From: Streptomyces cadmiisoli
GTDB lineage: Bacteria > Actinomycetota > Actinomycetes > Streptomycetales > Streptomycetaceae
NCBI RefSeq assembly: GCF_003261055.1
Contig: NZ_CP030073.1
Location: 8,370,001-8,434,000 of the forward strand
DNA length: 64,000 nucleotides
Direction of reading: 5' to 3'
The first letter of the stretch is position 1; each line of letters opens with the position of its first letter. Both the position numbers and the translations under genes were made by a program. Shown here one piece after another: positions 1-64,000 of this stretch. Under the pieces are notes generated by a model. That model ran no database searches. It worked only from the letters and a program-made list of their open reading frames with translations, and was not told the DNA's origin.

Positions 1-83
1 AGATCAGGCAGGCCTTCGCCGACTTCCACGCGGGCAAGTTCGGTGAGGTGCCGCGCCGGGCGCGGCTGGCCTACGACAGATGA
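1..83 (+). CDS. Pirin family protein, 3' end only
   Basis: The window opens inside this gene. The frame starting at base 3 ends at TGA 81-83 and gives a 26-residue tail that begins IRQAFADFHAGKFGEVP. Pirin cupin proteins commonly end with a similar helix, a variant of RQAxxDxxxGRFGEIP. The metal-binding cupin core lies upstream of the window and cannot be checked. The gene converges on the EamA transporter 30 bases away. The assignment rests on the tail alone. Confidence 0.6.
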   Translation, partial: IRQAFADFHAGKFGEVPRRARLAYDR

Positions 84-113
84 CGCGCCGCCACCGCGGG
101 CCGTGGCGGGTCT

Positions 114-1076
114 TCATGACGGTTCGCGGACGGAGGGCCCGCGCGCGGCGCCATCGCCGGATCGCGCGGGATCTTCCTCGGATCGCGGGGGAGTCTCGCC
201 GGATGCCGGCTGGGAAGTCGTCCGACGGCTGCCGCGCCGGCCCGCGCGTGCGGGTCCACCGAGGAGGACGCCGGCCAGGACGAGTACGAGTCCGCACAGT
301 TGTTGGGCTGTCAGCACCTCCTTGGCGATCACCGTGCCGAGCAGTACTCCGGTGACGGGGTTGAGCAGGCCGATCAGGCCCACGGTCCCCGAGGGCAGGC
401 GCCGCAGTCCGGCGAACCAGGCCGCGAAGGCCAGCGCGGTGGCGACCAGAGCGGCGTAGCCGAACGCGAGCAGCGCCGACGCTGACAGCGCGGGCGGCGA
501 ACCCTCCACGACCGCGGCGGCGGGCAGCAGGAACAGGCCCCCCGCGGTGAGCTGCCAGGCGGTGCAGGCGAGCACATCGGTACCGGCGCTCCACCGCTTC
601 GTCAGGATGTGACCGAACGACGAGACCAGCATGGCCGCGACCGAGGCGAGCACCCCGGGCACGCTCACTCCTTCGACGCCCGTGAGCAGCATGAGGCAGA
701 CCCCGCCGAGGCCGATCGCGGCGCCGGCCAGATGTGCGACACCGGGCCGCTCGGACACCAGGGCCCAGGCGATCAGCATCATCGCCAATGGGGACAGTGC
801 CATGACGGTCGAGGCGAGGCTCGTGGGAAGCAGTTGGGAGGCGGCGTAGACAAGGACGAAGAACACCCCCACGTTCAGCAGCCCGAGCGCCGCGGACCGC
901 CACCACCAGGCGCCGCGCGGCAGGCGCCGGCACAAGGCCAGCAGTACGAGGCCGGCGGGCAGTGCCCGCAGCGCGGACCCGTACAGCGGGCTGTCCGCCG
1001 GAAGGAACTCATGGGTGACGAAGTAGTTGGTTCCCCAGGCAACCGGTGCGACCGCGGTCAGCGACACCCAACGCAT
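114..1076 (-). CDS. EamA/DMT-family exporter
   Basis: A 320-residue membrane protein with about ten hydrophobic segments arranged as two EamA repeats, the size usual for drug/metabolite transporters. Glycine- and proline-rich helices (for example around VGLIGLLNPVTGVLLG) fit the family. The start at MRWVSLTAVAP follows from where hydrophobicity begins; the frame stays open further upstream, but that stretch crosses the operator palindromes and the divergent MarR gene. The hydrophilic Arg/Ser-rich tail after the last helix is unusually long. The gene is divergent from a MarR regulator with only 43 bases between, so it is probably the regulator's target and exports a small toxic compound or metabolite. 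The substrate cannot be read from sequence. Confidence 0.85.
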   Translation of the reverse strand: MRWVSLTAVAPVAWGTNYFVTHEFLPADSPLYGSALRALPAGLVLLALCRRLPRGAWWWRSAALGLLNVGVFFVLVYAASQLLPTSLASTVMALSPLAMMLIAWALVSERPGVAHLAGAAIGLGGVCLMLLTGVEGVSVPGVLASVAAMLVSSFGHILTKRWSAGTDVLACTAWQLTAGGLFLLPAAAVVEGSPPALSASALLAFGYAALVATALAFAAWFAGLRRLPSGTVGLIGLLNPVTGVLLGTVIAKEVLTAQQLCGLVLVLAGVLLGGPARAGRRGSRRTTSQPASGETPPRSEEDPARSGDGAARGPSVREPS

Positions 1077-1081
1077 ATCAG

Positions 1082-1118
1082 CTTCCACGGAAGACAATAT
1101 AGCTTCCCGGGAAGCTAT
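1082..1118. promoter_or_regulatory. Double MarR operator between the EamA and MarR genes
   Basis: Bases 1099-1118 form a perfect 20-bp palindrome (ATAGCTTCCC and its mirror). Its core CTTCC-N2-GGAAG recurs at 1082-1093. The two cores are centred exactly 21 bp apart, two helical turns, so two dimers would bind the same face. The sites fill nearly all of the 43-base gap between the divergent start codons, so binding should block both promoters. Binding by the adjacent MarR protein is inferred. Confidence 0.75.
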
Positions 1119-1119
1119 C

Positions 1120-1659
1120 ATGGGGTCCATGGACGACCCGCAATCGCTGGACCGTGTGTCCGGCATCCAGGCCGACTGGCGCCGCGAACGGCCTGACGTC
1201 GACGTCTCCCCGCAAGGCGTGATCGGCCGGCTGCACCGCCTGGCCGGCCGGCTCACCGAGGAGCTCTGTCTCGTCTACGGGCAATACGGCCTGAGCGAGG
1301 GGGAGTTCGACGTCCTGTGCGCACTGCGCCGCGCCGGTGAACCCTTCGAACGGGCACCCGGCGAGCTCGCCGCGCACACCATGGTCACCACCGGCGCGAT
1401 GACGAAGAGGATCGACCGACTGGAGCGGGCCGGACTCGTCACCCGCCGCCGTTCCGACGACGACCAGCGCGGCCGGATCGTCGCCCTCACCCACCCCGGA
1501 CGCGAACTGATCGACCGGGCGTTCAGCGACCACATGCGCAACGAGCGCCGACTGCTGGACCTGCTGGCCCCCGCCGACGCAGCGGCGCTCGAAACGCTGC
1601 TGACCACCTGGCTCTCCCGCGTGGAGAATCCGCCGCCCGCCGGCAGCGACCGGGACTGA
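1120..1659 (+). CDS. MarR-family transcriptional regulator
   Basis: A protein of about 179 residues with the MarR winged helix: LVYGQYGLSEGEFDVLCALR helix, GELAAHTMVTTGAMTKRIDR recognition region, and a wing containing RRRSDDDQRGR, the usual DxRGR motif. ATG 1120 directly abuts the palindromic operator with only a weak GGGAAG upstream; ATG 1129 (MDDPQ) is an equally possible start. Transcription may be nearly leaderless. It very probably represses itself and the divergent EamA exporter in response to a ligand of that exporter. Confidence 0.85.
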   Translation: MGSMDDPQSLDRVSGIQADWRRERPDVDVSPQGVIGRLHRLAGRLTEELCLVYGQYGLSEGEFDVLCALRRAGEPFERAPGELAAHTMVTTGAMTKRIDRLERAGLVTRRRSDDDQRGRIVALTHPGRELIDRAFSDHMRNERRLLDLLAPADAAALETLLTTWLSRVENPPPAGSDRD

Positions 1660-1785
1660 CCTGCCGGCTTCCGGATGCGCGGCTGGCCGTGGAGGTTCGG
1701 ATGCGGGCGAGGCCCGGCCTCCCGGCCGGTTGCGGCGCCTCGTCCGCCGGTTTCGTCATCGGACCGGGAACAACACACGCGGCGA

Positions 1786-2658
1786 TCAGGTGTCTTGAGC
1801 CGCGAAACCCGTGCGCCACGTGGTGTGCCCGGGCTGCCACCCCCGGGACCTGGCCAGGGTATTGCTCGCTCCGCGTGCCCAGTCCTGCCTTCCCTCCGTG
1901 AGCGCGGGCCTGGGCACGCCGAGAGCCTCGGCCAGCACGGGCAGCCACTGGCGGCCCTGCGCCGGCTCGTCGTCGACGATGTTGACCGGGCCGGAGGGCC
2001 AGTCGAGCGCCGCGACGGCCGCGCTCGCCGCGTCGGCCACGTGCACGAAGGACGTGGTGGACCGGTCGGCCTCCAGATACGCCAGCAGGCGCGCGGTCGG
2101 GTCGCCCGCCAGCGCTGCGGCGACGGCGCCTCCCGGGGCGTACCAGGTGCCGGGGCCGTAGAGGATGCCGTAGCGCAGCGACACTGCGGTCTCGACGTCG
2201 GCCGCGGTCTCTTCCAGTGCGCGGATGCCCTCCACCACTGCTCCTCGCGGCTGCGGGGCGCCGGTGTCCAGCGGGACGGATTCGTCCGCCGGACCGTCTC
2301 CGGGCGCGTACGCCCAGGCGATCGACTGGACGACGATCCTCTTCGTGCCGGCGTCCCTGGCCGCGTCGACCAGGTTGCGTGTGCCTTCCCGGCGCAGCCG
2401 GTTGGTCGTTTCCCCGTCCGCGTCGGACAGGGCGGTCAACTGGTGGATGACGGCGTCGGGAGCCGCCTGCGCCAGCACGTGTCGCAGACCTTCCGCGTCG
2501 AACGCGTCCGCCTCCACCGCTGTCGCGCCCTGACGGCGCACGCGTTCGGCACCGGCAGGGGTACGGGAGAGTCCTGTCACGTCGTGTCCCTGGTCGAGCA
2601 GCATCGGGACGAGCAGCCGGCCCACCGCCCCGGTGGCGCCCGCGATCAGAATCCGCAT
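1786..2658 (-). CDS. NAD(P)-binding epimerase/reductase-like protein
   Basis: A 290-residue extended-SDR/NmrA-like protein. The N-terminus MRILIAGATGAVG carries the GxxGxxG dinucleotide loop (residues 7-13), followed by an acidic-strand pattern (AVEADAFDAEGL) and a NAD-dependent epimerase core with AYAPGDGPAD. ATG 2658 has GGAG eight bases upstream. GTG 2667 would give a GTGA overlap with the stop of the aquaporin-like gene and is the alternative start. It lies directly downstream of that gene and is probably cotranscribed. The substrate is unknown; family members act on sugars, isoflavonoids or quinones. Confidence 0.8.
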   Translation of the reverse strand: MRILIAGATGAVGRLLVPMLLDQGHDVTGLSRTPAGAERVRRQGATAVEADAFDAEGLRHVLAQAAPDAVIHQLTALSDADGETTNRLRREGTRNLVDAARDAGTKRIVVQSIAWAYAPGDGPADESVPLDTGAPQPRGAVVEGIRALEETAADVETAVSLRYGILYGPGTWYAPGGAVAAALAGDPTARLLAYLEADRSTTSFVHVADAASAAVAALDWPSGPVNIVDDEPAQGRQWLPVLAEALGVPRPALTEGRQDWARGASNTLARSRGWQPGHTTWRTGFAAQDT

Positions 2659-2663
2659 GGTGA

Positions 2664-3530
2664 TCACTCCTTCGTTCGGTCGGACGTCCCGCTCCGAGGG
2701 GGCAGGGGAGTCCTCAGTACGACTGCGGCATCGCCGCCGAGCAGTGCCTGCCCGCTGTCCGGCAGGCTCACGTCATGTGCTGCGTGATGTGCTGCGTGAT
2801 GTGCTGACGTGCGGCGCCGGTCGAGGAGGTGATGCAGCGCCGCTCCCAGAGCCGCGCCCAGGACCGGCGCGATCAGGTAGATCCAGAGATCAGTGGTCTG
2901 CCCGGTGAGGGCGGCGGGGCCGAACTGGCGGGCCGGATTGGCCGAACCGCCGCTGCGGGGGCCCAGCAGAGCGATCACGAGAGCGACGGCCAGCCCGATG
3001 ACATAGGGCACGAGGCGTGCGACACGGGCACGAACCATGGTGAACCCCACGGCGACCATGATGATCGCCATGCTGCCCGCCTCGGCCGCGAAGACCGACA
3101 CCTGTTGCCATGTCGACGCCGGCACGATCACCGCGTAGTCCACCGTCGGGAGGGAGACCGCGGGCCCCCAGACCAGGCGCCCGAGCCCGGTCCCCGCCGC
3201 GGAACCCGCCAGTTGAGCCAGTACGTAGGGCAGCACACTCCGCCCGGGGAAGGCGTCCATGAGCCACAGGGCGACCGTCACTGCGGGATTCATGTGGCCC
3301 CCGCTGCGCCGACCGGGCGGGCTGATGATCAGCGCGCTGAGGACGGCCCCGCTGATCGCGCCGATGACGGCGAGCGCGGCACCGATGTCGTCCACGTACA
3401 GAACCGAGGCCGGGTCGCGTACCCACCGGACGACCGTGACCGCCACGAACAGCAGGACCGCGGTTAGAACGAACTCGTCGGCGGCGCGCGCCAGGCAGGC
3501 ACGGCGGGCGGACGAGAGGCCGATACGCAC
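2664..3530 (-). CDS. MIP-family aquaporin/glycerol channel-like protein
   Basis: A 288-residue membrane protein with two NPA half-helix motifs, HMNPAVT at residues 79-85 and SANPAR at 196-201, and about six hydrophobic segments. This is the normal MIP architecture for water, glycerol or metalloid conduction. The first NPA is preceded by a basic loop (PPGRRSGGH). The C-terminal tail is odd: a His-rich repeat (HHAAHHAAH, residues 244-252) encoded by a 12-bp tandem repeat. The gene leads a two-gene operon with the SDR-like protein. The permeant cannot be decided by eye. Confidence 0.85.
   Translation of the reverse strand: MRIGLSSARRACLARAADEFVLTAVLLFVAVTVVRWVRDPASVLYVDDIGAALAVIGAISGAVLSALIISPPGRRSGGHMNPAVTVALWLMDAFPGRSVLPYVLAQLAGSAAGTGLGRLVWGPAVSLPTVDYAVIVPASTWQQVSVFAAEAGSMAIIMVAVGFTMVRARVARLVPYVIGLAVALVIALLGPRSGGSANPARQFGPAALTGQTTDLWIYLIAPVLGAALGAALHHLLDRRRTSAHHAAHHAAHDVSLPDSGQALLGGDAAVVLRTPLPPRSGTSDRTKE
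2775..2811. repeat. 12-bp tandem repeat coding a His-rich tail
   Basis: Two exact copies of ATGTGCTGCGTG (2775-2786, 2787-2798) are followed by a third, partial copy. On the coding strand they encode the HHAA/HAAH repeat at the C-terminus of the MIP protein. Twelve bases keep frame, so slippage would only lengthen or shorten the tail. Confidence 0.85.
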
Positions 3531-3629
3531 GGGGAACTCCTAGTACTCGCCCGGTCCGACGCGGGTCCGACCGGGGATGCTGCCGGTCGGCGGGCCCCGG
3601 AGATCCCGGGTTCCGCCGCCCCGGCGGTG

Positions 3630-4130
3630 TCAGCTGGCGGGGGTGTGGTGGCCCGGGACGAGGCGGGTGGACACACCGAACCGGTTCCAGGCGTTGATCG
3701 TGACGATCGCGACGATGAGCCGGGCGAGCTCGCCCTCGTCGAACCGGGCGGCGGCCCTCGCATAGACCTCGTCGGGGACGAATCCGTCGGTGAGGACCGT
3801 GATCGCCTCGGTCAGCTCGATCGCCGCGATCTCCCTGGCCGTGTAGAAGTGCTTCGACTCGCGCCACGCGTCGAGCTGGATGATCCGTTCGGCGCGCTCA
3901 CCGGCCGCCAGAGCGTCCCTGCTGTGCATGTCCAGGCAGAACGCGCAGCGGTTGATCTGCGAGGCGCGGATCTTGACCAGGTCGAGCAACGCGGGGTCGA
4001 GGCCCTGCCGGGCCGCCGTGTCCAGGCGGATCATGGCCTTGAAGGCTTCCGGGGCGAGCTTCGTCCAGTCCATCCGGGGTGTGTGCTCGGGCAGGATCTC
4101 AAGGCTTTCGGGTGCGTCGTTCGTGTTCAT
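3630..4130 (-). CDS. Carboxymuconolactone decarboxylase/AhpD-family protein
   Basis: A 166-residue all-alpha protein with the AhpD core motif RCAFCLDMHSRDA: Cys62 and Cys65 form the CxxC pair and His69 follows. AhpD-like proteins use these cysteines as a peroxidase or reductase centre against alkyl hydroperoxides. The mid-region (AAGERAERIIQLDAWRESKHFYTAREIAAIELTEA) is split here only to name the fold: WRES with the LTEA helix is typical. The gene is divergent from a MocR regulator, 47 bases away, a pairing that is frequent in actinobacteria and suggests MocR control. Confidence 0.9.
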   Translation of the reverse strand: MNTNDAPESLEILPEHTPRMDWTKLAPEAFKAMIRLDTAARQGLDPALLDLVKIRASQINRCAFCLDMHSRDALAAGERAERIIQLDAWRESKHFYTAREIAAIELTEAITVLTDGFVPDEVYARAAARFDEGELARLIVAIVTINAWNRFGVSTRLVPGHHTPAS

Positions 4131-4152
4131 GACTGCAACGCTACGTACGCAG

Positions 4153-4172
4153 TGGACCTGGAGTATGGTCCA
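4153..4172. promoter_or_regulatory. Candidate MocR operator
   Basis: TGGACC (4153-4158) and GGTCCA (4167-4172) are a perfect inverted repeat with an 8-base spacer, in the 47-base gap between the divergent AhpD-like and MocR genes and ending five bases before the MocR start. The position fits autoregulation plus control of the neighbour. Binding is inferred. Confidence 0.65.
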
Positions 4173-4177
4173 TTTCC

Positions 4178-5614
4178 ATGAAGGAATCCCAGACCAATTC
4201 TGAGGATGCGCAGCCTTCCGTGTCGGGCACGGACCTCCACCTCGAGCTACGCGGCCCCGGCCTGCGCACAGGGCTCAGCGACGCGCTGCGGGAGGCGGTG
4301 CGAACCGGGCGACTGGCCCCCGGCATCCGATTGCCGGCCTCCCGCAGCCTCGCTGCCGACCTCGGCATCTCCCGGAACACCGTGACCGACGCCTACGCCG
4401 AACTCGTCGCCGAGGGATGGCTCACGGCCCGGCAGGGATCGGGAACCCGCGTGGCCGAGCGAACCCCACTGGGCCGTGCCGCACCCGCGGCCCGTCCGAA
4501 GGCGGCAGCCCAGCGGCCCCTCTACCGGATGCGGCCGGGCGCGCCGGACCTGGCGAACTTTCCTCGGGCGAAGTGGCTCACCGCCGCCCGCCGCGCTCTG
4601 ACCATGGCGCCGAACGACGCCCTCGGCTACGGAGACGGGCTCGGCCGGGAAGAACTGCGCACGGTCCTCGCGGACTATCTGGCACGCGCACGCGGTGTCC
4701 GGACCGAACCGGAGCGGATCGTCGTCTGCGCCGGGTTCCATCACGGTCTCGCCCTGATGGCGCAGGTGCTCAAGGAGCGCAAGGTACACGCCGTGACCGT
4801 GGAGGCCTACGGCCTCGATCTCTACCGTGACCTGCTGAGCGGCGCCGGTCTGCACACGCCGGCCGTCCCCGTCGACGAACACGGCGCCCGCACCGGCGAA
4901 CTGACGCAGCACCGGGAGAGCGGCGCGGTCCTCCTGACCCCCGCGCACCAGTACCCCACAGGAGTCGCCCTGCGCCCGGACCGCCGCGTGGAGGCCGTCG
5001 AATGGGCGCGAGCCACCGGCGGGCTGATCCTGGAGGACGACTACGACGGGGAATTCCGCTACGACCGGCAGCCGGTGGGAGCGCTGCAGGGCCTCGACCC
5101 CGACCGCGTGGTGTACTTCGGCTCGGTGAGCAAGTCGCTGGCGCCCGGTGTGCGGCTCGGCTGGATGGTGCTGCCCGCGGAACTGATCGCGCCGGTCGTC
5201 GCGGCCAAGGGCTACGGGGACTACATGTCGAGTGTGCTGGAACAGTTGACGCTCGCCGAGTTCATGGCATCCGGCGCGTACGACCGTCATGTGCGCTCCA
5301 TGCGGCTGCGTTACCGGCGCCGGCGCGACGAACTGGTCGCCGCACTGGCGCGGCGAGCGCCGCGGGTCCGCGTGGCCGGCATCGCGGCCGGGCTGCAAGC
5401 GGTGGTGGAACTCCCGCACGGAACCGAGCGCTCGGTCGTCCAGGAAGCGGCCCGGCACGGCCTGGAGGTCGGCGGTCTCGCCGAGTTCCATCACCGGCCG
5501 ACGGTCCTCGACGGGGAGATGCCCGAGCAGGACGCCCTCGTGGTCAACTTCGCGGCTCCGTCGGACAGCGCGTGGGCGGGTGCGCTGGACACGCTGTGCC
5601 GGGTGATGCCTTAG
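4178..5614 (+). CDS. MocR/PdxR-type regulator (GntR HTH fused to aminotransferase domain)
   Basis: A 478-residue fusion. Residues about 20-95 are a GntR winged helix (SDALREAVRTGRLAPGIRLP, SRSLAADLGISRNTVTDAYAEL). Residues about 115-475 are a fold-type I aminotransferase domain with the PLP lysine in YFGSVSKSLAPG (Lys319), the EDDYDGEFRYD motif and GVRLGW. Such proteins sense pyridoxal phosphate or an amino compound and rarely keep transaminase activity. It is divergent from the AhpD-like gene with a shared inverted repeat. Length is normal. Whether it controls vitamin B6 synthesis is not evident, as no pdx genes are nearby. Confidence 0.9.
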   Translation: MKESQTNSEDAQPSVSGTDLHLELRGPGLRTGLSDALREAVRTGRLAPGIRLPASRSLAADLGISRNTVTDAYAELVAEGWLTARQGSGTRVAERTPLGRAAPAARPKAAAQRPLYRMRPGAPDLANFPRAKWLTAARRALTMAPNDALGYGDGLGREELRTVLADYLARARGVRTEPERIVVCAGFHHGLALMAQVLKERKVHAVTVEAYGLDLYRDLLSGAGLHTPAVPVDEHGARTGELTQHRESGAVLLTPAHQYPTGVALRPDRRVEAVEWARATGGLILEDDYDGEFRYDRQPVGALQGLDPDRVVYFGSVSKSLAPGVRLGWMVLPAELIAPVVAAKGYGDYMSSVLEQLTLAEFMASGAYDRHVRSMRLRYRRRRDELVAALARRAPRVRVAGIAAGLQAVVELPHGTERSVVQEAARHGLEVGGLAEFHHRPTVLDGEMPEQDALVVNFAAPSDSAWAGALDTLCRVMP

Positions 5615-5618
5615 TTCC

Positions 5619-5654
5619 GTGCGGGTGCGGGTGCGGGTGCGGGTGCGGGTGCGG
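5619..5654. repeat. Six tandem copies of GTGCGG
   Basis: Six exact consecutive copies of the hexamer GTGCGG follow the MocR stop codon by four bases. No coding role is apparent. Array length is likely to vary between strains. Confidence 0.9.
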
Positions 5655-5719
5655 GGCGGTGCGGTGCCGTCGTTGGCGGCCGGCATCCGGTGACCGTGCG
5701 GGTGGAGGGACAGGCCGGC

Positions 5720-6388
5720 TCACGCCCGCAGATAGGCCAGCACCGCCAGGACCCTGCGGTGCGTCTCTTCCGCCGGCGGCAGGTCCAGCTTGGAGAGGAT
5801 GCCGCTGATGTGCTTGCCCACAGCCGCTTCGGAGACGACGAGTTCGCGTGCGACAGCCGCGTTCGACCGGCCTTCCGCGATCAGGGCGAGGACTTCGCGC
5901 TCGCGCGGGGTGAGCCGCTCCAAGGGGTCACGGCGGCGACGCAACAGCTGGCGTACGACTTCCGGGTCGACGACCGTGCCGCCGGCCGCGACCTCGCACA
6001 GGGCGTCCACGAACTCTTCCACCTGCCCGACCCGGTCCTTGAGCAGATAGCCGACCCCCGATCCGTCGCCGGAGTCCAGCAGATCGGAGGCGTACGCCCG
6101 CTGCACGTACTGGCTGAGGACCAGAACGGGCAGTGTGGGGGTCCGCTCCCGCAGACGTACCGCCGCGCGCAGGCCCTCGTCCTGGAATCCGGGAGGCATA
6201 CGGACATCCGTCACGACGATGTCGGGGCTGTGCTTCTCGACCGCGGCGACCAGCGCCTCGGCGTCTCCGACGGCCGCGACGACCTCGTGGCCGCAGCGGT
6301 GGAGCAGGCCGACGAGTCCCTCCCGCAGCAGGACACCGTCCTCCGCCAGCACTACGCGCAGCGATCGGTCGGTTCGCAGGGATCGCAA
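5720..6388 (-). CDS. LuxR-family response regulator
   Basis: A 222-residue two-domain regulator. The receiver has acidic Asp17, phosphoacceptor Asp61 in VVTDVRMPP and the conserved lysine in YLLKD. The C-terminal LuxR/NarL helix-turn-helix begins LTPREREVLALIAEGRSN. The only usable start is TTG 6388, with GGAG five bases upstream; it overlaps the kinase gene by 37 bases, indicating coupled translation. Partner kinase and target are probably the adjacent kinase and the divergent ABC transporter. Confidence 0.88.
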   Translation of the reverse strand: MRSLRTDRSLRVVLAEDGVLLREGLVGLLHRCGHEVVAAVGDAEALVAAVEKHSPDIVVTDVRMPPGFQDEGLRAAVRLRERTPTLPVLVLSQYVQRAYASDLLDSGDGSGVGYLLKDRVGQVEEFVDALCEVAAGGTVVDPEVVRQLLRRRRDPLERLTPREREVLALIAEGRSNAAVARELVVSEAAVGKHISGILSKLDLPPAEETHRRVLAVLAYLRA

Positions 6389-7650
6389 GGAAACTCCACA
6401 CTCAACAGGGTCGGTCCGCCCGCCGGACTGGACAGAGAGAGTCTGCCATCGAGGACCGACACCCGGTCCGCGAGACCGGTGAGTCCCGACCCGGCGGCGG
6501 CATCCGCGCCCCCTCGGCCGTCGTCGCGCACGGCCAGGAACAGCCGGCCGTCGCGGTGGCCGCCGCTGACCTCGGCGCGGCCCGCGCCGCTGTGCTTGGC
6601 GATGTTGGCGAGCGCCTCGCAGACCACGAAGTACGCGGCGGCCTCGACGGACTGAGACAGGCGTCCCGGCAGTTCGAGGGTGACCTCGACGGGGACCGGG
6701 GACCGGTCCGCGGCATCGGCGACGGCGGCCTCCAGACCGTAGTCGGCGAGCACCTTGGGGTGAATGCCGTGAATGAGTTCGCGCAGCTCGGCGAGTGCTC
6801 TGCCCGCCTGGTCGTGTGCGGTGGCGAGCTGGTCGGCGAGAGGGCCGGGCGGCGCGTCCAGGCGGGCCAGGCCGAGCGTCATCGTCAGGGCGACGAGGCG
6901 CTGCTGGGCGCCGTCGTGCAGGTCGCGTTCGATGCGCCGCCGCTCCGCTTCGAAGGCGTCCACCAACCGCGCGCGGGAGCGGGTGAGTTCAACCAGCTCG
7001 GCGCCCAGGTCAGCGTCGCGCGGGGCGATCAGCAGCCGGGTCAGCTCGGCCCGTGCGCCGGCCACGACCCCCAGGACGTAGGCGCAGAGAGCCAGCAGGA
7101 CGAGTCCGAGCGCCGCCACACCGAAGGCCATCGGCCAGGTGGTGATCGTCCACTGCTTGAGCACCTTCGTCTCCATGCCGTCGCCGACCGTGGCCATGAG
7201 CAGCGGAGACGCCACCATGGACAGCGGAAAGAGCAGCGCGACCGTGATCGCGAGGGCGTCCACCGGCCACAGCAGGACGGCGAACAGCAGGGCGTATCCG
7301 AGTTCGCGCCAGGTTGCCGGTGCGCGGAGCCGGGTCGTCAACCAGGGCCGCAGACCCGTGGCGGAGGGCGCGGCGTGGCGGCCGGGAGCCGGTTCCAGGT
7401 CGACCAGCCGCAGCCTGAGCCGCTCCAGCCGGGCCAACGGGATGCCGGCAAGCGCTGTGAGCACGAGCAACGGCACTCCCACCAGCACGATCGCCAGGAG
7501 GCCGCCGACGGCTGCCGCCGTCACGATTCCCACCAGCGCGACACAGCCGGTCACCGCGCCGGTGAGCAGGTAGGCGACCGAGCGCCACGGCCACGCCGAC
7601 ACCAGGAAGCCGGGGCGGGACATGGCCTGCCACACATTCACGGGGTGCAT
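6352..7650 (-). CDS. Two-component sensor histidine kinase (HisKA_3 type)
   Basis: About 432 residues. The N-terminal half is a four-helix membrane sensor region (two hydrophobic blocks around residues 20-75 and 120-200), like the actinobacterial putative-sensor domain. HisKA_3 follows, with the phosphorylated histidine in RRRIERDLHDGAQQRLVAL (about His245), and a HATPase_c domain with VCEALANIAKHS and DDGRGGADAAAGSGL. ATG 7650 is preferred; GTG 7659 is possible. It pairs with the overlapping LuxR regulator. No extracellular ligand domain is present, so it may sense membrane stress or a lipophilic drug handled by the divergent transporter. Confidence 0.88.
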   Translation of the reverse strand: MHPVNVWQAMSRPGFLVSAWPWRSVAYLLTGAVTGCVALVGIVTAAAVGGLLAIVLVGVPLLVLTALAGIPLARLERLRLRLVDLEPAPGRHAAPSATGLRPWLTTRLRAPATWRELGYALLFAVLLWPVDALAITVALLFPLSMVASPLLMATVGDGMETKVLKQWTITTWPMAFGVAALGLVLLALCAYVLGVVAGARAELTRLLIAPRDADLGAELVELTRSRARLVDAFEAERRRIERDLHDGAQQRLVALTMTLGLARLDAPPGPLADQLATAHDQAGRALAELRELIHGIHPKVLADYGLEAAVADAADRSPVPVEVTLELPGRLSQSVEAAAYFVVCEALANIAKHSGAGRAEVSGGHRDGRLFLAVRDDGRGGADAAAGSGLTGLADRVSVLDGRLSLSSPAGGPTLLSVEFPCDPCEPTDRCA

Positions 7651-7707
7651 GGGAATCACCGTAGAAGCCCCGGTGGCGGCGGCACCATCGGGCCAGAGGG
7701 CGGACCG

Positions 7708-7729
7708 GGGGTAGGCCTGGCCCTACCCC
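7708..7729. promoter_or_regulatory. Inverted repeat upstream of the sensor kinase
   Basis: GGGGTAGG (7708-7715) and CCTACCCC (7722-7729) form an 8-bp perfect inverted repeat with a 6-base spacer, 58 bases upstream of the kinase start. It lies in the 386-base intergenic stretch (7651-8036) between the two-component operon and the divergent ABC transporter. A dimeric LuxR-type regulator could bind here. I see nothing else recognisable in the stretch. Confidence 0.45.
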
Positions 7730-8036
7730 GAGTCTCGGTCCTGCCGCACTGCGCCGAGGGACCCCCGCACGGTTTCGTGGAGGCACCGAAGAGACGAAAG
7801 AAGCAGTGGTCCTCGGCCAGCAGCGCTGTCCGAGAGCCCGCGCTCGTCATCGTCGGGCAGGTCGTGGCACCCGCGGACCGAGCCCGTCCTCCGCGCCGCG
7901 CAACCCGCTGCCGGCGGACACCTGCCGCCTGCCTGCCCATACGCCCCGGCGGCCGAGCACCGGCGCTCGGACGCCGTTCCCGACAACTCCCCCCGCCTGC
8001 TGAGCGGGAGGACCGACACCGATCAAGTGGGGACAA

Positions 8037-8774
8037 ATGACCGACACCGCCATCGAGTTGCGCTCCGTCAGCAGACGGTTCGGCTCGGGCGACAACGCCG
8101 TGACCGCGCTCGACGAGGTCTCGCTCGCCTTCCCCAAGGGCACGTTCACCGCCGTCATGGGGCCGTCCGGATCGGGCAAGTCGACCCTGCTGCAGTGCGC
8201 GGCAGGTCTCGACCGGCCCACTTCCGGCTCGGTCGCGATGGGCGGGACCGAGATGACGAGACTGAGCGAGACCCAGCTGACCCTGCTGCGCCGGGAGCGC
8301 ATCGGCTTCGTCTTCCAGGCCTTCAACCTGCTTCCGTCCCTGACGGCCGAGCAGAACGTGGCACTGCCGCTGAGACTCGCCGGTCGCCGTCCCTCCAAGG
8401 CCCGTGTACGGGAGGTGCTGGGGCAGGTCGGTCTCGGCAATCGGGCGCGGCACCGGCCGAGCGAGATGTCCGGCGGCCAGCAGCAGCGCGTCGCCCTGGC
8501 CCGTGCCCTGATCACCCGCCCCGAGGTGCTGTTCGGCGACGAGCCGACCGGTGCCCTGGACTCGCGGACCGGCCGACAGGTGCTGGCCCTGCTGCGCGGC
8601 ATGGCCGACCGCGAGGGCCAGACGATCATCATGGTCACCCACGACCCGGTCGCCGCCTCCAGCGCCGACCGCGTGGTCTTCCTCTTCGACGGGCGCGTCA
8701 ACGGCGAGCTGATCGGGGCCGGCGCCGACGACATCGCGGCACGCCTCACCAAGCTGGAGGCCGTGCCGTGCTGA
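8037..8774 (+). CDS. ABC transporter ATP-binding protein, MacB/LolD type
   Basis: A 245-residue ATPase with Walker A GPSGSGKST, Q-loop VFQAFNLLPSLTAEQN, signature MSGGQQQRVALARAL, Walker B VLFGDEPTGALDS and switch histidine MVTHDPV. The NLLPSLTAEQNV and DEPTGALD strings are typical of the LolD/MacB/FtsE branch, which powers mechanotransmission rather than substrate translocation. The ATG follows GGGGACAA. The stop overlaps the permease start by 7 bases. Divergent from the two-component system, which probably controls it. Confidence 0.93.
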   Translation: MTDTAIELRSVSRRFGSGDNAVTALDEVSLAFPKGTFTAVMGPSGSGKSTLLQCAAGLDRPTSGSVAMGGTEMTRLSETQLTLLRRERIGFVFQAFNLLPSLTAEQNVALPLRLAGRRPSKARVREVLGQVGLGNRARHRPSEMSGGQQQRVALARALITRPEVLFGDEPTGALDSRTGRQVLALLRGMADREGQTIIMVTHDPVAASSADRVVFLFDGRVNGELIGAGADDIAARLTKLEAVPC

Positions 8775-11221
8775 GTCTTGTCCTGGGCACACTGCGCACC
8801 CGCTGGGTCACCTTCGTCGGCGGCTTCGTGGCACTCTCGCTCGGCGTCGCGCTGCTCGCCGTGATGGGGCTGGCCCTCGCCTCCTCCCTCGACGCGCCCG
8901 ACCGACGGCCCGAGCGGTTCGCCGCCGCGCCGGTGCTCGTCCAGGGCGCGCACACCCTGCGGGTGCCCACCCCTGCAGGCCAACGCACCCAGAAGCTGGC
9001 GCACCCCCGAGCCGTGCCCGCCGGGACCGTCGCGAAGCTCGAGGAACTCGGTGCCGTCGTCGCGGACCGGACGTTCCCGGTGCGGGTCGCGAACGGACCG
9101 GACGACCTGGTGGGCCACCCCTGGTCCACCGCGGCCTTCGCCCCGTACGAGATCACTGCGGGGCGTGCGCCGAAGGCCGCCGACGAGGTCGTCGTGAGCG
9201 GCGACTGGGTGAAGCCCGGCGCGCGCGTTCCGACCGGCCGTGGCAGCGTACGGGTCGTCGGCACGGTCGCCGACCGGGGCTTCGAGAACGCGGTCTTCTA
9301 CACCGATGCCCGGGCCGCTCGACTGTCGCCGATCAGCGTCCAGCTGGCCGTCGACGCGGACGCGGCGGCCGTGCGCGAAGCGGTGCGAGGCAGCGACGGT
9401 GTCCACGTCCTCACCGGTGACGCGCGCCGCTACGCCGATGCCGACCCCGAACGTGACAGCGAGGCCATCACCGCCATGAACGCCATGTTCGGCACGGCCG
9501 GCGGCGTTTCAGCCTTCGTATCGGTCTTCGTGGTGGCATCCACCTTCACCTTCGCGGTCGCCCAGCGGGGCCGGGAGTTCGGGCTGCTGCGCACCGCCGG
9601 GGCCACCACGGGCCAGATCCGCCGCATGGTGTTCGCCGAGGCACTCGTGGTCGGCGTGCTCGCCTCCGCCACCGGCTGCCTGCTCGGCTCCTACGGCGCA
9701 CCGCGGCTGGCCGATCGGGTGGTCGACGGCGGACTCGCGCCGAGCTGGTTCACGATCGGCGACCACACCTGGCCGTACCACATGGCGTTCTGGACCGGTC
9801 TGCTCGTCGCCCTGTGCGTCGCCGCCGCCTCCTGGCGGGCCGGTCGGACGGGCCCCGCCCAAGCACTGCGCGAGGCGTCCGTGGACATCGGGACGATGAC
9901 GTGGCCGCGCCGACTGTGCGGCACGGCACTGCTGCTGTCGGCCGCGGTCACGCTCGGCCTGGCCTTGGCCGGCGACCCGGGAGAACTGTTGCACCGCAAG
10001 ACCTACGTGAGCCGACCGATGCTGCTGATCACCGCCTTCGCCCTGCTGGCACCCGTCGTGGTGCGACCGCTGGCCCGGCTGCTGGCCTGGTTGCCGGCCC
10101 AACTGCCCGGAGCTGGGGGCATGCTGGTGCGCGAGAACGCGGCCGCCGGGGTCCGTCGCACCGCGGCGATCGCGGCACCCGTCCTGGTCACGGTAGCCCT
10201 CGCGGGCTCGCTGCTCGGCTCCACCGCCACGCTGGACGAGGCGAAGGCCACCGAGACCCGCGAGCAGACCGCCGCCGACTTCGTCGTCACTCCGGCAAGC
10301 GGGACGGACTTCGACGCGGCGACACTCACCGGACTGCGCGAGGTGCCCGGTGCGAAGGTGTCGGCCACTTCCTCCAGCGCCGTCTACGTCCTGGAGGACG
10401 GCGTCGCGCTCATCAAGTCCCGAGCCCGTGCGGCTGAGGCCGGCCCGCTCGCGGCCACCACACGTCTGCCTCTCGCCGTCGGAGAGGTGAGCGACCTCGA
10501 CGACGGATCGATCATCGTCAACAGCGAGTGGCAGCGGCACACCGTGGGTCAGCGGGTCCAGGTGTGGCTCGGCGACGGCACGGAGAAGACGCTGCGGATC
10601 GCCGCGGTGATGACCACCGGCACCGGGGACAATGGTGTCTACGTCACTCCGCGCAACGCCCCCGGCGCGCTTGTCGACCGCGCCGACGTCACCCTTGCCG
10701 ACGGTGCCGACGCGGGGGCCGTGGCCGTCGGACTGCGCGACGCGGTGCGGGACTCGGGCGGGCAGGTGCGCACCAAGGCCCAGTGGGTCGAGGCCACTTA
10801 CCCGGACCGTGACCGGACGACCTGGCTCGGCTTCGTGCTCGTCCTGGGCATCGCCCTCCTCTACACGGGCATCTCGCTGGCCAACACCATGATCATGGCG
10901 ACCTCCGACCGCGTGCGCGAGCTGGCCGTGCTGCGCCTCGCCGGGGCCACCAGGTGGCAGGTGCTGCGGCTGGTCGGCGCGGAGGCATTGATGGTGGTCG
11001 CGGTGGGCGCCCTGCTCGGGCTGTTGGTCACCGGCCTCAATCTGGCGGGTGTGTGGGGCGCGCTGGGCGTGCTGTCGGTGTGGACCACGATCGAGCTGCC
11101 CTGGATCGCGATCGGTGTGACCGTCGCTGCCTGCGCGGTGGTTGCCGTGGTCTCGTCCGTCGTCCCGGCGGCGCTCGTCCTGCGCCGCCGGGCTGTGGAG
11201 ATAGCGGGTCTACGGGAGTGA
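8768..11221 (+). CDS. FtsX/MacB-type ABC transporter permease
   Basis: About 817 residues starting at GTG 8768, overlapping the ATPase stop. Two FtsX modules are visible: an N-terminal membrane helix, a long extracytoplasmic domain, then three helices; this pattern repeats, ending with GISLANTMIMATSDRVRELAVLRLAGAT, the motif that contacts the ATPase, and a final helix with RRRAVEIAGLRE. This duplicated form is standard in actinobacteria. It probably extrudes a peptide or antibiotic or resists membrane damage, under control of the divergent kinase/regulator pair. Confidence 0.9.
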   Translation: MLSLVLGTLRTRWVTFVGGFVALSLGVALLAVMGLALASSLDAPDRRPERFAAAPVLVQGAHTLRVPTPAGQRTQKLAHPRAVPAGTVAKLEELGAVVADRTFPVRVANGPDDLVGHPWSTAAFAPYEITAGRAPKAADEVVVSGDWVKPGARVPTGRGSVRVVGTVADRGFENAVFYTDARAARLSPISVQLAVDADAAAVREAVRGSDGVHVLTGDARRYADADPERDSEAITAMNAMFGTAGGVSAFVSVFVVASTFTFAVAQRGREFGLLRTAGATTGQIRRMVFAEALVVGVLASATGCLLGSYGAPRLADRVVDGGLAPSWFTIGDHTWPYHMAFWTGLLVALCVAAASWRAGRTGPAQALREASVDIGTMTWPRRLCGTALLLSAAVTLGLALAGDPGELLHRKTYVSRPMLLITAFALLAPVVVRPLARLLAWLPAQLPGAGGMLVRENAAAGVRRTAAIAAPVLVTVALAGSLLGSTATLDEAKATETREQTAADFVVTPASGTDFDAATLTGLREVPGAKVSATSSSAVYVLEDGVALIKSRARAAEAGPLAATTRLPLAVGEVSDLDDGSIIVNSEWQRHTVGQRVQVWLGDGTEKTLRIAAVMTTGTGDNGVYVTPRNAPGALVDRADVTLADGADAGAVAVGLRDAVRDSGGQVRTKAQWVEATYPDRDRTTWLGFVLVLGIALLYTGISLANTMIMATSDRVRELAVLRLAGATRWQVLRLVGAEALMVVAVGALLGLLVTGLNLAGVWGALGVLSVWTTIELPWIAIGVTVAACAVVAVVSSVVPAALVLRRRAVEIAGLRE

Positions 11222-11237
11222 GAGGAGGGCCTCTCAC
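11218..11237 (+). terminator. Hairpin overlapping the permease stop codon
   Basis: GTGAGAGG and CCTCTCAC form an 8-bp perfect stem with an AGGG loop. The left arm includes the TGA stop of the permease. There is no U-tract, as is common in high-GC genomes. Confidence 0.5.
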
Positions 11238-11330
11238 GGCGGCGGACTCCTGGTGCGGCGTAATCGCGCTCGGCAGGGACGGGACGCGGTGGTTCTGGCG
11301 GTCGGCAAGGCCTTCGGTCCGCATTCTTCG

Positions 11331-11354
11331 CCGGAGCCGGAGCCGGAGCCGGAG
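11331..11354. repeat. Four tandem copies of CCGGAG
   Basis: Four exact copies of the hexamer CCGGAG, followed by a degenerate fifth, lie between the ABC permease and the NUDIX gene. A reading frame through them would encode a Pro-Glu run, but the NUDIX protein most likely starts downstream. Confidence 0.8.
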
Positions 11355-11462
11355 CCGCAGTCTGCCGGGCCGGGCCGGGCCTTGCGCGACCGCCGTCGAG
11401 GCCCGGCCACCCGTCCCGGCCGTCGATGGAACTACGTGGTGAGTGTGAGGTGGAATGGCCGG

Positions 11463-11966
11463 GTGAACACGAATGAACCAGGTGCGGAGCGCCCCGAGCG
11501 CGTCCGTCCCGCATCGCACAGCCTCACCGGCGTCGGCCTCGCCGTTCTCGATCCCGACGGCCGGGTCCTGCTCGGTCTCGGCCACGATGCCCGCTGGGAA
11601 CTTCCGGGCGGCAAGGTCGACGCCGGGGAGGACTTCGAGACGGCCGCGGCGCGGGAACTGGCGGAGGAGACCGGACTCGCGGTGCCCGCGGCGGCGGTGC
11701 GGGTCCTGGCGGTCCTGGTCGACGGCATCAACGGGCTGACGAGGGTGACTGCGGCAGCGGTCACCGAGGGGGCGGTGGGAGCACCCGAGGTGACCGAACC
11801 GGACAAGATCCTGCGCTGGGAATGGTTCCCGCGCTCTGCCGTGCCGTCGGCACTCTTTCCTCCTTCCGCCGCGGTACTGGACTGCCTGTGGCCCGAGAGC
11901 GTTCCGCGCGGAGCGCCGCAGGTGCGGGGATATCGCGTCGTCGACGGCGGGGCCCGGAGCGACTGA
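11463..11966 (+). CDS. NUDIX hydrolase
   Basis: A protein of about 167 residues with a complete NUDIX box: the stretch GGKVDAGEDFETAAARE plus LAEETGL matches GX5EX7REUXEEXGU, whose glutamates bind the divalent metal. It begins with LTGVGLAVLDPDGRVLLGLG, the usual first beta strands. GTG 11463 is chosen because the family core starts about 20 residues later; the open frame extends further upstream through the CCGGAG repeat, which looks non-coding. Substrate (NTP, NDP-sugar, other) is not evident. It stands alone on its strand. Confidence 0.85.
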   Translation: MNTNEPGAERPERVRPASHSLTGVGLAVLDPDGRVLLGLGHDARWELPGGKVDAGEDFETAAARELAEETGLAVPAAAVRVLAVLVDGINGLTRVTAAAVTEGAVGAPEVTEPDKILRWEWFPRSAVPSALFPPSAAVLDCLWPESVPRGAPQVRGYRVVDGGARSD

Positions 11967-12172
11967 CGCGGGTCGGCGCTTTCCGCGCGAGCGACGCGGG
12001 CGCGGTGGTGTCCGCAATCACCGGGGGCGAGACGCCCGGCACGGCCGACCCGATCACAGACGCTACGGCGGCAGGCGCGTGCTCCCGTCGTCGCGCGCGA
12101 AGGCTTTGAACCGGCGGCGTCACGCTAGCCCGCTGACGACCGGTCTCCGCTCTCCATCCCGGTCGCTGTCGA

Positions 12173-12706
12173 TCACGGGTAGAGGGCGGCCAGGCGCGGT
12201 AGCCGGCGGGTCATCTCGGCATGGTCGTCGAAGTTGAAGTCCCAGGCAGGGTCCAGCTCTGGATATCGAATGGTGAATGCGTCGGCAGGGAGCTCCTCAC
12301 CGGTCGCCATGGTGTGCGCGTCCCAGGCGATGCTCAGCAACTCCTCACCTTCCAGATCCCGCCCGTCGGCCGCCGAAGCCTGCACGACGGGCAGGTCCGC
12401 GAGGGCATCGGGATCGGCGACGACGCGCTCGAAGACCTCACGGCCCTGTGCGATCAGCCAACCGCGGAAGTAGTCGAAGCCGTCGTCGGAGCATCCGCCG
12501 TTGATGAGGTACGCGGCGGCCCACAGCGGCTTCGTGTAGGAGTGGGCCATCAGGTCCCACAGCACCTGCCGGGCGGCGACGATCTCCTCGGCCGGTCGGG
12601 CGGCCAGCAATGAGGTCGTCTCGCGGGCGACCGATTCGCCTTCGTGCGGGTCGGACGCCTGGCTGCGGGCAGCCGCGATGAGCTCCCAGAACTCCTCTTT
12701 GTTCAT
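12173..12706 (-). CDS. DUF4240 domain protein
   Basis: A 177-residue protein beginning MNKEEFWELIAAARS, the hallmark start of DUF4240 proteins, followed by a helical region with SYTKPLWAAAYLINGGCSDDGFDYFRGWLI. Many actinobacteria carry several copies; no function is established. The acidic C-terminal part ends WDFNFDDHAEMTRRLPRLAALYP, split by no domain boundary I can see. No strong ribosome binding site precedes ATG 12706. It is a monocistronic gene downstream of the RsbW-like ATPase on the same strand, with a 115-base gap. Confidence 0.85.
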   Translation of the reverse strand: MNKEEFWELIAAARSQASDPHEGESVARETTSLLAARPAEEIVAARQVLWDLMAHSYTKPLWAAAYLINGGCSDDGFDYFRGWLIAQGREVFERVVADPDALADLPVVQASAADGRDLEGEELLSIAWDAHTMATGEELPADAFTIRYPELDPAWDFNFDDHAEMTRRLPRLAALYP

Positions 12707-12821
12707 GGGGCAGAGCATGGCAGCCGGCACTGACAGGGCTCGGCGAACGTTCCGCCGGCAGGACGCCGTGGTCCGGATCCGGGCGGACACCGCCGTTCGG
12801 CCGCCGGTACCGCCGGGCCCG

Positions 12822-13214
12822 TCACGTGCACTGCTGGACGGCCGCGGGAACGCGGGCCCAGTGTGTCGCGCCGTGTCGGCAGTCGTGGGTGCCGTGGTCG
12901 AGTGTGAGGACATCGAGTATGTGCTGTCCGCGGCCGTGCTCGTCCGGCGCGCAACTGGAGGTCCACTCACCCTCTTCGGCAGACCGCCCGCCGTCGTCGA
13001 CACGGATGTGCATGACTCCGTCCCCGAGCAGGTCGAGGTGGAGCACGACGGGGGGCGTGGCGTGCTCCACGGCGTTGGTCACCAGTTCGGAGACTACGAG
13101 GAGAACGTGATCCGCCGCGTCGGCGGGAAGCCCCCATTCCTCCACGGCTGAGCGTGCCAGGTCGCGCGCTGCGCCGACCGAGCGGGACCGGTGTGGCAGG
13201 GCCCATGACCTCAT
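12822..13214 (-). CDS. RsbW-like ATP-binding protein (HATPase_c, anti-sigma kinase fold)
   Basis: A 130-residue protein with the GHKL fold: N-box VVSELVTNAVEHA and G1 box DDGGRSAEEGEWTSS, followed by ERGQHILDVLT-like GRGQHILDVL. Such free-standing ATPases are very common in Streptomyces and act as serine kinases or anti-sigma factors toward SpoIIAA-like partners; none is adjacent. ATG 13214 has AGAGG at a good distance. The promoter region contains a candidate stress-sigma (SigB/SigF-type) site, which would make sense for this family. Confidence 0.85.
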   Translation of the reverse strand: MRSWALPHRSRSVGAARDLARSAVEEWGLPADAADHVLLVVSELVTNAVEHATPPVVLHLDLLGDGVMHIRVDDGGRSAEEGEWTSSCAPDEHGRGQHILDVLTLDHGTHDCRHGATHWARVPAAVQQCT

Positions 13215-13273
13215 GGCTGGTACCTCTGGAATGGGCGGGTGAGCGGGCAGCGGCCCGAGGCTTGCTTCAGCCC

Positions 13274-13299
13274 TTACCCACATTTTTCTGAAAACGAAC
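13274..13299 (-). promoter_or_regulatory. Possible SigB-family promoter upstream of the RsbW-like gene
   Basis: On the minus strand GTTC (13299-13296) is followed 16 bases later by GGGTAA (13279-13274), close to the GNNTN14-16GGGTA(C/T) pattern of Streptomyces SigB-type promoters. It lies about 60 bases upstream of the start codon. The match is not perfect. Confidence 0.4.
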
Positions 13300-13692
13300 A
13301 AGTGGGGTGCAAGGGATTGGCCGCGGGATCCGGATCGCCGTGCGAGCCCCGTTCGGCGGCGGCCGCGCACGACAGGAACCGCATCTCATGAGGCGCATCG
13401 ACGGCAGCGCGGCCTGCGCCCCGGGCCCGCAGCGACACTTCATCCGGCCGTGGCCGTCTCGGGCGACGCCGCGCGGAGCCGCGGCGGAACTGCGGCTACA
13501 GAACGTGAAAATTTCGCTACTGAACGATGCGTATCCGGCGGGCCGCACGTAACGACGTGGCAGCGCTTTGCCCCCGATACGCTCCCTCCTTGAACCGTGC
13601 CCGTTCGGCTCGGTATCCGGGCCAAGTCGGTGCGACAGAGGGCGCGTCGGCGGTCGGATTCGCACTCACCGTTGCGGGAACAGGAGAGCACC
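13300..13692. other. Intergenic stretch without a recognisable gene
   Basis: Together with the preceding promoter region this is a 478-base gap. Short open frames exist on both strands but none has a recognisable motif. TTGAAC at 13590-13595 and TATCCG 18 bases later could form a weak promoter for the small gene at 13693. Confidence 0.5.
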
Positions 13693-14019
13693 ATGCCTCG
13701 ATGGGCCGTCATCCGCGATGCGGGCCAGGCGGAATCCTTTACCTTCGGCGTCTACCGCGAACTGGAGGGGAGCGAGGCCGAGGCCCATTCCGCGATGCTG
13801 CGGATCATCGACGAGTACGGCCATGCCCACACCGCATCAGGACGCCGGCGCCAGAGGCGACAGGTCTACCGCATATCAGAGCGCAGCTACCTGCTGCGCT
13901 GCCACAATCGGATGTTCACGGACGAGACCGTCTTCACACTCGCCGAACTCATCGCCGACACCCGCGACCAAGAATTTCCTGACAGCCTGTACGGCTGGAT
14001 CTCGCCGGGATCGGATTGA
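13693..14019 (+). CDS. Small conserved hypothetical protein
   Basis: A 108-residue protein starting MPRWAVIRDAGQAESF with GGAGAGCACC upstream, a good ribosome binding site. It is mixed alpha/beta, with a basic segment SGRRRQRRQVYRISERSY and an acidic C-terminus. No signal peptide, membrane helix or catalytic motif is visible. I do not recognise a function; codon use and start signals indicate a real gene. It may be cotranscribed with the next gene, 49 bases downstream. Confidence 0.7.
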   Translation: MPRWAVIRDAGQAESFTFGVYRELEGSEAEAHSAMLRIIDEYGHAHTASGRRRQRRQVYRISERSYLLRCHNRMFTDETVFTLAELIADTRDQEFPDSLYGWISPGSD

Positions 14020-14068
14020 AGGGCGGAACGGGGACGCTGTCGAGTCCCTTCGAGTAGGAGTCGAGAGA

Positions 14069-14431
14069 GTGGTACCCGTGATCAGCCAGCAAGCGACGAC
14101 GACACTGTGGCGTCCCACCGGCCCCAAGGAACTGGAGTTGGTGGGCGAGCTGGACTGGCGTGCCTGGCCGCCGAGGCTTCCCGAGCAGCCGATCTTCTAC
14201 CCCGTTCTCAATGAGGACTACGCCGTCAAGATCGCGCGGGACTGGAACGTCAAGCATGACGGCGCCGGCTTCGTCACCCGGTTCGAAGTCGACTCCGACT
14301 TCCTGCGCCGGTATCCGATTCGACAGGCGGGCGGAGAGACGATCCTCGAGTTGTGGGTGCCGGCCGAGGAACTGGAGGAGTTCAACGCTCACATCGTCGG
14401 CAAGATCGAGGTGGTCCACGAGTTCCGCTGA
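14069..14431 (+). CDS. Conserved small protein, labelled ADP-ribosylation/crystallin J1-like in actinobacteria
   Basis: A 120-residue protein starting at GTG 14069 with GGAG eight bases upstream; GTG 14078 is an alternative. It contains LWRPTGPKELELV, WPPRLPEQPIFYPVLNEDYA and IARDWNVKHDGAGFVTRFEV. From memory, this family is widespread in Streptomyces and carries the automatic label ADP-ribosylation/crystallin J1, without a demonstrated activity. No ADP-ribosylglycohydrolase metal motif is visible. Soluble, single domain. Confidence 0.7.
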   Translation: MVPVISQQATTTLWRPTGPKELELVGELDWRAWPPRLPEQPIFYPVLNEDYAVKIARDWNVKHDGAGFVTRFEVDSDFLRRYPIRQAGGETILELWVPAEELEEFNAHIVGKIEVVHEFR

Positions 14432-14886
14432 GAGAGCGTTCCCGGTAAATCCAGTGATCAACCTGCCGTGAAGTTCCGGGTGTTGTGCCCGCTTCCCGGC
14501 GAGCGGCAGGGGCTGATGACGGGGCTCCGGCCCGCCCTCCGGGACACGGCGGAATCCGGGCGAGCGGGCGGCCCGGGCCGGCGGGGCGACCGTACGCACG
14601 TGTGTGGACCTTGATCCCGCTCCGGGACGGCCTTGCCCGGGGTGCAGTCGGTGAGGGCGCGGGATAGGCTTTTTTGGTAGGAACGTCTGGTTCTCCAGGC
14701 GGTGTTGCGGATGCCGGTCGCCTCACACGCCACGATCATCCTTTCGGCGGGGACCCTACGAGCGCGTGTGCACTGTCGCAGTTCGCGGGCGGTGGCCACA
14801 GCCATTTCCCCTCTTGAGCCCGTGACCGCTGTGCGCGCCGTGGTGGCGCCGGTTTCCGGGCCCGCAGTTCTGCAGCGGAGGTCGGG
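14432..14886. other. 455-base intergenic stretch, no gene supported
   Basis: A run of six T at 14670-14675 in otherwise GC-rich sequence is the only compositional oddity. A long minus-strand open frame overlaps the ferredoxin gene and has no recognisable domain, so it is not called. The promoter of the P450 operon presumably lies at the right end. Confidence 0.5.
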
Positions 14887-15114
14887 ATGAGAGTTGTCGT
14901 TGATCTTTCCCGATGCCAGGGATACGCGCAGTGCGCCTTCCTGGCTCCGGAAGCTTTCCGGATGCATGGGGAGGAAGCACTGATGTACGACCCGAATCCC
15001 GATGACGCGCAGCGTGACCGAGTGCTGCGGGCCGCGGCGGCCTGTCCGGTCCAGGCGATTCTGGTCGACCGCCTGGAGGCACGGGACGTACCCGTGGAGG
15101 CGTCGCCGTCATGA
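14887..15114 (+). CDS. [3Fe-4S]-type ferredoxin for a P450
   Basis: A 75-residue ferredoxin with Cys10, Cys16 and Cys53 in CQGYAQC and CPVQAI. The middle cluster position (usually Cys in 4Fe-4S proteins) is Tyr13, so three cysteines remain and a 3Fe-4S cluster is expected. GGAGGTCGG precedes the ATG. It overlaps the reductase start by four bases (ATGA) and is the electron carrier of the operon: NAD(P)H to reductase to ferredoxin to P450. Confidence 0.9.
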   Translation: MRVVVDLSRCQGYAQCAFLAPEAFRMHGEEALMYDPNPDDAQRDRVLRAAAACPVQAILVDRLEARDVPVEASPS

Positions 15115-16502
15115 CCAGCGCCGACAATCTGCGTGCCTTCAAGCGGGACGGCCGCATCGTAGTGGTCGGGGCGTCCCTCGCGGGACTGCGTGCCGCGGAG
15201 GCTCTGCGTGGCGAGGGCTTCACGGGATCGTTGACCATGATCGGTGACGAGCCGAGCGAGCCTTACGACCGGCCTCCACTGTCCAAGCAGGTACTGACCG
15301 GTTGGGTGCCGGCCGACGGCACCCTGCTGCCGCGGCGTCGGGACATCGATGCGGAGTGGCTGCTGGGCGTACCCGCCGGCGGGCTGGACATGAGGGCCAA
15401 CCAGGTGCGGCTCGCCGACGGACGCGAGGTTCCCTTCGACCGGGTGCTGATCGCCACCGGGGTACGGGCGCGACCCTGGTTCGTCGAGAGCGAAGCGGAC
15501 CTGGACGGGGTGTTCGTCCTGCGGACGCGTGAGCACGCCGAGGGCCTGCAGCGAGCTCTCGCCGCCGGACCTTCGCGTGTTTTGATCATCGGTGCGGGAT
15601 TCACCGGTTCCGAGATCGCTTCAATCTGCCGCGAGCGGGGCATCGCGGTGACCGTCGCCGAACTCGCGCCGGCTCCGCTGGTCGGGGCGCTCGGTGCCAT
15701 GGTCGGGGACGTCGCCGCGGACATGCAGCGCGCGCACGGCGTCGACCTTCGCTGCGGGGTCAAGGTCACCCGGCTGGAGGGTGACGCGCAGGGGCGGTTC
15801 CGCCGCGCCCACTTCGACGACGGCAGCGCGATCGACGCCGATGTGGCGGTGGTGGCACTTGGTGGCATCCGTAACACCGAGTGGCTGCGGGGTTCGGGAC
15901 TGGCAGCGGGTGTCTGGGGAATCGCCTGCGACACGGGTTGCCGAGCTCTCACCCTCGACGGCCTGATCACCGACGACGTCTTCGCCGCCGGGGATGTGGC
16001 ACGCTGCCCGAACCCGATCTACGAGTACCGGCTCATCTCGCTGGAGCACTGGGCCAACGCCGTGGAGCAGGCCGAGGTCGCGGCGCACAACATGGTCAGT
16101 GGCCAGGCGGACCGTTGGCCTCACCTGTCCCTCCCGGTGTTCTGGTCGATCCAGTTCGGCGTCAACATCAAAACCGTCGGTGTGCCGACCTTCGCCGACG
16201 AGGTCGTCGTCACCCAGGGGTCGGTGGCCGACCGCCGCTTCGTCGCCGCATACGGCTATCGGGGTCGCGTCACCGCGGCGGTCAGCTTCAACAACGCCAA
16301 GTGGCTGGACCACTACCGGCAGCTGATCGAGACGGCCGCACCTTTTCCGCCGCCCTTCCCCGCGCCCGACCAGCCCGCCGACATGAAGCCGGTGCCTGTG
16401 GACTTCCCCGGCCCCACCCTGCTCGCCCAAGGCGCGACCGTGGTCGTCACCGGTCACGACCCGGGTGAGCGGCGCGTCACGTCCGCACAGCAGCACCGGT
16501 AG
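15111..16502 (+). CDS. FAD-dependent ferredoxin reductase
   Basis: A 463-residue reductase of the putidaredoxin/rhodocoxin reductase type. FAD loop VVVGASLAGLRAAEAL near the N-terminus, EPYDRPPLSK, ATG-type motif LIATGVRARPW, NAD loop IIGAGFTGSEIA and the second FAD motif TDDVFAAGDVARCPNP are present. The C-terminus is about 50 residues longer than usual, rich in Pro and Asp. Coupled by an ATGA overlap to the ferredoxin and followed by the P450, so it supplies electrons to that pair. Confidence 0.92.
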   Translation: MTSADNLRAFKRDGRIVVVGASLAGLRAAEALRGEGFTGSLTMIGDEPSEPYDRPPLSKQVLTGWVPADGTLLPRRRDIDAEWLLGVPAGGLDMRANQVRLADGREVPFDRVLIATGVRARPWFVESEADLDGVFVLRTREHAEGLQRALAAGPSRVLIIGAGFTGSEIASICRERGIAVTVAELAPAPLVGALGAMVGDVAADMQRAHGVDLRCGVKVTRLEGDAQGRFRRAHFDDGSAIDADVAVVALGGIRNTEWLRGSGLAAGVWGIACDTGCRALTLDGLITDDVFAAGDVARCPNPIYEYRLISLEHWANAVEQAEVAAHNMVSGQADRWPHLSLPVFWSIQFGVNIKTVGVPTFADEVVVTQGSVADRRFVAAYGYRGRVTAAVSFNNAKWLDHYRQLIETAAPFPPPFPAPDQPADMKPVPVDFPGPTLLAQGATVVVTGHDPGERRVTSAQQHR

Positions 16503-16515
16503 GAGGGAGAGCGAG

Positions 16516-17736
16516 ATGACCGCGACCGAGACGCCCGGCACACTGCTCCGGATCCTCGACTACTCCTCCCGGGCCGACCCGTATCCCCTCTACGCCGAGC
16601 TGCGTGAGACGCCGGTGGCCCTCCAGGAGGACGGCAGCTACGTCATCAGCACCTATCGCGAGCTCATGGACATCCTGCACAACCCGCACCTGAGCTCCGA
16701 CGTCCGCCATCTGTCGCGTCCGATGGAAGCAGCCGAGGGGCGCGGCACGCCGGCGTTCATCAACCTCGACCCGCCCGAGCACGACCGCCTGCGGCGGATG
16801 GCGATGCGCCATTTCGGCCCCCCGCACACCCCGGGGCTGGTGGCCGGCCTGGAGCCCGACCTGACCGCCACCGTCGGCAGCCTGATCGACGATTTCGCGG
16901 GAAAGGAACAGATCGACATCGTCGACGACTTCGCCTACCCGTTCCCCGTCACTGTGATCTGCCACCTGCTCGGCGTGCCGCGCGAGGACGAACCGAGGTT
17001 CCACTTGTGGGTGAACGCCGTCATCGAGTCGATCGACTACAACCCGAAGACCGACCCCAAGGAAAAGCTGGAGAATGGCCGGCAGGCGACCAACGAGCTG
17101 CGCGCCTACCTCCGCGGGCTGGTGGAAGAACGCCACAGCCGGCCAAGTGACGACCTGCTCTCCCGCCTGGCCAACGACGACGGGCCGGACGGGCGGATGA
17201 CCGACGAAGAAATCGTCGCCACCGCCAATCTCCTGCTGATCGCCGGCCACGAGACCACGGTCAACCTCATCACCAACGGCATGCTGACGCTGCTGCGCCA
17301 CCCGCAGATGCTGCAGCGACTGCGCGATGAGCCGGACCTGATCGTGCCGCTGGTCGAAGAGCTGCTGCGCTACGAGCCTCCGGTGCACATCATCCCGTGG
17401 CGGGCGGCGTACAGCGATGTCGCGGTCGCCGACACGGTGATCCCCAAGGGCTCACGGATCATACTGATGCTGGCCTCGGGCAGCCGCGATCCGAACCGTT
17501 TCCACGATCCCGATCGCTTCGACCCCGATCGGCCCGACAACCAGCACCTCGGGTTCGGCAGCGGAATCCACCTGTGCTTCGGCGGCCCGCTGGCCCGGCG
17601 GGAGACCCAGATCGCGCTGACCGAGCTGGTACGCCGCCTCGACCGGCCCGGCCTGGTCACCGACCCGCCACCGTACCGGCGAAGCCCCGTTCTTCGCGGT
17701 CCGATCCATCTGCCCGTCGAGCAGGGCGCAGGCTGA
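16516..17736 (+). CDS. Cytochrome P450 (bacterial class I)
   Basis: A 406-residue P450 with AGGAGGG before ATG 16516. I-helix oxygen-binding motif LLLIAGHETTVNLI, K-helix ExxR in EELLRYEPPVH and heme loop FGSGIHLCFGGPLARRE with ligand Cys354 are intact. Length is typical of soluble bacterial enzymes. It is the last gene of a three-gene operon with its own ferredoxin and reductase, so it needs no outside partner. No biosynthetic cluster surrounds it; a detoxification or catabolic hydroxylation role is as likely as natural-product tailoring. Confidence 0.93.
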   Translation: MTATETPGTLLRILDYSSRADPYPLYAELRETPVALQEDGSYVISTYRELMDILHNPHLSSDVRHLSRPMEAAEGRGTPAFINLDPPEHDRLRRMAMRHFGPPHTPGLVAGLEPDLTATVGSLIDDFAGKEQIDIVDDFAYPFPVTVICHLLGVPREDEPRFHLWVNAVIESIDYNPKTDPKEKLENGRQATNELRAYLRGLVEERHSRPSDDLLSRLANDDGPDGRMTDEEIVATANLLLIAGHETTVNLITNGMLTLLRHPQMLQRLRDEPDLIVPLVEELLRYEPPVHIIPWRAAYSDVAVADTVIPKGSRIILMLASGSRDPNRFHDPDRFDPDRPDNQHLGFGSGIHLCFGGPLARRETQIALTELVRRLDRPGLVTDPPPYRRSPVLRGPIHLPVEQGAG

Positions 17737-17757
17737 CCCGACCGCCGTGGCCGCTTC

Positions 17758-18435
17758 TCAGGACGTGAGGATGCTGATGCCGTCACCGAGGAGCTTGAGG
17801 CCGAGTACGAAGAACAGGACGGCCAGGACGGCGACGTTGTGCCGCGCGGCCCAGTCCCGCCAGTCGGTGAGGATGCTCTTGGCGCGTTCGCCCATGATCA
17901 CGTAGACGGCGAGCGGTGCGAGCACTCCCAGGGAGGCGATGGCCACGAAGATCGCGAGCGTTCCGATCTGCTGCGGCAGGGGGAGACCCGACGAGCTGAT
18001 CGAGGCGCCTGCTGCGATGGTCAGGGGTGCGTTCTTGAGATTCGCCCCCGAGAGCAGCAGCCCCAGACCCCAGATCTTGACAGGGGTGAAGCGGTCGATC
18101 GCAGCCATCCACGTCGGCAGATGTGCCTGAGAGGAGTCTTTGGGGCGGCGCCGCCATTGACGCGCGCCGAAGAGGGCGAGGAGGGCGCCCAGAGCAAGTT
18201 TGAGGGCTCCCACCCAGGTGGCCGGCTGCTCGTGAGTCGAGGCTCCGGCAGTGCCGCCGATGGCCAGCATGATGGCTCCGAGTGCTGTGAGTCCCAGAAC
18301 CCAGCCGAGGGCGAAGAGGAGTCCGTTGAGGCGCCCCTGCGGGGTGGCCAGGATGAGGATGATCGCCACGATCGGGAGTGGGCTGACCGCGACACCGGCA
18401 GCCAAGCCCAACACATCACCGACGGCTTGACCCAC
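17758..18435 (-). CDS. GAP-family integral membrane protein
   Basis: A 225-residue protein with six hydrophobic segments, beginning GQAVGDVLGLAAGVAVSPLPI and ending LKLLGDGISILTS. The VGVAVSPLPI start and central FTPVKIWGLGLLLSGANLKN match the GAP (Sap, sulfolipid-addressing) family of actinobacteria, related to LysE-type exporters. GTG 18435 is chosen because GGAGG lies five bases upstream. It converges on the P450 with 21 bases between the stops. Mycobacterial relatives help move cell-envelope lipids; the cargo here is unknown. Confidence 0.8.
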   Translation of the reverse strand: MGQAVGDVLGLAAGVAVSPLPIVAIILILATPQGRLNGLLFALGWVLGLTALGAIMLAIGGTAGASTHEQPATWVGALKLALGALLALFGARQWRRRPKDSSQAHLPTWMAAIDRFTPVKIWGLGLLLSGANLKNAPLTIAAGASISSSGLPLPQQIGTLAIFVAIASLGVLAPLAVYVIMGERAKSILTDWRDWAARHNVAVLAVLFFVLGLKLLGDGISILTS

Positions 18436-18788
18436 TGCGGCCTCCACTGGAGGAAGAGACGAATGGTCCGGAGTGGACTGGCCGTGTCGTCCGGCCCGAA
18501 GCCGACGTGCCCGGTCCTGCGTACGGGCGCAGTCCTCCTCGCCATCGTGGACGTCTGCGGATCCGCCGGCCATCGGCCGGTGGCGAACGAGTGACCTGAG
18601 CCCGGGAAGCGCGGTGCGGCGGGGCACGGTCCGGCCGAGCCCTGCGCGACCTCACGACACATTCACGCGTGCGCGCTGCGTGTCCGTAGTGGAGTCCGAG
18701 CGGCTGTGCCGGTGCTTGTCGAGGGTAGGGCCGCTGGGTGGACCGGCGCGCTCGGTGTCACGTCATTTGCCTGCGGGGCGAGGCCAGT
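18436..18788. other. 353-base divergent intergenic region, nothing recognised
   Basis: It separates the GAP-family gene from the secreted aminopeptidase, so it must hold both promoters. I found no clear inverted repeat or promoter pair. Confidence 0.4.
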
Positions 18789-20240
18789 GTGAAGCTGTCG
18801 CGTCGGAAGGCATGCACAGCTCTCTCGCCGGCAGGTGTGACTCATGAATGGCGCGGACATATCCGTACCTTGGTGGTGGCGGCCCTGAGTACCGTCCCAC
18901 CGTCGTCTGCGGCCCCGGCCGTCGTGCCGCCACCCGCCCCGGCACAGCTGCGTTGGGAGCCCTGCGGCAGCCAGGGCGCCGAAGGCGCCGCGCTGGAGGT
19001 GCCCCTCGACTGGTCCCGGCCGGACGGCGAGACCATCACCGTCGCGGTGACCCGGCTGCGAGCCGCCGACCCCGCCCAGCGGATCGGCACGCTGTTCTTC
19101 AACCCGGGAGGCCCCGGCAACGCGGCACGGCCATGGGTTCGGGACAGGGCGATCGAGTTGTTCCCCGCCGCGCTGCGCGACCGGTTCGACATCGTCGGGG
19201 TGGACCCGCGTGGCACGGGCGACAGCCGGCCTCTGATCGCGTGCGACAAGCCGACCGCGGAATTGAACGGCGGACGCTACCCCGCCACACGCGCGGAATA
19301 CGACCGGTTGATCGCATACAACCGCAGCTTCGCGGAGGAATGCCGGCGTGCCACCGGTCCGCTGATCGACCACGTGGACACGGTCAGCTCGGCACGGGAC
19401 TTCGACGCGGTGCGCCAGGCCCTCGGTGAACAGCGGGTCAGCTGGCTCGGCCTGTCCTACGGCACCGTCCTGACCGCGACGTACGCCGAACTGTTCCCGG
19501 AGCGGGTGCGGGCCGCCGTGCTGGACGGACCCCTGGACCGCAGCATCGGCTCTCGTGCCCTCGCTTCCGACGACGCCGCGGCGGCCGAGGACGCGTTCGG
19601 GCTGTTCGCCGACTGGTGCGAGTCCGAACCCGGTTGCGCGCTGTACGGCAAGGACGTCCGGGCCGAGTACGGGTCACTGCTCGACCGGGCGCCGCTGCAG
19701 GCTCTCGGTCACCCGGAGGGCGTGAGCGCGGACCAGATCGGCTTCGGTACCTACGCCAAGCTCATCTTCCGCAGCGCTTGGAGCTCGCTCGCCGAGGATC
19801 TCGCCGCCGCGTCGACGGACGCGTCCGCCTTTGCGGCGGCGGGGGCGCGATGCCCGGCGTACCGGGTGATCGCCTGCCACGACATGCCGACCGGTGATGT
19901 CGGCTATGCGGAGTTCTCCGCCCGGCTCGCCGAGGTCCGCCGACTGGCTCCGGTCTTCGGCGGTTACGTGGAGGGCTGGGACATCCAGGCGGGCTGCTTG
20001 GGCTGGCCGATCGAATCCGCGAATCCGTGGGGTCCGATCCGTGTGACCGGTACCCCGCCCCTGCTCGTGGTGGCCGGTACGCACGACCCCGCCACCCCGC
20101 TCCACTGGGGTGAGGGCGTGGCCTCACAGATCGACGGTTCGGAACTCCTCGTCTGGGACGGTGTGGGCCACACCGCGTTTCTCAATCACCCGCCGACCGT
20201 GGACCGTGCGGTCGACTACCTGATCACCGGACGTGTCTAG
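18789..20240 (+). CDS. Secreted alpha/beta hydrolase, tripeptidyl aminopeptidase-like
   Basis: About 483 residues from GTG 18789 (GAGG five bases upstream). A basic N-terminus and hydrophobic stretch TLVVAALSTVPPSSAAPA look like a signal peptide. The fold shows FFNPGGPGNAA (oxyanion region), DPRGTGDS, nucleophile Ser in WLGLSYGT, catalytic Asp in VVAGTHDPATP and His in GVGHTAF. This is the S33/SlpD-SlpE group of Streptomyces secreted aminopeptidases, with the usual C-terminal TAP-like segment. Probably releases N-terminal tripeptides outside the cell. Confidence 0.87.
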   Translation: MKLSRRKACTALSPAGVTHEWRGHIRTLVVAALSTVPPSSAAPAVVPPPAPAQLRWEPCGSQGAEGAALEVPLDWSRPDGETITVAVTRLRAADPAQRIGTLFFNPGGPGNAARPWVRDRAIELFPAALRDRFDIVGVDPRGTGDSRPLIACDKPTAELNGGRYPATRAEYDRLIAYNRSFAEECRRATGPLIDHVDTVSSARDFDAVRQALGEQRVSWLGLSYGTVLTATYAELFPERVRAAVLDGPLDRSIGSRALASDDAAAAEDAFGLFADWCESEPGCALYGKDVRAEYGSLLDRAPLQALGHPEGVSADQIGFGTYAKLIFRSAWSSLAEDLAAASTDASAFAAAGARCPAYRVIACHDMPTGDVGYAEFSARLAEVRRLAPVFGGYVEGWDIQAGCLGWPIESANPWGPIRVTGTPPLLVVAGTHDPATPLHWGEGVASQIDGSELLVWDGVGHTAFLNHPPTVDRAVDYLITGRV

Positions 20241-20457
20241 GCGGTCCTGCGGCTGGTTTCCGTTCCCGCGCGAGGTGTCACGCAGCTCCTGGTCGGCGAT
20301 GACGGAATGTCAGATGTAACAACAAGCGTGCCCCGCTTGCGAGTTGTGCCGGTGGTCTGGTCCTGTGGCGGATGGTGACAGTGTGGACACGCCATGCCTG
20401 CGGCGCCAAACTCGGCTCAGTCCCCTTGTGGGAACCAGGATTCAGGACGGAGGCATG

Positions 20458-21192
20458 ATGCCACGACGCACGATCCGACTATTGATCTCGTTTGTCATGC
20501 TCATGGCCGCATTGTCGGGCGGTGTGCTGGCCACGGCCGGCCCGGCCCAGGCCGACGAGTGCTACACCTGGAACCGCACGCTGTCCGAGGGCATGTCGGG
20601 CGCCGACGTGACCCAACTCCAGATACGTGTGGCCGGGCACGTGGACTACGGCGAGATCCTCTCCGTCGACGGCAACTTCGGTCCGCGGACCAAAGCCGCG
20701 GTCACCAAGTTCCAGCAGGCGTACGGACTGGGAGCGGACGGCGTCGCGGGTTCCCAGACGTTCGCCAAGATCTATGCCCTCCAGGACCCGGACTGCACGC
20801 CGATCCACTTCACCTACGCGGAGTTGAACAAGTGCAACTCCGACTGGTCCGGCGGAGCGGTCAGCGCCGCGACGGCCAAGTCCAACGCCCTGCGCACCAT
20901 GTGGAAGCTGGAGGCCATGCGGCGCGCGATGGGCGACACCCCGCTCGTCGTCACCAGCGGATTCCGCTCGTACTCCTGCAACAGCGCGGTGGGCGGCGCG
21001 TCCAACAGCCGCCACCTCTACGGTGACGCCGCCGACCTGGTGGGCAACCCGTCGTTCTGCCAGCTCGCGCAGCGTGGCCGCTACCACGGTTTCGGTGGCA
21101 TCTTCGGCCCCGGCTACCCCGGCCACGACGACCACACCCACGTGGACGGGCGCACCAGCCGCTCCTGGTCCGCGCCCAGTTGCGGCATCTGA
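20458..21192 (+). CDS. Secreted M15 D-Ala-D-Ala carboxypeptidase with peptidoglycan-binding domain
   Basis: A 244-residue protein with a signal peptide (MPRRTIRLLISFVMLMAAL... to AQADE), a PG_binding_1 domain (VDGNFGPRTKAAVTKFQQAYGL) and an M15 domain whose zinc ligands lie in SRHLYGDAADL and HDDHTHVDGR. It should cleave stem peptides in the wall. ATG 20458 has GGAGG four bases upstream; ATG 20455 is too close. First of three consecutive secreted wall-binding proteins on the same strand. Confidence 0.88.
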   Translation: MPRRTIRLLISFVMLMAALSGGVLATAGPAQADECYTWNRTLSEGMSGADVTQLQIRVAGHVDYGEILSVDGNFGPRTKAAVTKFQQAYGLGADGVAGSQTFAKIYALQDPDCTPIHFTYAELNKCNSDWSGGAVSAATAKSNALRTMWKLEAMRRAMGDTPLVVTSGFRSYSCNSAVGGASNSRHLYGDAADLVGNPSFCQLAQRGRYHGFGGIFGPGYPGHDDHTHVDGRTSRSWSAPSCGI

Positions 21193-21332
21193 CCAACGAG
21201 CCCCATGTATCCGTGCGCGTCCCGGCGCACAACAGACCCACAGCGCCGGGACGCGCACCGCTCGTCCAGGCACGGAGCAGTCCTGCCGCGCCGCTCTCGC
21301 TCGCTCCCCCAGCATCGAGTAGGAGTGCCCTG

Positions 21333-23081
21333 ATGTCGTCCCGCAAGCACTGGCGCGCCCGCGCCGGAACGGCCGTGCTGGCGCTGCTCGCCGGTATCGG
21401 CGCGTTCGCCGTCCCCGCGCCCGCCCTCGCGGACTCCCCGTCGGAGAACCGGCAGACCGTGAGTTACCACGGCTACCGCATCGAGGTTCCCGCCGACTGG
21501 AAGGTGGTCGATCTCGCCGAGAATCCGCGAGCCTGTCTGCGCTTCGACAGACCCGCCGTCTACGTGGGCCGGCCCGCCGACCAGAACGACTGCCCCGCCC
21601 GGATAGTGGGCCGGACGGCGGGCATCGTCGTCGAGCCGATCACCGCACGCTCCGCCGGCCAGGCGACGGCGGCGACCGCGCGGACACCGCGCGGCAAGGC
21701 CGCCGCCCCGTCCGTCGCGTCCAGCAACGACACCATCCAGATCGCGGTGGAGGACGCCGGGGTGCTGGTCACCGCGGCCCACACGCCGGGCACCGAGAGC
21801 CTGGTCCGCGACGCTCTCGCCTCGGCCGAGCTCACCGCGGGCGCCGAGCGCACCGAACTGCCCCGCGCGACGGAGAAAGCCCAGACCGCTCCGCTTGCCG
21901 CGGCCGGTCCACAACCCGGCAGCTATCTGGGCAGGGGCTTCGACGCCTGCACCGCGCCCTCGCAAGCCGCGATGAACGCATGGAAGTCCAGCTCGCCGTA
22001 CGGCGCGGTCGGCGTCTACATCAGCGGGTCCTTCCGCGGCTGCTCCCAGCCCAACCTGACCGCGAGCTGGGTGACCAACCAGACCAACAACGGCTGGCGC
22101 CTGATCCCCATCGACGTCGGCCGTCAGGCGCCGTGCACCAACTATTCGCTGAAGATGTCCTCCGACCCGGCCACGGCCAAGTCCCAGGGCGTCACCGCGG
22201 CGGCCGGCGCCATCACCGCCGCGTCGAACCTCGGCATCCCGGCGGGCAGCGCCATCTACAGCGACATCGAGGCGTACACCTCGACCGCCTCCTGCAAGGC
22301 GGCCGTGCTGTCGTACCTGTCCGGCTGGACCGAGCGACTGCACAGCAGCGGCTACGTGTCGGGCTTCTACTCGAGCGCCGCCTCCGGAATCAGGGACGCT
22401 GCCGCCGAGTACAACAACAGCGCCTACACACGGGTCGACCACATCTTCTACGCCTGGTGGAACGGCGCCGCCGACACCAACACCGGTTCCTACGTGCCGT
22501 CCTCCTACTGGTCGGGCCACCAGCGCATCCACCAGTACGTGGGTGAGGTCACCGAGTCCTACGGCGGCTACTCGATCAACATCGACCGCGACTACCTCGA
22601 CGTCGGTACCGGCACCCCGCAACAGCCCACCTGCACCGGGGCGAACCTCGACTTCACCGCGTACACCACCGTCCAGAGCGGTTCGAACGGCAACCTGGTC
22701 AAGGCGGCCCAGTGCCTGCTGAAGGCCGCCGGCCACGACCCGGGCACCCCCGACGGGATATTCGGCCCCGACACCACCACCGCCGCCCGGAACTTCCAGT
22801 CCGGCAAGGGACTCACCGCGGACGGCGTCGTCGGCCCGAAGACCTGGACCGCGCTGCTGTCCCGCGGAACCACCCCGACCGTGCAGAGCGGTTCGACGGG
22901 AGAAGCCGTCACCCGGCTCCAGCGTGCCCTGACGGCCGCCCTCGGCCGGACGGTGGCCATCGACGGCGACTTCGGCTCGGGCACCGCACAAGCCGTCCGC
23001 GACTACCAGTCCTCGCGCGGGCTGGCGAACGACGGCATCGCCGGCCCCGCCACCTGGGGCGCCCTCCAGTCAGGAAGATGA
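21333..23081 (+). CDS. Secreted DUF1906 (Rv2525c-like) protein with two peptidoglycan-binding domains
   Basis: A 582-residue protein with AGGAG before ATG 21333 and a signal peptide ending PAPALADS. After a variable region of about 170 residues comes a DUF1906 glycoside-hydrolase-like TIM barrel: FDACTAPSQAAMNAW, VGVYISGSFRGCSQ, IYSDIEAYTST and GFYSSAASGI. Two PG_binding_1 repeats close the protein (PDGIFGPDTTTAARNFQ and IDGDFGSGTAQAVRDYQ). The DUF1906 protein Rv2525c of Mycobacterium is secreted and affects the wall; an enzymatic reaction is not proven. Eleven bases separate it from the next gene. Confidence 0.87.
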   Translation: MSSRKHWRARAGTAVLALLAGIGAFAVPAPALADSPSENRQTVSYHGYRIEVPADWKVVDLAENPRACLRFDRPAVYVGRPADQNDCPARIVGRTAGIVVEPITARSAGQATAATARTPRGKAAAPSVASSNDTIQIAVEDAGVLVTAAHTPGTESLVRDALASAELTAGAERTELPRATEKAQTAPLAAAGPQPGSYLGRGFDACTAPSQAAMNAWKSSSPYGAVGVYISGSFRGCSQPNLTASWVTNQTNNGWRLIPIDVGRQAPCTNYSLKMSSDPATAKSQGVTAAAGAITAASNLGIPAGSAIYSDIEAYTSTASCKAAVLSYLSGWTERLHSSGYVSGFYSSAASGIRDAAAEYNNSAYTRVDHIFYAWWNGAADTNTGSYVPSSYWSGHQRIHQYVGEVTESYGGYSINIDRDYLDVGTGTPQQPTCTGANLDFTAYTTVQSGSNGNLVKAAQCLLKAAGHDPGTPDGIFGPDTTTAARNFQSGKGLTADGVVGPKTWTALLSRGTTPTVQSGSTGEAVTRLQRALTAALGRTVAIDGDFGSGTAQAVRDYQSSRGLANDGIAGPATWGALQSGR

Positions 23082-23091
23082 GGAAGGAATC

Positions 23092-24030
23092 ATGAGACAA
23101 CTCGGGCGCGTCCTCGCGCTGTTCACCGCGGTCGCCGCACTGCTCCTCGGAGCGGGCATCCCCGCGCAGGCCTTTCCCCAGGCCGCGTTCCCGCTGACCA
23201 GCAACGGCAGCCGGGGCACCGACGTCGTCGCGTTGCAGCACCTGCTCGCCGCGCACGGCCGCACGGTGACCGCGGACGGGGTCTTCGGCTCCGGGACGCA
23301 CAGCGCCGTCGTCGGCTTCCAGCAGTCCAAGGGTCTGACCGCGGACGGCATCGTCGGCCCCGCCACCTGGGGGGCGCTCGCCATCACCGTACGGCAGGGC
23401 GACAACGGGCCCGCGGTGACGGCCGTTCAGGCGCTGCTCAACGCGAAACGCGGCGCGGGCCTGTCGGTCGACGGCGACTTCGGACCCGCCACCGTGACCG
23501 CGGTACGCACCTTCCAGTCGCACGCAGGGATCGGTGTGGACGGTGTCGTCGGGCCGACCACGTGGAAGAACCTGCTGTGGCACTACGAGAACATCAACTT
23601 CGGTGCCGGCACGATGTGCGCGCAGAGCCCTGACGGAAACGCCAACGCCCACTGGGCGACGGCCGGCGCCGTCGGTCAACTCGAAGCCGCCGCCGCCACC
23701 TTCGCCGGTACCGGGAACGGCCGACTGCCGGTCGGCGACGCGGGCTTCGAGCACGGCGGGGACATCCCCGGCCACGCCAGTCACGAAGTGGGAATGGACA
23801 TCGACGTGTGGCCGATCCGCACCGACTCGGCGCAGTGCACCGCCGGACGCATCACCTGGCAGTCGTCGACGTACGACCGCGCGGCCACCCGCCGACTGGT
23901 TCAGGAGATCCGGGCGAAGGCTCCCGGCCACGTCGAACTGATCTTCTTCAATGATCCGCAGCTGATCTCGGAAGGCTTGACCACGAGCTACCCGAACCAC
24001 GACAACCACCTGCACATCCGCTACCGGTAG
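23092..24030 (+). CDS. Secreted murein endopeptidase (M74/MepA-like) with two peptidoglycan-binding domains
   Basis: A 312-residue protein with AAGGAATC before the ATG, a signal peptide ending GIPAQA, two PG_binding_1 repeats (ADGVFGSGTHSAVVGFQ and VDGDFGPATVTAVRTFQ) and a C-terminal zinc peptidase domain. The ligands GGDIPGHASHEVGMDIDVW and NHDNHLHIRYR match penicillin-insensitive murein endopeptidases, which cut D-Ala-meso-DAP cross-links. Such enzymes are commoner in proteobacteria, so the family call is moderate. A strong bidirectional terminator follows. Confidence 0.83.
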   Translation: MRQLGRVLALFTAVAALLLGAGIPAQAFPQAAFPLTSNGSRGTDVVALQHLLAAHGRTVTADGVFGSGTHSAVVGFQQSKGLTADGIVGPATWGALAITVRQGDNGPAVTAVQALLNAKRGAGLSVDGDFGPATVTAVRTFQSHAGIGVDGVVGPTTWKNLLWHYENINFGAGTMCAQSPDGNANAHWATAGAVGQLEAAAATFAGTGNGRLPVGDAGFEHGGDIPGHASHEVGMDIDVWPIRTDSAQCTAGRITWQSSTYDRAATRRLVQEIRAKAPGHVELIFFNDPQLISEGLTTSYPNHDNHLHIRYR

Positions 24031-24035
24031 TCGAC

Positions 24036-24083
24036 CCGGCCGCGGGCCGGGACCACCGGCCCGCGGCCGGTGGTCCCGGCCCG
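24036..24083. terminator. Bidirectional terminator with two alternative hairpins
   Basis: Bases 24043-24060 and 24066-24083 form an 18-bp perfect stem with loop CCGCG. Bases 24036-24050 and 24056-24070 form a competing 15-bp perfect stem with loop GACCA. The two cannot coexist. The site lies between convergent genes, so it should stop transcription from both sides. Confidence 0.85.
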
Positions 24084-24111
24084 GGAACGCACGCCACGTT
24101 GCCGCTGTGCG

Positions 24112-25542
24112 TCAAGCGGTCTCGTACGGTGGGATGTTGTGGTTCACGCGGAACCTGTTGTCGGGGTCGTAGCGTGTCTTGACGGCTCGCAGCCACTCGT
24201 ACACGTCCGGGTCGTAGGCCTTCTGGGTCTGTTGCCCCGTGGCGTCGGCCGGGGAGAGGAAGCCGGGGTGCTTCCGTTTGCTCAGCCAAGGTGCGAGGCG
24301 GTCGAAGAGTTCCAGCCCGGTGTTCGCGTAGGCGGCCACGTCCTGGCCCGGCGGGACGACGGTGAGAGCGAAGATCGCGAACGCGGCGTCCCGTGCGCCC
24401 ACGGCGTTGGCCGTGGCCGGCGGGCGGCTGTATGCGCCTCCCAGTTGCCGGATGTCGATCAGGTTGACCCGGTTCCCCGAGTGGGGGTCCACTGTGTCGG
24501 CCAGCGCGTCGACGGTGCTCTCCGTCATCTCCGTGAGAAGCCCGAAGTGTTCCACGGCGGGTGCGGGATCGGCGGGATCCATGCCGATGGAGCCGAACTC
24601 CGTGTAGGGCTTCACCGACACTGTGTCCAGCAGAACCGGAGCGGCCTGGCGCAGGGGCGCGATGAGTCGCCCGCCCTCGTCTCCCTGCCCCACGTGGGAG
24701 ATCCTGATCGCCACGACCGGCTTGCCCTGCATGAACGCGGGAAGGCCGGGGAGCGGGGCGAAGTCGAGGAAGGCGATTCCGGACGTCATGTCGTCGGGAG
24801 CCGTTGCGGTGAAGCGCCGGTAGCTCTCGAGTGCGGCACGTGCGTCCGCTCCGGAGAAGCAGAGCGTGCCCGCGTAGAGGTGGGTCACCGGGAAGAGTGC
24901 GCACTCCATGGCGGTGACGACACCGAAGTTGCTCTTGCCGCCCAGAAGGGCGGAGAACAAGTCGCTCTCCGTATCGGCTGAGACGCGGTGCGGCTCCCCG
25001 TCCGCTGTGACGACCTCGAGGGCGGTGACGTGGTCGGCGGCCCAGCCGTATTTGCGGCCCATGGTGGCGCTGCCTCCGCCGCCGAGGGTGTATCCGATGA
25101 CTCCGACTGTCGGCGAGGAGCCGGGCAGCGGGGCGAGCCCGTGCGCGGCGGCACTGGTGACCAGCTGCTGGAATCGGACTCCGGCCTGGACACGGGCGGT
25201 CCGGGTGCAGGGGTCGATCACGAGGTCCGACATCCGTGACGTCGTGATCAGCAGGGTGTCTCCGGTCGCGGGGACGGAGGGGCCGTGCCCCGTATTGAGC
25301 ACCGCGATGTTCAGCCCGAGTCTCCCTGCGGTACGCACGGCCAGGGAGACGTCTTCGGGACCGGTCGCGCCGACCACGACGGCGGGGCTGTGCGTGACAG
25401 CCGGATTGAAGACGGCGATCTCGTCCTCGTAGCCGGCCGCCCCGGGTGTCAGGACAGGGCCGACCGCATCAGCGGTGAGGGTCTCCAGCTCGCGTTCCCA
25501 CAGGTGGCGAGCAGATATGTCGTGGGAATTGCCTGGTGCCAT
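24112..25542 (-). CDS. FAD-linked oxidase, BBE-like (VAO/PCMH superfamily)
   Basis: A 476-residue soluble oxidoreductase. The FAD-binding half shows AVLNTGHGPSVPA, where the histidine is the likely 8-alpha attachment point, then VIGYTLGGGGSATMGRKYGWAADHV. The second Cys attachment seen in bicovalent enzymes is absent (SPTVGVIGY). The C-terminal berberine-bridge motif YDPDNRFRVNHNIPP is clear. Family members oxidise sugars, alkaloids or polyketides with oxygen. A leader of about 210 bases with a TetR-type operator lies upstream, and the adjacent TetR gene is the probable regulator. Confidence 0.88.
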   Translation of the reverse strand: MAPGNSHDISARHLWERELETLTADAVGPVLTPGAAGYEDEIAVFNPAVTHSPAVVVGATGPEDVSLAVRTAGRLGLNIAVLNTGHGPSVPATGDTLLITTSRMSDLVIDPCTRTARVQAGVRFQQLVTSAAAHGLAPLPGSSPTVGVIGYTLGGGGSATMGRKYGWAADHVTALEVVTADGEPHRVSADTESDLFSALLGGKSNFGVVTAMECALFPVTHLYAGTLCFSGADARAALESYRRFTATAPDDMTSGIAFLDFAPLPGLPAFMQGKPVVAIRISHVGQGDEGGRLIAPLRQAAPVLLDTVSVKPYTEFGSIGMDPADPAPAVEHFGLLTEMTESTVDALADTVDPHSGNRVNLIDIRQLGGAYSRPPATANAVGARDAAFAIFALTVVPPGQDVAAYANTGLELFDRLAPWLSKRKHPGFLSPADATGQQTQKAYDPDVYEWLRAVKTRYDPDNRFRVNHNIPPYETA

Positions 25543-25752
25543 GACGATGTCCTTCTGTGCCGAAGGGCCGGCACCGGGTGTGCTCGCTGTGGCAGGACAT
25601 GTTCGCCGCCGACGCTCCCGCCCGGGTCACGGACCGTGGCGGGAAGGGCACACCGGGAGTTCGGGCCCGGCAGGGGTGCCGTCGTGGGTGCAGTCATGAT
25701 CGTGACCGTGGCGCCGTGTGGCGCCAGGAGATCGCACACCCGCTTCACTTTT

Positions 25753-25779
25753 CGGTATGGGCATACCGTATCATGATAC
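25753..25779. promoter_or_regulatory. TetR-type operator upstream of the FAD oxidase
   Basis: CGGTATGGGCATACCG (25753-25768) is an inverted repeat with 7-bp arms, immediately followed by the perfect palindrome GTATCATGATAC (25768-25779). The CGGTA-N6-TACCG frame of the first also occurs in front of the TetR gene. Apart from this the 374-base stretch 25543-25916 shows no gene. Confidence 0.75.
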
Positions 25780-25916
25780 CAACTCAAAGCGGACATTTTG
25801 CCTCGCTCCCCACCCTCGGCTCCCAGGGGGAGCGTCGCTCAGGGGGCTCACGCGCCGCGGCGAGCAGATCAGGTGATGCAGTTAGTCGATGCCGATGCCT
25901 ATGCCGGCACGGGGGT

Positions 25917-26528
25917 TCAGGTCTCGCGTCCCAAGGTCACGCTCATCTGTGACAGCAAGAGATCCCTCAGTGTCTTCTCCGCAGGTCTGTCCTGATGAAG
26001 AACACGGGGGATGGTGACGCCGGCGAGAAATGTGAGGAGGAAGTCCACGACGTCCTCGGGGCTGTGCTTCATATGGAAAAGGCCCTGATCGCAGCCTTCC
26101 TGAATCGCCCTCAGGAACGGCTCGCGATAACCGCGCTGTACCTGCTCGCTGTGCTCACGCAGTTCTACGTCCCGCATGGCCGAACGCCAGAATTCCACAA
26201 GCATCCGCTGAGTCTGCTCGGAGTTTCCGAGACTGCGGTCGATCAAGGCGACGAGCTGCTCCCATGGGCTCGCCTGTGCGGCGGCGAGCGCTTCGAGGGC
26301 TTCCACCTCCTGATTCGTCGACCGTTGCAGGGCTTCGATGAGCATGTCCTCGCGGGACCCGAAGTAATTCTGCAGAGTGCTGACGGCCGTACCGCTGGCC
26401 GCCGCCACATCGGCAAAGCGGGTGCTCTCGTATCCCCGGTCCGACAGCACCTCGACCGCGGTATCCAGAACGCCAAGACGTTTGCCCCCGCCGGCGCGTC
26501 TCGTCCTCTTTTCGGCAGGCATCTTCAT
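25917..26528 (-). CDS. TetR-family transcriptional regulator
   Basis: A 203-residue regulator with an N-terminal TetR helix-turn-helix: VLDTAVEVLSDRGYESTRF, ADVAAASGTAVSTLQNYFGSRED. The C-terminal ligand domain is of the common TetR_C type with a DVVDFLLTFLAGV helix. ATG 26528 abuts the operator at 26530; ATG 26522 is an alternative. The same CGGTA-N6-TACCG operator occurs upstream of the FAD oxidase gene, so it probably represses both itself and the oxidase. Confidence 0.88.
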   Translation of the reverse strand: MKMPAEKRTRRAGGGKRLGVLDTAVEVLSDRGYESTRFADVAAASGTAVSTLQNYFGSREDMLIEALQRSTNQEVEALEALAAAQASPWEQLVALIDRSLGNSEQTQRMLVEFWRSAMRDVELREHSEQVQRGYREPFLRAIQEGCDQGLFHMKHSPEDVVDFLLTFLAGVTIPRVLHQDRPAEKTLRDLLLSQMSVTLGRET

Positions 26529-26529
26529 A

Positions 26530-26545
26530 CGGTACAGCGATACCG
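26530..26545. promoter_or_regulatory. TetR autoregulatory operator
   Basis: CGGTACAGCGATACCG has the same CGGTA-N6-TACCG layout as the site at 25753-25768 and sits one base upstream of the TetR start codon. The repetition at the two promoters of this locus is the main evidence. Confidence 0.72.
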
Positions 26546-26642
26546 ATCAATGGGACAATCCGGACGAGGTTCGCCGCCGGCAGCTGAGAACGGTGAGTCC
26601 GTAGTACGTGACGGTCCAGCGGCCGAGGGGCGCGTCTAGCGG

Positions 26643-27365
26643 TCAGGTCGCTGGGTCGCTCGACGCCTTGGCCGTTGTCCTCGCGCCGATCACGGCTCGT
26701 CCGCGCTGGGATTCCGGGAAGCGGAGGATCATGTCGCGCAGTTCGTCGGCGCCGACGTTGGCGCCGAAAGGCTCGGTGCCCGGTTCGAGTCGTACCCCGT
26801 CGGCGAGGGAACCTGCCATGACGGGGTCGAAACCGAAGGTGTTGACGAGGTGTGCGACGGTGGCGAGGTCGTCCGAGCCGTCGCCGGAGATGGCGATCGC
26901 CTTGCGTCCCGGCGTTCCCACGGGCTGAGCGCCGTCCTCAAGATCGTGGTAGCCCATGTGGTTGAACGCCTTGACCACGCGCGCTCCGGACAGATGTCCC
27001 TGCACGATCTCACTCGACGAGGTGAGTGGGTCGACGAGGTCGTCTCGGATGCCGTCGACCTCCCACCAGTAGTTCATCGCGTCGATGACGAGTTTGTCCC
27101 GCAGCGCCTCGGCCGGAATCGTGCGGTACTTGCCGAGCGGAAGCGCCAGAATGACGGCATCTGCCTCCGCCGCGGCCGCCGAGGTGACGGGCACGGCGCC
27201 CGGAGTGAGCACCTCCACGGTCAGTGCGATCTTGGCCGGGTCGCCCGATCCGGCGATGAGCACGCGATAGCCCGCGGCCAGCGCCAGCCGTGCCAGCACG
27301 GTGCCGACCTTTCCCGCACCCAGGATGCCGACCGTGCGGACGGCGGCCGCGCCTGCGGTGTCCAT
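26643..27365 (-). CDS. NADPH:F420 reductase-like NAD(P)-binding protein
   Basis: A 240-residue Rossmann protein beginning [21 protein letters not shown], the GxGxxG loop of F420H2:NADP oxidoreductase-like proteins, with [31 protein letters not shown] and [17 protein letters not shown], all typical of that family (the NH/FN motifs line the active site). GGAGGAG precedes ATG 27365. It is last in an operon, 28 bases after two luciferase-like monooxygenases, which could need a reduced deazaflavin or flavin that it regenerates. Confidence 0.8.
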
Positions 27366-27393
27366 TTCCGCTCCTCCTGCTGCGTTCATGTCG

Positions 27394-28425
27394 TCAGCCC
27401 GCGAGGATGTCGCGAACCATGGGGAGCACCTTCGTGCCGTACAGCTCGACCGCGCGCAAGCGGGCGCTGATCGGCTGTGCCCCCGCGGTGTAGATGAGGT
27501 CGAAGCGGCCGACGTCGAGCGCCTTGATGGCGCGGGCCATCTTGCGGGCGACCGTTTCCGGCGAACCGATGTAGAGCGAGCCGTGCTCGATCTCGGCCTG
27601 GTACTCCTCCTTGCGCAGCGGCGGCCAGCCCCGCAGCGCTCCGATGCGGTCCCGGATGACCTTGTAGTGCGGCCAGTGCACCTCCCGGGCCTCCTCGTCG
27701 GTGTCGGCGATGAAGCCGGGCGAGTGCATGCCGACCGGGTGCGCGGTCGTGCCGAACTGGTCGGTGGCTCGCTGGTACAGGTCGATGTAGGGAGCGAAGC
27801 GCTCCGGGCTGCCACCGATGATCGCGAGCATCAGGGGGAACCCGAAGTGCGCGGTGCGGATGACGGACTGGGGTGAGCCGCCGACACCGACCCAGGTGCT
27901 CAGGTGCCCGGACTCGGTCTTGGGGAAGACATCGGCGTTGTCGAGCGGAGCCCGCTTGGTGCCGCTCCAGGTGACGGGCTTCTCCTCCAGCAGCTTGGCG
28001 AAGAGTTCGATCTTCTCCTCGAACAGCACGTCGTAGTCGCTCAGGTCGTATCCGAAGAGGGGGAACGACTCGGTGAAGGAGCCGCGTCCGAGGATGACCT
28101 CGGCCCGCCCGTTCGACAGCGCGTCCACGGTCGCGAACCGCTGGAACACCCGGACCGGATCGTCCGAGCTGAGGACGGTGACACCGGACGCGAGGCGGAT
28201 GCGGCTGGTGCGGGTGGCGATGCCGGCGAGCACGGTCTCGGGTGTCGAGATCGCGTACTCCGGACGGTGGTGCTCGCCGAGCGCGAGGACGTCGACGCCG
28301 GTCTCCTCCGCCAGGACGGCCTCGTCGAGGACCTGCCGGATGGCCCGCGCGTCCGATACCGGGGTGCCCGAGTCGTCCTCGGGCACATCGCCGAACGTAT
28401 CGAGTCCGAAGGTGAGATCAGACAT
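27394..28425 (-). CDS. LLM-class flavin-dependent oxidoreductase (second copy)
   Basis: A 343-residue luciferase-like TIM barrel with AAAGGAG before the ATG. It shows [66 protein letters not shown] and [11 protein letters not shown], all features of this subgroup. It is clearly paralogous to the preceding gene over the full length, and the two overlap by 8 bases. The pair may form a heterodimer as LuxA/LuxB do, or act separately. Cofactor FMNH2 or F420H2 cannot be told by eye. Confidence 0.87.
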
Positions 28426-29467
28426 GGCTGGGCTCCTTTGTGAGCAGCTGCTGGACCCGTGGGGCGACTTCGCGGCCCAGCAGTTCGATCGTGCGGGCAC
28501 GGGCTTCGCGGGGGAGGTTCATGACGTCGTACTTGAGATCGAAGCGGTCCAGGCTGAGGTCTCGGGCCGTTGCGGCGATCTTGCGTGCGACGGTCTCGGG
28601 GGAGCCGACGAAGAGTGCGCCCTGGTCGAGTTCCGCCAGGTAGCGCTCGCGGGTCGGCTTGTAGAAGCCGCGCTCGTCGGCGAGGGCGGCGACTACCGGC
28701 TGCCAGTACCGCCACCAGGTCTCGATGGCCTCCTCGTCGGTGTCCGCGATGAGCCCCAGCGAGTGCATGGCGACGGGTTGCCTCGCGTGCCCGAGCTGTT
28801 CGAGTGTCCGGTGGTAGAGCTCGACGTGTCCCGTGAAGCGCTGAGGGCGTCCACCGATGACGGCGAGCATCAACGGCAGGCCGTAGCGAGCCGCGCGGAC
28901 CACGGAGTTCGGGCTGCCGCCGACGCCGATCCAGGTGGGGATGCCCCCCTGCGGCATCCGGGGATGGAGGCGCGCCTCGACGAGCGGCGGCCGGAACCGG
29001 CCGGACCAGGTCACCGTCTCCTCTCGCTGGAGGCGGATGAACAGGTCGAGCTTCTCCTCGAAAAGCTCCTCGTAGTCGGCCAGGTCGTAGCCGAACAAGG
29101 CGAAGGACTCGGTGGCCGATGCCCGCCCGAGTACGAGCTGGGCGCGGCCGTGGGAAGCGGCGTCCAGCGTGGCGAACTCGTGGTACAGCCGCACGGGGTC
29201 GTTGGTGCTCAGTACCGTCACCGAGGTGCCGAGGCGGATGTGTTCCGTCGCGGTGGCGATCGCGGCGAGCAGGACGGGAGTGGCGCTGTCGTTGTGGCCG
29301 GCGCGGTAGTGCTCACCGATGCTGAAGAGGTCGATCCCCACGGATTCGGCGAGCTTGGCCTCCTCGATCAGCAGGCGGACGGTCTCGGCGTCGCTCAGCG
29401 GCCGGTCACCGTCGGTGGCGACCTCTCCGAACGAGTTCAGCCCCAACTGGAACGACGTGGCCGTCAT
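28418..29467 (-). CDS. LLM-class flavin-dependent oxidoreductase (first copy)
   Basis: A 349-residue luciferase-like enzyme with GGAGGAG before ATG 29467. Motifs parallel those of the second copy: LGLNSFGEV, GIDLFSIGEHYRAGH, GRASATESFALFGYDLADYEELFEEK, WIGVGGSPNSVVRAA and [11 protein letters not shown]. It is first in a three-gene operon with the paralogue and the F420-reductase-like protein. A readable promoter lies 50-90 bases upstream. The substrate is unknown; relatives oxidise aldehydes, alkanesulfonates or xenobiotics. Confidence 0.87.
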   Translation of the reverse strand: MTATSFQLGLNSFGEVATDGDRPLSDAETVRLLIEEAKLAESVGIDLFSIGEHYRAGHNDSATPVLLAAIATATEHIRLGTSVTVLSTNDPVRLYHEFATLDAASHGRAQLVLGRASATESFALFGYDLADYEELFEEKLDLFIRLQREETVTWSGRFRPPLVEARLHPRMPQGGIPTWIGVGGSPNSVVRAARYGLPLMLAVIGGRPQRFTGHVELYHRTLEQLGHARQPVAMHSLGLIADTDEEAIETWWRYWQPVVAALADERGFYKPTRERYLAELDQGALFVGSPETVARKIAATARDLSLDRFDLKYDVMNLPREARARTIELLGREVAPRVQQLLTKEPSHV

Positions 29468-29517
29468 GGACTCCTCCTCATGACTCCCGGGCGCCCTGGC
29501 GTGCGAGAATCGGCTGG

Positions 29518-29559
29518 TTGACGTGTCAAATAGTGCTCCGGATGTAGTTGCTTTGTCAA
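29518..29559 (-). promoter_or_regulatory. SigA-type promoter and operator of the luciferase-like operon
   Basis: On the minus strand, -35 TTGACA (29559-29554), an 18-base spacer and -10 CACTAT (29535-29530) are followed directly by the inverted repeat TTGACACGTCAA (29529-29518), at the expected transcription start. A further inverted repeat, TTGCTT-N4-AAGCAA (29548-29563), spans the -35 box. A repressor on either repeat would block initiation. The regulator is not identified. Confidence 0.65.
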
Positions 29560-29667
29560 GCAAGTATGCCGCGAGAGGTCCGTCTCGACCCGGCACCCGC
29601 TCACGAGCCCTCGGTCACGGTCACGGGCCCCCGGTCACGGTCACGAAGACGGCATGAAACGCCAGGA

Positions 29668-29698
29668 GGGGGTCATGGCCGGCTCGGCCATGACCCCC
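29668..29698. terminator. Strong hairpin downstream of the gentisate operon
   Basis: GGGGGTCATGGCC and GGCCATGACCCCC form a 13-bp perfect stem with loop GGCTC. It is 160 bases past the stop of the maleylpyruvate isomerase gene and before the promoter of the luciferase-like operon. The rest of the 390-base gap 29468-29857 shows no gene, only short CGGTCA direct repeats near 29613-29645. Confidence 0.8.
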
Positions 29699-29857
29699 CA
29701 CCACGTTTCCGGACCCGGCCGGGCGCCGCTCCCTCGATGTGCACCGTCATCTTCTTCCCTGGGCGGGGAACAGAGCCGGCTTCGTCCTCGCTTGCCGTGC
29801 CGGCGGTGCGGTTCGGCCGGGCCGAGGCCGCCGGCCGGAGAGCCTGCCTGAAGTCGG

Positions 29858-30580
29858 TTACAGCCAAGCGGGCAACGCGGGCACCGGTGCTCCTGACACG
29901 GTGTGCAGTCCCGTGGCCGGCGCTCCACGGGTGAGCCAGCGTGCGAGGTCGGCGGCGGATCCCTCGACGCGCCGACCGTCGGACGTCCTGTCGTGATCCG
30001 ACGCGGTACCGCGATCGGTTGCCCGCACCTCAAGCGCGCTCGTCGGAGGTGCGGCGCGGCGGCGGGACACGACGTCCTCGATCAACGCGTCGAGGAAGTC
30101 GGCCGGGAAGTCCGCGAAATCCCCGTCGCCCGGCAGGTCGTAGGCGTGGATCCACACCTCGCGGCTGCGCAGCCACGGGATGCTGCTCGCCGGGATCGTA
30201 CGGCCCTGCGCGGTGACGACGCCGGCCTGCCGGCGATCGGCGGTGACCTTCCCCAGGGCGGTGTCCAGATGCTGCTGCTCCTCCACGACGAAGGCACGCA
30301 ACCGGGCTGTCTCCCACCGGGCGCCGGACTCGATCTCCGTGTCCCGGGCCTCGGGACCGGGATACATGGGTGTCCGCTCACCCGTGGCGGCCCAGTGCGC
30401 GAGACGCGCCAGCGCGCGGGCGTTGTGGCCGATGTGGGACAGCAGGTGCCTGCCGTTCCAGCCGGGGAGCCGACTCGGCCGTTCCAACTCCACATCGTCG
30501 AGGCGTTGCAGGCGGGCCAGGAAGTACTCGTGCCCGTCCGTCATCCAGCGCAGATATGTCTCTGGGGGAGTGCCGGTCAT
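29858..30580 (-). CDS. Mycothiol-dependent maleylpyruvate isomerase
   Basis: A 240-residue DinB-like protein: RLQRLDDVELERPSRLPGWNGRHLLSHIGHNA carries the metal-binding helix (residues about 30-52, His pair in HLLSHIGHN), and SREVWIHAYDLPGD contributes another histidine. This is the mycothiol-dependent isomerase that turns maleylpyruvate into fumarylpyruvate in actinobacterial gentisate degradation. It overlaps the hydrolase gene by four bases (ATGA) and is last in the operon, where the pathway step fits exactly. Confidence 0.9.
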   Translation of the reverse strand: MTGTPPETYLRWMTDGHEYFLARLQRLDDVELERPSRLPGWNGRHLLSHIGHNARALARLAHWAATGERTPMYPGPEARDTEIESGARWETARLRAFVVEEQQHLDTALGKVTADRRQAGVVTAQGRTIPASSIPWLRSREVWIHAYDLPGDGDFADFPADFLDALIEDVVSRRRAAPPTSALEVRATDRGTASDHDRTSDGRRVEGSAADLARWLTRGAPATGLHTVSGAPVPALPAWL

Positions 30581-31404
30581 GACAGCGGTTCCTGCCGGAC
30601 GGGGTTGACGAGTTCGCCGATGCCCTCGATACGCGTCACCATGGTCTGTCCGGGTCGGAGGTAGCGCGGCGGCTTGCGGGCGTGGCCGACACCGCCGGTG
30701 GTGCCGGTGGCGATCAGGTCCCCGGGGTTCAGCGTGACGATGGTGGAGACGTAGGCGACCAGATCAGCCGCGTCGAACAGCAGATCGCCGATCGTGGACT
30801 TCTGCACGACCTCGTCGTCGATGGTGCAGCTGATCTCGGCGTCGGGTGCCAGTTCGTCCGGGGTGACCAGGCAGGGCCCGAGCGGGGTGGTGGACTCCCA
30901 GGTCTTCCCCTGCAGCCACTCCTTGGTGCGGAACTGCCAGTCGCGCAGCGACACGTCGTTGAGGATCGTGTATCCGGCGATGGCCGCCTCCGCGGTGGCC
31001 CGGTCCGCGCGCCGGACGCTGCGGCCCACGACGACGGCGAGTTCGGCCTCCCAGTCCGCCGCGTCCGACTCGGGCGGCAGTGCGAGGTGGTCGTAGGGCC
31101 CGATGAGCGTCTCGGGGAACTTGGCGAACAAGGTCGGATGGTCGGGCAGGTCACGGCCCATCTCGGTGATGTGGGTGCGGTAGTTGAGGCCTACGCAGAC
31201 GATCTTGCCGGGGCGGGGTACGACGGGAGCGAGGAGGGAGGGCGCGGCCTCGCTGACCGGGCCGTCCGCGCGGGCGGCGACCGCCTGCCAGTCCACACGC
31301 GTCAGCAGGTCGCCGACGTCTCCGGGGCCGATGTCGACGTATCCGCCCTCCTCGATCCGGACCGTGCGGAATCCGTCGCTGGTGCGGAGGGTCGCCAGCT
31401 TCAT
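30577..31404 (-). CDS. Fumarylacetoacetate hydrolase-family protein (fumarylpyruvate hydrolase)
   Basis: A 275-residue FAH-fold protein with the core motifs GLNYRTHITEMG, PTLFAKFPETLIGP, DWEAELAVVVGR (the metal-binding glutamates), GYTILNDVSLRDWQ and a C-terminal TLNPGDLIATGTTGGVG. Coupled by ATGA overlaps to the dioxygenase upstream and the isomerase downstream. In this context it splits fumarylpyruvate into fumarate and pyruvate. The general family also includes acylpyruvases, so the specific name rests on context. Confidence 0.9.
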   Translation of the reverse strand: MKLATLRTSDGFRTVRIEEGGYVDIGPGDVGDLLTRVDWQAVAARADGPVSEAAPSLLAPVVPRPGKIVCVGLNYRTHITEMGRDLPDHPTLFAKFPETLIGPYDHLALPPESDAADWEAELAVVVGRSVRRADRATAEAAIAGYTILNDVSLRDWQFRTKEWLQGKTWESTTPLGPCLVTPDELAPDAEISCTIDDEVVQKSTIGDLLFDAADLVAYVSTIVTLNPGDLIATGTTGGVGHARKPPRYLRPGQTMVTRIEGIGELVNPVRQEPLS

Positions 31405-32516
31405 GAATCGTGCCCTTCCTGGTGGGAGCGGTGGAGGTGGAGCCGTTCGAAGAGCGGAGCGTCGGAGAAACGGAACAGGTCCAGGCCGGTCTCGGCGGCA
31501 AGGGTCAGCGGCTGCCACGAGGGCACGACGAACAGATCGCCGCGTTCGACCGTCCATGTGGCCTCGCCGACGCCGACCTCGCCCCTGCCGTCGAAGACCT
31601 GGAACACGGAGGAGCCCACCTCGTGCCGGACGGCGGTGCGGGTGCCGGGGACGAGCCGGTGGAACTCGCACCGCAGGGTGGGCATCACGTCCGCGCCGGT
31701 GGTCGGGTTCGTGTAGCGGACGGCGGCGTGACCGGGTTCGAGGGTGACCGCGTGCCCCTCGGCCTCGAGCGCCAGCTGCTCGGCGAGGGCGCGGTCGGTG
31801 TACTCCCAGCGGTAGGCGAGCAGCGGGGTGGCCGGTGTGGGCCGGAGTCGGGTCAGCGGCCGCAGCCCGGGATGGGCCCACAGTCGCTCGGAGGCCGAGT
31901 GTTCGGGGGTCGCGCGGGTCTGGACGTCGTCCGGTCCGAACTCGAAGAAGGTGGCGTCGATGTGGTGCTGGAAGGGGATGTCCAGTCCGTCGATCCAGGC
32001 CATCGGGGTGTCGGTGCGATTGTGGTGGCCGTGCCAGTGCCAGCCGGCCTGCGGCAGGAAGTCGCCGCGGCGCATGGCGACGGGGTCCCCGTCGACGACC
32101 GTCCACACGCCCTCGCCCTCGACGACGAAGCGGAAGGCGTGCTGCGAGTGCCGGTGAACGGGTGCGTTCTCACCGGGGTTGAGGTACTGGATCGCCGCCC
32201 AGAGTGTCGCGGTCGCGAACGGCCGGCCGGCGAGTCCGGGATTGGCGAGGGCCAGCGCGCGGCGCTCGCCGCCCCGCCCGACCGGGACCAGTTCGCCGGA
32301 CTCCTCGGCGGCCGGGAGCAGTTCTGCCCACCGCCACAGGTGCGGGACGGCCGCGGGGGCCGGCTGCGGCGGCATGAGACCGCCGATCTCGGTCCACAGC
32401 GGGATGAGCGAGTGCTGCTCGAAGGTGCGGTACAGCTCCTTCAGACGGGGGGTGGGCTCAGGCTGGCCGGGGGCGTCCGTGGCCTGGACGCGCGCGGGTG
32501 GGGGTTCGGATGTCAT
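31401..32516 (-). CDS. Gentisate 1,2-dioxygenase
   Basis: A 371-residue bicupin. The N-terminal cupin holds the iron ligands in GENAPVHRHSQHAFRFVVEG and the GWHWHGHHN loop; DGLDIPFQHHIDATFFE is the family signature between the cupins. The C-terminal cupin lacks the ligands, as usual. GGGAGG lies six bases before ATG 32516. It opens gentisate to maleylpyruvate and leads the operon with the isomerase and hydrolase, divergent from an IclR regulator 105 bases away. Confidence 0.93.
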   Translation of the reverse strand: MTSEPPPARVQATDAPGQPEPTPRLKELYRTFEQHSLIPLWTEIGGLMPPQPAPAAVPHLWRWAELLPAAEESGELVPVGRGGERRALALANPGLAGRPFATATLWAAIQYLNPGENAPVHRHSQHAFRFVVEGEGVWTVVDGDPVAMRRGDFLPQAGWHWHGHHNRTDTPMAWIDGLDIPFQHHIDATFFEFGPDDVQTRATPEHSASERLWAHPGLRPLTRLRPTPATPLLAYRWEYTDRALAEQLALEAEGHAVTLEPGHAAVRYTNPTTGADVMPTLRCEFHRLVPGTRTAVRHEVGSSVFQVFDGRGEVGVGEATWTVERGDLFVVPSWQPLTLAAETGLDLFRFSDAPLFERLHLHRSHQEGHDS

Positions 32517-32614
32517 GGGTGCCTCCCGATGTCGCGATGGCGGCTCGTCCGTGGACGCCATGCGAGGTCTGGTCGCCCCAAGCCTGGCTGTATTCCGCTG
32601 TGTGGGAGAGACTT

Positions 32615-32629
32615 TTCTGTTGTGCAGAA
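32615..32629. promoter_or_regulatory. Inverted repeat over the start codon of the first IclR gene
   Basis: TTCTG-N5-CAGAA spans GTG 32622. An equivalent TTCT-N7-AGAA element spans the start codon of the second IclR gene. Possible autoregulatory operator; it lies in or next to the divergent promoter region of the gentisate dioxygenase operon. Confidence 0.45.
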
Positions 32630-33356
32630 TGAACCGCAGTATCGGATCACCTCGGTCGATCACGCGCTCCACCTCGCGCTGCTGTTGCAGCAGGAGGGGC
32701 CTCTGCGGGTGAGCGACGCTGCCGCGCGCCTCGCGGTGTCGGTGTCCACGGCGCATCGGCTGCTCGGCATGCTGGTGTACCGCGGGTTCGCCCACCAGCG
32801 AGCGGACCGCCGGTACGAGGCCGGTGACGTGTTGCGCCCGGCCGCGGCCACCCCGGCTCCGGTGGCCCTGCTGCGACAGGTCGCTCCGCCGTACATGCAG
32901 CGTCTCGTCGACCGGGTGCAGGAATCCGTCAACCTCTGCGTGCGGGCCGGGACGGAGACACGGTTCCTCGCGACCGCGGAGTGCACGCAGGTCCTGCGCG
33001 TGGGCAGCAGGGCCGCGCGCACCCTGCCGGCCCACCTCACCTCAGGGGGCCGAATTCTGCTGGCCGCGCTGTCCGTGGACGAACTGACGGCGTTGTACGA
33101 CGGCGACGACCGGGTGGACCTTCCGCGGCTGGGCCGTAATCTCGCCCTGGTGCGCGAGCGGGGATTCGCTATCAACGACCAGAACACGGAGGCGGGGCTC
33201 ACCGCGATCGCCGTCGAGGTGCCGGGAAGTGACGGACAGCCAGTCGCGGCGCTCGCGTTCGCGATGCCGAGCGTGCGGTTCAGCCGTGACCGACTGCCGG
33301 AGTGGGTGAGCGCTCTGCGCGTCACGGCCACCGAGATCACGAACGCGTTGGCATGA
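32622..33356 (+). CDS. IclR-family regulator, first paralogue
   Basis: A 244-residue regulator with an IclR winged helix (SVDHALHLALLLQQEGPLRV, DAAARLAVSVSTAHRLLGMLVYRGF) and an effector domain (VQESVNLCVRAGTETRFLAT, LPAHLTSGGRILLAAL). GTG 32622 is supported by alignment with the second paralogue: VQNEPQY lines up with MKKEPPY, and a T-rich TTTTCTG stretch precedes both. GGGAGAG lies 11 bases upstream. Divergent from the gentisate dioxygenase operon and probably its regulator, with gentisate or 3-hydroxybenzoate as likely effector. Confidence 0.88.
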   Translation: MQNEPQYRITSVDHALHLALLLQQEGPLRVSDAAARLAVSVSTAHRLLGMLVYRGFAHQRADRRYEAGDVLRPAAATPAPVALLRQVAPPYMQRLVDRVQESVNLCVRAGTETRFLATAECTQVLRVGSRAARTLPAHLTSGGRILLAALSVDELTALYDGDDRVDLPRLGRNLALVRERGFAINDQNTEAGLTAIAVEVPGSDGQPVAALAFAMPSVRFSRDRLPEWVSALRVTATEITNALA

Positions 33357-33483
33357 CCCTTCGGCGTGCCCTGGCGGGCACGGCACGCCCCTGCGTCCCA
33401 TCCGCGGTGGCGAGCATCGCACACCACCGCGGGCAGGGCGGCGTGCGGGCAGGACCTTCACGCCGCACCGGCGCCGGCCGCGA

Positions 33484-34251
33484 TCAGCCGAGGCCGGACG
33501 GCAGGTCGCGGCCGGCGCGGGCGGTGCTCTCGGCAAGGACCTTGGCCCAGGTCTCGATGCGCCGTGCCGGGAAGCGGACGGTCGGGGCACTGATGGTGAC
33601 GGCTGCGACGGCGTCGCCGTCCTTGGCCCGCACGACACGGCCGATGGCACAGATTCCGGCCTCGGTCGCCTCCAGGTTGAGCGCGTGTCCGCACCGCCGG
33701 ATCTGTGCGACGTCACGCGTCAGCCGGTCGAACTCGGCTTGGGCCAGCACCGGTTCGGGGCCGCTGCGATAGAGCTCGGCAAGGTGGCTGTCCGGCAGCT
33801 CCGCCAGGAGCGCCTTGCCGCCGGAGGAGTGGTGCGCCGGCAGGACCGTGCCCTGCCGGTCGCCGACGTGCAGCACGTGCTGGGCCTCGACCGTGACCAG
33901 GAAGCGGGTGTGCGTGCCGACCCGCACCATCAGGTTCACCGACTCCTCGACCTGGTGGCACAGCCGCTCCAGGTGCGGCATGAGCAGCCGCCGCAGTTCC
34001 TGGTTGCGTGTCTGCCCCGGCAACGGACCGGCCGTCAGGGCGGCACCGGGCAGATACGTCCGTCTCGTCTCGTCCCGTCTGGCGAAGTCGCGGTACACCA
34101 GCATCGACAGCAGGCGGTGAGCGGTCGACCGGCCGATCCCGAGCGCGTCGGCGGCATCGGTCAGCCGCAACTCGCCCTCGTCGCGCAGCATGTGGATCAA
34201 CCGGAGCGCGTTGTCCACGGAAGCGACCGCATACGGCGGCTCTTTCTTCAT
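33484..34251 (-). CDS. IclR-family regulator, second paralogue
   Basis: A 255-residue IclR protein, colinear with its neighbour: SVDNALRLIHMLRDEGELRL, DAADALGIGRSTAHRLLSMLVYRDF, VEESVNLMVRVGTHTRFLVT, LPAHHSSGGKALLAEL. The two genes point at each other with 127 bases between, and each is divergent from one half of the gentisate pathway genes. This one probably controls the 3-hydroxybenzoate hydroxylase and transporter operon. It likely arose by inverted duplication. ATG 34251 has no clear Shine-Dalgarno sequence. Confidence 0.88.
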   Translation of the reverse strand: MKKEPPYAVASVDNALRLIHMLRDEGELRLTDAADALGIGRSTAHRLLSMLVYRDFARRDETRRTYLPGAALTAGPLPGQTRNQELRRLLMPHLERLCHQVEESVNLMVRVGTHTRFLVTVEAQHVLHVGDRQGTVLPAHHSSGGKALLAELPDSHLAELYRSGPEPVLAQAEFDRLTRDVAQIRRCGHALNLEATEAGICAIGRVVRAKDGDAVAAVTISAPTVRFPARRIETWAKVLAESTARAGRDLPSGLG

Positions 34252-34289
34252 AGCAGAAAAAGATACCCGCTGTGCAGAACTCCGTTCTA
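34244..34289. promoter_or_regulatory. Divergent control region of the second IclR gene and the hydroxylase operon
   Basis: TTCT-N7-AGAA (34244-34258) spans the IclR start codon. AGAAC-TCC-GTTCT (34276-34288) lies between the two genes, within the string TGTGCAGAA that also occurs at the first IclR gene. Both are candidate IclR sites. Binding is inferred from position and repetition. Confidence 0.45.
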
Positions 34290-34323
34290 GTTTCAGGCCA
34301 CCCGAACTCAGGGGGGCAAGAAG

Positions 34324-35457
34324 ATGAACACTCATTCAGAGGTCCTGGTCGTCGGCGGTGGCATCGGCGGTCTGGCGGTCGCGCACAACCTGGCACGCAG
34401 CGGCTACGGGGTGCGGCTCCTGGAGCGCGCCGACCACTTCGGCGAGGTCGGCGCGGGACTGCAGCTGGCGCCCAACGCCACGCGACTGCTGCGCGACTGG
34501 GGCCTGCTCGACGCGGTCGTCGAACGCGGCGTCCTACCGGACCGACTCGTCCTGCGTGACGCGGTCGACGGCCGGCTGCTGACCAGTCTGGATCTGGGCG
34601 ACGAGTTCCGCCGCCGCTACCAGGCGCCGTACGTCGTGGTGCATCGCAGCGATCTGCACGACGTTCTGCTGACCGCCTGCCGGGAGGCCGGCGTCGAACT
34701 GCTCACCGGACACGAAGTGACCGACGTCCGGCCGCACGCCGATCGCGCGGAGATCATGTGCGCCGACGGCAGCGGCTTCACCGCCGATGTCGCCCTCGGA
34801 CTCGACGGCGTGGACTCCGGCCTGCGCGGCACACTCGTCGCCGACGAGAAGATCGACTCCGGATTCGTCGCCTACCGCGGCACGATGGCGGCCGCCGACG
34901 CGCCCGACACCGTCGACCTGCGCAGCGTCGTCGCCTGGCTGGGACCCGACTGCCATCTGGTGCAGTACCCGCTGCGGCGCGGCGAACTCGTCAACCAGGT
35001 CGCGGTCTTCCGGGTGAACGGCGAACCCGGAGCCCTCGACGCCGTCTTCGCCGCCTGCTGTCCCGCGGTCCGAGCAGGACTCGGCGCGCTGTGGCGGGAC
35101 CGCCACTGGCCGATGACCGACCGACTGCCCACGACCGGCTGGTCACAGGGCCGGCTCGGGATCCTCGGCGACGCCGCGCACCCCATGCTCCAGTACCTGG
35201 CGCAAGGAGCCTGCCAGGCACTCGAGGACGCGCAGGTCTTCACCGACCAGGCCGTGAAGCACTCCGCCGACTGGCCCGCCGCGCTCGAAGCGACCGAGCG
35301 GATCCGAGCGCCACGCACCGCGCGGATCCAGCGCACGGCCCGGGTCTGGGGTGAGATCTGGCACGTCGACGGCACCGCACGACTGCTGCGGAACGAACTG
35401 CTGCGCACCCGCGCAGCCCCCGACCGCTCCCACATCGACTGGCTGTACGGCGTCTGA
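34324..35457 (+). CDS. FAD-dependent 3-hydroxybenzoate 6-hydroxylase
   Basis: A 377-residue group A flavoprotein monooxygenase: FAD loop VLVVGGGIGGLAVAHNL (GxGxxG at residues 11-16), GEVGAGLQLAPNATRLL, NAD(P)H/FAD motif ALGLDGVDSGLR and the ribityl-binding GDAAHPMLQYLAQGACQALEDA. It converts 3-hydroxybenzoate to gentisate, the substrate of the nearby dioxygenase. Salicylate 1-hydroxylases share the fold, but gentisate genes next door favour the 6-hydroxylase reading. It leads a four-gene operon. Confidence 0.85.
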   Translation: MNTHSEVLVVGGGIGGLAVAHNLARSGYGVRLLERADHFGEVGAGLQLAPNATRLLRDWGLLDAVVERGVLPDRLVLRDAVDGRLLTSLDLGDEFRRRYQAPYVVVHRSDLHDVLLTACREAGVELLTGHEVTDVRPHADRAEIMCADGSGFTADVALGLDGVDSGLRGTLVADEKIDSGFVAYRGTMAAADAPDTVDLRSVVAWLGPDCHLVQYPLRRGELVNQVAVFRVNGEPGALDAVFAACCPAVRAGLGALWRDRHWPMTDRLPTTGWSQGRLGILGDAAHPMLQYLAQGACQALEDAQVFTDQAVKHSADWPAALEATERIRAPRTARIQRTARVWGEIWHVDGTARLLRNELLRTRAAPDRSHIDWLYGV

Positions 35458-35475
35458 CGTTCTTCGGAGGTACGC

Positions 35476-36816
35476 GTGAACCAACCAGCCCGCAAGCCCC
35501 TGATCAGTGCCCAGGTCGGCTTGTTCATCGACATGTTCGATGTCTACCTGCCGATCGTGGTGCTGGCTCCGGCCGCGATCTACTTCGAGCCGCACGACAT
35601 CTCCACCGCGGCCAACCGCATCCTGACCGCCGCGGTCTTCGCCGCGACCCTGCTCGGCCGCCCGCTGGGCGCGCTGATATTCGGCCGCCTCAGCGACACA
35701 TCGGGCCGACGACGCGCGACACTCATCTCCCTGGTCGGGTTCGGCCTGACCACCCTCGCCATCGCCACACTGCCGGGATACCAGCAGGCCGGCCTGTTCT
35801 CGATCATCGCGCTGATCGCGCTGCGCTTCATCGACGGCATCTTCCTCGGCGGGCAGTACACGGCGGCGGCCCCCCTGGCCCTGGAGCACGCACCGACCCG
35901 CAAACGCGGACTGTACGGCGCCATCATCATGACCGGCTTCCCGGCGGCCTACTGCTCGATCGCCCTGATCACCCTGGTGCTGCTCCACATCATCCCGGCC
36001 GGTGACATCAACAGCCCCTACGTGACGTGGGGCTGGCGGATCCCGTTCGTCATCGGCGGACTCCTCGCACTCGGCCTGGCGGTCTGGTGCCGGCGCAACC
36101 TGGAGGAGTCCCCGGTCTGGAAGGAACGCAAGCGCGCCGAACATCACCCGCTGCGAGAACTCTTCCAAGGCGCGAACCTCCGCGGATTCCTGCAGATCTT
36201 CACCCAGATGTCCGGGGTGTGGCTGGCGTTCAACATGGTCGGAGCGGTGCTGCCGGGCGTGCTCCAAACCAAGGTGCCGGTCGGCACGATGACGCTGATC
36301 CTCGTCCTCGCGTACGCCACCTTGATTCCCGCCTACCTCCTGGCCGGACAACTGTCCCAACGGATCGGCCGCCGTCCCTTCTTCCTCATACAGGCCGCCA
36401 CCACCACCCTGCTCGCACCCCTGCTGTTCTGGCTGATCGCCGGGGGAAAGGTGTCCGGCACCACCGCGATCGCGTCGGCGACCATCGCGCTGGTGGTCGT
36501 GGTGGTGTCGACCTTCGCCGTGGTGACGACGTACATCATCGAACGCTTCCACACCGGTATCCGATCCAGCGGGTACGGGCTCGGCTACACCGCCGCCGTG
36601 ATCGTCCCGGCGTTCTACGCCTTCTACCAGGAAGGCCTCGCCCGGTTCATGCCGTACGAGCTGACACCGCTCGTCTTTCTCGCCGTCGGCGGGCTGCTGA
36701 TCGGCATCGGTGCCTATGCCGGACCGGAGACCCGCGAAGTCGACCTCCGCGGCACCCCGGCGGTCCAGGACGACACCACCGCGCTGCGCGGTCCCACCGG
36801 TCAGGCAGTCCGGTGA
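35476..36816 (+). CDS. MFS transporter for an aromatic acid (MHS-like)
   Basis: A 446-residue, 12-helix major facilitator with a GTG start and GGAGG five bases upstream. The GRLSDTSGRRRATLIS loop between helices 2 and 3, RFIDGIFLGGQYTAAAPLALEHAP and WGWRIPFVIGG are typical of metabolite:H+ symporters. The early motif LFIDMFDVYLPI resembles aromatic acid carriers. Encoded 18 bases after the hydroxylase, so it probably imports 3-hydroxybenzoate or gentisate. Confidence 0.88.
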   Translation: MNQPARKPLISAQVGLFIDMFDVYLPIVVLAPAAIYFEPHDISTAANRILTAAVFAATLLGRPLGALIFGRLSDTSGRRRATLISLVGFGLTTLAIATLPGYQQAGLFSIIALIALRFIDGIFLGGQYTAAAPLALEHAPTRKRGLYGAIIMTGFPAAYCSIALITLVLLHIIPAGDINSPYVTWGWRIPFVIGGLLALGLAVWCRRNLEESPVWKERKRAEHHPLRELFQGANLRGFLQIFTQMSGVWLAFNMVGAVLPGVLQTKVPVGTMTLILVLAYATLIPAYLLAGQLSQRIGRRPFFLIQAATTTLLAPLLFWLIAGGKVSGTTAIASATIALVVVVVSTFAVVTTYIIERFHTGIRSSGYGLGYTAAVIVPAFYAFYQEGLARFMPYELTPLVFLAVGGLLIGIGAYAGPETREVDLRGTPAVQDDTTALRGPTGQAVR

Positions 36817-36860
36817 CCCCGACGGACCATCGCTCACAGCCGAAGGAGATACTCAGCACC

Positions 36861-37325
36861 ATGATCACTGACGACATGCGGATGATCGTCGAACAGGCGA
36901 TGCTGTCGTTCGTCGCAACGGTCCGCCCGGACGGCGCGCCCAACCTCTCACCCAAGGGATCACTGCGGGTCTACGACGACCAGCATCTGATCTTCATGGA
37001 CATCGCGTCCCCGAACACGATGCGCAACCTGGCCGCCGATCCCCGCGTCGAGGTGAACACGATCGACGTGTTCCGCCGCCGGGGCTACCGGTTCACGGGC
37101 ACCGCGACGATCGTGCCGCCCGGCGCAGCCGCATACGAAGAACTGAAGGACTGGCTGCTCGCGCTCAACGGCCCCGGCTACCCGGCGAACGAGGCTGTCC
37201 TGATCCGGGTCGAGCAGGCCCTCCCGATCCTGTCGCCCGCCTACGACTTCGGCGCCGCCGAGGAGGAGCAGCTCAGGTCCTCCTGGTCGGGACGGTATGC
37301 CGCGGTGCACGGGAGCGGGCGATGA
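36861..37325 (+). CDS. Pyridoxamine 5'-phosphate oxidase-like flavin-binding protein
   Basis: A 154-residue split-barrel protein: MIVEQAMLSFVATVRPDGAPNLSPKG, LIFMDIASPNTMRNLAADPRVEVN and RGYRFTGTATIV form the FMN-binding sheet common to PPOX-like proteins. ATG 36861 has GGAG 12 bases away; GTG 36813, overlapping the transporter stop as GTGA, is a plausible alternative that adds 16 residues. It overlaps the next gene by four bases. Its role in the pathway is unknown; it may reduce quinoid by-products. Confidence 0.78.
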   Translation: MITDDMRMIVEQAMLSFVATVRPDGAPNLSPKGSLRVYDDQHLIFMDIASPNTMRNLAADPRVEVNTIDVFRRRGYRFTGTATIVPPGAAAYEELKDWLLALNGPGYPANEAVLIRVEQALPILSPAYDFGAAEEEQLRSSWSGRYAAVHGSGR

Positions 37326-38296
37326 CACCGACGATGCGGGCGGCGTACATCACCGAACACGGGACTCCCGACGTCATCCGCTATGCGGATCTCCCCGTAC
37401 CGACGCCGGGGCCGACGGACGTGCTGGTCAAGGTGGACATGGTCTCCGTGAACCACGTGGACACCTTCGTCCGCTCGGGTGCCTACGCAACCAGTACGCC
37501 GTTCCCGTTCGTCATCGGCCGCGACCTGGTCGGGACCGTGGCCGGTTCCTCCGTGGCCCGGTTCGCCCCCGGAGACCGCGTATGGAGCAACAGCCTGGGG
37601 CACGCCGGCCGCCAGGGCTCGTTCGCGGAGTACGCGGCCGTGCCCCACGACCGGCTCTATCACCTGCCCGACGGCGTCGACGCGGAACTGGCGGCACCGC
37701 TGCTGCACACGGCGGCGACCGCCCACCTCGCCCTGTTCCGCACCGGCTCGCTGGCTCCCGGGGAGACCGTCCTGATAGCGGGCGCCGGCGGTGGTGTCGG
37801 CAGCGCCCTGGTCCAACTGGCCGCGGCGGCCGGCGCCCGGGTCGTCGCCACCTGCTCTCCCACGGACTTCGAATGGTGCGAGACCTGCGGAGCGGAACAG
37901 GTCTTCGACTACGCCGACCCGGAGCTGAACACCCGGCTGCGCGAGGCCGCGGGTGACGGCTACGACCTGTGGATCGACAACTCGGGCCGCCACGATCTGC
38001 AGACAGCCGTCGCCGCACTCGCCCACGGCGGACGCATCATCGCCCTGGCCGGCATGACGGCCAGGCCCGAACTGCCGATCGGCGCGCTCTACACGAAGGA
38101 CGCCAGTATCCGAGGCTTCGCCATCAGCAACGCCTCCACCGCCGACCTGGCCGACGCCGCACGGCTGGTCAACCACCTTCTGTCCACCAAGCGCCTGGTC
38201 TCCCGCGCCCGTTCCCCCATCCCCCTCTCACAAGCCGCCGAAGCCCACCGGCAGATGGAAGCGGGCGCCCGGGACCGCATCCTGCTCACCGTCTGA
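37322..38296 (+). CDS. Zinc-independent quinone oxidoreductase (MDR superfamily)
   Basis: A 324-residue medium-chain reductase without structural-zinc cysteines: GTPDVIRYADLPVPTPGPTDVLVKV, SVNHVDTFVRSGAY, nucleotide loop VLIAGAGGGVGSALVQLAAAAGA and a zeta-crystallin-like C-terminus with HRQMEAGARDRILLTV. Such enzymes reduce quinones with NADPH. Gentisate autoxidises to benzoquinone acetate-like or quinoid products, so a protective role fits the operon. ATGA overlap with the previous gene; ATG 37334 is a possible alternative start. Confidence 0.88.
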   Translation: MTPTMRAAYITEHGTPDVIRYADLPVPTPGPTDVLVKVDMVSVNHVDTFVRSGAYATSTPFPFVIGRDLVGTVAGSSVARFAPGDRVWSNSLGHAGRQGSFAEYAAVPHDRLYHLPDGVDAELAAPLLHTAATAHLALFRTGSLAPGETVLIAGAGGGVGSALVQLAAAAGARVVATCSPTDFEWCETCGAEQVFDYADPELNTRLREAAGDGYDLWIDNSGRHDLQTAVAALAHGGRIIALAGMTARPELPIGALYTKDASIRGFAISNASTADLADAARLVNHLLSTKRLVSRARSPIPLSQAAEAHRQMEAGARDRILLTV

Positions 38297-38350
38297 ACGA
38301 GCCGGCGGTCACGTTTCGAGGGACCGGAAAGAATGGGGCTCACTGCCTTC

Positions 38351-38376
38351 TGGACCGCGCTCCGGGGCGCGGTCCA
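38351..38376. terminator. Terminator between convergent genes
   Basis: TGGACCGCGC and GCGCGGTCCA form a 10-bp perfect stem with a 6-base loop, 55 bases past the quinone reductase stop and 68 bases before the stop of the opposite gene. Confidence 0.75.
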
Positions 38377-38443
38377 CAGGCGCGGCCGGCCAATGTGACG
38401 GACCGGCCGGGTCCCGACCGGTCACCGCGCGGACAAGAGCGCG

Positions 38444-39235
38444 TCAGCTGCTGTCCTGCGTGACACCGTGGCGGCTCGCGAGGTGCTCGAAGAACTCCTC
38501 CAGCAGGGCGAACAGCCCCGTCACAGCCTGACGGTGCTCGTCTTCGGACCACGGCTCCACCGGCCTGCCCTCGGGAAAGACGACCTGAACGACCTGAGCG
38601 TGCCAGACGAGGTTCTGCCCGGCCTGGTGCGTCTGGGCGAGCCATTCCCGCAGTCCGTTCAGCAGGGCTCCGTCGCAGGCGTGATCGTAGCCGTGGAGGT
38701 AGGCCGTCACCGCGTCGTAGGTGACGCGGCCGACGTACATGCCCGTCCGCTTGGTGAAGCTCTCCCAGAACCTCTGGTGTGATTCGACTTGCCTGACCCT
38801 TTTCCGGGTCCAGGCAGCCGGCAACCGGGACAGGTCGGTTCCCACACCCCACGTCGAGAACGAGATCACCTCCGAGCCCACGCCGAGAGCCGCGAGGAGA
38901 ACGGCCATGCGCTCGCCGTGATCGACGGGTCCGCCTCTTCTGACCCAGACGTACGTACCCGGCGGGTCAGACTCGTGATGGGTGACGACGAAGTCCGTGC
39001 CGTCGAGGGTGAAGAAGGCGGCACGCACCGTACCGTGTCCGTCCCAGGAGTCCTCGACCGTCAACCTCAGCCGCCGAGCGACCGAGTCCAGATCGACCGC
39101 GAGCAGCGCCAGCGATATCAGCGGCTCCGACGCGGCTTGGAACATGGAGCACTGCCGCGCCGGATTGCCCGTACCCACTTCGGTCGAGGACGTCGCAGGC
39201 GCCCAATCGGCATCGGGATCCGGAAGGGTGATCAT
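38444..39235 (-). CDS. Hypothetical protein, two domains, not recognised
   Basis: About 263 residues, soluble. The N-terminal half (VARRLRLTVEDSWDGHGTV, AAFFTLDGTDFVVTHHESDPPGTYVWVRR) looks like a small alpha/beta fold; the C-terminal half (RFWESFTKRTGMYVGRVTYDA, ACDGALLNGLREWLAQTH) is helical. The phrase KRTGMYVGRVTYDAVTAYLHGYDHA recurs in my memory in uncharacterised bacterial proteins linked to immunity or polymorphic toxins, but I cannot support that here. Start ATG 39235 or GTG 39244; neither has a good ribosome binding site. Confidence 0.65.
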   Translation of the reverse strand: MITLPDPDADWAPATSSTEVGTGNPARQCSMFQAASEPLISLALLAVDLDSVARRLRLTVEDSWDGHGTVRAAFFTLDGTDFVVTHHESDPPGTYVWVRRGGPVDHGERMAVLLAALGVGSEVISFSTWGVGTDLSRLPAAWTRKRVRQVESHQRFWESFTKRTGMYVGRVTYDAVTAYLHGYDHACDGALLNGLREWLAQTHQAGQNLVWHAQVVQVVFPEGRPVEPWSEDEHRQAVTGLFALLEEFFEHLASRHGVTQDSS

Positions 39236-39413
39236 CTCGGTCACGCCGCACAGTCAACCAGGCTGCTCAGCGAGTCGCACGATCTCAGCAGAACTGCGTC
39301 CGGCCGCCGTCGTCGGTCAGCCGCCTGCCGGGCACCGGGTCCGTGCCGGGCGCGCGGGCGGCGAGAAGGCGGGGGATACGCGGATCTGGTCCGGGCGCGG
39401 TGATCGGGAGCGG

Positions 39414-41687
39414 TCATGGGGCGAGATGTGCGGCGAGGAACTTCTGGACGGCGGGCAGCACGGCGATGTGGTCGTGGCCCGTGCCGGGGACGGTGTCGAG
39501 TCGCGCGTCGATTCCGTGCGCGATCCAGTTCTCCCGCAGGGCGTTGATGCGGTCGGTGCGGCTGCCGGGCGCCGGGGCGCTTTCGCGTGCGGCGTGGGGC
39601 GGAAGTTCGGCGGTGCCGGTGTCCAGCTCGCCGATGATCAGCTGTATCGGGAGGTCACGCAGAGCGGCCGGGTCCGTTGTGATGCCGAACTGCTCGTCGG
39701 TGTCCGCTGTCCCCTGCCACCAGGTGGTCGTCGGTTCCAGGAGGGTGACGTGGCTGGGCGCGCCGACGGACAGGGACGCCAGCCGGTCGGGATGGAGATA
39801 GGCGAACCGGTGGGCGAACTGGCCCCCGCCGGAGAAGCCGTGCAGGTGGAAGCGGTCGGTGCGTACGTGCCAGCGCGCGGCGGCCTCCTCGACCATGTCC
39901 AGCAGGACCTCGTCGGAGCGGAATCCGGCAGGGGACAGGAGTTTGTAGCTGTCGACGTCGTTGGGGCCGGTGATCCCGGCGGGGAAGAGGGGAGCGAGGA
40001 CGACGCAGTCGTGCCGCTCGGCGAAGCCGGCGAAGGCGTCGCGGAGGGTTTCGACGCGGCGCCGGGTCCCGTGCACGGCGACCAGCAGGGGGCGGGGCGG
40101 GCCGTCGGGGCGGTGGTGCTTCGGAACGTAGAGGCAGTAGGAGAAGCGCGGGTCGCGGGTGAGGGCGAACAGCGCGGTGGGGCCGGTCAGGAAGGACACG
40201 CCGGGGTGGCCGGCGGGCAGGTCCCAGGGGGATATGGGGCGTTCGGCAGTCATGGGGAGTGGTCCGTCGCCCTGAGGAGGTCCGTCAGGATCCACCGGTG
40301 AGGCATCCGGCGACGTCAGTGCCGTGGAGCGGTCGGCCAGGCACACCACGAGGAACACGCCTGCCACGCCGACGAGCAGCCAGGCCAGTCCGTGCAGTGC
40401 GCCGCTGGTGGCGCCGTCGCGGAAGAAGGCGGCGATCGCCGCGGAGGCCAGCAGCGCGCCGAGATACATGAAGGTGCGCAACAGCCCGGCCGACGAGCCC
40501 ATCCGGGCCGGATCCGCCTGCTCGTAGAGGGCGTTCTGGTTGGCCAGGCCGATGAGCCCCTGGGGAATGCCGGCGACCGCGCAGATCACGACGAGCAGCC
40601 AGAGCGGAGTGCGGTCGGTGAGCATGAACAGTGCCGAGCAGGTGAGGAGTTGCGCGGCTGCACCCACGAGGAGTTTTGCGCGTACCCGCCCGCGGCGCCC
40701 GGTGAGGACGGTGACCACGATGGCCGTCGCAGACATCGGCAGCACCAGCAGCCCGGACTGCGCGGGGTTCAGGCCCCGCCCGTCCTGTAACCACTGGGTG
40801 TAGCCGTAGATCAAGGCGTACGACGTGGTGTGGGCGAGGAGTTGCCGTACGAAGGTGGCCAGCAGCGGCGCGTTGCCGCCGAGGACACGCAGGTCGATGA
40901 ACGGATCGCCCGCGCCCAGTTCACGGCGGACGAACACCGCTCCCGCCGCCAGGCCGAGCACCGGAAGGTACCAGTGCCGGGCGACGGGATCCATCAGGAA
41001 GAACATGAACGCGGTGAGGGATCCGGCGAACAACAGCATGCCTGCCGCGTCCGTGCGGATCGTCCCCTTCGAGGGGACCGTACGCGGCAGCCACAGCGCG
41101 CCCAGCACGAGACAGACGAGCGACAGCGGCACATTGATCGCGAAGATCGCCTGCCAGCCGCCGGCGCCGACTAGCAGTCCGCCCAGCGGCGGCCCGGCCA
41201 CGACGATGGCCTGGTTGGAGATCGACAGGGCGGCGAGCACGCCACCCGGGCCCTTCAGGCCGGTGCGTTCGGACTCGGACCTCAGCAGGGACATGGACGC
41301 CGGAAAGGCAGCCGAGGTGCCGAAGCCGAGGAGCACTCGGGAGGCGACCAGTACCCACAGGTTCGGTGCGAGTGCGCCGAGCAGACCCGCGACGCCGACC
41401 GTGGTGGTACCCGCCAGGTAGAGGCGGCGCGGCCCGAACGCGTCGACGAGCCGGCCGACGACCGGCTGGCCGACGGCTGTGGCGAGGTAGAGCCCCGAGA
41501 CGAGCCAGGCTGTCTGCGAGGGCGGAACGCCGAACGCGTGCCCGATCGGAATCAGCGCGACCGCGAGCATCGAGGAGTTGACCGGGTTGAGCGCCGAGCC
41601 GACGAGCAGTGGTGCGACCAGGCGTCGGTCGATGCCGTTCGGACGCGCCGCGCGCGGCCGGCGCAGGCAGCCGGCGCGGCCGGTCAC
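39414..41687 (-). CDS. MFS transporter fused to a C-terminal alpha/beta hydrolase
   Basis: About 757 residues in one frame. Residues 1 to about 455 are a DHA-type drug transporter (PPSQTAWLVSGLYLATAVGQPVVGRLVDAFGPRRLYL, the motif A region). After a linker rich in Asp and Pro, the last 279 residues are an esterase/lipase domain with the nucleophile in HLHGFSGGGQFAHRFAY, Asp in IIGELDTGT and His in GTGHDHIA. An internal ATG at 40253 could start the hydrolase alone, but it has no ribosome binding site. GTG 41687 overlaps the MarR stop as GTGA. Confidence 0.75.
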   Translation of the reverse strand: MTGRAGCLRRPRAARPNGIDRRLVAPLLVGSALNPVNSSMLAVALIPIGHAFGVPPSQTAWLVSGLYLATAVGQPVVGRLVDAFGPRRLYLAGTTTVGVAGLLGALAPNLWVLVASRVLLGFGTSAAFPASMSLLRSESERTGLKGPGGVLAALSISNQAIVVAGPPLGGLLVGAGGWQAIFAINVPLSLVCLVLGALWLPRTVPSKGTIRTDAAGMLLFAGSLTAFMFFLMDPVARHWYLPVLGLAAGAVFVRRELGAGDPFIDLRVLGGNAPLLATFVRQLLAHTTSYALIYGYTQWLQDGRGLNPAQSGLLVLPMSATAIVVTVLTGRRGRVRAKLLVGAAAQLLTCSALFMLTDRTPLWLLVVICAVAGIPQGLIGLANQNALYEQADPARMGSSAGLLRTFMYLGALLASAAIAAFFRDGATSGALHGLAWLLVGVAGVFLVVCLADRSTALTSPDASPVDPDGPPQGDGPLPMTAERPISPWDLPAGHPGVSFLTGPTALFALTRDPRFSYCLYVPKHHRPDGPPRPLLVAVHGTRRRVETLRDAFAGFAERHDCVVLAPLFPAGITGPNDVDSYKLLSPAGFRSDEVLLDMVEEAAARWHVRTDRFHLHGFSGGGQFAHRFAYLHPDRLASLSVGAPSHVTLLEPTTTWWQGTADTDEQFGITTDPAALRDLPIQLIIGELDTGTAELPPHAARESAPAPGSRTDRINALRENWIAHGIDARLDTVPGTGHDHIAVLPAVQKFLAAHLAP

Positions 41688-42163
41688 GCCTGTGCCACCT
41701 TGTCGAGCAGGGCCATGGCTGTGATGACGGCCCGAACCTCCTCCTCGGTGCCGTTTTCCTGCAAGGCGCGGGCGAGCCACGCCTGACGGGCCAGGCGGTC
41801 GCCCTGGCGCCGCTCTCGGCCCCGCTCCGTCAGCGAGACGAGCTGCCGGCGCCCGTCGTGAGGGTCCTGGCTGCGCGTGACGTGTCCCGCCTCTTCCAGG
41901 GCGAGGACGGTCTTGGCCATGGACTGCGGCCGTACGCCCTCGGCGGCGGCGAGATCACTGGCGGAGGCGGCCCCGTTCTTGGCGAGACGCCGCAGCACGG
42001 AGGCCTGCGACGGTGAGAGTTCCCGCTCTGCGCCGGAGGACGGGTCGGGTCCTTCGATGCCTTCCAGGGCCTGCAGTCTGCGGCGGAGGCGACCTGCCAC
42101 CACCCAGATGTCGCCGGCCGCCTGCAAGGCGGCGTCCGTCAGGGGCTGTTGGGCCTCGGTCAT
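41684..42163 (-). CDS. MarR-family regulator
   Basis: A 159-residue winged-helix protein: LSPSQASVLRRLAKNGAASASDLAAAEGV, RPQSMAKTVLALEEAGHVTR and the wing DPHDGRRQLVSLTERGRE with the DxRR motif. Translationally coupled to the MFS-hydrolase gene. A long imperfect inverted repeat starts eight bases upstream of its start codon, so autoregulation of the two-gene operon is likely. Effector unknown, presumably the drug handled by the transporter. Confidence 0.88.
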   Translation of the reverse strand: MTEAQQPLTDAALQAAGDIWVVAGRLRRRLQALEGIEGPDPSSGAERELSPSQASVLRRLAKNGAASASDLAAAEGVRPQSMAKTVLALEEAGHVTRSQDPHDGRRQLVSLTERGRERRQGDRLARQAWLARALQENGTEEEVRAVITAMALLDKVAQA

Positions 42164-42171
42164 GGGCCATA

Positions 42172-42219
42172 CCCTAATTCAACAGCCCAGACTGTTCAAC
42201 CTGGGCTGTCGAATTGGGG
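42172..42219. promoter_or_regulatory. Long inverted-repeat operator of the MarR-MFS operon
   Basis: Arms 42172-42190 and 42201-42219 match at 17 of 19 positions around a 10-base spacer. The inner core is AACAGCCCAG opposite CTGGGCTGTC. TTCAAC occurs again inside the spacer. It ends nine bases before the MarR start codon on the minus strand. Confidence 0.75.
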
Positions 42220-42331
42220 TTACTGTGCCGGCCGACCCGGACGGAGCGCGGTGTCCGGTGAGGGCAGTCTGCTGCAGGGTGATGCGGCCGATGGGGGTTG
42301 GCGGGGTGATATCGCGGGTTGGGCTGGTCGG

Positions 42332-43570
42332 TTACGACGTGATGCGGCCGGTGGCGAAGTACGCCCGGCACACGGTGCCGTCGAAGTCGGTGGCGATCTG
42401 GAGCACCCGGCTGCCGTCGGCCGAGGGCAGGAGCGGGGAGCTGTAGTTCTGGCAGTAGTTCACTTCGGGGTTCGGGACGGTCACCGGCGCGGCGGTCTCA
42501 CTCCATGGCCCGCTGCCGTTCCGCGTGTTGGTGAGGACGGTCCGGCCGCTGCCCGCGGCGGGGGTGCCGTCGCGGTTCAGCAGGCGCTGTCCGATCAGCA
42601 GGATCCGTCCGTCGGGTCCGCCGCCGGGCGTGGGAGCCCAGGCGATGGTCGGGGCGGCACGGAAGTACCTGCCGTCGGCGGTCTCGGGCCGGATCCCGAG
42701 CGAGGCCGGGTCGCCCCAGTTCCAGCCGTCGGCGGAGGTCCGGTAGTGCACCACGCACTGGTACTGGCCGCCGGGATTGCAGATCTCGTAGCTCATGAAG
42801 TAGGTGCCGTTCGGCAGCTTCCGCACCACCGGCATGCCCGGCCGGTCGGGTGCCCAACTGCTCGCCACGGTGTTGTGGTGGCCCTCCCAGCGCACGCCGT
42901 CGTAGGTGCGCGCGGCGACGAGCTTCTGGCTGTGGGCGGAGTCGGTCTCGTCGGCGTAGTGGCAGACCAGCGCGCCGTCGGCGGCCACCGAGAACTCCGG
43001 TTCCCACAGGCCGCCCGTGCCGGTGGCCACGGCGCACGAAGACAGGTAGGTCCATGTGCGGCCCACGTCGTTGCTGCGCCAGATCCGCAGGGCCATACGT
43101 CGGTTCTGCTCGTCCTGGCCCGCGGAGGAGGCCCAGAGCAGTGTGCCCGCGCGCAGGGCGCCCACCTGCCGGGGCAGCTCGAACAGCGTGGCGCAGCACA
43201 GGCCTTGCCCTGACGCGGACTCGGGATCGGAGACTCGGCCGACCTCGCGGAACGTGGCTCCGGAGTCGGTGCTCTCGTGGATGGCGCCGATGCCGTTGTT
43301 GCCGTCGAAGGTGACGGCGCCGGCGAGGACGCGCCCGTTGGCGGCACCGTTGTGGGCGAGTCGGACGGCGCGCGGATACAGGCCGGTTCCCTCCCGCAGC
43401 GGGGTACCTGTCGCTGTGGGGGAGTGCGCAGTTGTTGTTGGACGGCCGGTGGCGGTAGCGGGTCGGGATGCGATGGCGGGGGCGGCGAGGGCCAGGCTCA
43501 GTAAGCCGGTCAGGCTGAGCAGCAGGGCGCGTGCTGGGTGCCGAACGGGTCGGCGGCGCAGGATCGACAC
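42332..43570 (-). CDS. Secreted sialidase-fold protein (BNR/Asp-box repeats)
   Basis: A 412-residue protein with GTG start, AAGGAAGG upstream and a signal peptide ending AAPAIASRP. Asp-box-like repeats STDSGATF, SNDVGRTWTY and SADGWNWGDP mark a six-bladed beta propeller. CYS pairs (GLCCATLF, NPGGQYQC, EVNYCQNY) suggest disulfides outside the cell. Such proteins are exo-sialidases or exo-arabinanases (GH93-like); the catalytic residues cannot be fixed without an alignment. Transcribed alone; a 12-bp palindrome lies upstream. Confidence 0.8.
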   Translation of the reverse strand: MSILRRRPVRHPARALLLSLTGLLSLALAAPAIASRPATATGRPTTTAHSPTATGTPLREGTGLYPRAVRLAHNGAANGRVLAGAVTFDGNNGIGAIHESTDSGATFREVGRVSDPESASGQGLCCATLFELPRQVGALRAGTLLWASSAGQDEQNRRMALRIWRSNDVGRTWTYLSSCAVATGTGGLWEPEFSVAADGALVCHYADETDSAHSQKLVAARTYDGVRWEGHHNTVASSWAPDRPGMPVVRKLPNGTYFMSYEICNPGGQYQCVVHYRTSADGWNWGDPASLGIRPETADGRYFRAAPTIAWAPTPGGGPDGRILLIGQRLLNRDGTPAAGSGRTVLTNTRNGSGPWSETAAPVTVPNPEVNYCQNYSSPLLPSADGSRVLQIATDFDGTVCRAYFATGRITS

Positions 43571-43622
43571 GGCCTTCCTTCCTGTGGGGGCGGGGAATTG
43601 CGCGTCAGGCTAGAGCGGTATG

Positions 43623-43634
43623 TACATCGATGTA
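43623..43634. promoter_or_regulatory. Palindrome upstream of the sialidase-fold gene
   Basis: TACATCGATGTA is a perfect 12-bp palindrome 53 bases upstream of the GTG start, within TGTACATCGATGTAAACA. The shape suits a LacI- or GntR-type sugar regulator. No such regulator is adjacent. Confidence 0.5.
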
Positions 43635-43763
43635 AACAGCCGGGACGCAAGCCGTTCGTTCCCGTTCGACCGACCGCATGCCGGGGTGCGTCGGCGGTCG
43701 CGGACGCCCACCGGTCACCAGTCAGGGGCTGTGACCCGGGCATTCGCTCAGGGAGAGGCCCGT

Positions 43764-44744
43764 TTAGAGGAGGGCGCCTGATGCCGGGTCGGACTCGACC
43801 TTCGGGTGGTGCAGCCGCCCGGGAAGCCGTGCGGCGAGGAAGTCGATCAGTCGGCTGACGCGTCGCGGGACGTGTACGTCGTCCTCGACCAGCGCGTAGA
43901 TGTCGGCGGACGGCGTCGGGATGTGCGGCAGCACATGGACGAGTTCCCCGCGGTCGAGATGCGGGCGGATGTGCCACTCCGACCGCATGATCACTCCCCG
44001 TCCCTCCAGGGCCCAGCCCGTCACCACGTCACCGTCGTTGCTCGACAGGCCGCCGTGGACCCGCAGATGACGAGGGCTTGCGGCATCACCGAAGCGCCAG
44101 AGCGCGAAATCGCTCTCGTTCTCGCGCAGCACGATGCAGTTGTGGCCGGCCAGGTCCTCGATGCTTGCGGGGGCGCCGTGCCGGGCGAGATACGAGGGTG
44201 CCGCGCACGGCAGACGTCGGTTCTCGGCCAGGCGGCGCATCCTCAGGGAGGAGTCGGGCGGTGTGCCCACGTGTACGGCCACGTCGAACTCCCGCCGGTG
44301 GGGCCGCAGCGGGAGGTCGGAGGTCTGCAGCCTCACGTGCAGTTCGGGGTGGGCCTCCGCGAACTCGCCGAGCAGGGGGGCGATGTGTGCGCGTCCGAGG
44401 CCGAGGGTGGCCTCGACGACCAGGGATCCGCGCAGGCGGTCCGAGCGGTCGGTGACCGAGTCCTCCAGCTCGCGCACCTGGTCGAGGATCGCCTCGACGC
44501 GCGCCGCGTAGAGCTTGCCTTCCGAGGTCAGGACGAGCCGGCGGGCGCCTCGCTGCACGAGCCGGACGTCCAGCCGGCGTTCGAGCGCGCTGAGCCGCTT
44601 GCTGACGACGGGCAGAGAGCATCCGAGTTCCCGCGACGCGGCGGTGAGGGTCTCGCTGGAGGCGACCACCCGGAAGAACTCCAGGTCGTCCAGGGACGAG
44701 CGGTTCCTGCCGCCCCGCTGCCCGGGAGGGCGGATGCTTTCCAT
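43764..44744 (-). CDS. LysR-family regulator
   Basis: A 326-residue LysR protein with the helix-turn-helix in LEFFRVVASSETLTAASRELGCSLPVVSKRLSALERRL, split here as helix and recognition helix (SLPVVSKRLSALE), and a periplasmic-binding-like effector domain. It resembles the DmlR/TtuA subgroup that controls D-malate or tartrate genes, which fits the divergent tartrate dehydrogenase-like gene 155 bases away. Confidence 0.88.
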   Translation of the reverse strand: MESIRPPGQRGGRNRSSLDDLEFFRVVASSETLTAASRELGCSLPVVSKRLSALERRLDVRLVQRGARRLVLTSEGKLYAARVEAILDQVRELEDSVTDRSDRLRGSLVVEATLGLGRAHIAPLLGEFAEAHPELHVRLQTSDLPLRPHRREFDVAVHVGTPPDSSLRMRRLAENRRLPCAAPSYLARHGAPASIEDLAGHNCIVLRENESDFALWRFGDAASPRHLRVHGGLSSNDGDVVTGWALEGRGVIMRSEWHIRPHLDRGELVHVLPHIPTPSADIYALVEDDVHVPRRVSRLIDFLAARLPGRLHHPKVESDPASGALL

Positions 44745-44826
44745 GAGCGAAAGGCTACCTTGCCCGCCGTGGTCTTGTAACAGGCATAGCCGCTGGCCAG
44801 GGTGGAGCCCAGGTCGAACGTCGGCC

Positions 44827-44849
44827 GATGCCCCCGTCCGAGGGGCATC
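44827..44849. promoter_or_regulatory. Inverted repeat in the LysR/decarboxylase intergenic region
   Basis: GATGCCCC (44827-44834) and GGGGCATC (44842-44849) form an 8-bp perfect inverted repeat with a 7-base spacer, 50 bases upstream of the dehydrogenase start. A LysR recognition site is plausible; the spacing is not the classical T-N11-A. Confidence 0.5.
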
Positions 44850-44899
44850 CCGCTTCACCCGCCGACGCAACAAGGTCACGAGTGCTGAGGAGTGGTTTC

Positions 44900-46030
44900 G
44901 TGCCGCAGAGTTATCGGATCGCGGCGGTCCCGGGCGACGGGATCGGCCGCGAGGTCGTCCCCGAGGGGCTGAGGTGCCTGCGAGCCGCCGCGGAGGTGCA
45001 CGGGTTCGCGCTGGATGTCACCGAGTTCGACTTCGCCAGCGCCGACTACTGGTCGCGGCACGGTGCGATGCTCCCCGACGACTGGCGGACCCGGCTCGGC
45101 ACGTTCGACGCGATCTTCTTCGGCGCGGTCGGCTGGCCCGAGGTGGTGCCGGACCACGTCTCGTTGTGGGGCAGCCTCCTGCAACTGCGCCGGGGCTTCG
45201 ACCAGTACGTCAATCTCCGTCCGGTGCGGCTGCTGCGCGGCGTACGCAGTCCTCTGCGCGATCACCGTCCCGGCGACATCGACTTCTACGTCGTACGGGA
45301 GAACACCGAGGGCGAGTACTCCAGCATCGGCGGCCGGATCTTCGAGGGAACCGACCGCGAGACGGTCATGCAGGAGACGGTCATGACCCGGATCGGAGTC
45401 GACCGTGTGCTGCGCTACGCCTTCGAACTCGCCGCGAGCCGACCGCGCAAGCACCTGACCTGGGCGACGAAGAGCAACGGCATCTCGATCTCCATGCCCT
45501 ACTGGGACGAGCGTGCGGTCGAGATGGCGGCGCGGTATCCCGAAGTGACCGCGGACAAGGACCACATCGACATCCTGGCCGCGAAGTTCGTCCTGCGGCC
45601 CGGCCACTACGACGTCGTCGTCGCCAGCAACCTCTTCGGCGACATCCTCTCCGACCTGGGGCCCGCCTGCACCGGCACGATCGGTATCGCGCCCAGCGCC
45701 AACATCAATCCCGACCGCACCTACCCGAGCCTGTTCGAGCCGGTGCACGGCTCGGCCCCCGACATCGCGGGCCTCGGCATCGCCAACCCGGTCGGGCAGA
45801 TCTGGAGCGGGGCCATGATGCTCGACCACCTCGGTGAGCACGAGGCGGCCGAACACGTCGTGGCCGCGATCGAGAGCGTGCTCGACGAGCAGCCGGAAGT
45901 GGTCACCCCGGACCTCGGCGGCAGGGGCACCACGGTGGGGCTCGGCAAGGCGATCGCGGCCCGGATCGCGGCGGGCCCGGCACCCGTGGACGTCGGTGCC
46001 TCGGCCGAGGAGGCGACCACGGCGTCATGA
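44900..46030 (+). CDS. Tartrate/D-malate dehydrogenase family oxidative decarboxylase
   Basis: A 376-residue isocitrate/isopropylmalate dehydrogenase-fold enzyme with GAGGAG seven bases before GTG 44900. AAVPGDGIGREVVPEGLRCL, LLQLRRGFDQYVNLRPVRLL, FYVVRENTEGEYSSIGGR, ATKSNGISISMPYWDE and NLFGDILSDLGPACTGTIGIAPSANINP follow the TtuC/DmlA subgroup, which oxidises and decarboxylates D-malate or tartrate using NAD+ and a divalent metal. First gene of the operon with an MFS carrier, a 2-hydroxyacid dehydrogenase and AtuA/DUF4387 proteins. Confidence 0.9.
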   Translation: MPQSYRIAAVPGDGIGREVVPEGLRCLRAAAEVHGFALDVTEFDFASADYWSRHGAMLPDDWRTRLGTFDAIFFGAVGWPEVVPDHVSLWGSLLQLRRGFDQYVNLRPVRLLRGVRSPLRDHRPGDIDFYVVRENTEGEYSSIGGRIFEGTDRETVMQETVMTRIGVDRVLRYAFELAASRPRKHLTWATKSNGISISMPYWDERAVEMAARYPEVTADKDHIDILAAKFVLRPGHYDVVVASNLFGDILSDLGPACTGTIGIAPSANINPDRTYPSLFEPVHGSAPDIAGLGIANPVGQIWSGAMMLDHLGEHEAAEHVVAAIESVLDEQPEVVTPDLGGRGTTVGLGKAIAARIAAGPAPVDVGASAEEATTAS

Positions 46031-46281
46031 CCGTTCCGCTTCCGGGTCTCGCCGACCTTGAGGCCGGCCTGCCCGAAGGAGTCCCGGACACGGTCCGAAC
46101 CAGGCCGCCGATGCCCTGACCTCGTCGTCGGCACCGACAGCGACGGGGCCCGCGTCCCGCGGACGCCCGAGCCGAGCCCGAGGCGGCTGCCACACGGTGT
46201 GACCGCCATCACCGCCTCCGCAACCAGCAGCACTTCATCCGACAGCCGCCGGACCGGCGGCAGCGCGAAGGGACGACCCCT

Positions 46282-47571
46282 ATGACGACGACGTCGGCAG
46301 GGCAGCGCTCACGCACCCGGCGCATCACGTTCCTGGTCGCTCTCGCGGTCTTCGCGCAGGAGTCGACCTGGAACTTCTACGAGTCGCAAGTCCCGCCGCT
46401 GCTGCGGGAGCACATCGCCAGCGCGGCCCTGGTGGGCCTCCTGATGGGCATGGACAACCTGCTGGGGATCTTCATCCAGCCCTGGATCGGCAACCGCTCC
46501 GACCGCACCCGGACGTCGTGGGGCCGGCGCATTCCCTACCTCGTGGCGGGGATGCCCGTGGCCGCCGCACTGTTCGTCGCCATCCCGCACACCGCGGCGT
46601 CCCTGCCGTCCCTGATCGCGGTGATGTTCGCCTACGCCCTCGTCGCCAACACCTTCAAACCGATCGCCGAAGCGCTCGTACCGGACTTCATCGCGCCCGA
46701 GCGACGCAGCCGGGCCAACGCCGCGGTCAAGATCGCCTCCAGTCTCACCACGATCGTGGCCGCGCTGATCAGCATCTTCCTCGTCGACGACCATCCGCAC
46801 ATCGCCTTCGCGATCCCCGCGGCCATCATGCTGCTGTCGATGGGCGTGCTCGCGGCCACCGTGCGCGACAGCCGCTCTCCCGCCTACCAGGCCGTGCTGG
46901 CGGAGAGTCAGCAGGAGACGGCTCGCCCGGCGAAGTCACGCGTGCGCGACATCCTGGCCCAGATCGTCAAGGACGCCGACCGCAGCCGGCTGCTGCTCCT
47001 CGTCGCCATTCTGCTCTTCGGTTGTGCCTGGGCCGCGTCCCGGTCGCTGGTGACGCCGTACGGCATGGAGGCCCTCGACATGTCCCGCGGCGACGCCGGC
47101 GGCCTGACGCTGCCGAGCGGCGTCGCCTTCCTCCTGGCCGCCTACCCGGCGGCCATGCTCGCCGAGCGGTACGGACGCCTTCGCGCCATGGCGGTGGGCA
47201 TGTCGGTCTTCGCCGCCGCCCTGATCCTGGGCACGCTCGTCCAGACGCCCACCGGTACCGTCGTGGCGCTGTGCGTCGCGGCGGCCGGAGCGAGCAGCTT
47301 CCTCGTCAACGCCGTCGTCGTCCTGTGGAACCTCGCCCCGTCGGCCCACGTTTTCGGGACGTACGCCGGCCTGTACACCGTCAGTTGGGCGGGCGGCGGC
47401 TTCCTGGGCCCGGCCCTGGTCGGCGCGATGGTCGACGTCAACGGCTGGCCCCTGATGCTCGTCGACATCGCCGTCATCGCCTCGCTCGCCCTTGTCGTCA
47501 TCGCCAGGATCCACAGGCTCCAGCGGCGAGCGGCCACGGCCGTCACGAAGCAGCCGACCACACCGCTGTGA
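46282..47571 (+). CDS. MFS transporter
   Basis: A 429-residue, 12-helix major facilitator with GAAGGGA before ATG 46282. The loop GIFIQPWIGNRSDRTRTSWGRRIPYLV is typical of the glycoside/sugar-type branch (SLC45/GPH-like), and NTFKPIAEALVPDFIAPERRSRAN follows. It lies 251 bases after the decarboxylase and 47 bases before the hydroxyacid dehydrogenase, so it probably imports the substrate of this operon. The 251-base gap upstream shows no gene. Confidence 0.87.
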   Translation: MTTTSAGQRSRTRRITFLVALAVFAQESTWNFYESQVPPLLREHIASAALVGLLMGMDNLLGIFIQPWIGNRSDRTRTSWGRRIPYLVAGMPVAAALFVAIPHTAASLPSLIAVMFAYALVANTFKPIAEALVPDFIAPERRSRANAAVKIASSLTTIVAALISIFLVDDHPHIAFAIPAAIMLLSMGVLAATVRDSRSPAYQAVLAESQQETARPAKSRVRDILAQIVKDADRSRLLLLVAILLFGCAWAASRSLVTPYGMEALDMSRGDAGGLTLPSGVAFLLAAYPAAMLAERYGRLRAMAVGMSVFAAALILGTLVQTPTGTVVALCVAAAGASSFLVNAVVVLWNLAPSAHVFGTYAGLYTVSWAGGGFLGPALVGAMVDVNGWPLMLVDIAVIASLALVVIARIHRLQRRAATAVTKQPTTPL

Positions 47572-47618
47572 GCCCGCCACCCGGCCCGCCCAGCACAGCA
47601 GCCAGAAATGAGGACCGT

Positions 47619-48605
47619 GTGCCCCGCATCCTGATCACGACGGACCACCTGCGACCCGGTGACGAGACCGACCGCCACCTTCGCGCCCACGGCCACACGA
47701 CGGTCCACTCCCCGCTGATCGGCCGCCGAGACCCCGAAGACCTCGTCAAGGCCCTCGACGGCATCGACGCGGCACTCGTCGGACACGAGCCCCTGACCGC
47801 CGACGTGCTGTCCCGGGCGTCCCGGCTGCGCGCCGTCGTCCGCACCGGCGTGGGCTACGACACGATCGACGTCGTCGCCGCGGGCCGGCTGGGCATCTCG
47901 GTGAGCAACCTGCCGGGGGTCAACGCCAACGCGGTGGCCGAGTACACGATCGGTCTGCTGCTGGCGGCGGCGCGCGGACTGGTGCAGAGCGCGACGGGAG
48001 TGGCGGCCGGCGGCTGGCCCAGGGACGACGGCCGCGAACTGCGCGGGTCGACGCTCGGCCTGCTCGGGTACGGAGCGGCAGCGCGGGCCGTCGTTCCCCT
48101 GGCGCAGTCGTTCGGGATGCGTCTGCTGTGCACCACCGGAGTGCCCGAGGACGAGCGAACCGATGCGTCGGTGAGCTTCGTCGACCTTCCGGAACTGCTC
48201 GCGGCCGCCGACTATGTCTCCGTGCACACCGCCCTGACGGAGCGCTCACGCGGTCTCCTCGGCGCCGCGGCCTTCCGCCGGATGAAGCCGACGGCGGTCC
48301 TGGTCAACACCGCGCGAGGAGCGGTGGTTGACGAGCGCGCCCTCGCCGATGCCGTGCGCACGGGGCAGATCGCCGGGGCGGCCCTCGACGTGGTGAGCGA
48401 GGAGCCGCTCGCCGCGGACAGCCCGCTGCGCGGCGTCGAGGGCATCGTCGTCTACTCCCATCTCGCCGGACAGACCACCGAAGCCCGCGCGGCCGCCGGT
48501 CTCCAGGGGGCGGCCGAGGTGGTGGCTGCCCTCGCCGGGCGCCCCCGGTTCGCCGTCAACGCTCACCTGCTGCCCCGCCCGCCCGGCTCCGGCGGGACGG
48601 GGTGA
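47619..48605 (+). CDS. D-2-hydroxyacid dehydrogenase (phosphoglycerate dehydrogenase-like)
   Basis: About 328 residues from GTG 47619 with GAGGA upstream. The NAD loop LGLLGYGAAARAVVPLAQ, the catalytic Arg in LVNTARGAVVDE, Glu in VVSEEPLA and His in VYSHLAGQTTEA are all in place. The histidine context (SHxxGxT) is normal. It would interconvert a 2-keto and a 2-hydroxy acid. The stop overlaps a possible upstream start of the AtuA-family gene. Confidence 0.88.
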   Translation: MPRILITTDHLRPGDETDRHLRAHGHTTVHSPLIGRRDPEDLVKALDGIDAALVGHEPLTADVLSRASRLRAVVRTGVGYDTIDVVAAGRLGISVSNLPGVNANAVAEYTIGLLLAAARGLVQSATGVAAGGWPRDDGRELRGSTLGLLGYGAAARAVVPLAQSFGMRLLCTTGVPEDERTDASVSFVDLPELLAAADYVSVHTALTERSRGLLGAAAFRRMKPTAVLVNTARGAVVDERALADAVRTGQIAGAALDVVSEEPLAADSPLRGVEGIVVYSHLAGQTTEARAAAGLQGAAEVVAALAGRPRFAVNAHLLPRPPGSGGTG

Positions 48606-48655
48606 ACACCCGACCCACCCACATCCACGCACCGACTGTGAGACGGAAGAGGAAC

Positions 48656-50041
48656 ATGGACAACGAACCGGTCGACTTCGTCACGGTCCTCGCGCCGAAC
48701 GGCATGCTCGGCGCGGGCTTCCCCGAGGCCACCATCGAGCGGGGTCTGCGACTCGGCGCCGATGTGATCTCCGTCGACGGGGGGAGCACCGACTCCGGCC
48801 CCTACTACCTCGGCGCGTCGCAGCCCAAGACCACGCGCGCGGCGGTCGCCCGCGACCTTCGCATCCTGCTGAAAGCGGCAGCGGGGGCCGGAATTCCGCT
48901 GATCGTGGGCTCGTGCGGGACCAGTGGCACCGACGACGGGGTCGACTGGGTCGCGGACATCGTCGCCGACGTCCAAGCCGACGAAGGGCTGGAGCTGCGC
49001 GTGGCGCGGATCTACAGCGAACAGGACGCCGGTGAACTGAAGAAGCGCCTGGACGCCGGCCGGATCCACGCCCTGCCTCCTACAGGGGAGCTACGGCCGG
49101 AAACGCTGGACAACTGCACACACATCGTCGGCGTGATGGGACACGAGCCGATCGTCGCCGCGCTCGAAGCGGGCGCAGACGTCGTACTGGCAGGCCGCGC
49201 CACCGACACGGCCATCGCCGCCGCCTACCCGCTCATGCGGGGAATGCCCGCGGGGCCGACATGGCACGCAGCCAAAATCATCGAGTGCGGCGGGCAATGC
49301 ACCACCAACCCGCGCGCCGGCGGGGTACTCGCCACCATCGACGCGAACGGCTTCTCCATCGAACCGCTCGACCCGACGGTGGCCTGCACACCGGTCTCGG
49401 TCGCGGCCCACATGCTCTACGAGACCGCGAACCCCTTCGAGATGCGCGAACCCGACGGCACACTGGACGTCCGCGAGGCCGCCTACACCGCTCGCGACGA
49501 CCGCACGGTGCGAGTGGAGGGTTCGCAGTTCCACGTCGCCGAACAGCACACCATCAAGCTGGAAGGCGCCCGGATCGCCGGCTACGAGACCATGTCGTTC
49601 ACCGCGATCCGGGACCCGCACATCCTCGCCGACATCGAAGCCTGGGCCGATCTCCTGAGCACCGTGATCAAGCAGAGGGTGGAGCAGACGATCGGCCTTA
49701 GCCAGGACAAGTACGCCTTCGACGTGCGCCTCTACGGCTACAACGCCGTGCTGGGAGACCTCGAACCGGCTCAGGGTGCACCGCGGGAGGTGGGGGTCAT
49801 GCTGCTGGTCAACGCGCCGGACCAGGCCACCGCCACCGCCGTCGCCAAGATCGCCAACCCGTTGATGCTGCACCTGCCGACGGCCGACATGGACTACTTG
49901 CCGAGCCTCGCGTTCGCCACCTCACCCGCCGAGATCGAGCGCGGACCCGCCTACGAGTTCGTGCTCAACCACGTCGTCGACAGCGTCACCCCCACCGACA
50001 TGTTCCGCATCGAATTCGAGGAGGCTGCGCACCATGACTGA
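48656..50041 (+). CDS. AtuA-family protein (DUF1446, acyclic terpene utilisation-like)
   Basis: A 461-residue protein with GAGGA before ATG 48656. ERGLRLGADVISVDGGSTDSGPYYLG, GCGTSGTDDGVDWV-type GSCGTSGTDDGVDW and MGHEPIVAALEAGADVVLAGRATDTAI are hallmark segments of the AtuA family. AtuA belongs to the acyclic terpene (citronellol/geranyl-CoA) pathway, but none of the biotin carboxylase or acyl-CoA genes of that pathway occur here. Paired with a DUF4387 protein by an 8-base overlap, it is more likely a subunit of a hydratase/lyase-type enzyme on hydroxy acids; that is inference. Confidence 0.83.
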   Translation: MDNEPVDFVTVLAPNGMLGAGFPEATIERGLRLGADVISVDGGSTDSGPYYLGASQPKTTRAAVARDLRILLKAAAGAGIPLIVGSCGTSGTDDGVDWVADIVADVQADEGLELRVARIYSEQDAGELKKRLDAGRIHALPPTGELRPETLDNCTHIVGVMGHEPIVAALEAGADVVLAGRATDTAIAAAYPLMRGMPAGPTWHAAKIIECGGQCTTNPRAGGVLATIDANGFSIEPLDPTVACTPVSVAAHMLYETANPFEMREPDGTLDVREAAYTARDDRTVRVEGSQFHVAEQHTIKLEGARIAGYETMSFTAIRDPHILADIEAWADLLSTVIKQRVEQTIGLSQDKYAFDVRLYGYNAVLGDLEPAQGAPREVGVMLLVNAPDQATATAVAKIANPLMLHLPTADMDYLPSLAFATSPAEIERGPAYEFVLNHVVDSVTPTDMFRIEFEEAAHHD

Positions 50042-50381
50042 GACCGGCCCGACCACGCTCGCGGACCTGGCACTCGAGATCCGGTCCAAGAACGCCGGCC
50101 CGTTCTGGGTCACCATGGAGTTGTTCCTGCGCGACGAGGACGGATACCGCGTCGCCGCGGACGAATCGTTCCTCAACGAGCACACGGTCGCCGGGCTCTA
50201 CGGAATCGACGCGGCGCAGATCCAGATGTTCCGTATCCCGTCGCTGCACGTCGTGAAGATCTCCTTCCCCCGCCCCGTCAGCCAGGCCTCGCTCCGCGAC
50301 CGTGACATCCACTCGGGCCAGCACCACGTCCCACTGGCGCTCCTGCCCGTACCCGGTACGGGCAACGTCGTCCGGGAGTGA
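50034..50381 (+). CDS. DUF4387 family protein
   Basis: A 115-residue protein with LADLALEIRSKNAGPFWVTMELFL, the signature start of DUF4387, and DRDIHSGQHHVPLALLPV near the C-terminus with three histidines that could bind metal. DUF4387 proteins are repeatedly encoded next to AtuA-like proteins and probably act with them. The 8-base overlap supports coupled synthesis. Last gene of the operon. Confidence 0.85.
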   Translation: MTETGPTTLADLALEIRSKNAGPFWVTMELFLRDEDGYRVAADESFLNEHTVAGLYGIDAAQIQMFRIPSLHVVKISFPRPVSQASLRDRDIHSGQHHVPLALLPVPGTGNVVRE

Positions 50382-50538
50382 GCAGGACCGGCCCGCGTTC
50401 GCCTGGAGGGCGTTGCCGTTGCTGCGTGCGGGCCGACCTGAGGGCGGGTCGCCCACGTCCGCAGGGGCCACCCTCGGTGCCGACAAGGCGCCCGTGGACC
50501 CGTGAGGTTCGGGCGACCGGCGGGACCGGAGAGGCGCC

Positions 50539-50955
50539 CTACGTCCCCGCCGGTCGGTGGGCGTGATGCCGTACGTCGAGCTGGTGGCAGACGACGAGCA
50601 GGGCCAGGGTGATGCCCGCACCGGCCATGCCGGTCGAGGACCCGACCGCCACGGAGCCCACGAGGACTGCCGCCTCGAGGGCCAGAGCCATACGGAGGGT
50701 TCCCCGCGCCGGCACTTCCCGCAGACAGGCCCGGAGAAGCACCCAGGAGATCCGGACGGTCGAGGCGGTCACGACGATGCCGATGGCCACCACCGCCGCG
50801 ATCTTGGCTCGTATTGACGTGCCAGGTTCGTCCAGAGGGGCGAATGCCTCGATGGACAAGGGATAGAACAGGAAGGCGAAGACCGCGATGAGGACGCCCT
50901 GCGCGGCGAGCAGCAGCAGCGTCGTGATGAAGACGGCGCGGTAGGTGTTGGGCAC
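50539..50955 (-). CDS. Small integral membrane protein, unknown function
   Basis: A 138-residue protein with four hydrophobic segments (LLLLAAQGVLIAVFAFLFY, IAAVVAIGIVVTASTVRI, LALEAAVLVGSVAVG, GAGITLALLVVCHQL) and a His-rich cytoplasmic tail (HQLDVRHHAH). GTG start with AAGGGG six bases upstream. No family recognised. Confidence 0.75.
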   Translation of the reverse strand: MPNTYRAVFITTLLLLAAQGVLIAVFAFLFYPLSIEAFAPLDEPGTSIRAKIAAVVAIGIVVTASTVRISWVLLRACLREVPARGTLRMALALEAAVLVGSVAVGSSTGMAGAGITLALLVVCHQLDVRHHAHRPAGT

Positions 50956-50978
50956 TTCGGCCCCTTTCGGATCTGGTG

Positions 50979-51010
50979 GGGGTGCGGGACGGGGAGCCGT
51001 CCCGCACCCC
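50979..51010. terminator. Strong hairpin, 14-bp perfect stem
   Basis: GGGGTGCGGGACGG (50979-50992) and CCGTCCCGCACCCC (50997-51010) with loop GGAG. It lies 24 bases upstream of the small membrane protein gene, so it most likely ends transcription from something to its right on the minus strand, where only a 27-codon open frame is visible. Confidence 0.75.
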
Positions 51011-51050
51011 TAGCTGGTCACTCAGCCGATCGTGACCGGCGGTCTAAGGG

Positions 51051-51134
51051 TCAGTACCACAGGTAGGTGAGTGTTCTGTCGCTGACGCTCATCAGGCACC
51101 AGCCCGGGAGGACGGACTGCGCCTCGCTCTTCAT
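51051..51134 (-). CDS. Possible 27-residue peptide or gene remnant
   Basis: An open frame of 27 codons (MKSEAQSVLPGWCLMSVSD, then RTLTYLWY) ends 40 bases before the strong hairpin. The frame continues upstream without a start for about 25 more codons to a stop. It looks like the end of a folded protein (helix then strand) rather than random sequence, so it may be a remnant. No good ribosome binding site. The rest of the 430-base gap 50956-51385 shows no gene. Confidence 0.25.
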   Translation of the reverse strand: MKSEAQSVLPGWCLMSVSDRTLTYLWY

Positions 51135-51385
51135 CCGCTCGCTTCCGCGCGCAGATTGTTGTGCCGTGCCATCCCCGAATTCAGGGCGACGGAGATCTAT
51201 CAGAGGCGGTGATCATCACACCAGAAGTCCAAGTCTCAACAAGAGTTACCGATCACGCCAATCCGGACGTCCGAGGATCGGGCGTGATCCAATCGAGATG
51301 TTCGTCGAGCAGTCCTCGACAGGCCCTCAAGACAGGGCTGTCGGGATGGGCGTCCCCCGGGTGTCTCATGCAGGTGTAGCGGTGG

Positions 51386-52087
51386 TCAGCCGGCGGTGCG
51401 TGCCGGAGCGCCGCCACGGACCAGGGACCGAGGCCGGGGCGCGAGCAGTCCGGGCAACAATGGCAGGGCGTCGACCGCACTGCGGGCCAGTGCCACGGGC
51501 AGTCGGGAGACATCGTCCGGCAGCGTCATGCTGTCGCGGGGGACGGCGAGAACGCCCATGCCGGCGGTAGCGGCCGAGCGGATGCCGCTCGGCGAGTCTT
51601 CGACGGCCAGGCAGCAGCAGGGTGGGACCCCGACTTCGGCGGCCGCGCGCAGATACGGGTCCGGCGCCGGTTTGACCTGTGCGACGTCCTCGCCGCACAC
51701 CACAGCCCGCAACAAGCCTGCCAGGCCCAGATCTTCGAGGACCGCCTTCACGAAGCGGCGAGGACTTGCCGTAGCCACACCGACAGGCCCGTGCCGTTCG
51801 GCTTCATGGACCAACTCGACCGCTCCGGGCAGCGCACGCACGTGCCCCTGGGCGCATTCGTCGAGCATCGCGGCGGTGCAGGAGGTCACCACGTCGGTGC
51901 TGGTCACCGCATTGCCGCACAGCCCGGCGACGTACGTGGCCCAACTGCCGTTGCCGTGCAGCGCCGCGGTGTCCTCGGCGCTCCATCGGTGACCGTGGCG
52001 GGCGGCGAAGTCGGCGCACACCTGTGCCCAGCCGCCCTGGGTGTCGACGAGGGTGTCGTCGAGGTCGAAGATCGTTGCTCGGAACAC
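51386..52087 (-). CDS. HAD-superfamily phosphatase
   Basis: A 233-residue HAD hydrolase: motif I FDLDDTLVDT (nucleophile and acid Asp), motif II VATASP, conserved lysine in AQVKPAPDPYL and motif IV VEDSPSGIRSA. The cap is the small helical type of beta-phosphoglucomutase-like enzymes. It starts four bases after the RibB gene on the same strand. In Streptomyces, HAD proteins of this kind supply the phosphatase step of riboflavin synthesis, so that role is plausible. Confidence 0.87.
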   Translation of the reverse strand: MFRATIFDLDDTLVDTQGGWAQVCADFAARHGHRWSAEDTAALHGNGSWATYVAGLCGNAVTSTDVVTSCTAAMLDECAQGHVRALPGAVELVHEAERHGPVGVATASPRRFVKAVLEDLGLAGLLRAVVCGEDVAQVKPAPDPYLRAAAEVGVPPCCCLAVEDSPSGIRSAATAGMGVLAVPRDSMTLPDDVSRLPVALARSAVDALPLLPGLLAPRPRSLVRGGAPARTAG

Positions 52088-52091
52088 GCGG

Positions 52092-52742
52092 TCACACCGT
52101 CGCAGGGTCGGAGGGCCGCAGCCGGTGCGACAACTGCTCGATCGATACGAGCGTCAGGCCGTGTTCTTCGGCGAAGGCCCGCAATCGGTCGGAACGGGCG
52201 ACGGAGCCGTCGTCCTCACAGATCTCGCTGATCACGCCGACCGGCGAGAGGCCGGCGAGGCGCAGGAGATCGACGGTGGCCTCGGTGTGTCCGCGCCGTT
52301 CGGCGATCCCTCCGGGGCGGGCACGCAGGGGAAACACGTGCCCGGGGCGGACCAGCTGATCCGGCCGGGTGCCGGGATCGGCCAGCGCCCGCGCGGTCAC
52401 CGCGCGGTCGGCCGCGGAGATCCCCGAGCCGACGCCGACCGCGTCCACCGACACGGTGTAGGCCGTCGTCTCGGCCACGTCCATGCCGGGAACGGGCGGG
52501 ACCATCAGAGGCAGCTCCAGCCGGTCCGCGACCTCCGGATCCATGGGCGCGCAGATCAGCCCGCTGGTCCAGCGGACGAAGAAGCCGAGGGCCTCGGCCG
52601 TCGCGAACTCCGCCGCCATCACCAGGTCGCCCTCGTTCTCCCGGTCCTCGTCATCGACCACGATGACCGGCCGCCCGGCCCGCAGATCATCGACGGCGAG
52701 CGCGAGCAGATCCATCGACCGCCGCACCGATACAGACGTCAC
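52092..52742 (-). CDS. ribB: 3,4-dihydroxy-2-butanone 4-phosphate synthase
   Basis: A 216-residue RibB without the GTP cyclohydrolase II half. The acidic metal-binding loop VVDDEDRENEGDLVMAAE, FFVRWTSGLICAPM, DAVGVGSGISAADRAVTARAL (usually TG here in DAxxxTTGIS) and RRGHTEATVDLLRLAG are present. It makes dihydroxybutanone phosphate from ribulose 5-phosphate. The normal riboflavin operon (RibBA fusion, RibH, RibE) is not here, so this is probably a second copy. GTG start with AGGG upstream. Confidence 0.9.
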   Translation of the reverse strand: MTSVSVRRSMDLLALAVDDLRAGRPVIVVDDEDRENEGDLVMAAEFATAEALGFFVRWTSGLICAPMDPEVADRLELPLMVPPVPGMDVAETTAYTVSVDAVGVGSGISAADRAVTARALADPGTRPDQLVRPGHVFPLRARPGGIAERRGHTEATVDLLRLAGLSPVGVISEICEDDGSVARSDRLRAFAEEHGLTLVSIEQLSHRLRPSDPATV

Positions 52743-53004
52743 GGTGCCCTACCCTTCCCTCAAAACGCCCTTTTTGTGACGGCATCGGTTGTCGAACAGA
52801 AAAGCTTGAGAAACCTGTACGCCAATCGATGAGGGTGCGAGAGGAGGGGCGGGGAAACCGTGCCGATTCGCCGGATGGCCGTGCCATGTCGGCCAGTCGA
52901 ACACGCATTCCTGGCATGCGACCGAACAAGGCGGAGCGGCCTTTGGGGAGGTGCTCGGGACGGATGGTGCCGACACGGTTCGGACCGTGCGGGCACCCCT
53001 TCGT

Positions 53005-53460
53005 ATGTCGGAGGAGATTCCGTCCACGCCGGAAAGGCTCCCGGACCGAGACGGGTGTCAGCTCGTCGACGCCTACGCACACCACGCCGACCGCCGCGAA
53101 CCGGCACTGTTCACGGAGGACGCCCACGTCGCCATGTACGAGGGCGATCCCGCCACGACTGCGCCGAGCGCGGAATTCAACGGGTGGGACATCCTCGCGG
53201 AGGCATTCGCGGGGCTCGGGCAGTACATGGCGACAACGCACTTCAACGGGCAGAGTCGCCTGACGCTGGACGGCGACCGTGCCGCCGGCGAGACGTACTG
53301 CCTAGCGCATCATCTGACGGTGCACGACGAGGGACGCACCCTCATGGTGATGGCGTTGCGCTACGTCGATGTGTTCGTCCGAGGGGGGGAGGGCACCTGG
53401 AGGTTCGAGGACCGGGCACTGATCATCGACTGGGTCGACACCCGAGCTTCGCAGTCTTAG
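53005..53460 (+). CDS. SnoaL-like/NTF2-fold protein
   Basis: About 151 residues with the NTF2-like pattern LVDAYAHHADRREPALFTEDAHVAMYEG, GWDILAEAFAGLG and a closing antiparallel sheet (GEGTWRFEDRALIIDW). Such cones act as isomerases, hydroxylases-like helpers or ligand binders. ATG 53005 lacks a ribosome binding site; GTG 52951 is possible. Stands alone, divergent from ribB. Confidence 0.78.
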   Translation: MSEEIPSTPERLPDRDGCQLVDAYAHHADRREPALFTEDAHVAMYEGDPATTAPSAEFNGWDILAEAFAGLGQYMATTHFNGQSRLTLDGDRAAGETYCLAHHLTVHDEGRTLMVMALRYVDVFVRGGEGTWRFEDRALIIDWVDTRASQS

Positions 53461-53727
53461 ACGGACGATCCGACCGGAGTCTCGCAGCGCTCGGAGGCTC
53501 CGGTTCCTTCCGGAACCGCGCGGGCGCCGGCGTGCCCGGCGGTGCCGGAAAACAGGTGATGCACTCGGGGCCGCCGACGAGCACCTCGTCGGCGGCCCGG
53601 TGCGTCTTTCGGTCTACGGTCAACGGGAACGGCGAGGGCAGACCGGCCGGGATCGCGCGGCCGTCCGCAGTCGCGGTCTCGTGCCGTGGTGTCACCCCTC
53701 GATGCGGTGCCTGCCGGGACCGCTGTC

Positions 53728-54260
53728 TCACGCATCGTCGACGTGGCGGAGCGCCGCGTCGGCGGGGATCCAGGGGAATCTGATCCCGGGAAACCGTGCA
53801 GGCCAAGGACCGAACGGGTCGAACGCGAGGACCACCTCGATGAACGGCCGAGGCGGGAGGTAGCCGTGATCGGTGACGTAGTGGCCTATGAGATACGGAG
53901 CTGCAAAGACGGTGCCGGGGCCGCCGGGGACGCGGATCTCACCTGTTCCCGCGCTCGCGCACACGTGTCCCGGCCGGGGGATGTTCCAGGGCAGTGAGTC
54001 CGGCAGCTGTATGGCGCACAGGTCGCACTCGTGGAGCCCCGGCATCGCGTTGACCTGCTGGGCGTCGATGACGGCCAGGAGCTTGTCGGTAAGGTGTGCG
54101 GAGCCTGGCCGCTCGTCCATCGGTGTTCGGCGTCCAGTCAGCCGATGTTGAGGCGTCCGTAGGCAGGCTGGAAGCTGACGAATCTCAGACCGTCGGTGCG
54201 GTCCGTGAATTCGTCGCCCTGGTTCGAGTAGACGTACGGGCTGAGGTCCGCGAAGAACAT
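53728..54260 (-). pseudogene. Decayed conserved gene (DUF7919-like), nonsense plus frameshift
   Basis: The minus strand encodes MFFADLSPYVYSNQGDE...RLNIG (ATG 54260 to TGA 54138), then a second frame with TDKLLAVIDAQQVNAMPGLHECDLC and GEIRVPGGPGTVFAAPYLIGHYVTDHGY to 53728. From memory, intact relatives read DLSPY...RLNVGWLD...H.C..C...GEIRV in one protein. Here the tryptophan codon after Gly is TGA, and the frame shifts before the second half near 54095-54105. Both halves remain well conserved, so decay is recent, or the sequence has errors. Confidence 0.65.
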
Positions 54261-54408
54261 GTGCCCGTCATCTCCCTGCCACGGCGGGTCTGTTGTGCGT
54301 GAGTGAGACCCTGGAAATCTGCCCGCCGCAGACGGTCATCTTGCTGACTTTGTACGTCGGTGACCGGGACGTGTCCGATGCCTGGACGCGGTCCGGCCGG
54401 ACCGGCCG

Positions 54409-54912
54409 TCAGCGGCTGTATCCGCGGATGCGGTAGCGCAGCCCGGATGTGGAGGACTGCCATCCTGTGTCGTCGGTGACCTTCCACGCCGGGTCCAGCG
54501 TCGGAGCGTATGTGTCTCCGGTCGTGTCCGAGTCGACTTCCGTCACCGATAGCGTCGTGGCGTACTCCAGGGCCGCCCGGTAGATCTCTCCGCCGCCGAT
54601 CACCCATGCCGCGGCAGGGGCTGGTTGCTCCGACGGCTCGCCCGCGAGGTCCAGAGCCTCCGCGATCGACCCGGCACGTTCCGCGCCTTCGGCCGACCAT
54701 TGCGGATTGCGCGTCACCACGATGTTGCGCCTGCCGGGCAGCGGTCGGAATCGCGCAGGCAGCGAATCCCACGTCCTGCGCCCCATCACCACCGGATGAC
54801 CGACGGTGATCGCCTTGAAATGTGCCATGTCCTCGGGCAGCCGCCACGGGATCGAGTTGTCCACGCCGATCACGCCATCCAGGGTCTGTGCCCAGATGAG
54901 CCCGACGTTCAT
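54409..54912 (-). CDS. folA: Dihydrofolate reductase
   Basis: A 167-residue [39 protein letters not shown] with the catalytic acid in [15 protein letters not shown] and [14 protein letters not shown]. Reduces dihydrofolate, regenerated from the thymidylate synthase reaction. Its start overlaps the thyA stop by four bases (ATGA), the classic thyA-folA arrangement. Confidence 0.95.
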
Positions 54913-55706
54913 ACCGCGACCGGAGCCTTGATGGCCGGGTGGTGCTGGTAGTCGACGACCTCGACATCGGAGTAGGCGTACTCGAAAAGCGAGTCCGCCC
55001 GACGCAGACGCAGACCGGGAAACTCGTAGGGCGTGCGCGAGAGCTGCTTGGTCACCTGCTCGACGTGGTTGTCGTAGATGTGGCAGTCGCCGCCGGTCCA
55101 GATGAAGTCACCCGGCTCGAGGTCGACCTGTTGCGCCACCATGTGCGTGAGCAGCGCGTAGCTGGCGATGTTGAACGGGACGCCGAGGAAAAGGTCCGCG
55201 CTGCGCTGGTAGAGCTGGCAGGAGAGCTTGCCGTCGGCCACGTAGAACTGGAAGAAGGCGTGACATGGCGCGAGGGCCATGTTCGGCAGCTCGGCGACGT
55301 TCCAGGCGGAGACGATCATCCGGCGCGAGTCCGGGTCCTTGCGCAGCGTGTCGAGGACCTCGCTGATCTGGTCGATGTGCCTGCCGTCCGGGGCGGGCCA
55401 GGAACGCCACTGCGCGCCGTACACCGGACCCAGCTCGCCGTGCTCGTCGGCCCACTCGTCCCAGATGGAGACGCCGTGCTCCTGCAGCCAGCCGACGTTC
55501 GAGTCGCCCCTCAGGAACCACAGCAGTTCGTACACGATTGACTTGAGATGCACCTTTTTGGTGGTGACCAGCGGGAACCCCTGCGAGAGGTCGTAGCGTA
55601 GTTGGTGCCCGAACACACTTCGGGTGCCGGTGCCCGTCCGGTCGGCTTTGGCCGTCCCGGAGGTGAGTACCAGCCGCAACAGGTCTTCGTACTGCGTATC
55701 CGCCAC
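54909..55706 (-). CDS. thyA: Thymidylate synthase
   Basis: A 265-residue ThyA with catalytic Cys in [15 protein letters not shown], phosphate arginine in [46 protein letters not shown] and the closing [13 protein letters not shown]. It is the folate-dependent classical type. GTG 55706 gives the normal length. Many Streptomyces use ThyX instead or in addition, so this copy may be one of two. Confidence 0.95.
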
Positions 55707-55976
55707 AACTCGAGAGTCTACTGGCCGCCGACCTGGCGTGATCGACTGGCATGCCTCCCCGCAGGTCGGGCACTGGTGTGCGACTCGGTTCGGGTGGCGA
55801 GCCGCGAGCCCGTGGTCGAGGACTGCAGTGCGACGGCGTCGACGCCCGGGTGGGCGCGCTGCTTCAGGAAACGGGCGCAGGCGTATGGGCCGGTGCCACG
55901 GCGCGGTGCCCGGCTCCTGTGATCCCTTGGGCGATACCCCTGGCGGAGGCTGATCCATCCCTATCAGACTCACCCC

Positions 55977-56600
55977 ATGGACCCAGGACTCGCGGGACTT
56001 CTCGGCGGCCTGCTCGGCGCTGCGGTGGGCGCGCTCGGCGCCACGGCATCAGCGTGGATCACCGGAAGGAAGGCCGAGAGACAGGCTGAGATGCAGTCCG
56101 CCGCCCTGATGGGTCAGGCGCGTCTCCAGATCGAGGCCGACCGGGCGGCCGCGCTCAGGGAATCACGCAAAGCGGCCTACGTGGCCTATTCCGAGGGCTG
56201 GAACCTGGTGTATGCCACGCTCAGCGAGGCAGCGATCAAACTCGGAGGCATCGCACCGAGCGATCCGCCCGAAGAACGCGAGGAGCGCCGGCAGGCCGCC
56301 CGCCGCCTGTGGCATGAGGCACGTACTCTCCACCGGTCCCTCGACCGGTTGATGAGCGCCGTCTATGTGGAGGGGCCCCACCGCATGGCGCAGGCGGCCG
56401 GAGCGGCAAGTGGCGCGCTCAGCCCGTACTTCGGCGCTGTGATGGACTGGCTGCACGCGATCGACAAGGAAGCAGAGACCCCACAGCACTCCTCGACGGC
56501 GGGCGATACCGGTGGCGACGCGTACGGGGAGCATCTGAGGTTCCTCTACGCCTCGTCGGACGCCGTTGTGTCGGAGGGCCCGGGCATGGCGGATCGGTGA
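55977..56600 (+). CDS. Hypothetical membrane-anchored coiled-coil protein
   Basis: A 207-residue protein: an N-terminal Gly/Ala-rich membrane helix ([24 protein letters not shown]) followed by a charged helix ([38 protein letters not shown]) and a helical bundle. The helix-plus-coil layout is common in Streptomyces proteins of unknown function. Divergent from thyA with 270 bases between. Confidence 0.7.
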
Positions 56601-56773
56601 CGTGCTTCCCGAGGTGAGAGCTGTGCGAGGCGGGGAGGTGGTCAGGCCGAGGGGGATCGCGCAGAACTCATCCGTGAACCCGCCACGGTTGCGGGACACG
56701 CCCGCTGGTCACCGCGACCATCAGCGTCCGTCCACGTGCCCCCGGCCGTCGGCGTCTCTCGGACCTGGCGTAT

Positions 56774-56789
56774 AGGTGACATGTCACCT
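56774..56789. promoter_or_regulatory. 16-bp perfect palindrome upstream of the subtilase
   Basis: AGGTGACATGTCACCT is perfectly symmetrical, 55 bases before the subtilase start and next to a TATAGG that could be a -10 box. It probably binds a dimeric regulator; none is adjacent. Nothing else is seen in 56601-56844. Confidence 0.65.
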
Positions 56790-56844
56790 GTTGGACAGCG
56801 GAAAGTACTGACCTGAACTGTCCATGGCGCCACGCTGTCACTCC

Positions 56845-59800
56845 ATGAGACAGATGAACAACAGGCGGATGCCGAGGGTCCACAGACCACGTCCGCAGTA
56901 TGTGGCGACCGCCGCACTCGTAGCGCTGTTGGCTGGTCTGACCGCCACTCCTGGTGTCGCTCAGGACTCCGACCGGGGCTCCGAGCAGACCGCGTCGGCG
57001 GCCCGGGGCGAGACGGTTGGATCATCCGGAGTCACCCGGCATCAGGTCACCCTGATCACAGGAGACCGCGTCACCTTGGAGAAGGGCCCGTCGGGGCGGC
57101 AGAGCGTCTTGGTGCAGCCGGCCGAAGGTCGCGAGCACATCACCTTCATCAAGCGCCAGGACGGCCGCGACTGGACGGTCATACCCGCCGACGCGCTCCC
57201 GCTGCTGGCGGCGGACCGCATGGACAGGGCCCTGTTCAATGTCTCGGCTCTGGTCAAGGAGAAGTACGCGGGGCGGTCGAGCCTGCCGCTGATCGTCGAG
57301 TACAGGGGTGCGGCCGACACCGCCGAGCGTCGGCTCGCCACGGCGGGAGCCTCCAAGGTCCGCACCATTCCCGGTACCTCCTTCGCGGCCGTCAGCGAAC
57401 ACCGCGACGACGCAGCGGAGTTCTGGAACAGCATCGCCCCCGGCGAGGCGGGTGCCAGATCCTTCGGTGCCGGTGTCCAGCGCGTCTGGCTCGACGGCCG
57501 TGCCAAGGCCCAGCTCGACAGGACGGTGGCGCGTATCGGCGCACCCCAGGCCTGGGAGATGGGCTACAAGGGCGACGGGGTGAAGGTCGCGGTGCTCGAC
57601 ACCGGCTACGACCCCAACCACCCGGACCTCAAGGGCCTCGTCTCCGGTGCGGCCAACTTCACCACCGAGGAGAACACCGACGACGTGGCGGGTCACGGTA
57701 CCCATGTGACCTCGATCGTCGCGGGTTCCGGCGCTGCTTCCGGCGGTAAGTACAAGGGTGTGGCGCCCGGTGCGGACATCCTGTCGGGCAAGGTGTGCAC
57801 CGCCGACGGCAACTGCACGTTCTCCGACATCATCGAGGGTCTGGCCTGGTCGGCCGAGCAAGGCGCCAAGGTGGTCAACCTCAGCCTGGGTGACGAGGAC
57901 ACCCCGGAGACCAACGCCGTCGAGGCCATGGTCGAGACCGTCACCCGTGAGCACGGTGTCCTGGTCGTCGCCGCGGCCGGAAACAACGGCCCGGGCAAGG
58001 TCCTTTCACCCGCCTCCGTCCAGGGGGCCCTCGCCGTCGGCGCGAGTCAGATCAACGACGAACTCGCCGCGTTCAGCGCGATCGGCCCGCGGGTGGGCGA
58101 CTTCGGCCTCAAGCCGGACCTCGTGGCACCCGGTGTCGGCGTGGTCGCGGCCAGGGCGGGCGGCACCACCGCCGAGGACGGCTACGTCGGCATGGCAGGG
58201 ACGTCGATGGCCACGCCGCACGCGGCCGGCGCTGCCGCCATCGTGTTCCAGCAGCACCCCGACTGGACCCCGGAGCAGGTCAAGCGGCAGCTGATGCACT
58301 CGGCGACGGGCGGCTTCGAGCGCGGCGCCTTCTTCCAGGGCGCCGGACGCGTCGACGTCGCGCGGGCTGTCGCCCAGCAGGTCACCGCCGAGCCCACCGG
58401 ATTGGCCTTCGGGCAGATCCGCTGGACCGACAGCGGCCGGCCGCCGATGGACAAGACGATCACCTATCGCAACCCGAGCGACGAGCCCGTCACCCTCGAC
58501 CTCGCGCTCAACATGTCGTATCACGCGGGCAAGCCCGCACCGGAGGGCCTGTTCCGCCTCGGCGCCGACAAGATCACCGTGCCCGCGCACGGCTCGGCGG
58601 ACGTCACCCTCACCGCCGCCCCGGAAGCCACCACGGTCTACGCCGCCTTCAGCGGCGTGGTCATCGCGTCCACCTCGGACAAGAACGTCTCGGTGCGCAC
58701 TCCGGTCGGCATGGAAGTCGAGCAGCCGTCCTACGACCTTCGCCTCGACCTCAAGGGACGCTCCGGCGCGGCTCCCGGCTCCTCGTACCTGACGGTCCGC
58801 CCCACCGCCGGAGGCCCCGTCCGCACCGTCGAACTGGCCGGCGAGGGCACCGCCGTGCTGCGGATTCCGCGCGGCACCCACACCCTGCGCGGCTTCTTCT
58901 TCGACCCCCGTGCGGACGACCCGTCGCGGACGGAACGCATCGTAGTCGGCGAACCCGAGGTCAAGATGACCTCCGACCGGGATCTCACCATCGACGCCCG
59001 GAAGGCGAAGCCCATCGTGGTATCGGCGCCGCGCTCGTCGGCCCGGATCATGTCTGCGCAGGTCGGCACCGTGGACGTCGGCGGCGACGTGCTCTCCCTG
59101 GAGGTGGGTGAGGCCGCCGGAAGCACACAGATGAAGGACGTGTACGCGATTCCGAGCCAGCAGAGGTCGGACTCGGAGTTCCGGTACGTCCTGAGCACGG
59201 TGTGGGGTGAGCCCACGGCCATCGCCGGTGCCGCCAAGTCGCCGTACATGTACCACCTGACCCGCCCGGTCCGCGGAGGCATTCCCGCCGACCCCGGTTA
59301 CCGCCCGCGTCAGTCCGAGCTGGCCACGGTCGACAGCACGTTCGCAACCACCGCACCGGGATCCACCGCCAACCGCACGGTCAGCACCCTGGTCGGGGGA
59401 GCGCCGTGGGACGCCCACGTGATCCGGGACTTCTCGGTCCCGGCCAAGCGGGTCGACTACTTCTCGGTCGCCGACGGTCTGCGCTGGCAGCCCGCCTTCG
59501 ACCAGCTCCCGGACTTCGGCTCGCCCAGCGACAGGTTCGGTCAGCTGTTCATCGGCGCAACGCGCAGCTACAAGGCGAACCGCACGGTCGAGGAGCACTG
59601 GAACAGCGGAGTCCAGGCCATCGGGCACGTGCCGAACATGAACAACAACTTCCGCGACGGCGACTCGATGAACGTGTCCCTCCAGTTCGCCGCCAACGGG
59701 AACATCGACGAAGTCGCCGACAGTTCGACCGCCTGGCCCCAGGCGGAGCTGCGGCGCAACGGGCAAGTGGTCTCCGACCACATCTACCAGATGGACCTCC

Positions 59801-60258
59801 CTGCCGACACCGTTCCGGCGGACTACCGTCTGACCATCGCGCTCGACCGTGACCCCGCACGCAGCAGTGTTTCCACGAGCGTCCAGGGCGAGTGGCGGTT
59901 CCAGTCGCAGACCACGAAGACGCGACAGGCGCTGCCGCTGTACGCGGTGCGCATGTCTCCGGAACTCGACGAGTGGAACCGCACCAAGGCCGGACGTACC
60001 TTTGACATTCCGGCCCTGATCGAGCGTGGGACCGGCGCTCCCGAGTCGGCGATCCGCACCTTCACCGCCGAGGTCTCCTACGACGAGGGCAAGACCTGGC
60101 ACCCCGCCAAGGTGAAGGGCTCCGGCACGGAGCGCACCGTGACCGTGAACCACCCGCACCGACCGTCCGGCGGTTCGGTCTCGCTGCGCACCTACGTCAA
60201 GGACGCCGCGGGCAACTCCTTCAAGCAGACCGTGATCAAGGCATACCTCCTCAAGTAG
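56845..60258 (+). CDS. Large secreted subtilase (S8 peptidase)
   Basis: About 1137 residues. Signal peptide near YVATAALVALLAGLTATPGVA, then a propeptide region (HQVTLITGDRV) and an S8 catalytic domain with Asp252 (VLDTGYDP), His284 (GHGTHV), oxyanion Asn in AAAGNNGPG and Ser454 (GTSMATPHAAG). The C-terminal 600 residues are beta-rich, with a Fn3-like segment and an ending that resembles immunoglobulin-like domains. Streptomyces secrete many such proteases. Start is uncertain among ATG 56845, 56854 and 56869; none has a good ribosome binding site. Confidence 0.9.
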   Translation: MRQMNNRRMPRVHRPRPQYVATAALVALLAGLTATPGVAQDSDRGSEQTASAARGETVGSSGVTRHQVTLITGDRVTLEKGPSGRQSVLVQPAEGREHITFIKRQDGRDWTVIPADALPLLAADRMDRALFNVSALVKEKYAGRSSLPLIVEYRGAADTAERRLATAGASKVRTIPGTSFAAVSEHRDDAAEFWNSIAPGEAGARSFGAGVQRVWLDGRAKAQLDRTVARIGAPQAWEMGYKGDGVKVAVLDTGYDPNHPDLKGLVSGAANFTTEENTDDVAGHGTHVTSIVAGSGAASGGKYKGVAPGADILSGKVCTADGNCTFSDIIEGLAWSAEQGAKVVNLSLGDEDTPETNAVEAMVETVTREHGVLVVAAAGNNGPGKVLSPASVQGALAVGASQINDELAAFSAIGPRVGDFGLKPDLVAPGVGVVAARAGGTTAEDGYVGMAGTSMATPHAAGAAAIVFQQHPDWTPEQVKRQLMHSATGGFERGAFFQGAGRVDVARAVAQQVTAEPTGLAFGQIRWTDSGRPPMDKTITYRNPSDEPVTLDLALNMSYHAGKPAPEGLFRLGADKITVPAHGSADVTLTAAPEATTVYAAFSGVVIASTSDKNVSVRTPVGMEVEQPSYDLRLDLKGRSGAAPGSSYLTVRPTAGGPVRTVELAGEGTAVLRIPRGTHTLRGFFFDPRADDPSRTERIVVGEPEVKMTSDRDLTIDARKAKPIVVSAPRSSARIMSAQVGTVDVGGDVLSLEVGEAAGSTQMKDVYAIPSQQRSDSEFRYVLSTVWGEPTAIAGAAKSPYMYHLTRPVRGGIPADPGYRPRQSELATVDSTFATTAPGSTANRTVSTLVGGAPWDAHVIRDFSVPAKRVDYFSVADGLRWQPAFDQLPDFGSPSDRFGQLFIGATRSYKANRTVEEHWNSGVQAIGHVPNMNNNFRDGDSMNVSLQFAANGNIDEVADSSTAWPQAELRRNGQVVSDHIYQMDLPADTVPADYRLTIALDRDPARSSVSTSVQGEWRFQSQTTKTRQALPLYAVRMSPELDEWNRTKAGRTFDIPALIERGTGAPESAIRTFTAEVSYDEGKTWHPAKVKGSGTERTVTVNHPHRPSGGSVSLRTYVKDAAGNSFKQTVIKAYLLK

Positions 60259-60275
60259 CCGCCATGAGCATCGCA

Positions 60276-60304
60276 GGGCCCGCCGCACTCCATGCGGCGG
60301 GCCC
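60276..60304 (+). terminator. Terminator after the subtilase
   Basis: GGGCCCGCCGC and GCGGCGGGCCC form an 11-bp perfect stem with a 7-base loop, 18 bases past the stop codon. The remaining stretch to 60609 shows no gene. Confidence 0.85.
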
Positions 60305-60609
60305 CTGGTGCTGTAGGCACCGACCGGCCACAGGCGCGGGCCGCACCGTTCGCTTCCGGCGCCGAAATGTGGAGATGCGCGATACGTCATCAATACGGCG
60401 TCGAAGCGCTGCCTGGTGCGGTGCGCCGGCGCTCTTCGACGACGCGAGTCGAGGATGCCTGATGCCCCGTTGGGGCTCCACCGGCCTCCCGATGAAACTC
60501 CCGGCGAGGCGATCGGTTGGCGTACGGTCACCGATGTGGTGCCGTCAGAGCCGGGCTCGCCCGTTCACGCCCACCGCACCGATCCCACCCGAACCCTGGA
60601 GGCATCCAA

Positions 60610-60966
60610 GTGACGGACTGTGTCTTCTGCGAGATCGTCGCCGGGAGAGCCCCGGCCAATGTTGTCAAGGAGTGGGAAGACGCTCTCGCCATCGTTCCGA
60701 TCCGTCCCGTCGTCCAGGGACACACACTCGTCATTCCCAAGCGGCATGTCACCGACTTCGGAGAAGACCCGGACGTATCGGCCTCGACGATGCGACGCGC
60801 GGCGGAACTGGTGGTGGGCGAGCAACCGATGAACCTCATCACCTCACGCGGACGTGAAGCCACGCAGTCGGTGTTCCACCTCCACCTGCATCTCGTCCCA
60901 CGAGCAGCAAACGATGGCCTCGCCCTGCCCTGGTCCGGCGGACACGGCAAGCAGAGGGCGGAGTGA
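60610..60966 (+). CDS. HIT-family hydrolase
   Basis: A 118-residue HIT protein with GGAGG eight bases before GTG 60610. It starts CVFCEIVAGRAPANVV (CxxC zinc or structural motif) and carries the histidine triad in SVFHLHLHLVPR. Family members hydrolyse or transfer nucleotides from phosphoramidates and adenylated compounds. The segment HTLVIPKRHVTDF is typical. Single gene. Confidence 0.92.
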   Translation: MTDCVFCEIVAGRAPANVVKEWEDALAIVPIRPVVQGHTLVIPKRHVTDFGEDPDVSASTMRRAAELVVGEQPMNLITSRGREATQSVFHLHLHLVPRAANDGLALPWSGGHGKQRAE

Positions 60967-60983
60967 CCCCGGCGACGATGGTT

Positions 60984-61005
60984 GGCGTGGTCGGCCGGCC
61001 ACGCC
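60984..61005 (+). terminator. Possible terminator after the HIT gene
   Basis: GGCGTGG and CCACGCC form a 7-bp stem with an 8-base loop that is itself a palindrome (CGGCCG within). The rest of 60967-61289 shows no supported gene. Confidence 0.5.
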
Positions 61006-61289
61006 CAGCAGTGCAAGGCATCGTCTCGGGCAGACGCAGGAGCAGAAGCCGCGCTGCTTCGCTCGGGTTTCCGACAGCCGGTGGAATGGGCCAACGGTGC
61101 TGCAGAGCCGAAGGCGCACCGCCCATCGACGCTCAGAGGTGCACGACATCGGGCCATCACAACGCACATGCCGAGACAGGCAAGCCTCGCACGCAGGCCC
61201 CCGGGTGCCTGTAGCGCGCCACCGGACGGCTGTTGCCGAAGTGGTGCGACCGGGTAGCCGACGGCCGGCAGCACCGATAGCGTAACCGC

Positions 61290-62069
61290 GTGGACCAGGA
61301 TGAACGGTTGCTTCACGCCTCGTCGTTCGGCGCAGCGGCGGTCACCTACGCCGAGCACCGCCCGGACTACGCGCAGGCCGCGGTGCGCTGGGCGCTCGAC
61401 CCCGCGCCTGGCCCGCGCGTACTCGACCTCGGTGCCGGAACCGGCAAGCTGACCGCAACACTCGTCGCGCTGGGTGCCGAAGTCATCGCGGTAGAGCCCG
61501 ACCCGGCGATGCTGGCCGAACTGCACCGCTGGCTGCCGGATGTCCGTGCGCTGTCGGGTAGTGCCGAGGCCATTCCGCTGCCGGACGGGTCAGTGGATGC
61601 CGTGCTGGCCGGCAACGCCATGCACTGGTTCGACATGGCCGTCGCGGGACCCGAGATCGCCAGGGTCCTCGCGCCCGACGGCATCCTGGCCGGTCTGTGG
61701 AACGTCATGGACGACGGGGTCGAGTGGGTCTCCGGGCTTGCTCGCGTCAGCGGCAGCGCTGTCATCGGCCCGCGTGACACGCCCGCCAGTTGGCGCGTGG
61801 AGACGGCTGAGGCACACCTTCCGAAGACTGGCGAGGCCGCTCGGTTCGGCTTGCCGGAGCAGGTCGAGTTCCCGCACGGGCAGCGGCGCACCGCCGACTC
61901 CCTGGTCGCCACCCTCGCGACGCGCGCGGGAGTGCTGGTCATGCCGGAACACGAACAGGAGGCAACGCTGGGCCGGATCCGCGCATTCCTCGCGAGCGGA
62001 CCGGAGACCGGCCACGGAGAGTTCACTCTCCCGCTGTTGACTGCCGTGCTGCGCGTCCGGCGGCTGTGA
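61290..62069 (+). CDS. Class I SAM-dependent methyltransferase
   Basis: A 259-residue methyltransferase: motif I VLDLGAGTGKLTATL, motif post-I VIAVEPDPAML, LSGSAEAIPLPDGSVDAVLAGNAMHWFD and motif III RVLAPDGILAGLWN, all typical of Methyltransf_11 proteins. Substrate unknown. GTG start without a strong ribosome binding site. Single gene. Confidence 0.88.
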   Translation: MDQDERLLHASSFGAAAVTYAEHRPDYAQAAVRWALDPAPGPRVLDLGAGTGKLTATLVALGAEVIAVEPDPAMLAELHRWLPDVRALSGSAEAIPLPDGSVDAVLAGNAMHWFDMAVAGPEIARVLAPDGILAGLWNVMDDGVEWVSGLARVSGSAVIGPRDTPASWRVETAEAHLPKTGEAARFGLPEQVEFPHGQRRTADSLVATLATRAGVLVMPEHEQEATLGRIRAFLASGPETGHGEFTLPLLTAVLRVRRL

Positions 62070-62392
62070 AGCACCAGTCGGGAACGAACGATGGGACGCC
62101 TCTCGCGAGGACGGCGGATGCGCTACGTGAGGCGTCAATTCTGTAAGACGCTCCTCCCAAGACTCGATTTCCCTTGCGTCACGTTGCATGCAAGGGCCTC
62201 GAACGATCATTTCGTGCCTCTGGGATCTTGGCGCTCCTGAGTGAAGCCCAGTAGACTTATCAATAGATCGATGGATTACCGCCGCGCTCACCGCCAACAG
62301 TGAACAATCCGGCACCCAAGAATTCAGTTCTCAGATCTGACCCGGGCCACGTATTCGCTTCGGTGATACGTTGCAGAGCCGGGAGGTCCGAT
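62070..62392. other. 323-base AT-richer intergenic stretch with an inverted repeat
   Basis: Noticeably richer in A and T than its surroundings (for example around 62255-62345). CCCTTGC (62171-62177) and GCAAGGG (62190-62196) form a 7-bp inverted repeat with a 12-base spacer, which may be a terminator or an operator. No gene supported. Confidence 0.5.
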
Positions 62393-63253
62393 ATGGCGGA
62401 GCTTCGCCACGAGGTACTGGTTCTCGACGGCGTGCGCCGAGAACGGTCGACGCGCTTGCCCGACGGAGGACCGATCGTATCCTCGCCACTGGCATGCACC
62501 CTGATCCTGGGGGAGTCCGAGGCCGTCCTGGTCGACCCGCCCTTCACCCGCGATCAGGCACGCAAGGTCGGCGACTGGATCGAAAGCAAGGGAAAGCACC
62601 TGGCTCACATTTATGCCACCCACGGGCATGGCGATCACTGGTTCAGCACCGATCTGCTGATGCAACGATTTCCCGACGCCGTTCCTTATGCGACCGAGGG
62701 AACAATCCGACTGATGCGCAAACAAGCGACCGTGGGACGCCAACAGAGCTGGGATATCGATTTTCCAGGCCTCATCCCCGAAAGTCCCGTGGTCTTCCAG
62801 GTGATTCCCGCGGAGGGTTTCCAACTTGAGGGTCATCATCTGCTGGCTGTGGAGACCGGCCATACCGACACCGACGACACCACCGTTCTGCACGTTCCGT
62901 CGAGCGGACTGATCATCGCGGGAGACGTCGCATACAACGGAGTGCACCAGTACCTGCTGGAAAGCGCCGACGGCGGGATCGACAGCTGGCTTGCCGCGCT
63001 TGACACCGTCGCCGCGCTGCACCCACGTGCGGTTGTCGCGGGTCACAAGAACCGGGATCTGCCCGACGCCCCGTCAATCCTGGCGCAGACCCGTGACTAT
63101 CTGCTTGATCCCAGCGCTTGCTGGCAGCGGAGCCGACCCCACGCGAGTTCTTCGACGAGATGCTGCGGCTCTACCCGGATCGGCTCAATGTCGGTCCGGT
63201 GTGGAACAGCGCACTGGCTCTCCTGTCATGACCGGTGCCCGCAGAAGCGGTGA
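62393..63253 (+). pseudogene. Metallo-beta-lactamase-fold hydrolase, frameshifted near the C-terminus
   Basis: Starts at ATG 62393 with GGGAGG upstream. The MBL core is intact: HxHxDH motif THGHGDHWFS, later His in VETGHTDTDD, Asp in IIAGDVAYNG and His in VVAGHKNRD. After DYLLD (about 63107) the frame departs into CWQRSRPHASSS to a stop at 63253. The other frame reads QRLLAAEPTPREFFDEMLRL and PDRLNVGPVWNSALALL to TGA 63229-63231, the normal family ending. One base is missing near 63107-63112. The enzyme may retain activity. Base composition is less GC-rich than its neighbours. Confidence 0.8.
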
Positions 63254-63390
63254 TCCACCGGTTTCGCCGCGTCGACGGCCGACGCGGCGGGTACCAGTTC
63301 TGCTCGGAGCAACCACTCCGACCGCGGCCTTTTGGCACCGTCCAGCCGCAGTGCGGCGGCCCGATCGTCCCGTCTGCGGGCCGTGCGGTT

Positions 63391-64000
63391 TCAGACGTCG
63401 GTGGACTGCCAGCGGATGCCGGTCAGCTGCTGCGAGCGCTCCCACAGGCGACGGCCGAGTTCCGGGTCCTGCGCTGCTGCCGACAACTGTCCGGGCTGCG
63501 GATGTCCGGATCGTCCGCCCCGCCCGTCAGGCCCGATGTAGGAGCCCCCGACGAGGCCGGGTTCCGTCGCCGCGAAAAGTTGGGGCAGAGCTCCCATCTC
63601 CTGACTCTGCGCGAAGAGCATGCCGGAAACGCGCATGGCGATCCCGATGAGACCGGTTCCCTTGCTCTGCATGGGCGTGTTGCTGTAGCCCGGGTGTGCC
63701 AGAACGCTCGTGATGGGTGACGATGCCGACTCCTCGCGCCGGGCGAGCTCCACACCGAAGACCGCGTTGGCCAGCTTCGATGCCGAGTAGGCGGCGATGG
63801 GTGTGTACTTCCGCGACCACGCGACGTCGTCCAGATCGAGTTCGCCCTTCTCGTGCATGTAGGACGTCACCGTGACCACCCGCGGTGCCGGTGACCGGCG
63901 CAGTGCCGGTTCCAACAACGCTGTGAGCGCGAAGTGGCCAAGATGGTTCGCGGCGAAATGGCGCTCCGCCCCCTGAGCGGTCACGGCGTGCTCGACCATG
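63391..64000 (-). CDS. Short-chain dehydrogenase/reductase, 5' end beyond the window
   Basis: The visible C-terminal 202 residues carry the SDR pattern NHLGHFALTALLEPAL, VVTVTSYMH, the catalytic YxxxK as AAYSASKLANAVFGVEL and HPGYSNTPMQ. The N-terminal TGxxxGIG cofactor loop and the NAG motif lie past the window edge, so the gene is incomplete here. It resembles the protochlorophyllide reductase/retinol dehydrogenase-like subgroup of actinobacteria. Reaction unknown. Confidence 0.85.
   Translation of the reverse strand, partial: MVEHAVTAQGAERHFAANHLGHFALTALLEPALRRSPAPRVVTVTSYMHEKGELDLDDVAWSRKYTPIAAYSASKLANAVFGVELARREESASSPITSVLAHPGYSNTPMQSKGTGLIGIAMRVSGMLFAQSQEMGALPQLFAATEPGLVGGSYIGPDGRGGRSGHPQPGQLSAAAQDPELGRRLWERSQQLTGIRWQSTDV

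Follow-up and report, generated by a model that had tools for sequence, protein, structure and literature searches.

Introduction

The labels 'acyclic terpene utilization AtuA' and DUF4387 are widespread among proteins (5253 matches among 8000 candidates scored, and 1412 of 1423 in another search). Canonical AtuA consists of a PF07287 domain fused to a PF23544 domain. Pathway roles in tartrate utilisation are known for TtuC/DmlA and for the regulator TtdR.

The closest described relative of the proteins studied here is the citramalate lyase CmlAB, whose structures have been solved (PDB 9ERQ and 9EVF) and whose public complex holds ADP and pyruvate. The ATP dependence of CmlAB is taken here from the PDB title, and our literature search found no paper on it. 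The protein in these entries is 92-94% identical to E. coli and Salmonella copies and, judging by this identity, appears to be enterobacterial. The CmlAB-type gene pair lies with genes for glutamate mutase, methylaspartate ammonia-lyase and fumarase in a Salmonella plasmid, an E. coli chromosome and a Prevotella plasmid, and a large-subunit homologue is present in 1081 of 5426 complete E. coli genomes.

In its excerpted text, a 2015 paper (PMC4682846) places a DUF1446 gene downstream of mal, draws a citramalate-cleaving step that was undetectable in extracts, and states that it is unclear what becomes of (S)-citramalate in the glutamate fermentation cluster of E. coli. ATP is not among the components of the assay as quoted, and therefore an ATP-requiring lyase would have escaped detection. 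According to the excerpts, citrate, acetate or propionate served as growth substrates, and the authors found no conditions in which the cluster was expressed; growth conditions or non-expression would thus account for the negative result equally well as missing ATP. As for canonical AtuA, the protein is named an acetate lyase in the excerpt of one paper, and the same terpene-pathway step is assigned to LiuE in the excerpt of another.

Gene content of the locus

The locus lies in a stretch of 64,000 nucleotides (the window; positions 8370001-8434000 within a 10.24 Mb genome) from the soil bacterium Streptomyces cadmiisoli. Gene calls together with profile searches recovered all six genes of the preliminary description at the places given there (Table 1). 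The starts of the LysR (44744), TtuC, D2HADH and AtuA genes are likely starts picked by eye. The AtuA and DUF4387 genes overlap by 8 bases, and the genome holds one DUF4387 gene and two PF07287 genes in total. The best named matches of the window AtuA are Streptomyces proteins of 82-86% identity. DUF4387 is a sporadic trait: among 394 genomes of the class 12 carry it, and among 392 of the genus 29 do, counting its own.

Table 1. Coordinates of genes and putative regulatory features at the locus (window numbering)
Feature	Position	Strand	Remarks
LysR-type regulator	43764..44744	-	divergent; best NCBIfam match TtdR (L-tartrate regulator), below cutoff
Operator-like imperfect inverted repeat TTTCC-N5-CGAAA	44738..44752		putative; overlaps LysR start; by eye
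Second, wider imperfect inverted repeat CTACCTTGCC ... GGCCA(A/G)GGT(A/G)G	44755..44805		putative; LysR-TtuC gap; 15 aligned regions, by eye
TtuC, tartrate dehydrogenase type oxidative decarboxylase	44900..46030	+	GTG start, 376 aa
TtuC-MFS gap	46031..46281	+	251 bases; hyuB-hyuA and/or divergent gntR here in many relatives
MFS carrier	46282..47571	+	MFS_1 112.5 bits
D-2-hydroxyacid dehydrogenase (D2HADH)	47619..48605	+	GTG start, 328 aa
AtuA / CmlA-type lyase large subunit	48656..50041	+	ATG start, 461 aa; PF07287
DUF4387 / CmlB-type lyase small subunit	50034..50381	+	115 aa; PF14330

Judged by the curated family cutoff, TtuC is of the tartrate dehydrogenase type (553.2 bits for TIGR02089, whose cutoff is 470.4), and it matches the structure 3flk (E 8.6e-152). 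D2HADH scores above the cutoffs of both PF00389 and PF02826. Inspection of motifs by eye found no acidic residue after its second strand, so the enzyme probably uses NADP(H); the catalytic Arg, Glu and His residues seem to be in place. The MFS carrier is likely an importer, and the LysR protein matches TtdR with 193.6 bits against a cutoff of 398.

A form of the repeat at the LysR start, TTTCC-N5-GGAAA, was seen in many relatives when 15 aligned intergenic regions were read by eye. A stricter palindrome script flagged this repeat in 2 of the 15 (L131 and L136) and not in the window. The LysR gene adjoins a gene for a BNR-repeat-like protein (42332-43570, minus strand), secreted as judged by eye, which was found elsewhere among the surveyed loci only in L126 (92% identity over 350 residues).

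A proposed two-subunit lyase related to CmlAB

For comparison, 36 named loci, 22 plasmid loci (taken from 50 plasmid matches) and 40 genome stretches were mapped, leaving 94 after four duplicates (L102, L103, L132 and L134) were dropped before counting. The stretch from the window is L117, and the single broken gene of L115 was entered as two rows. Co-occurrence was scored within 8.5 kb in loci of 4 to 20 kb using reference proteins set by hand, so absences are to be read as lower bounds. The clade that includes the window comprises 51 rows, among them the window itself and two rows from one broken gene.

DUF4387 adjoins AtuA in 97 of 98 copies (60 of 61 in loci seeded with AtuA, 37 of 37 in stretches seeded with DUF4387), with an overlap of exactly 8 bases in 50 of the 97 pairs and of 4 bases in 20. 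The exceptions to pairing are a 228-aa AtuA fragment lacking DUF4387 (L049) and a partial DUF4387 (53 bits) for which no AtuA was found within the stretch taken (L107). In some genomes of the genus two AtuA-DUF4387 systems lie close together, as seen in L025, L126, G584 (L100/L102) and G598 (L130/L103); one is of the window type, and the other is of a GntR-MFS-AtuA-DUF4387 type that is 46-48% identical to it.

Both window subunits match the CmlAB subunits over nearly their full lengths and share their fold. We therefore propose, with a probability of roughly 0.6, that AtuA-DUF4387 is a two-subunit, ATP-linked C-C lyase of the CmlAB family acting in a route of hydroxy-acid import and breakdown. 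The CoA-free lyase role put forward in the preliminary description agrees with the solution of relatives as citramalate lyase, but its term 'undescribed' no longer suits the pair: a structure containing ADP and pyruvate is already public.

The AtuA alignment comprised 94 of 98 copies (four fragments were left out) plus CmlA; for DUF4387, 91 of 97 were aligned together with CmlB, after six whose ends were doubtful had been set aside. Ten AtuA residues (D46, R181, D184, K207, E210, C211, E256, E303, E378 and H439) are invariant in all 95 sequences, including CmlA, and a glycine loop, a candidate for nucleotide binding as in 9EVF, is nearly so (G85 and G88 in 92 of 95, G91 in 95 of 95). Likewise, K19, N20, G22, K75 and D91 of DUF4387 are invariant in 92 of 92. 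The proposal that three DUF4387 histidines form a metal site is not supported as a family feature: His occupies positions 93, 97 and 98 in 59, 46 and 68 of 92 proteins, with Tyr and Gln as frequent substitutes. Only among close relatives of the window, aligned as a set of 39, do H93 and H98 never vary, with H97 almost constant. Such a site is therefore unlikely as the family mechanism, though these histidines may have a role specific to the clade of the window.

A tree was built from 86 proteins (85 of the 94 AtuA sequences, after nine close rows were thinned, plus CmlA). CmlA groups with the mal and fumarase loci (9 rows, 100/95), and the window falls in a separate group (67 rows, 100/95). 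Between 48 members of the clade and nine of the CmlA group, about 35 to 39 positions carry different fixed residues, where fixation means at least 97% of the former and 100% of the latter. Four of these differences, at 219-223, depend on gap placement, and P219 and G222 are shared in another alignment. Three others (Y to T, P to T and F to A) flank the invariant R181 and D184 in a gap-free region. If these flanking residues line the pocket, it may be wider and more polar in the clade of the window.

These data bear on the alternative of a plain citramalate lyase, in which imported (S)- or (R)-citramalate is cleaved to pyruvate and acetate while TtuC and D2HADH handle D-malate and pyruvate. The family and the invariant residues, both as in CmlA, are what this reading would predict. 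However, the window occupies a separate branch, many positions are fixed differently, three of them beside R181/D184, and mal or fumarase genes lie within 8.5 kb in none of the 51 clade rows. With only 36% identity to CmlA and about 35 to 39 differently fixed positions, citramalate is not the substrate by default, and we consider this alternative unlikely.

Operon composition among relatives

Genes near the pair in the 51 clade rows encode D2HADH (46), MFS (43), TtuC (38), GntR (26), LysR (22) and the hydantoinase pair (11). Among the 43 rows below 50% identity, TtuC is near three and D2HADH near six, and two of those three TtuC genes are part of an adjoining window-type operon (L025 and L126). 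In L039 and L114 a different TtuC homologue (55-56% identical) lies between D2HADH and AtuA; the L039 copy scores 505 bits, above the cutoff. This survey, including the alternative placement of TtuC, speaks for the TtuC step being part of the pathway. Nevertheless, TtuC is absent near 13 of 51 clade rows, some of which are short contigs, and it may therefore act in a parallel step. The survey and the TtuC score support the predicted hydroxy-acid route with its carrier and tartrate-type decarboxylase.

An iron-type ABC importer replaces MFS in L101, L104, L106 and L137, which keep TtuC and D2HADH, and in L105 such an importer occurs without either gene. A gene for an FAD-binding oxidoreductase was observed near the pair in L131, L113, L114, L039, L115 and L124, all of which lack hydantoinase genes.

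The operon had also been described as one regulated unit, which is doubtful. An opposite-strand GntR gene lies directly beside the carrier gene in 22 of 50 clade loci, where the two halves probably form units of their own; in the window this place is taken by the 251-base gap. This arrangement makes the window look like a reduced form, with two units brought together.

The hydantoinase pair occurs in 10 intact clade loci and in the distant L008, L041 and L053. L026 retains a remnant (5132-5873) comprising the HyuB start and part of HyuA, which is apparently hydantoinase loss in progress. A search for hyuA/hyuB remnants in the TtuC-MFS gap of the window gave none that was convincing (best E 0.03), and the two HyuA homologues found at other places in the genome share only 40% and 34% identity. 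One may ask whether a same-fold ATP-dependent enzyme instead catalyses another step, such as carboxylate activation or reversed ligation, in concert with the hydantoinase pair. The linkage just described and the ADP in the solved relative would fit such an enzyme, but 40 of 51 clade rows and the window lack the hydantoinase pair nearby while keeping much of the rest, and the solved relative also holds pyruvate, a cleavage product. We judge this reading as improbable as the cleavage of plain citramalate.

Hydrolase genes are a further feature of the relatives. A tannase-like protein, secreted as judged by eye, is encoded directly downstream in nine loci (the L030 copy matches DUF6351), and an alpha/beta hydrolase directly downstream in six; four loci have a MmgE/PrpD gene. 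Together these genes suggest that the pathway acts on a branched hydroxy di- or tricarboxylate set free from an ester or a ring. The operon of the window lacks tannase-like and hydantoinase genes. The alpha/beta hydrolase family is also found beside the second-type pair (L100, L126 and L130), and the window has a member at 39420-40223. There, a single 788-aa frame (39414-41780, minus strand) fuses an MFS carrier to the hydrolase; these are separate genes in L100.

The preliminary description allowed for dehydration by AtuA-DUF4387, and fumarase, MmgE/PrpD and aconitase genes near several relatives might seem to favour a dehydratase or hydratase acting before oxidation. We regard this as very unlikely: those neighbouring enzymes can themselves carry out hydration, leaving cleavage to AtuA-DUF4387, and the solved complex is called a lyase and contains pyruvate.

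Separation from canonical AtuA

The canonical AtuA of this genome, at 5.05 Mb, matches PF07287 with 499-503.9 bits, compared with 92-95.8 bits for the window AtuA, in which a profile search did not find the PF23544 domain. Acyl-CoA carboxylase genes, expected near these pairs if they served terpene degradation and reported as absent here in the preliminary description, were near none of the 98 AtuA copies, including that of the window; the refuting outcome named in that description, pairs found mainly beside such genes, was not observed. In contrast, a carboxylase is annotated in two of the three plasmid loci read (L169 and L171, not L170) with the fused AtuA-ferredoxin type. Enoyl-CoA hydratase is near one copy of 98, in L116, where the stretch also reaches a canonical AtuA gene at its edge, and is not found in the stretch from the window. 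Other CoA-type genes (CaiB, CoA ligase, thiolase or acyl-CoA dehydrogenase) occur near a few distant pairs (L012, L013, L111 and L133). An acyclic terpene function via CoA esters, to which the Pfam name and the chemically similar 'acetate lyase' cut in the excerpt of one paper point, is scarcely credible given the low PF07287 score, the missing PF23544 domain and these gene counts.

Two plasmid loci are unusual. A Spirosoma plasmid (L172, 858-3780) encodes a citrate:proton symporter and a short AtuA, and the canonical small-domain motif is found there in a protein of its own (103 aa). This gene set would therefore represent a third type of AtuA, one that is split and linked to citrate uptake. 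The haloarchaeal plasmid pair of L012 has CoA transferase and CoA ester lyase genes nearby; CoA and CoA-free routes may run side by side there.

Discussion

If AtuA-DUF4387 is an ATP-linked lyase, the following route can be drawn. The MFS carrier would import the acid and LysR would sense it. The lyase would cut a citramalate-like R-C(OH)(COO-)-CH(X)-COO- without CoA, yielding a 2-oxo acid and an acetate-type fragment, with R or X probably larger or more polar than in citramalate. The ADP and pyruvate in the solved relative lead us to infer that ATP may prime the carboxylate as an acyl phosphate, so that cleavage would release the 2-oxo acid and either acyl phosphate or acetate. D2HADH would then reduce the 2-oxo product, and the tartrate-type dehydrogenase TtuC would oxidatively decarboxylate a malate- or tartrate-like partner. 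In relatives with the fuller route, tannase-like or alpha/beta hydrolase proteins or the hydantoinase pair might free the acid from a plant ester or ring, and the window would retain the core of that route. Hydroxycitrate (giving acetate and oxaloglycolate) or 2-benzyltartrate types are candidate substrates, as guesses based on chemistry.

A broader idea is that PF07287 and its small partner, whether DUF4387 or the fused ferredoxin-like domain, form one superfamily of ATP-linked, CoA-independent lyases that take an acetate-type unit off 3-hydroxy acids, terpene AtuA included. The clade of the window would be its branch for ester-bound plant acids (for instance hydroxycitrate or 2-substituted tartrates), and the lyase product, for example oxaloglycolate from hydroxycitrate, would be the natural substrate of the adjoining tartrate dehydrogenase. 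We hold this idea in full to be doubtful, and superfamily-wide removal of acetate-type units is attractive and unproven.

The original pathway idea was largely right in kind. The new part is the tartrate-dehydrogenase-linked branch, the key pair being already represented by a solved enzyme. The link to that lyase gives proteins labelled AtuA or DUF4387 a chemistry, the tartrate-dehydrogenase branch narrows the substrates to a small, testable set, and the relationship bears on the gap concerning (S)-citramalate in the E. coli glutamate fermentation cluster.

Compared with known systems, the window shares with canonical AtuA the same Pfam large domain, and a three-sequence alignment finds the G-R-x-x-D and E-C motifs in both. 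The fused ferredoxin-like domain of canonical AtuA can be aligned collinearly with DUF4387 (P 0.0014-0.0022, at an hhalign probability of only 13-17%), whereas the small subunit in the window is split off and CoA pathway genes are absent. The hydantoinase pair of the relatives, which the window lacks, shares the Pfam Hydantoinase_A/B domains with caprolactamase and N-methylhydantoinase (HyuA-HyuB) and has 7HK5 as its best PDB match, but scores below the NCBIfam caprolactamase cutoffs. Relative to CmlAB, the large subunit is diverged to the extent given above, and the clade carries a tartrate dehydrogenase and, in the surveyed loci, no methylaspartate or mesaconase genes nearby. Finally, as in tartrate utilisation, the window combines a TtuC above its family cutoff with a LysR protein closest to TtdR, although below the TtdR cutoff, and to these it adds the lyase pair and D2HADH.
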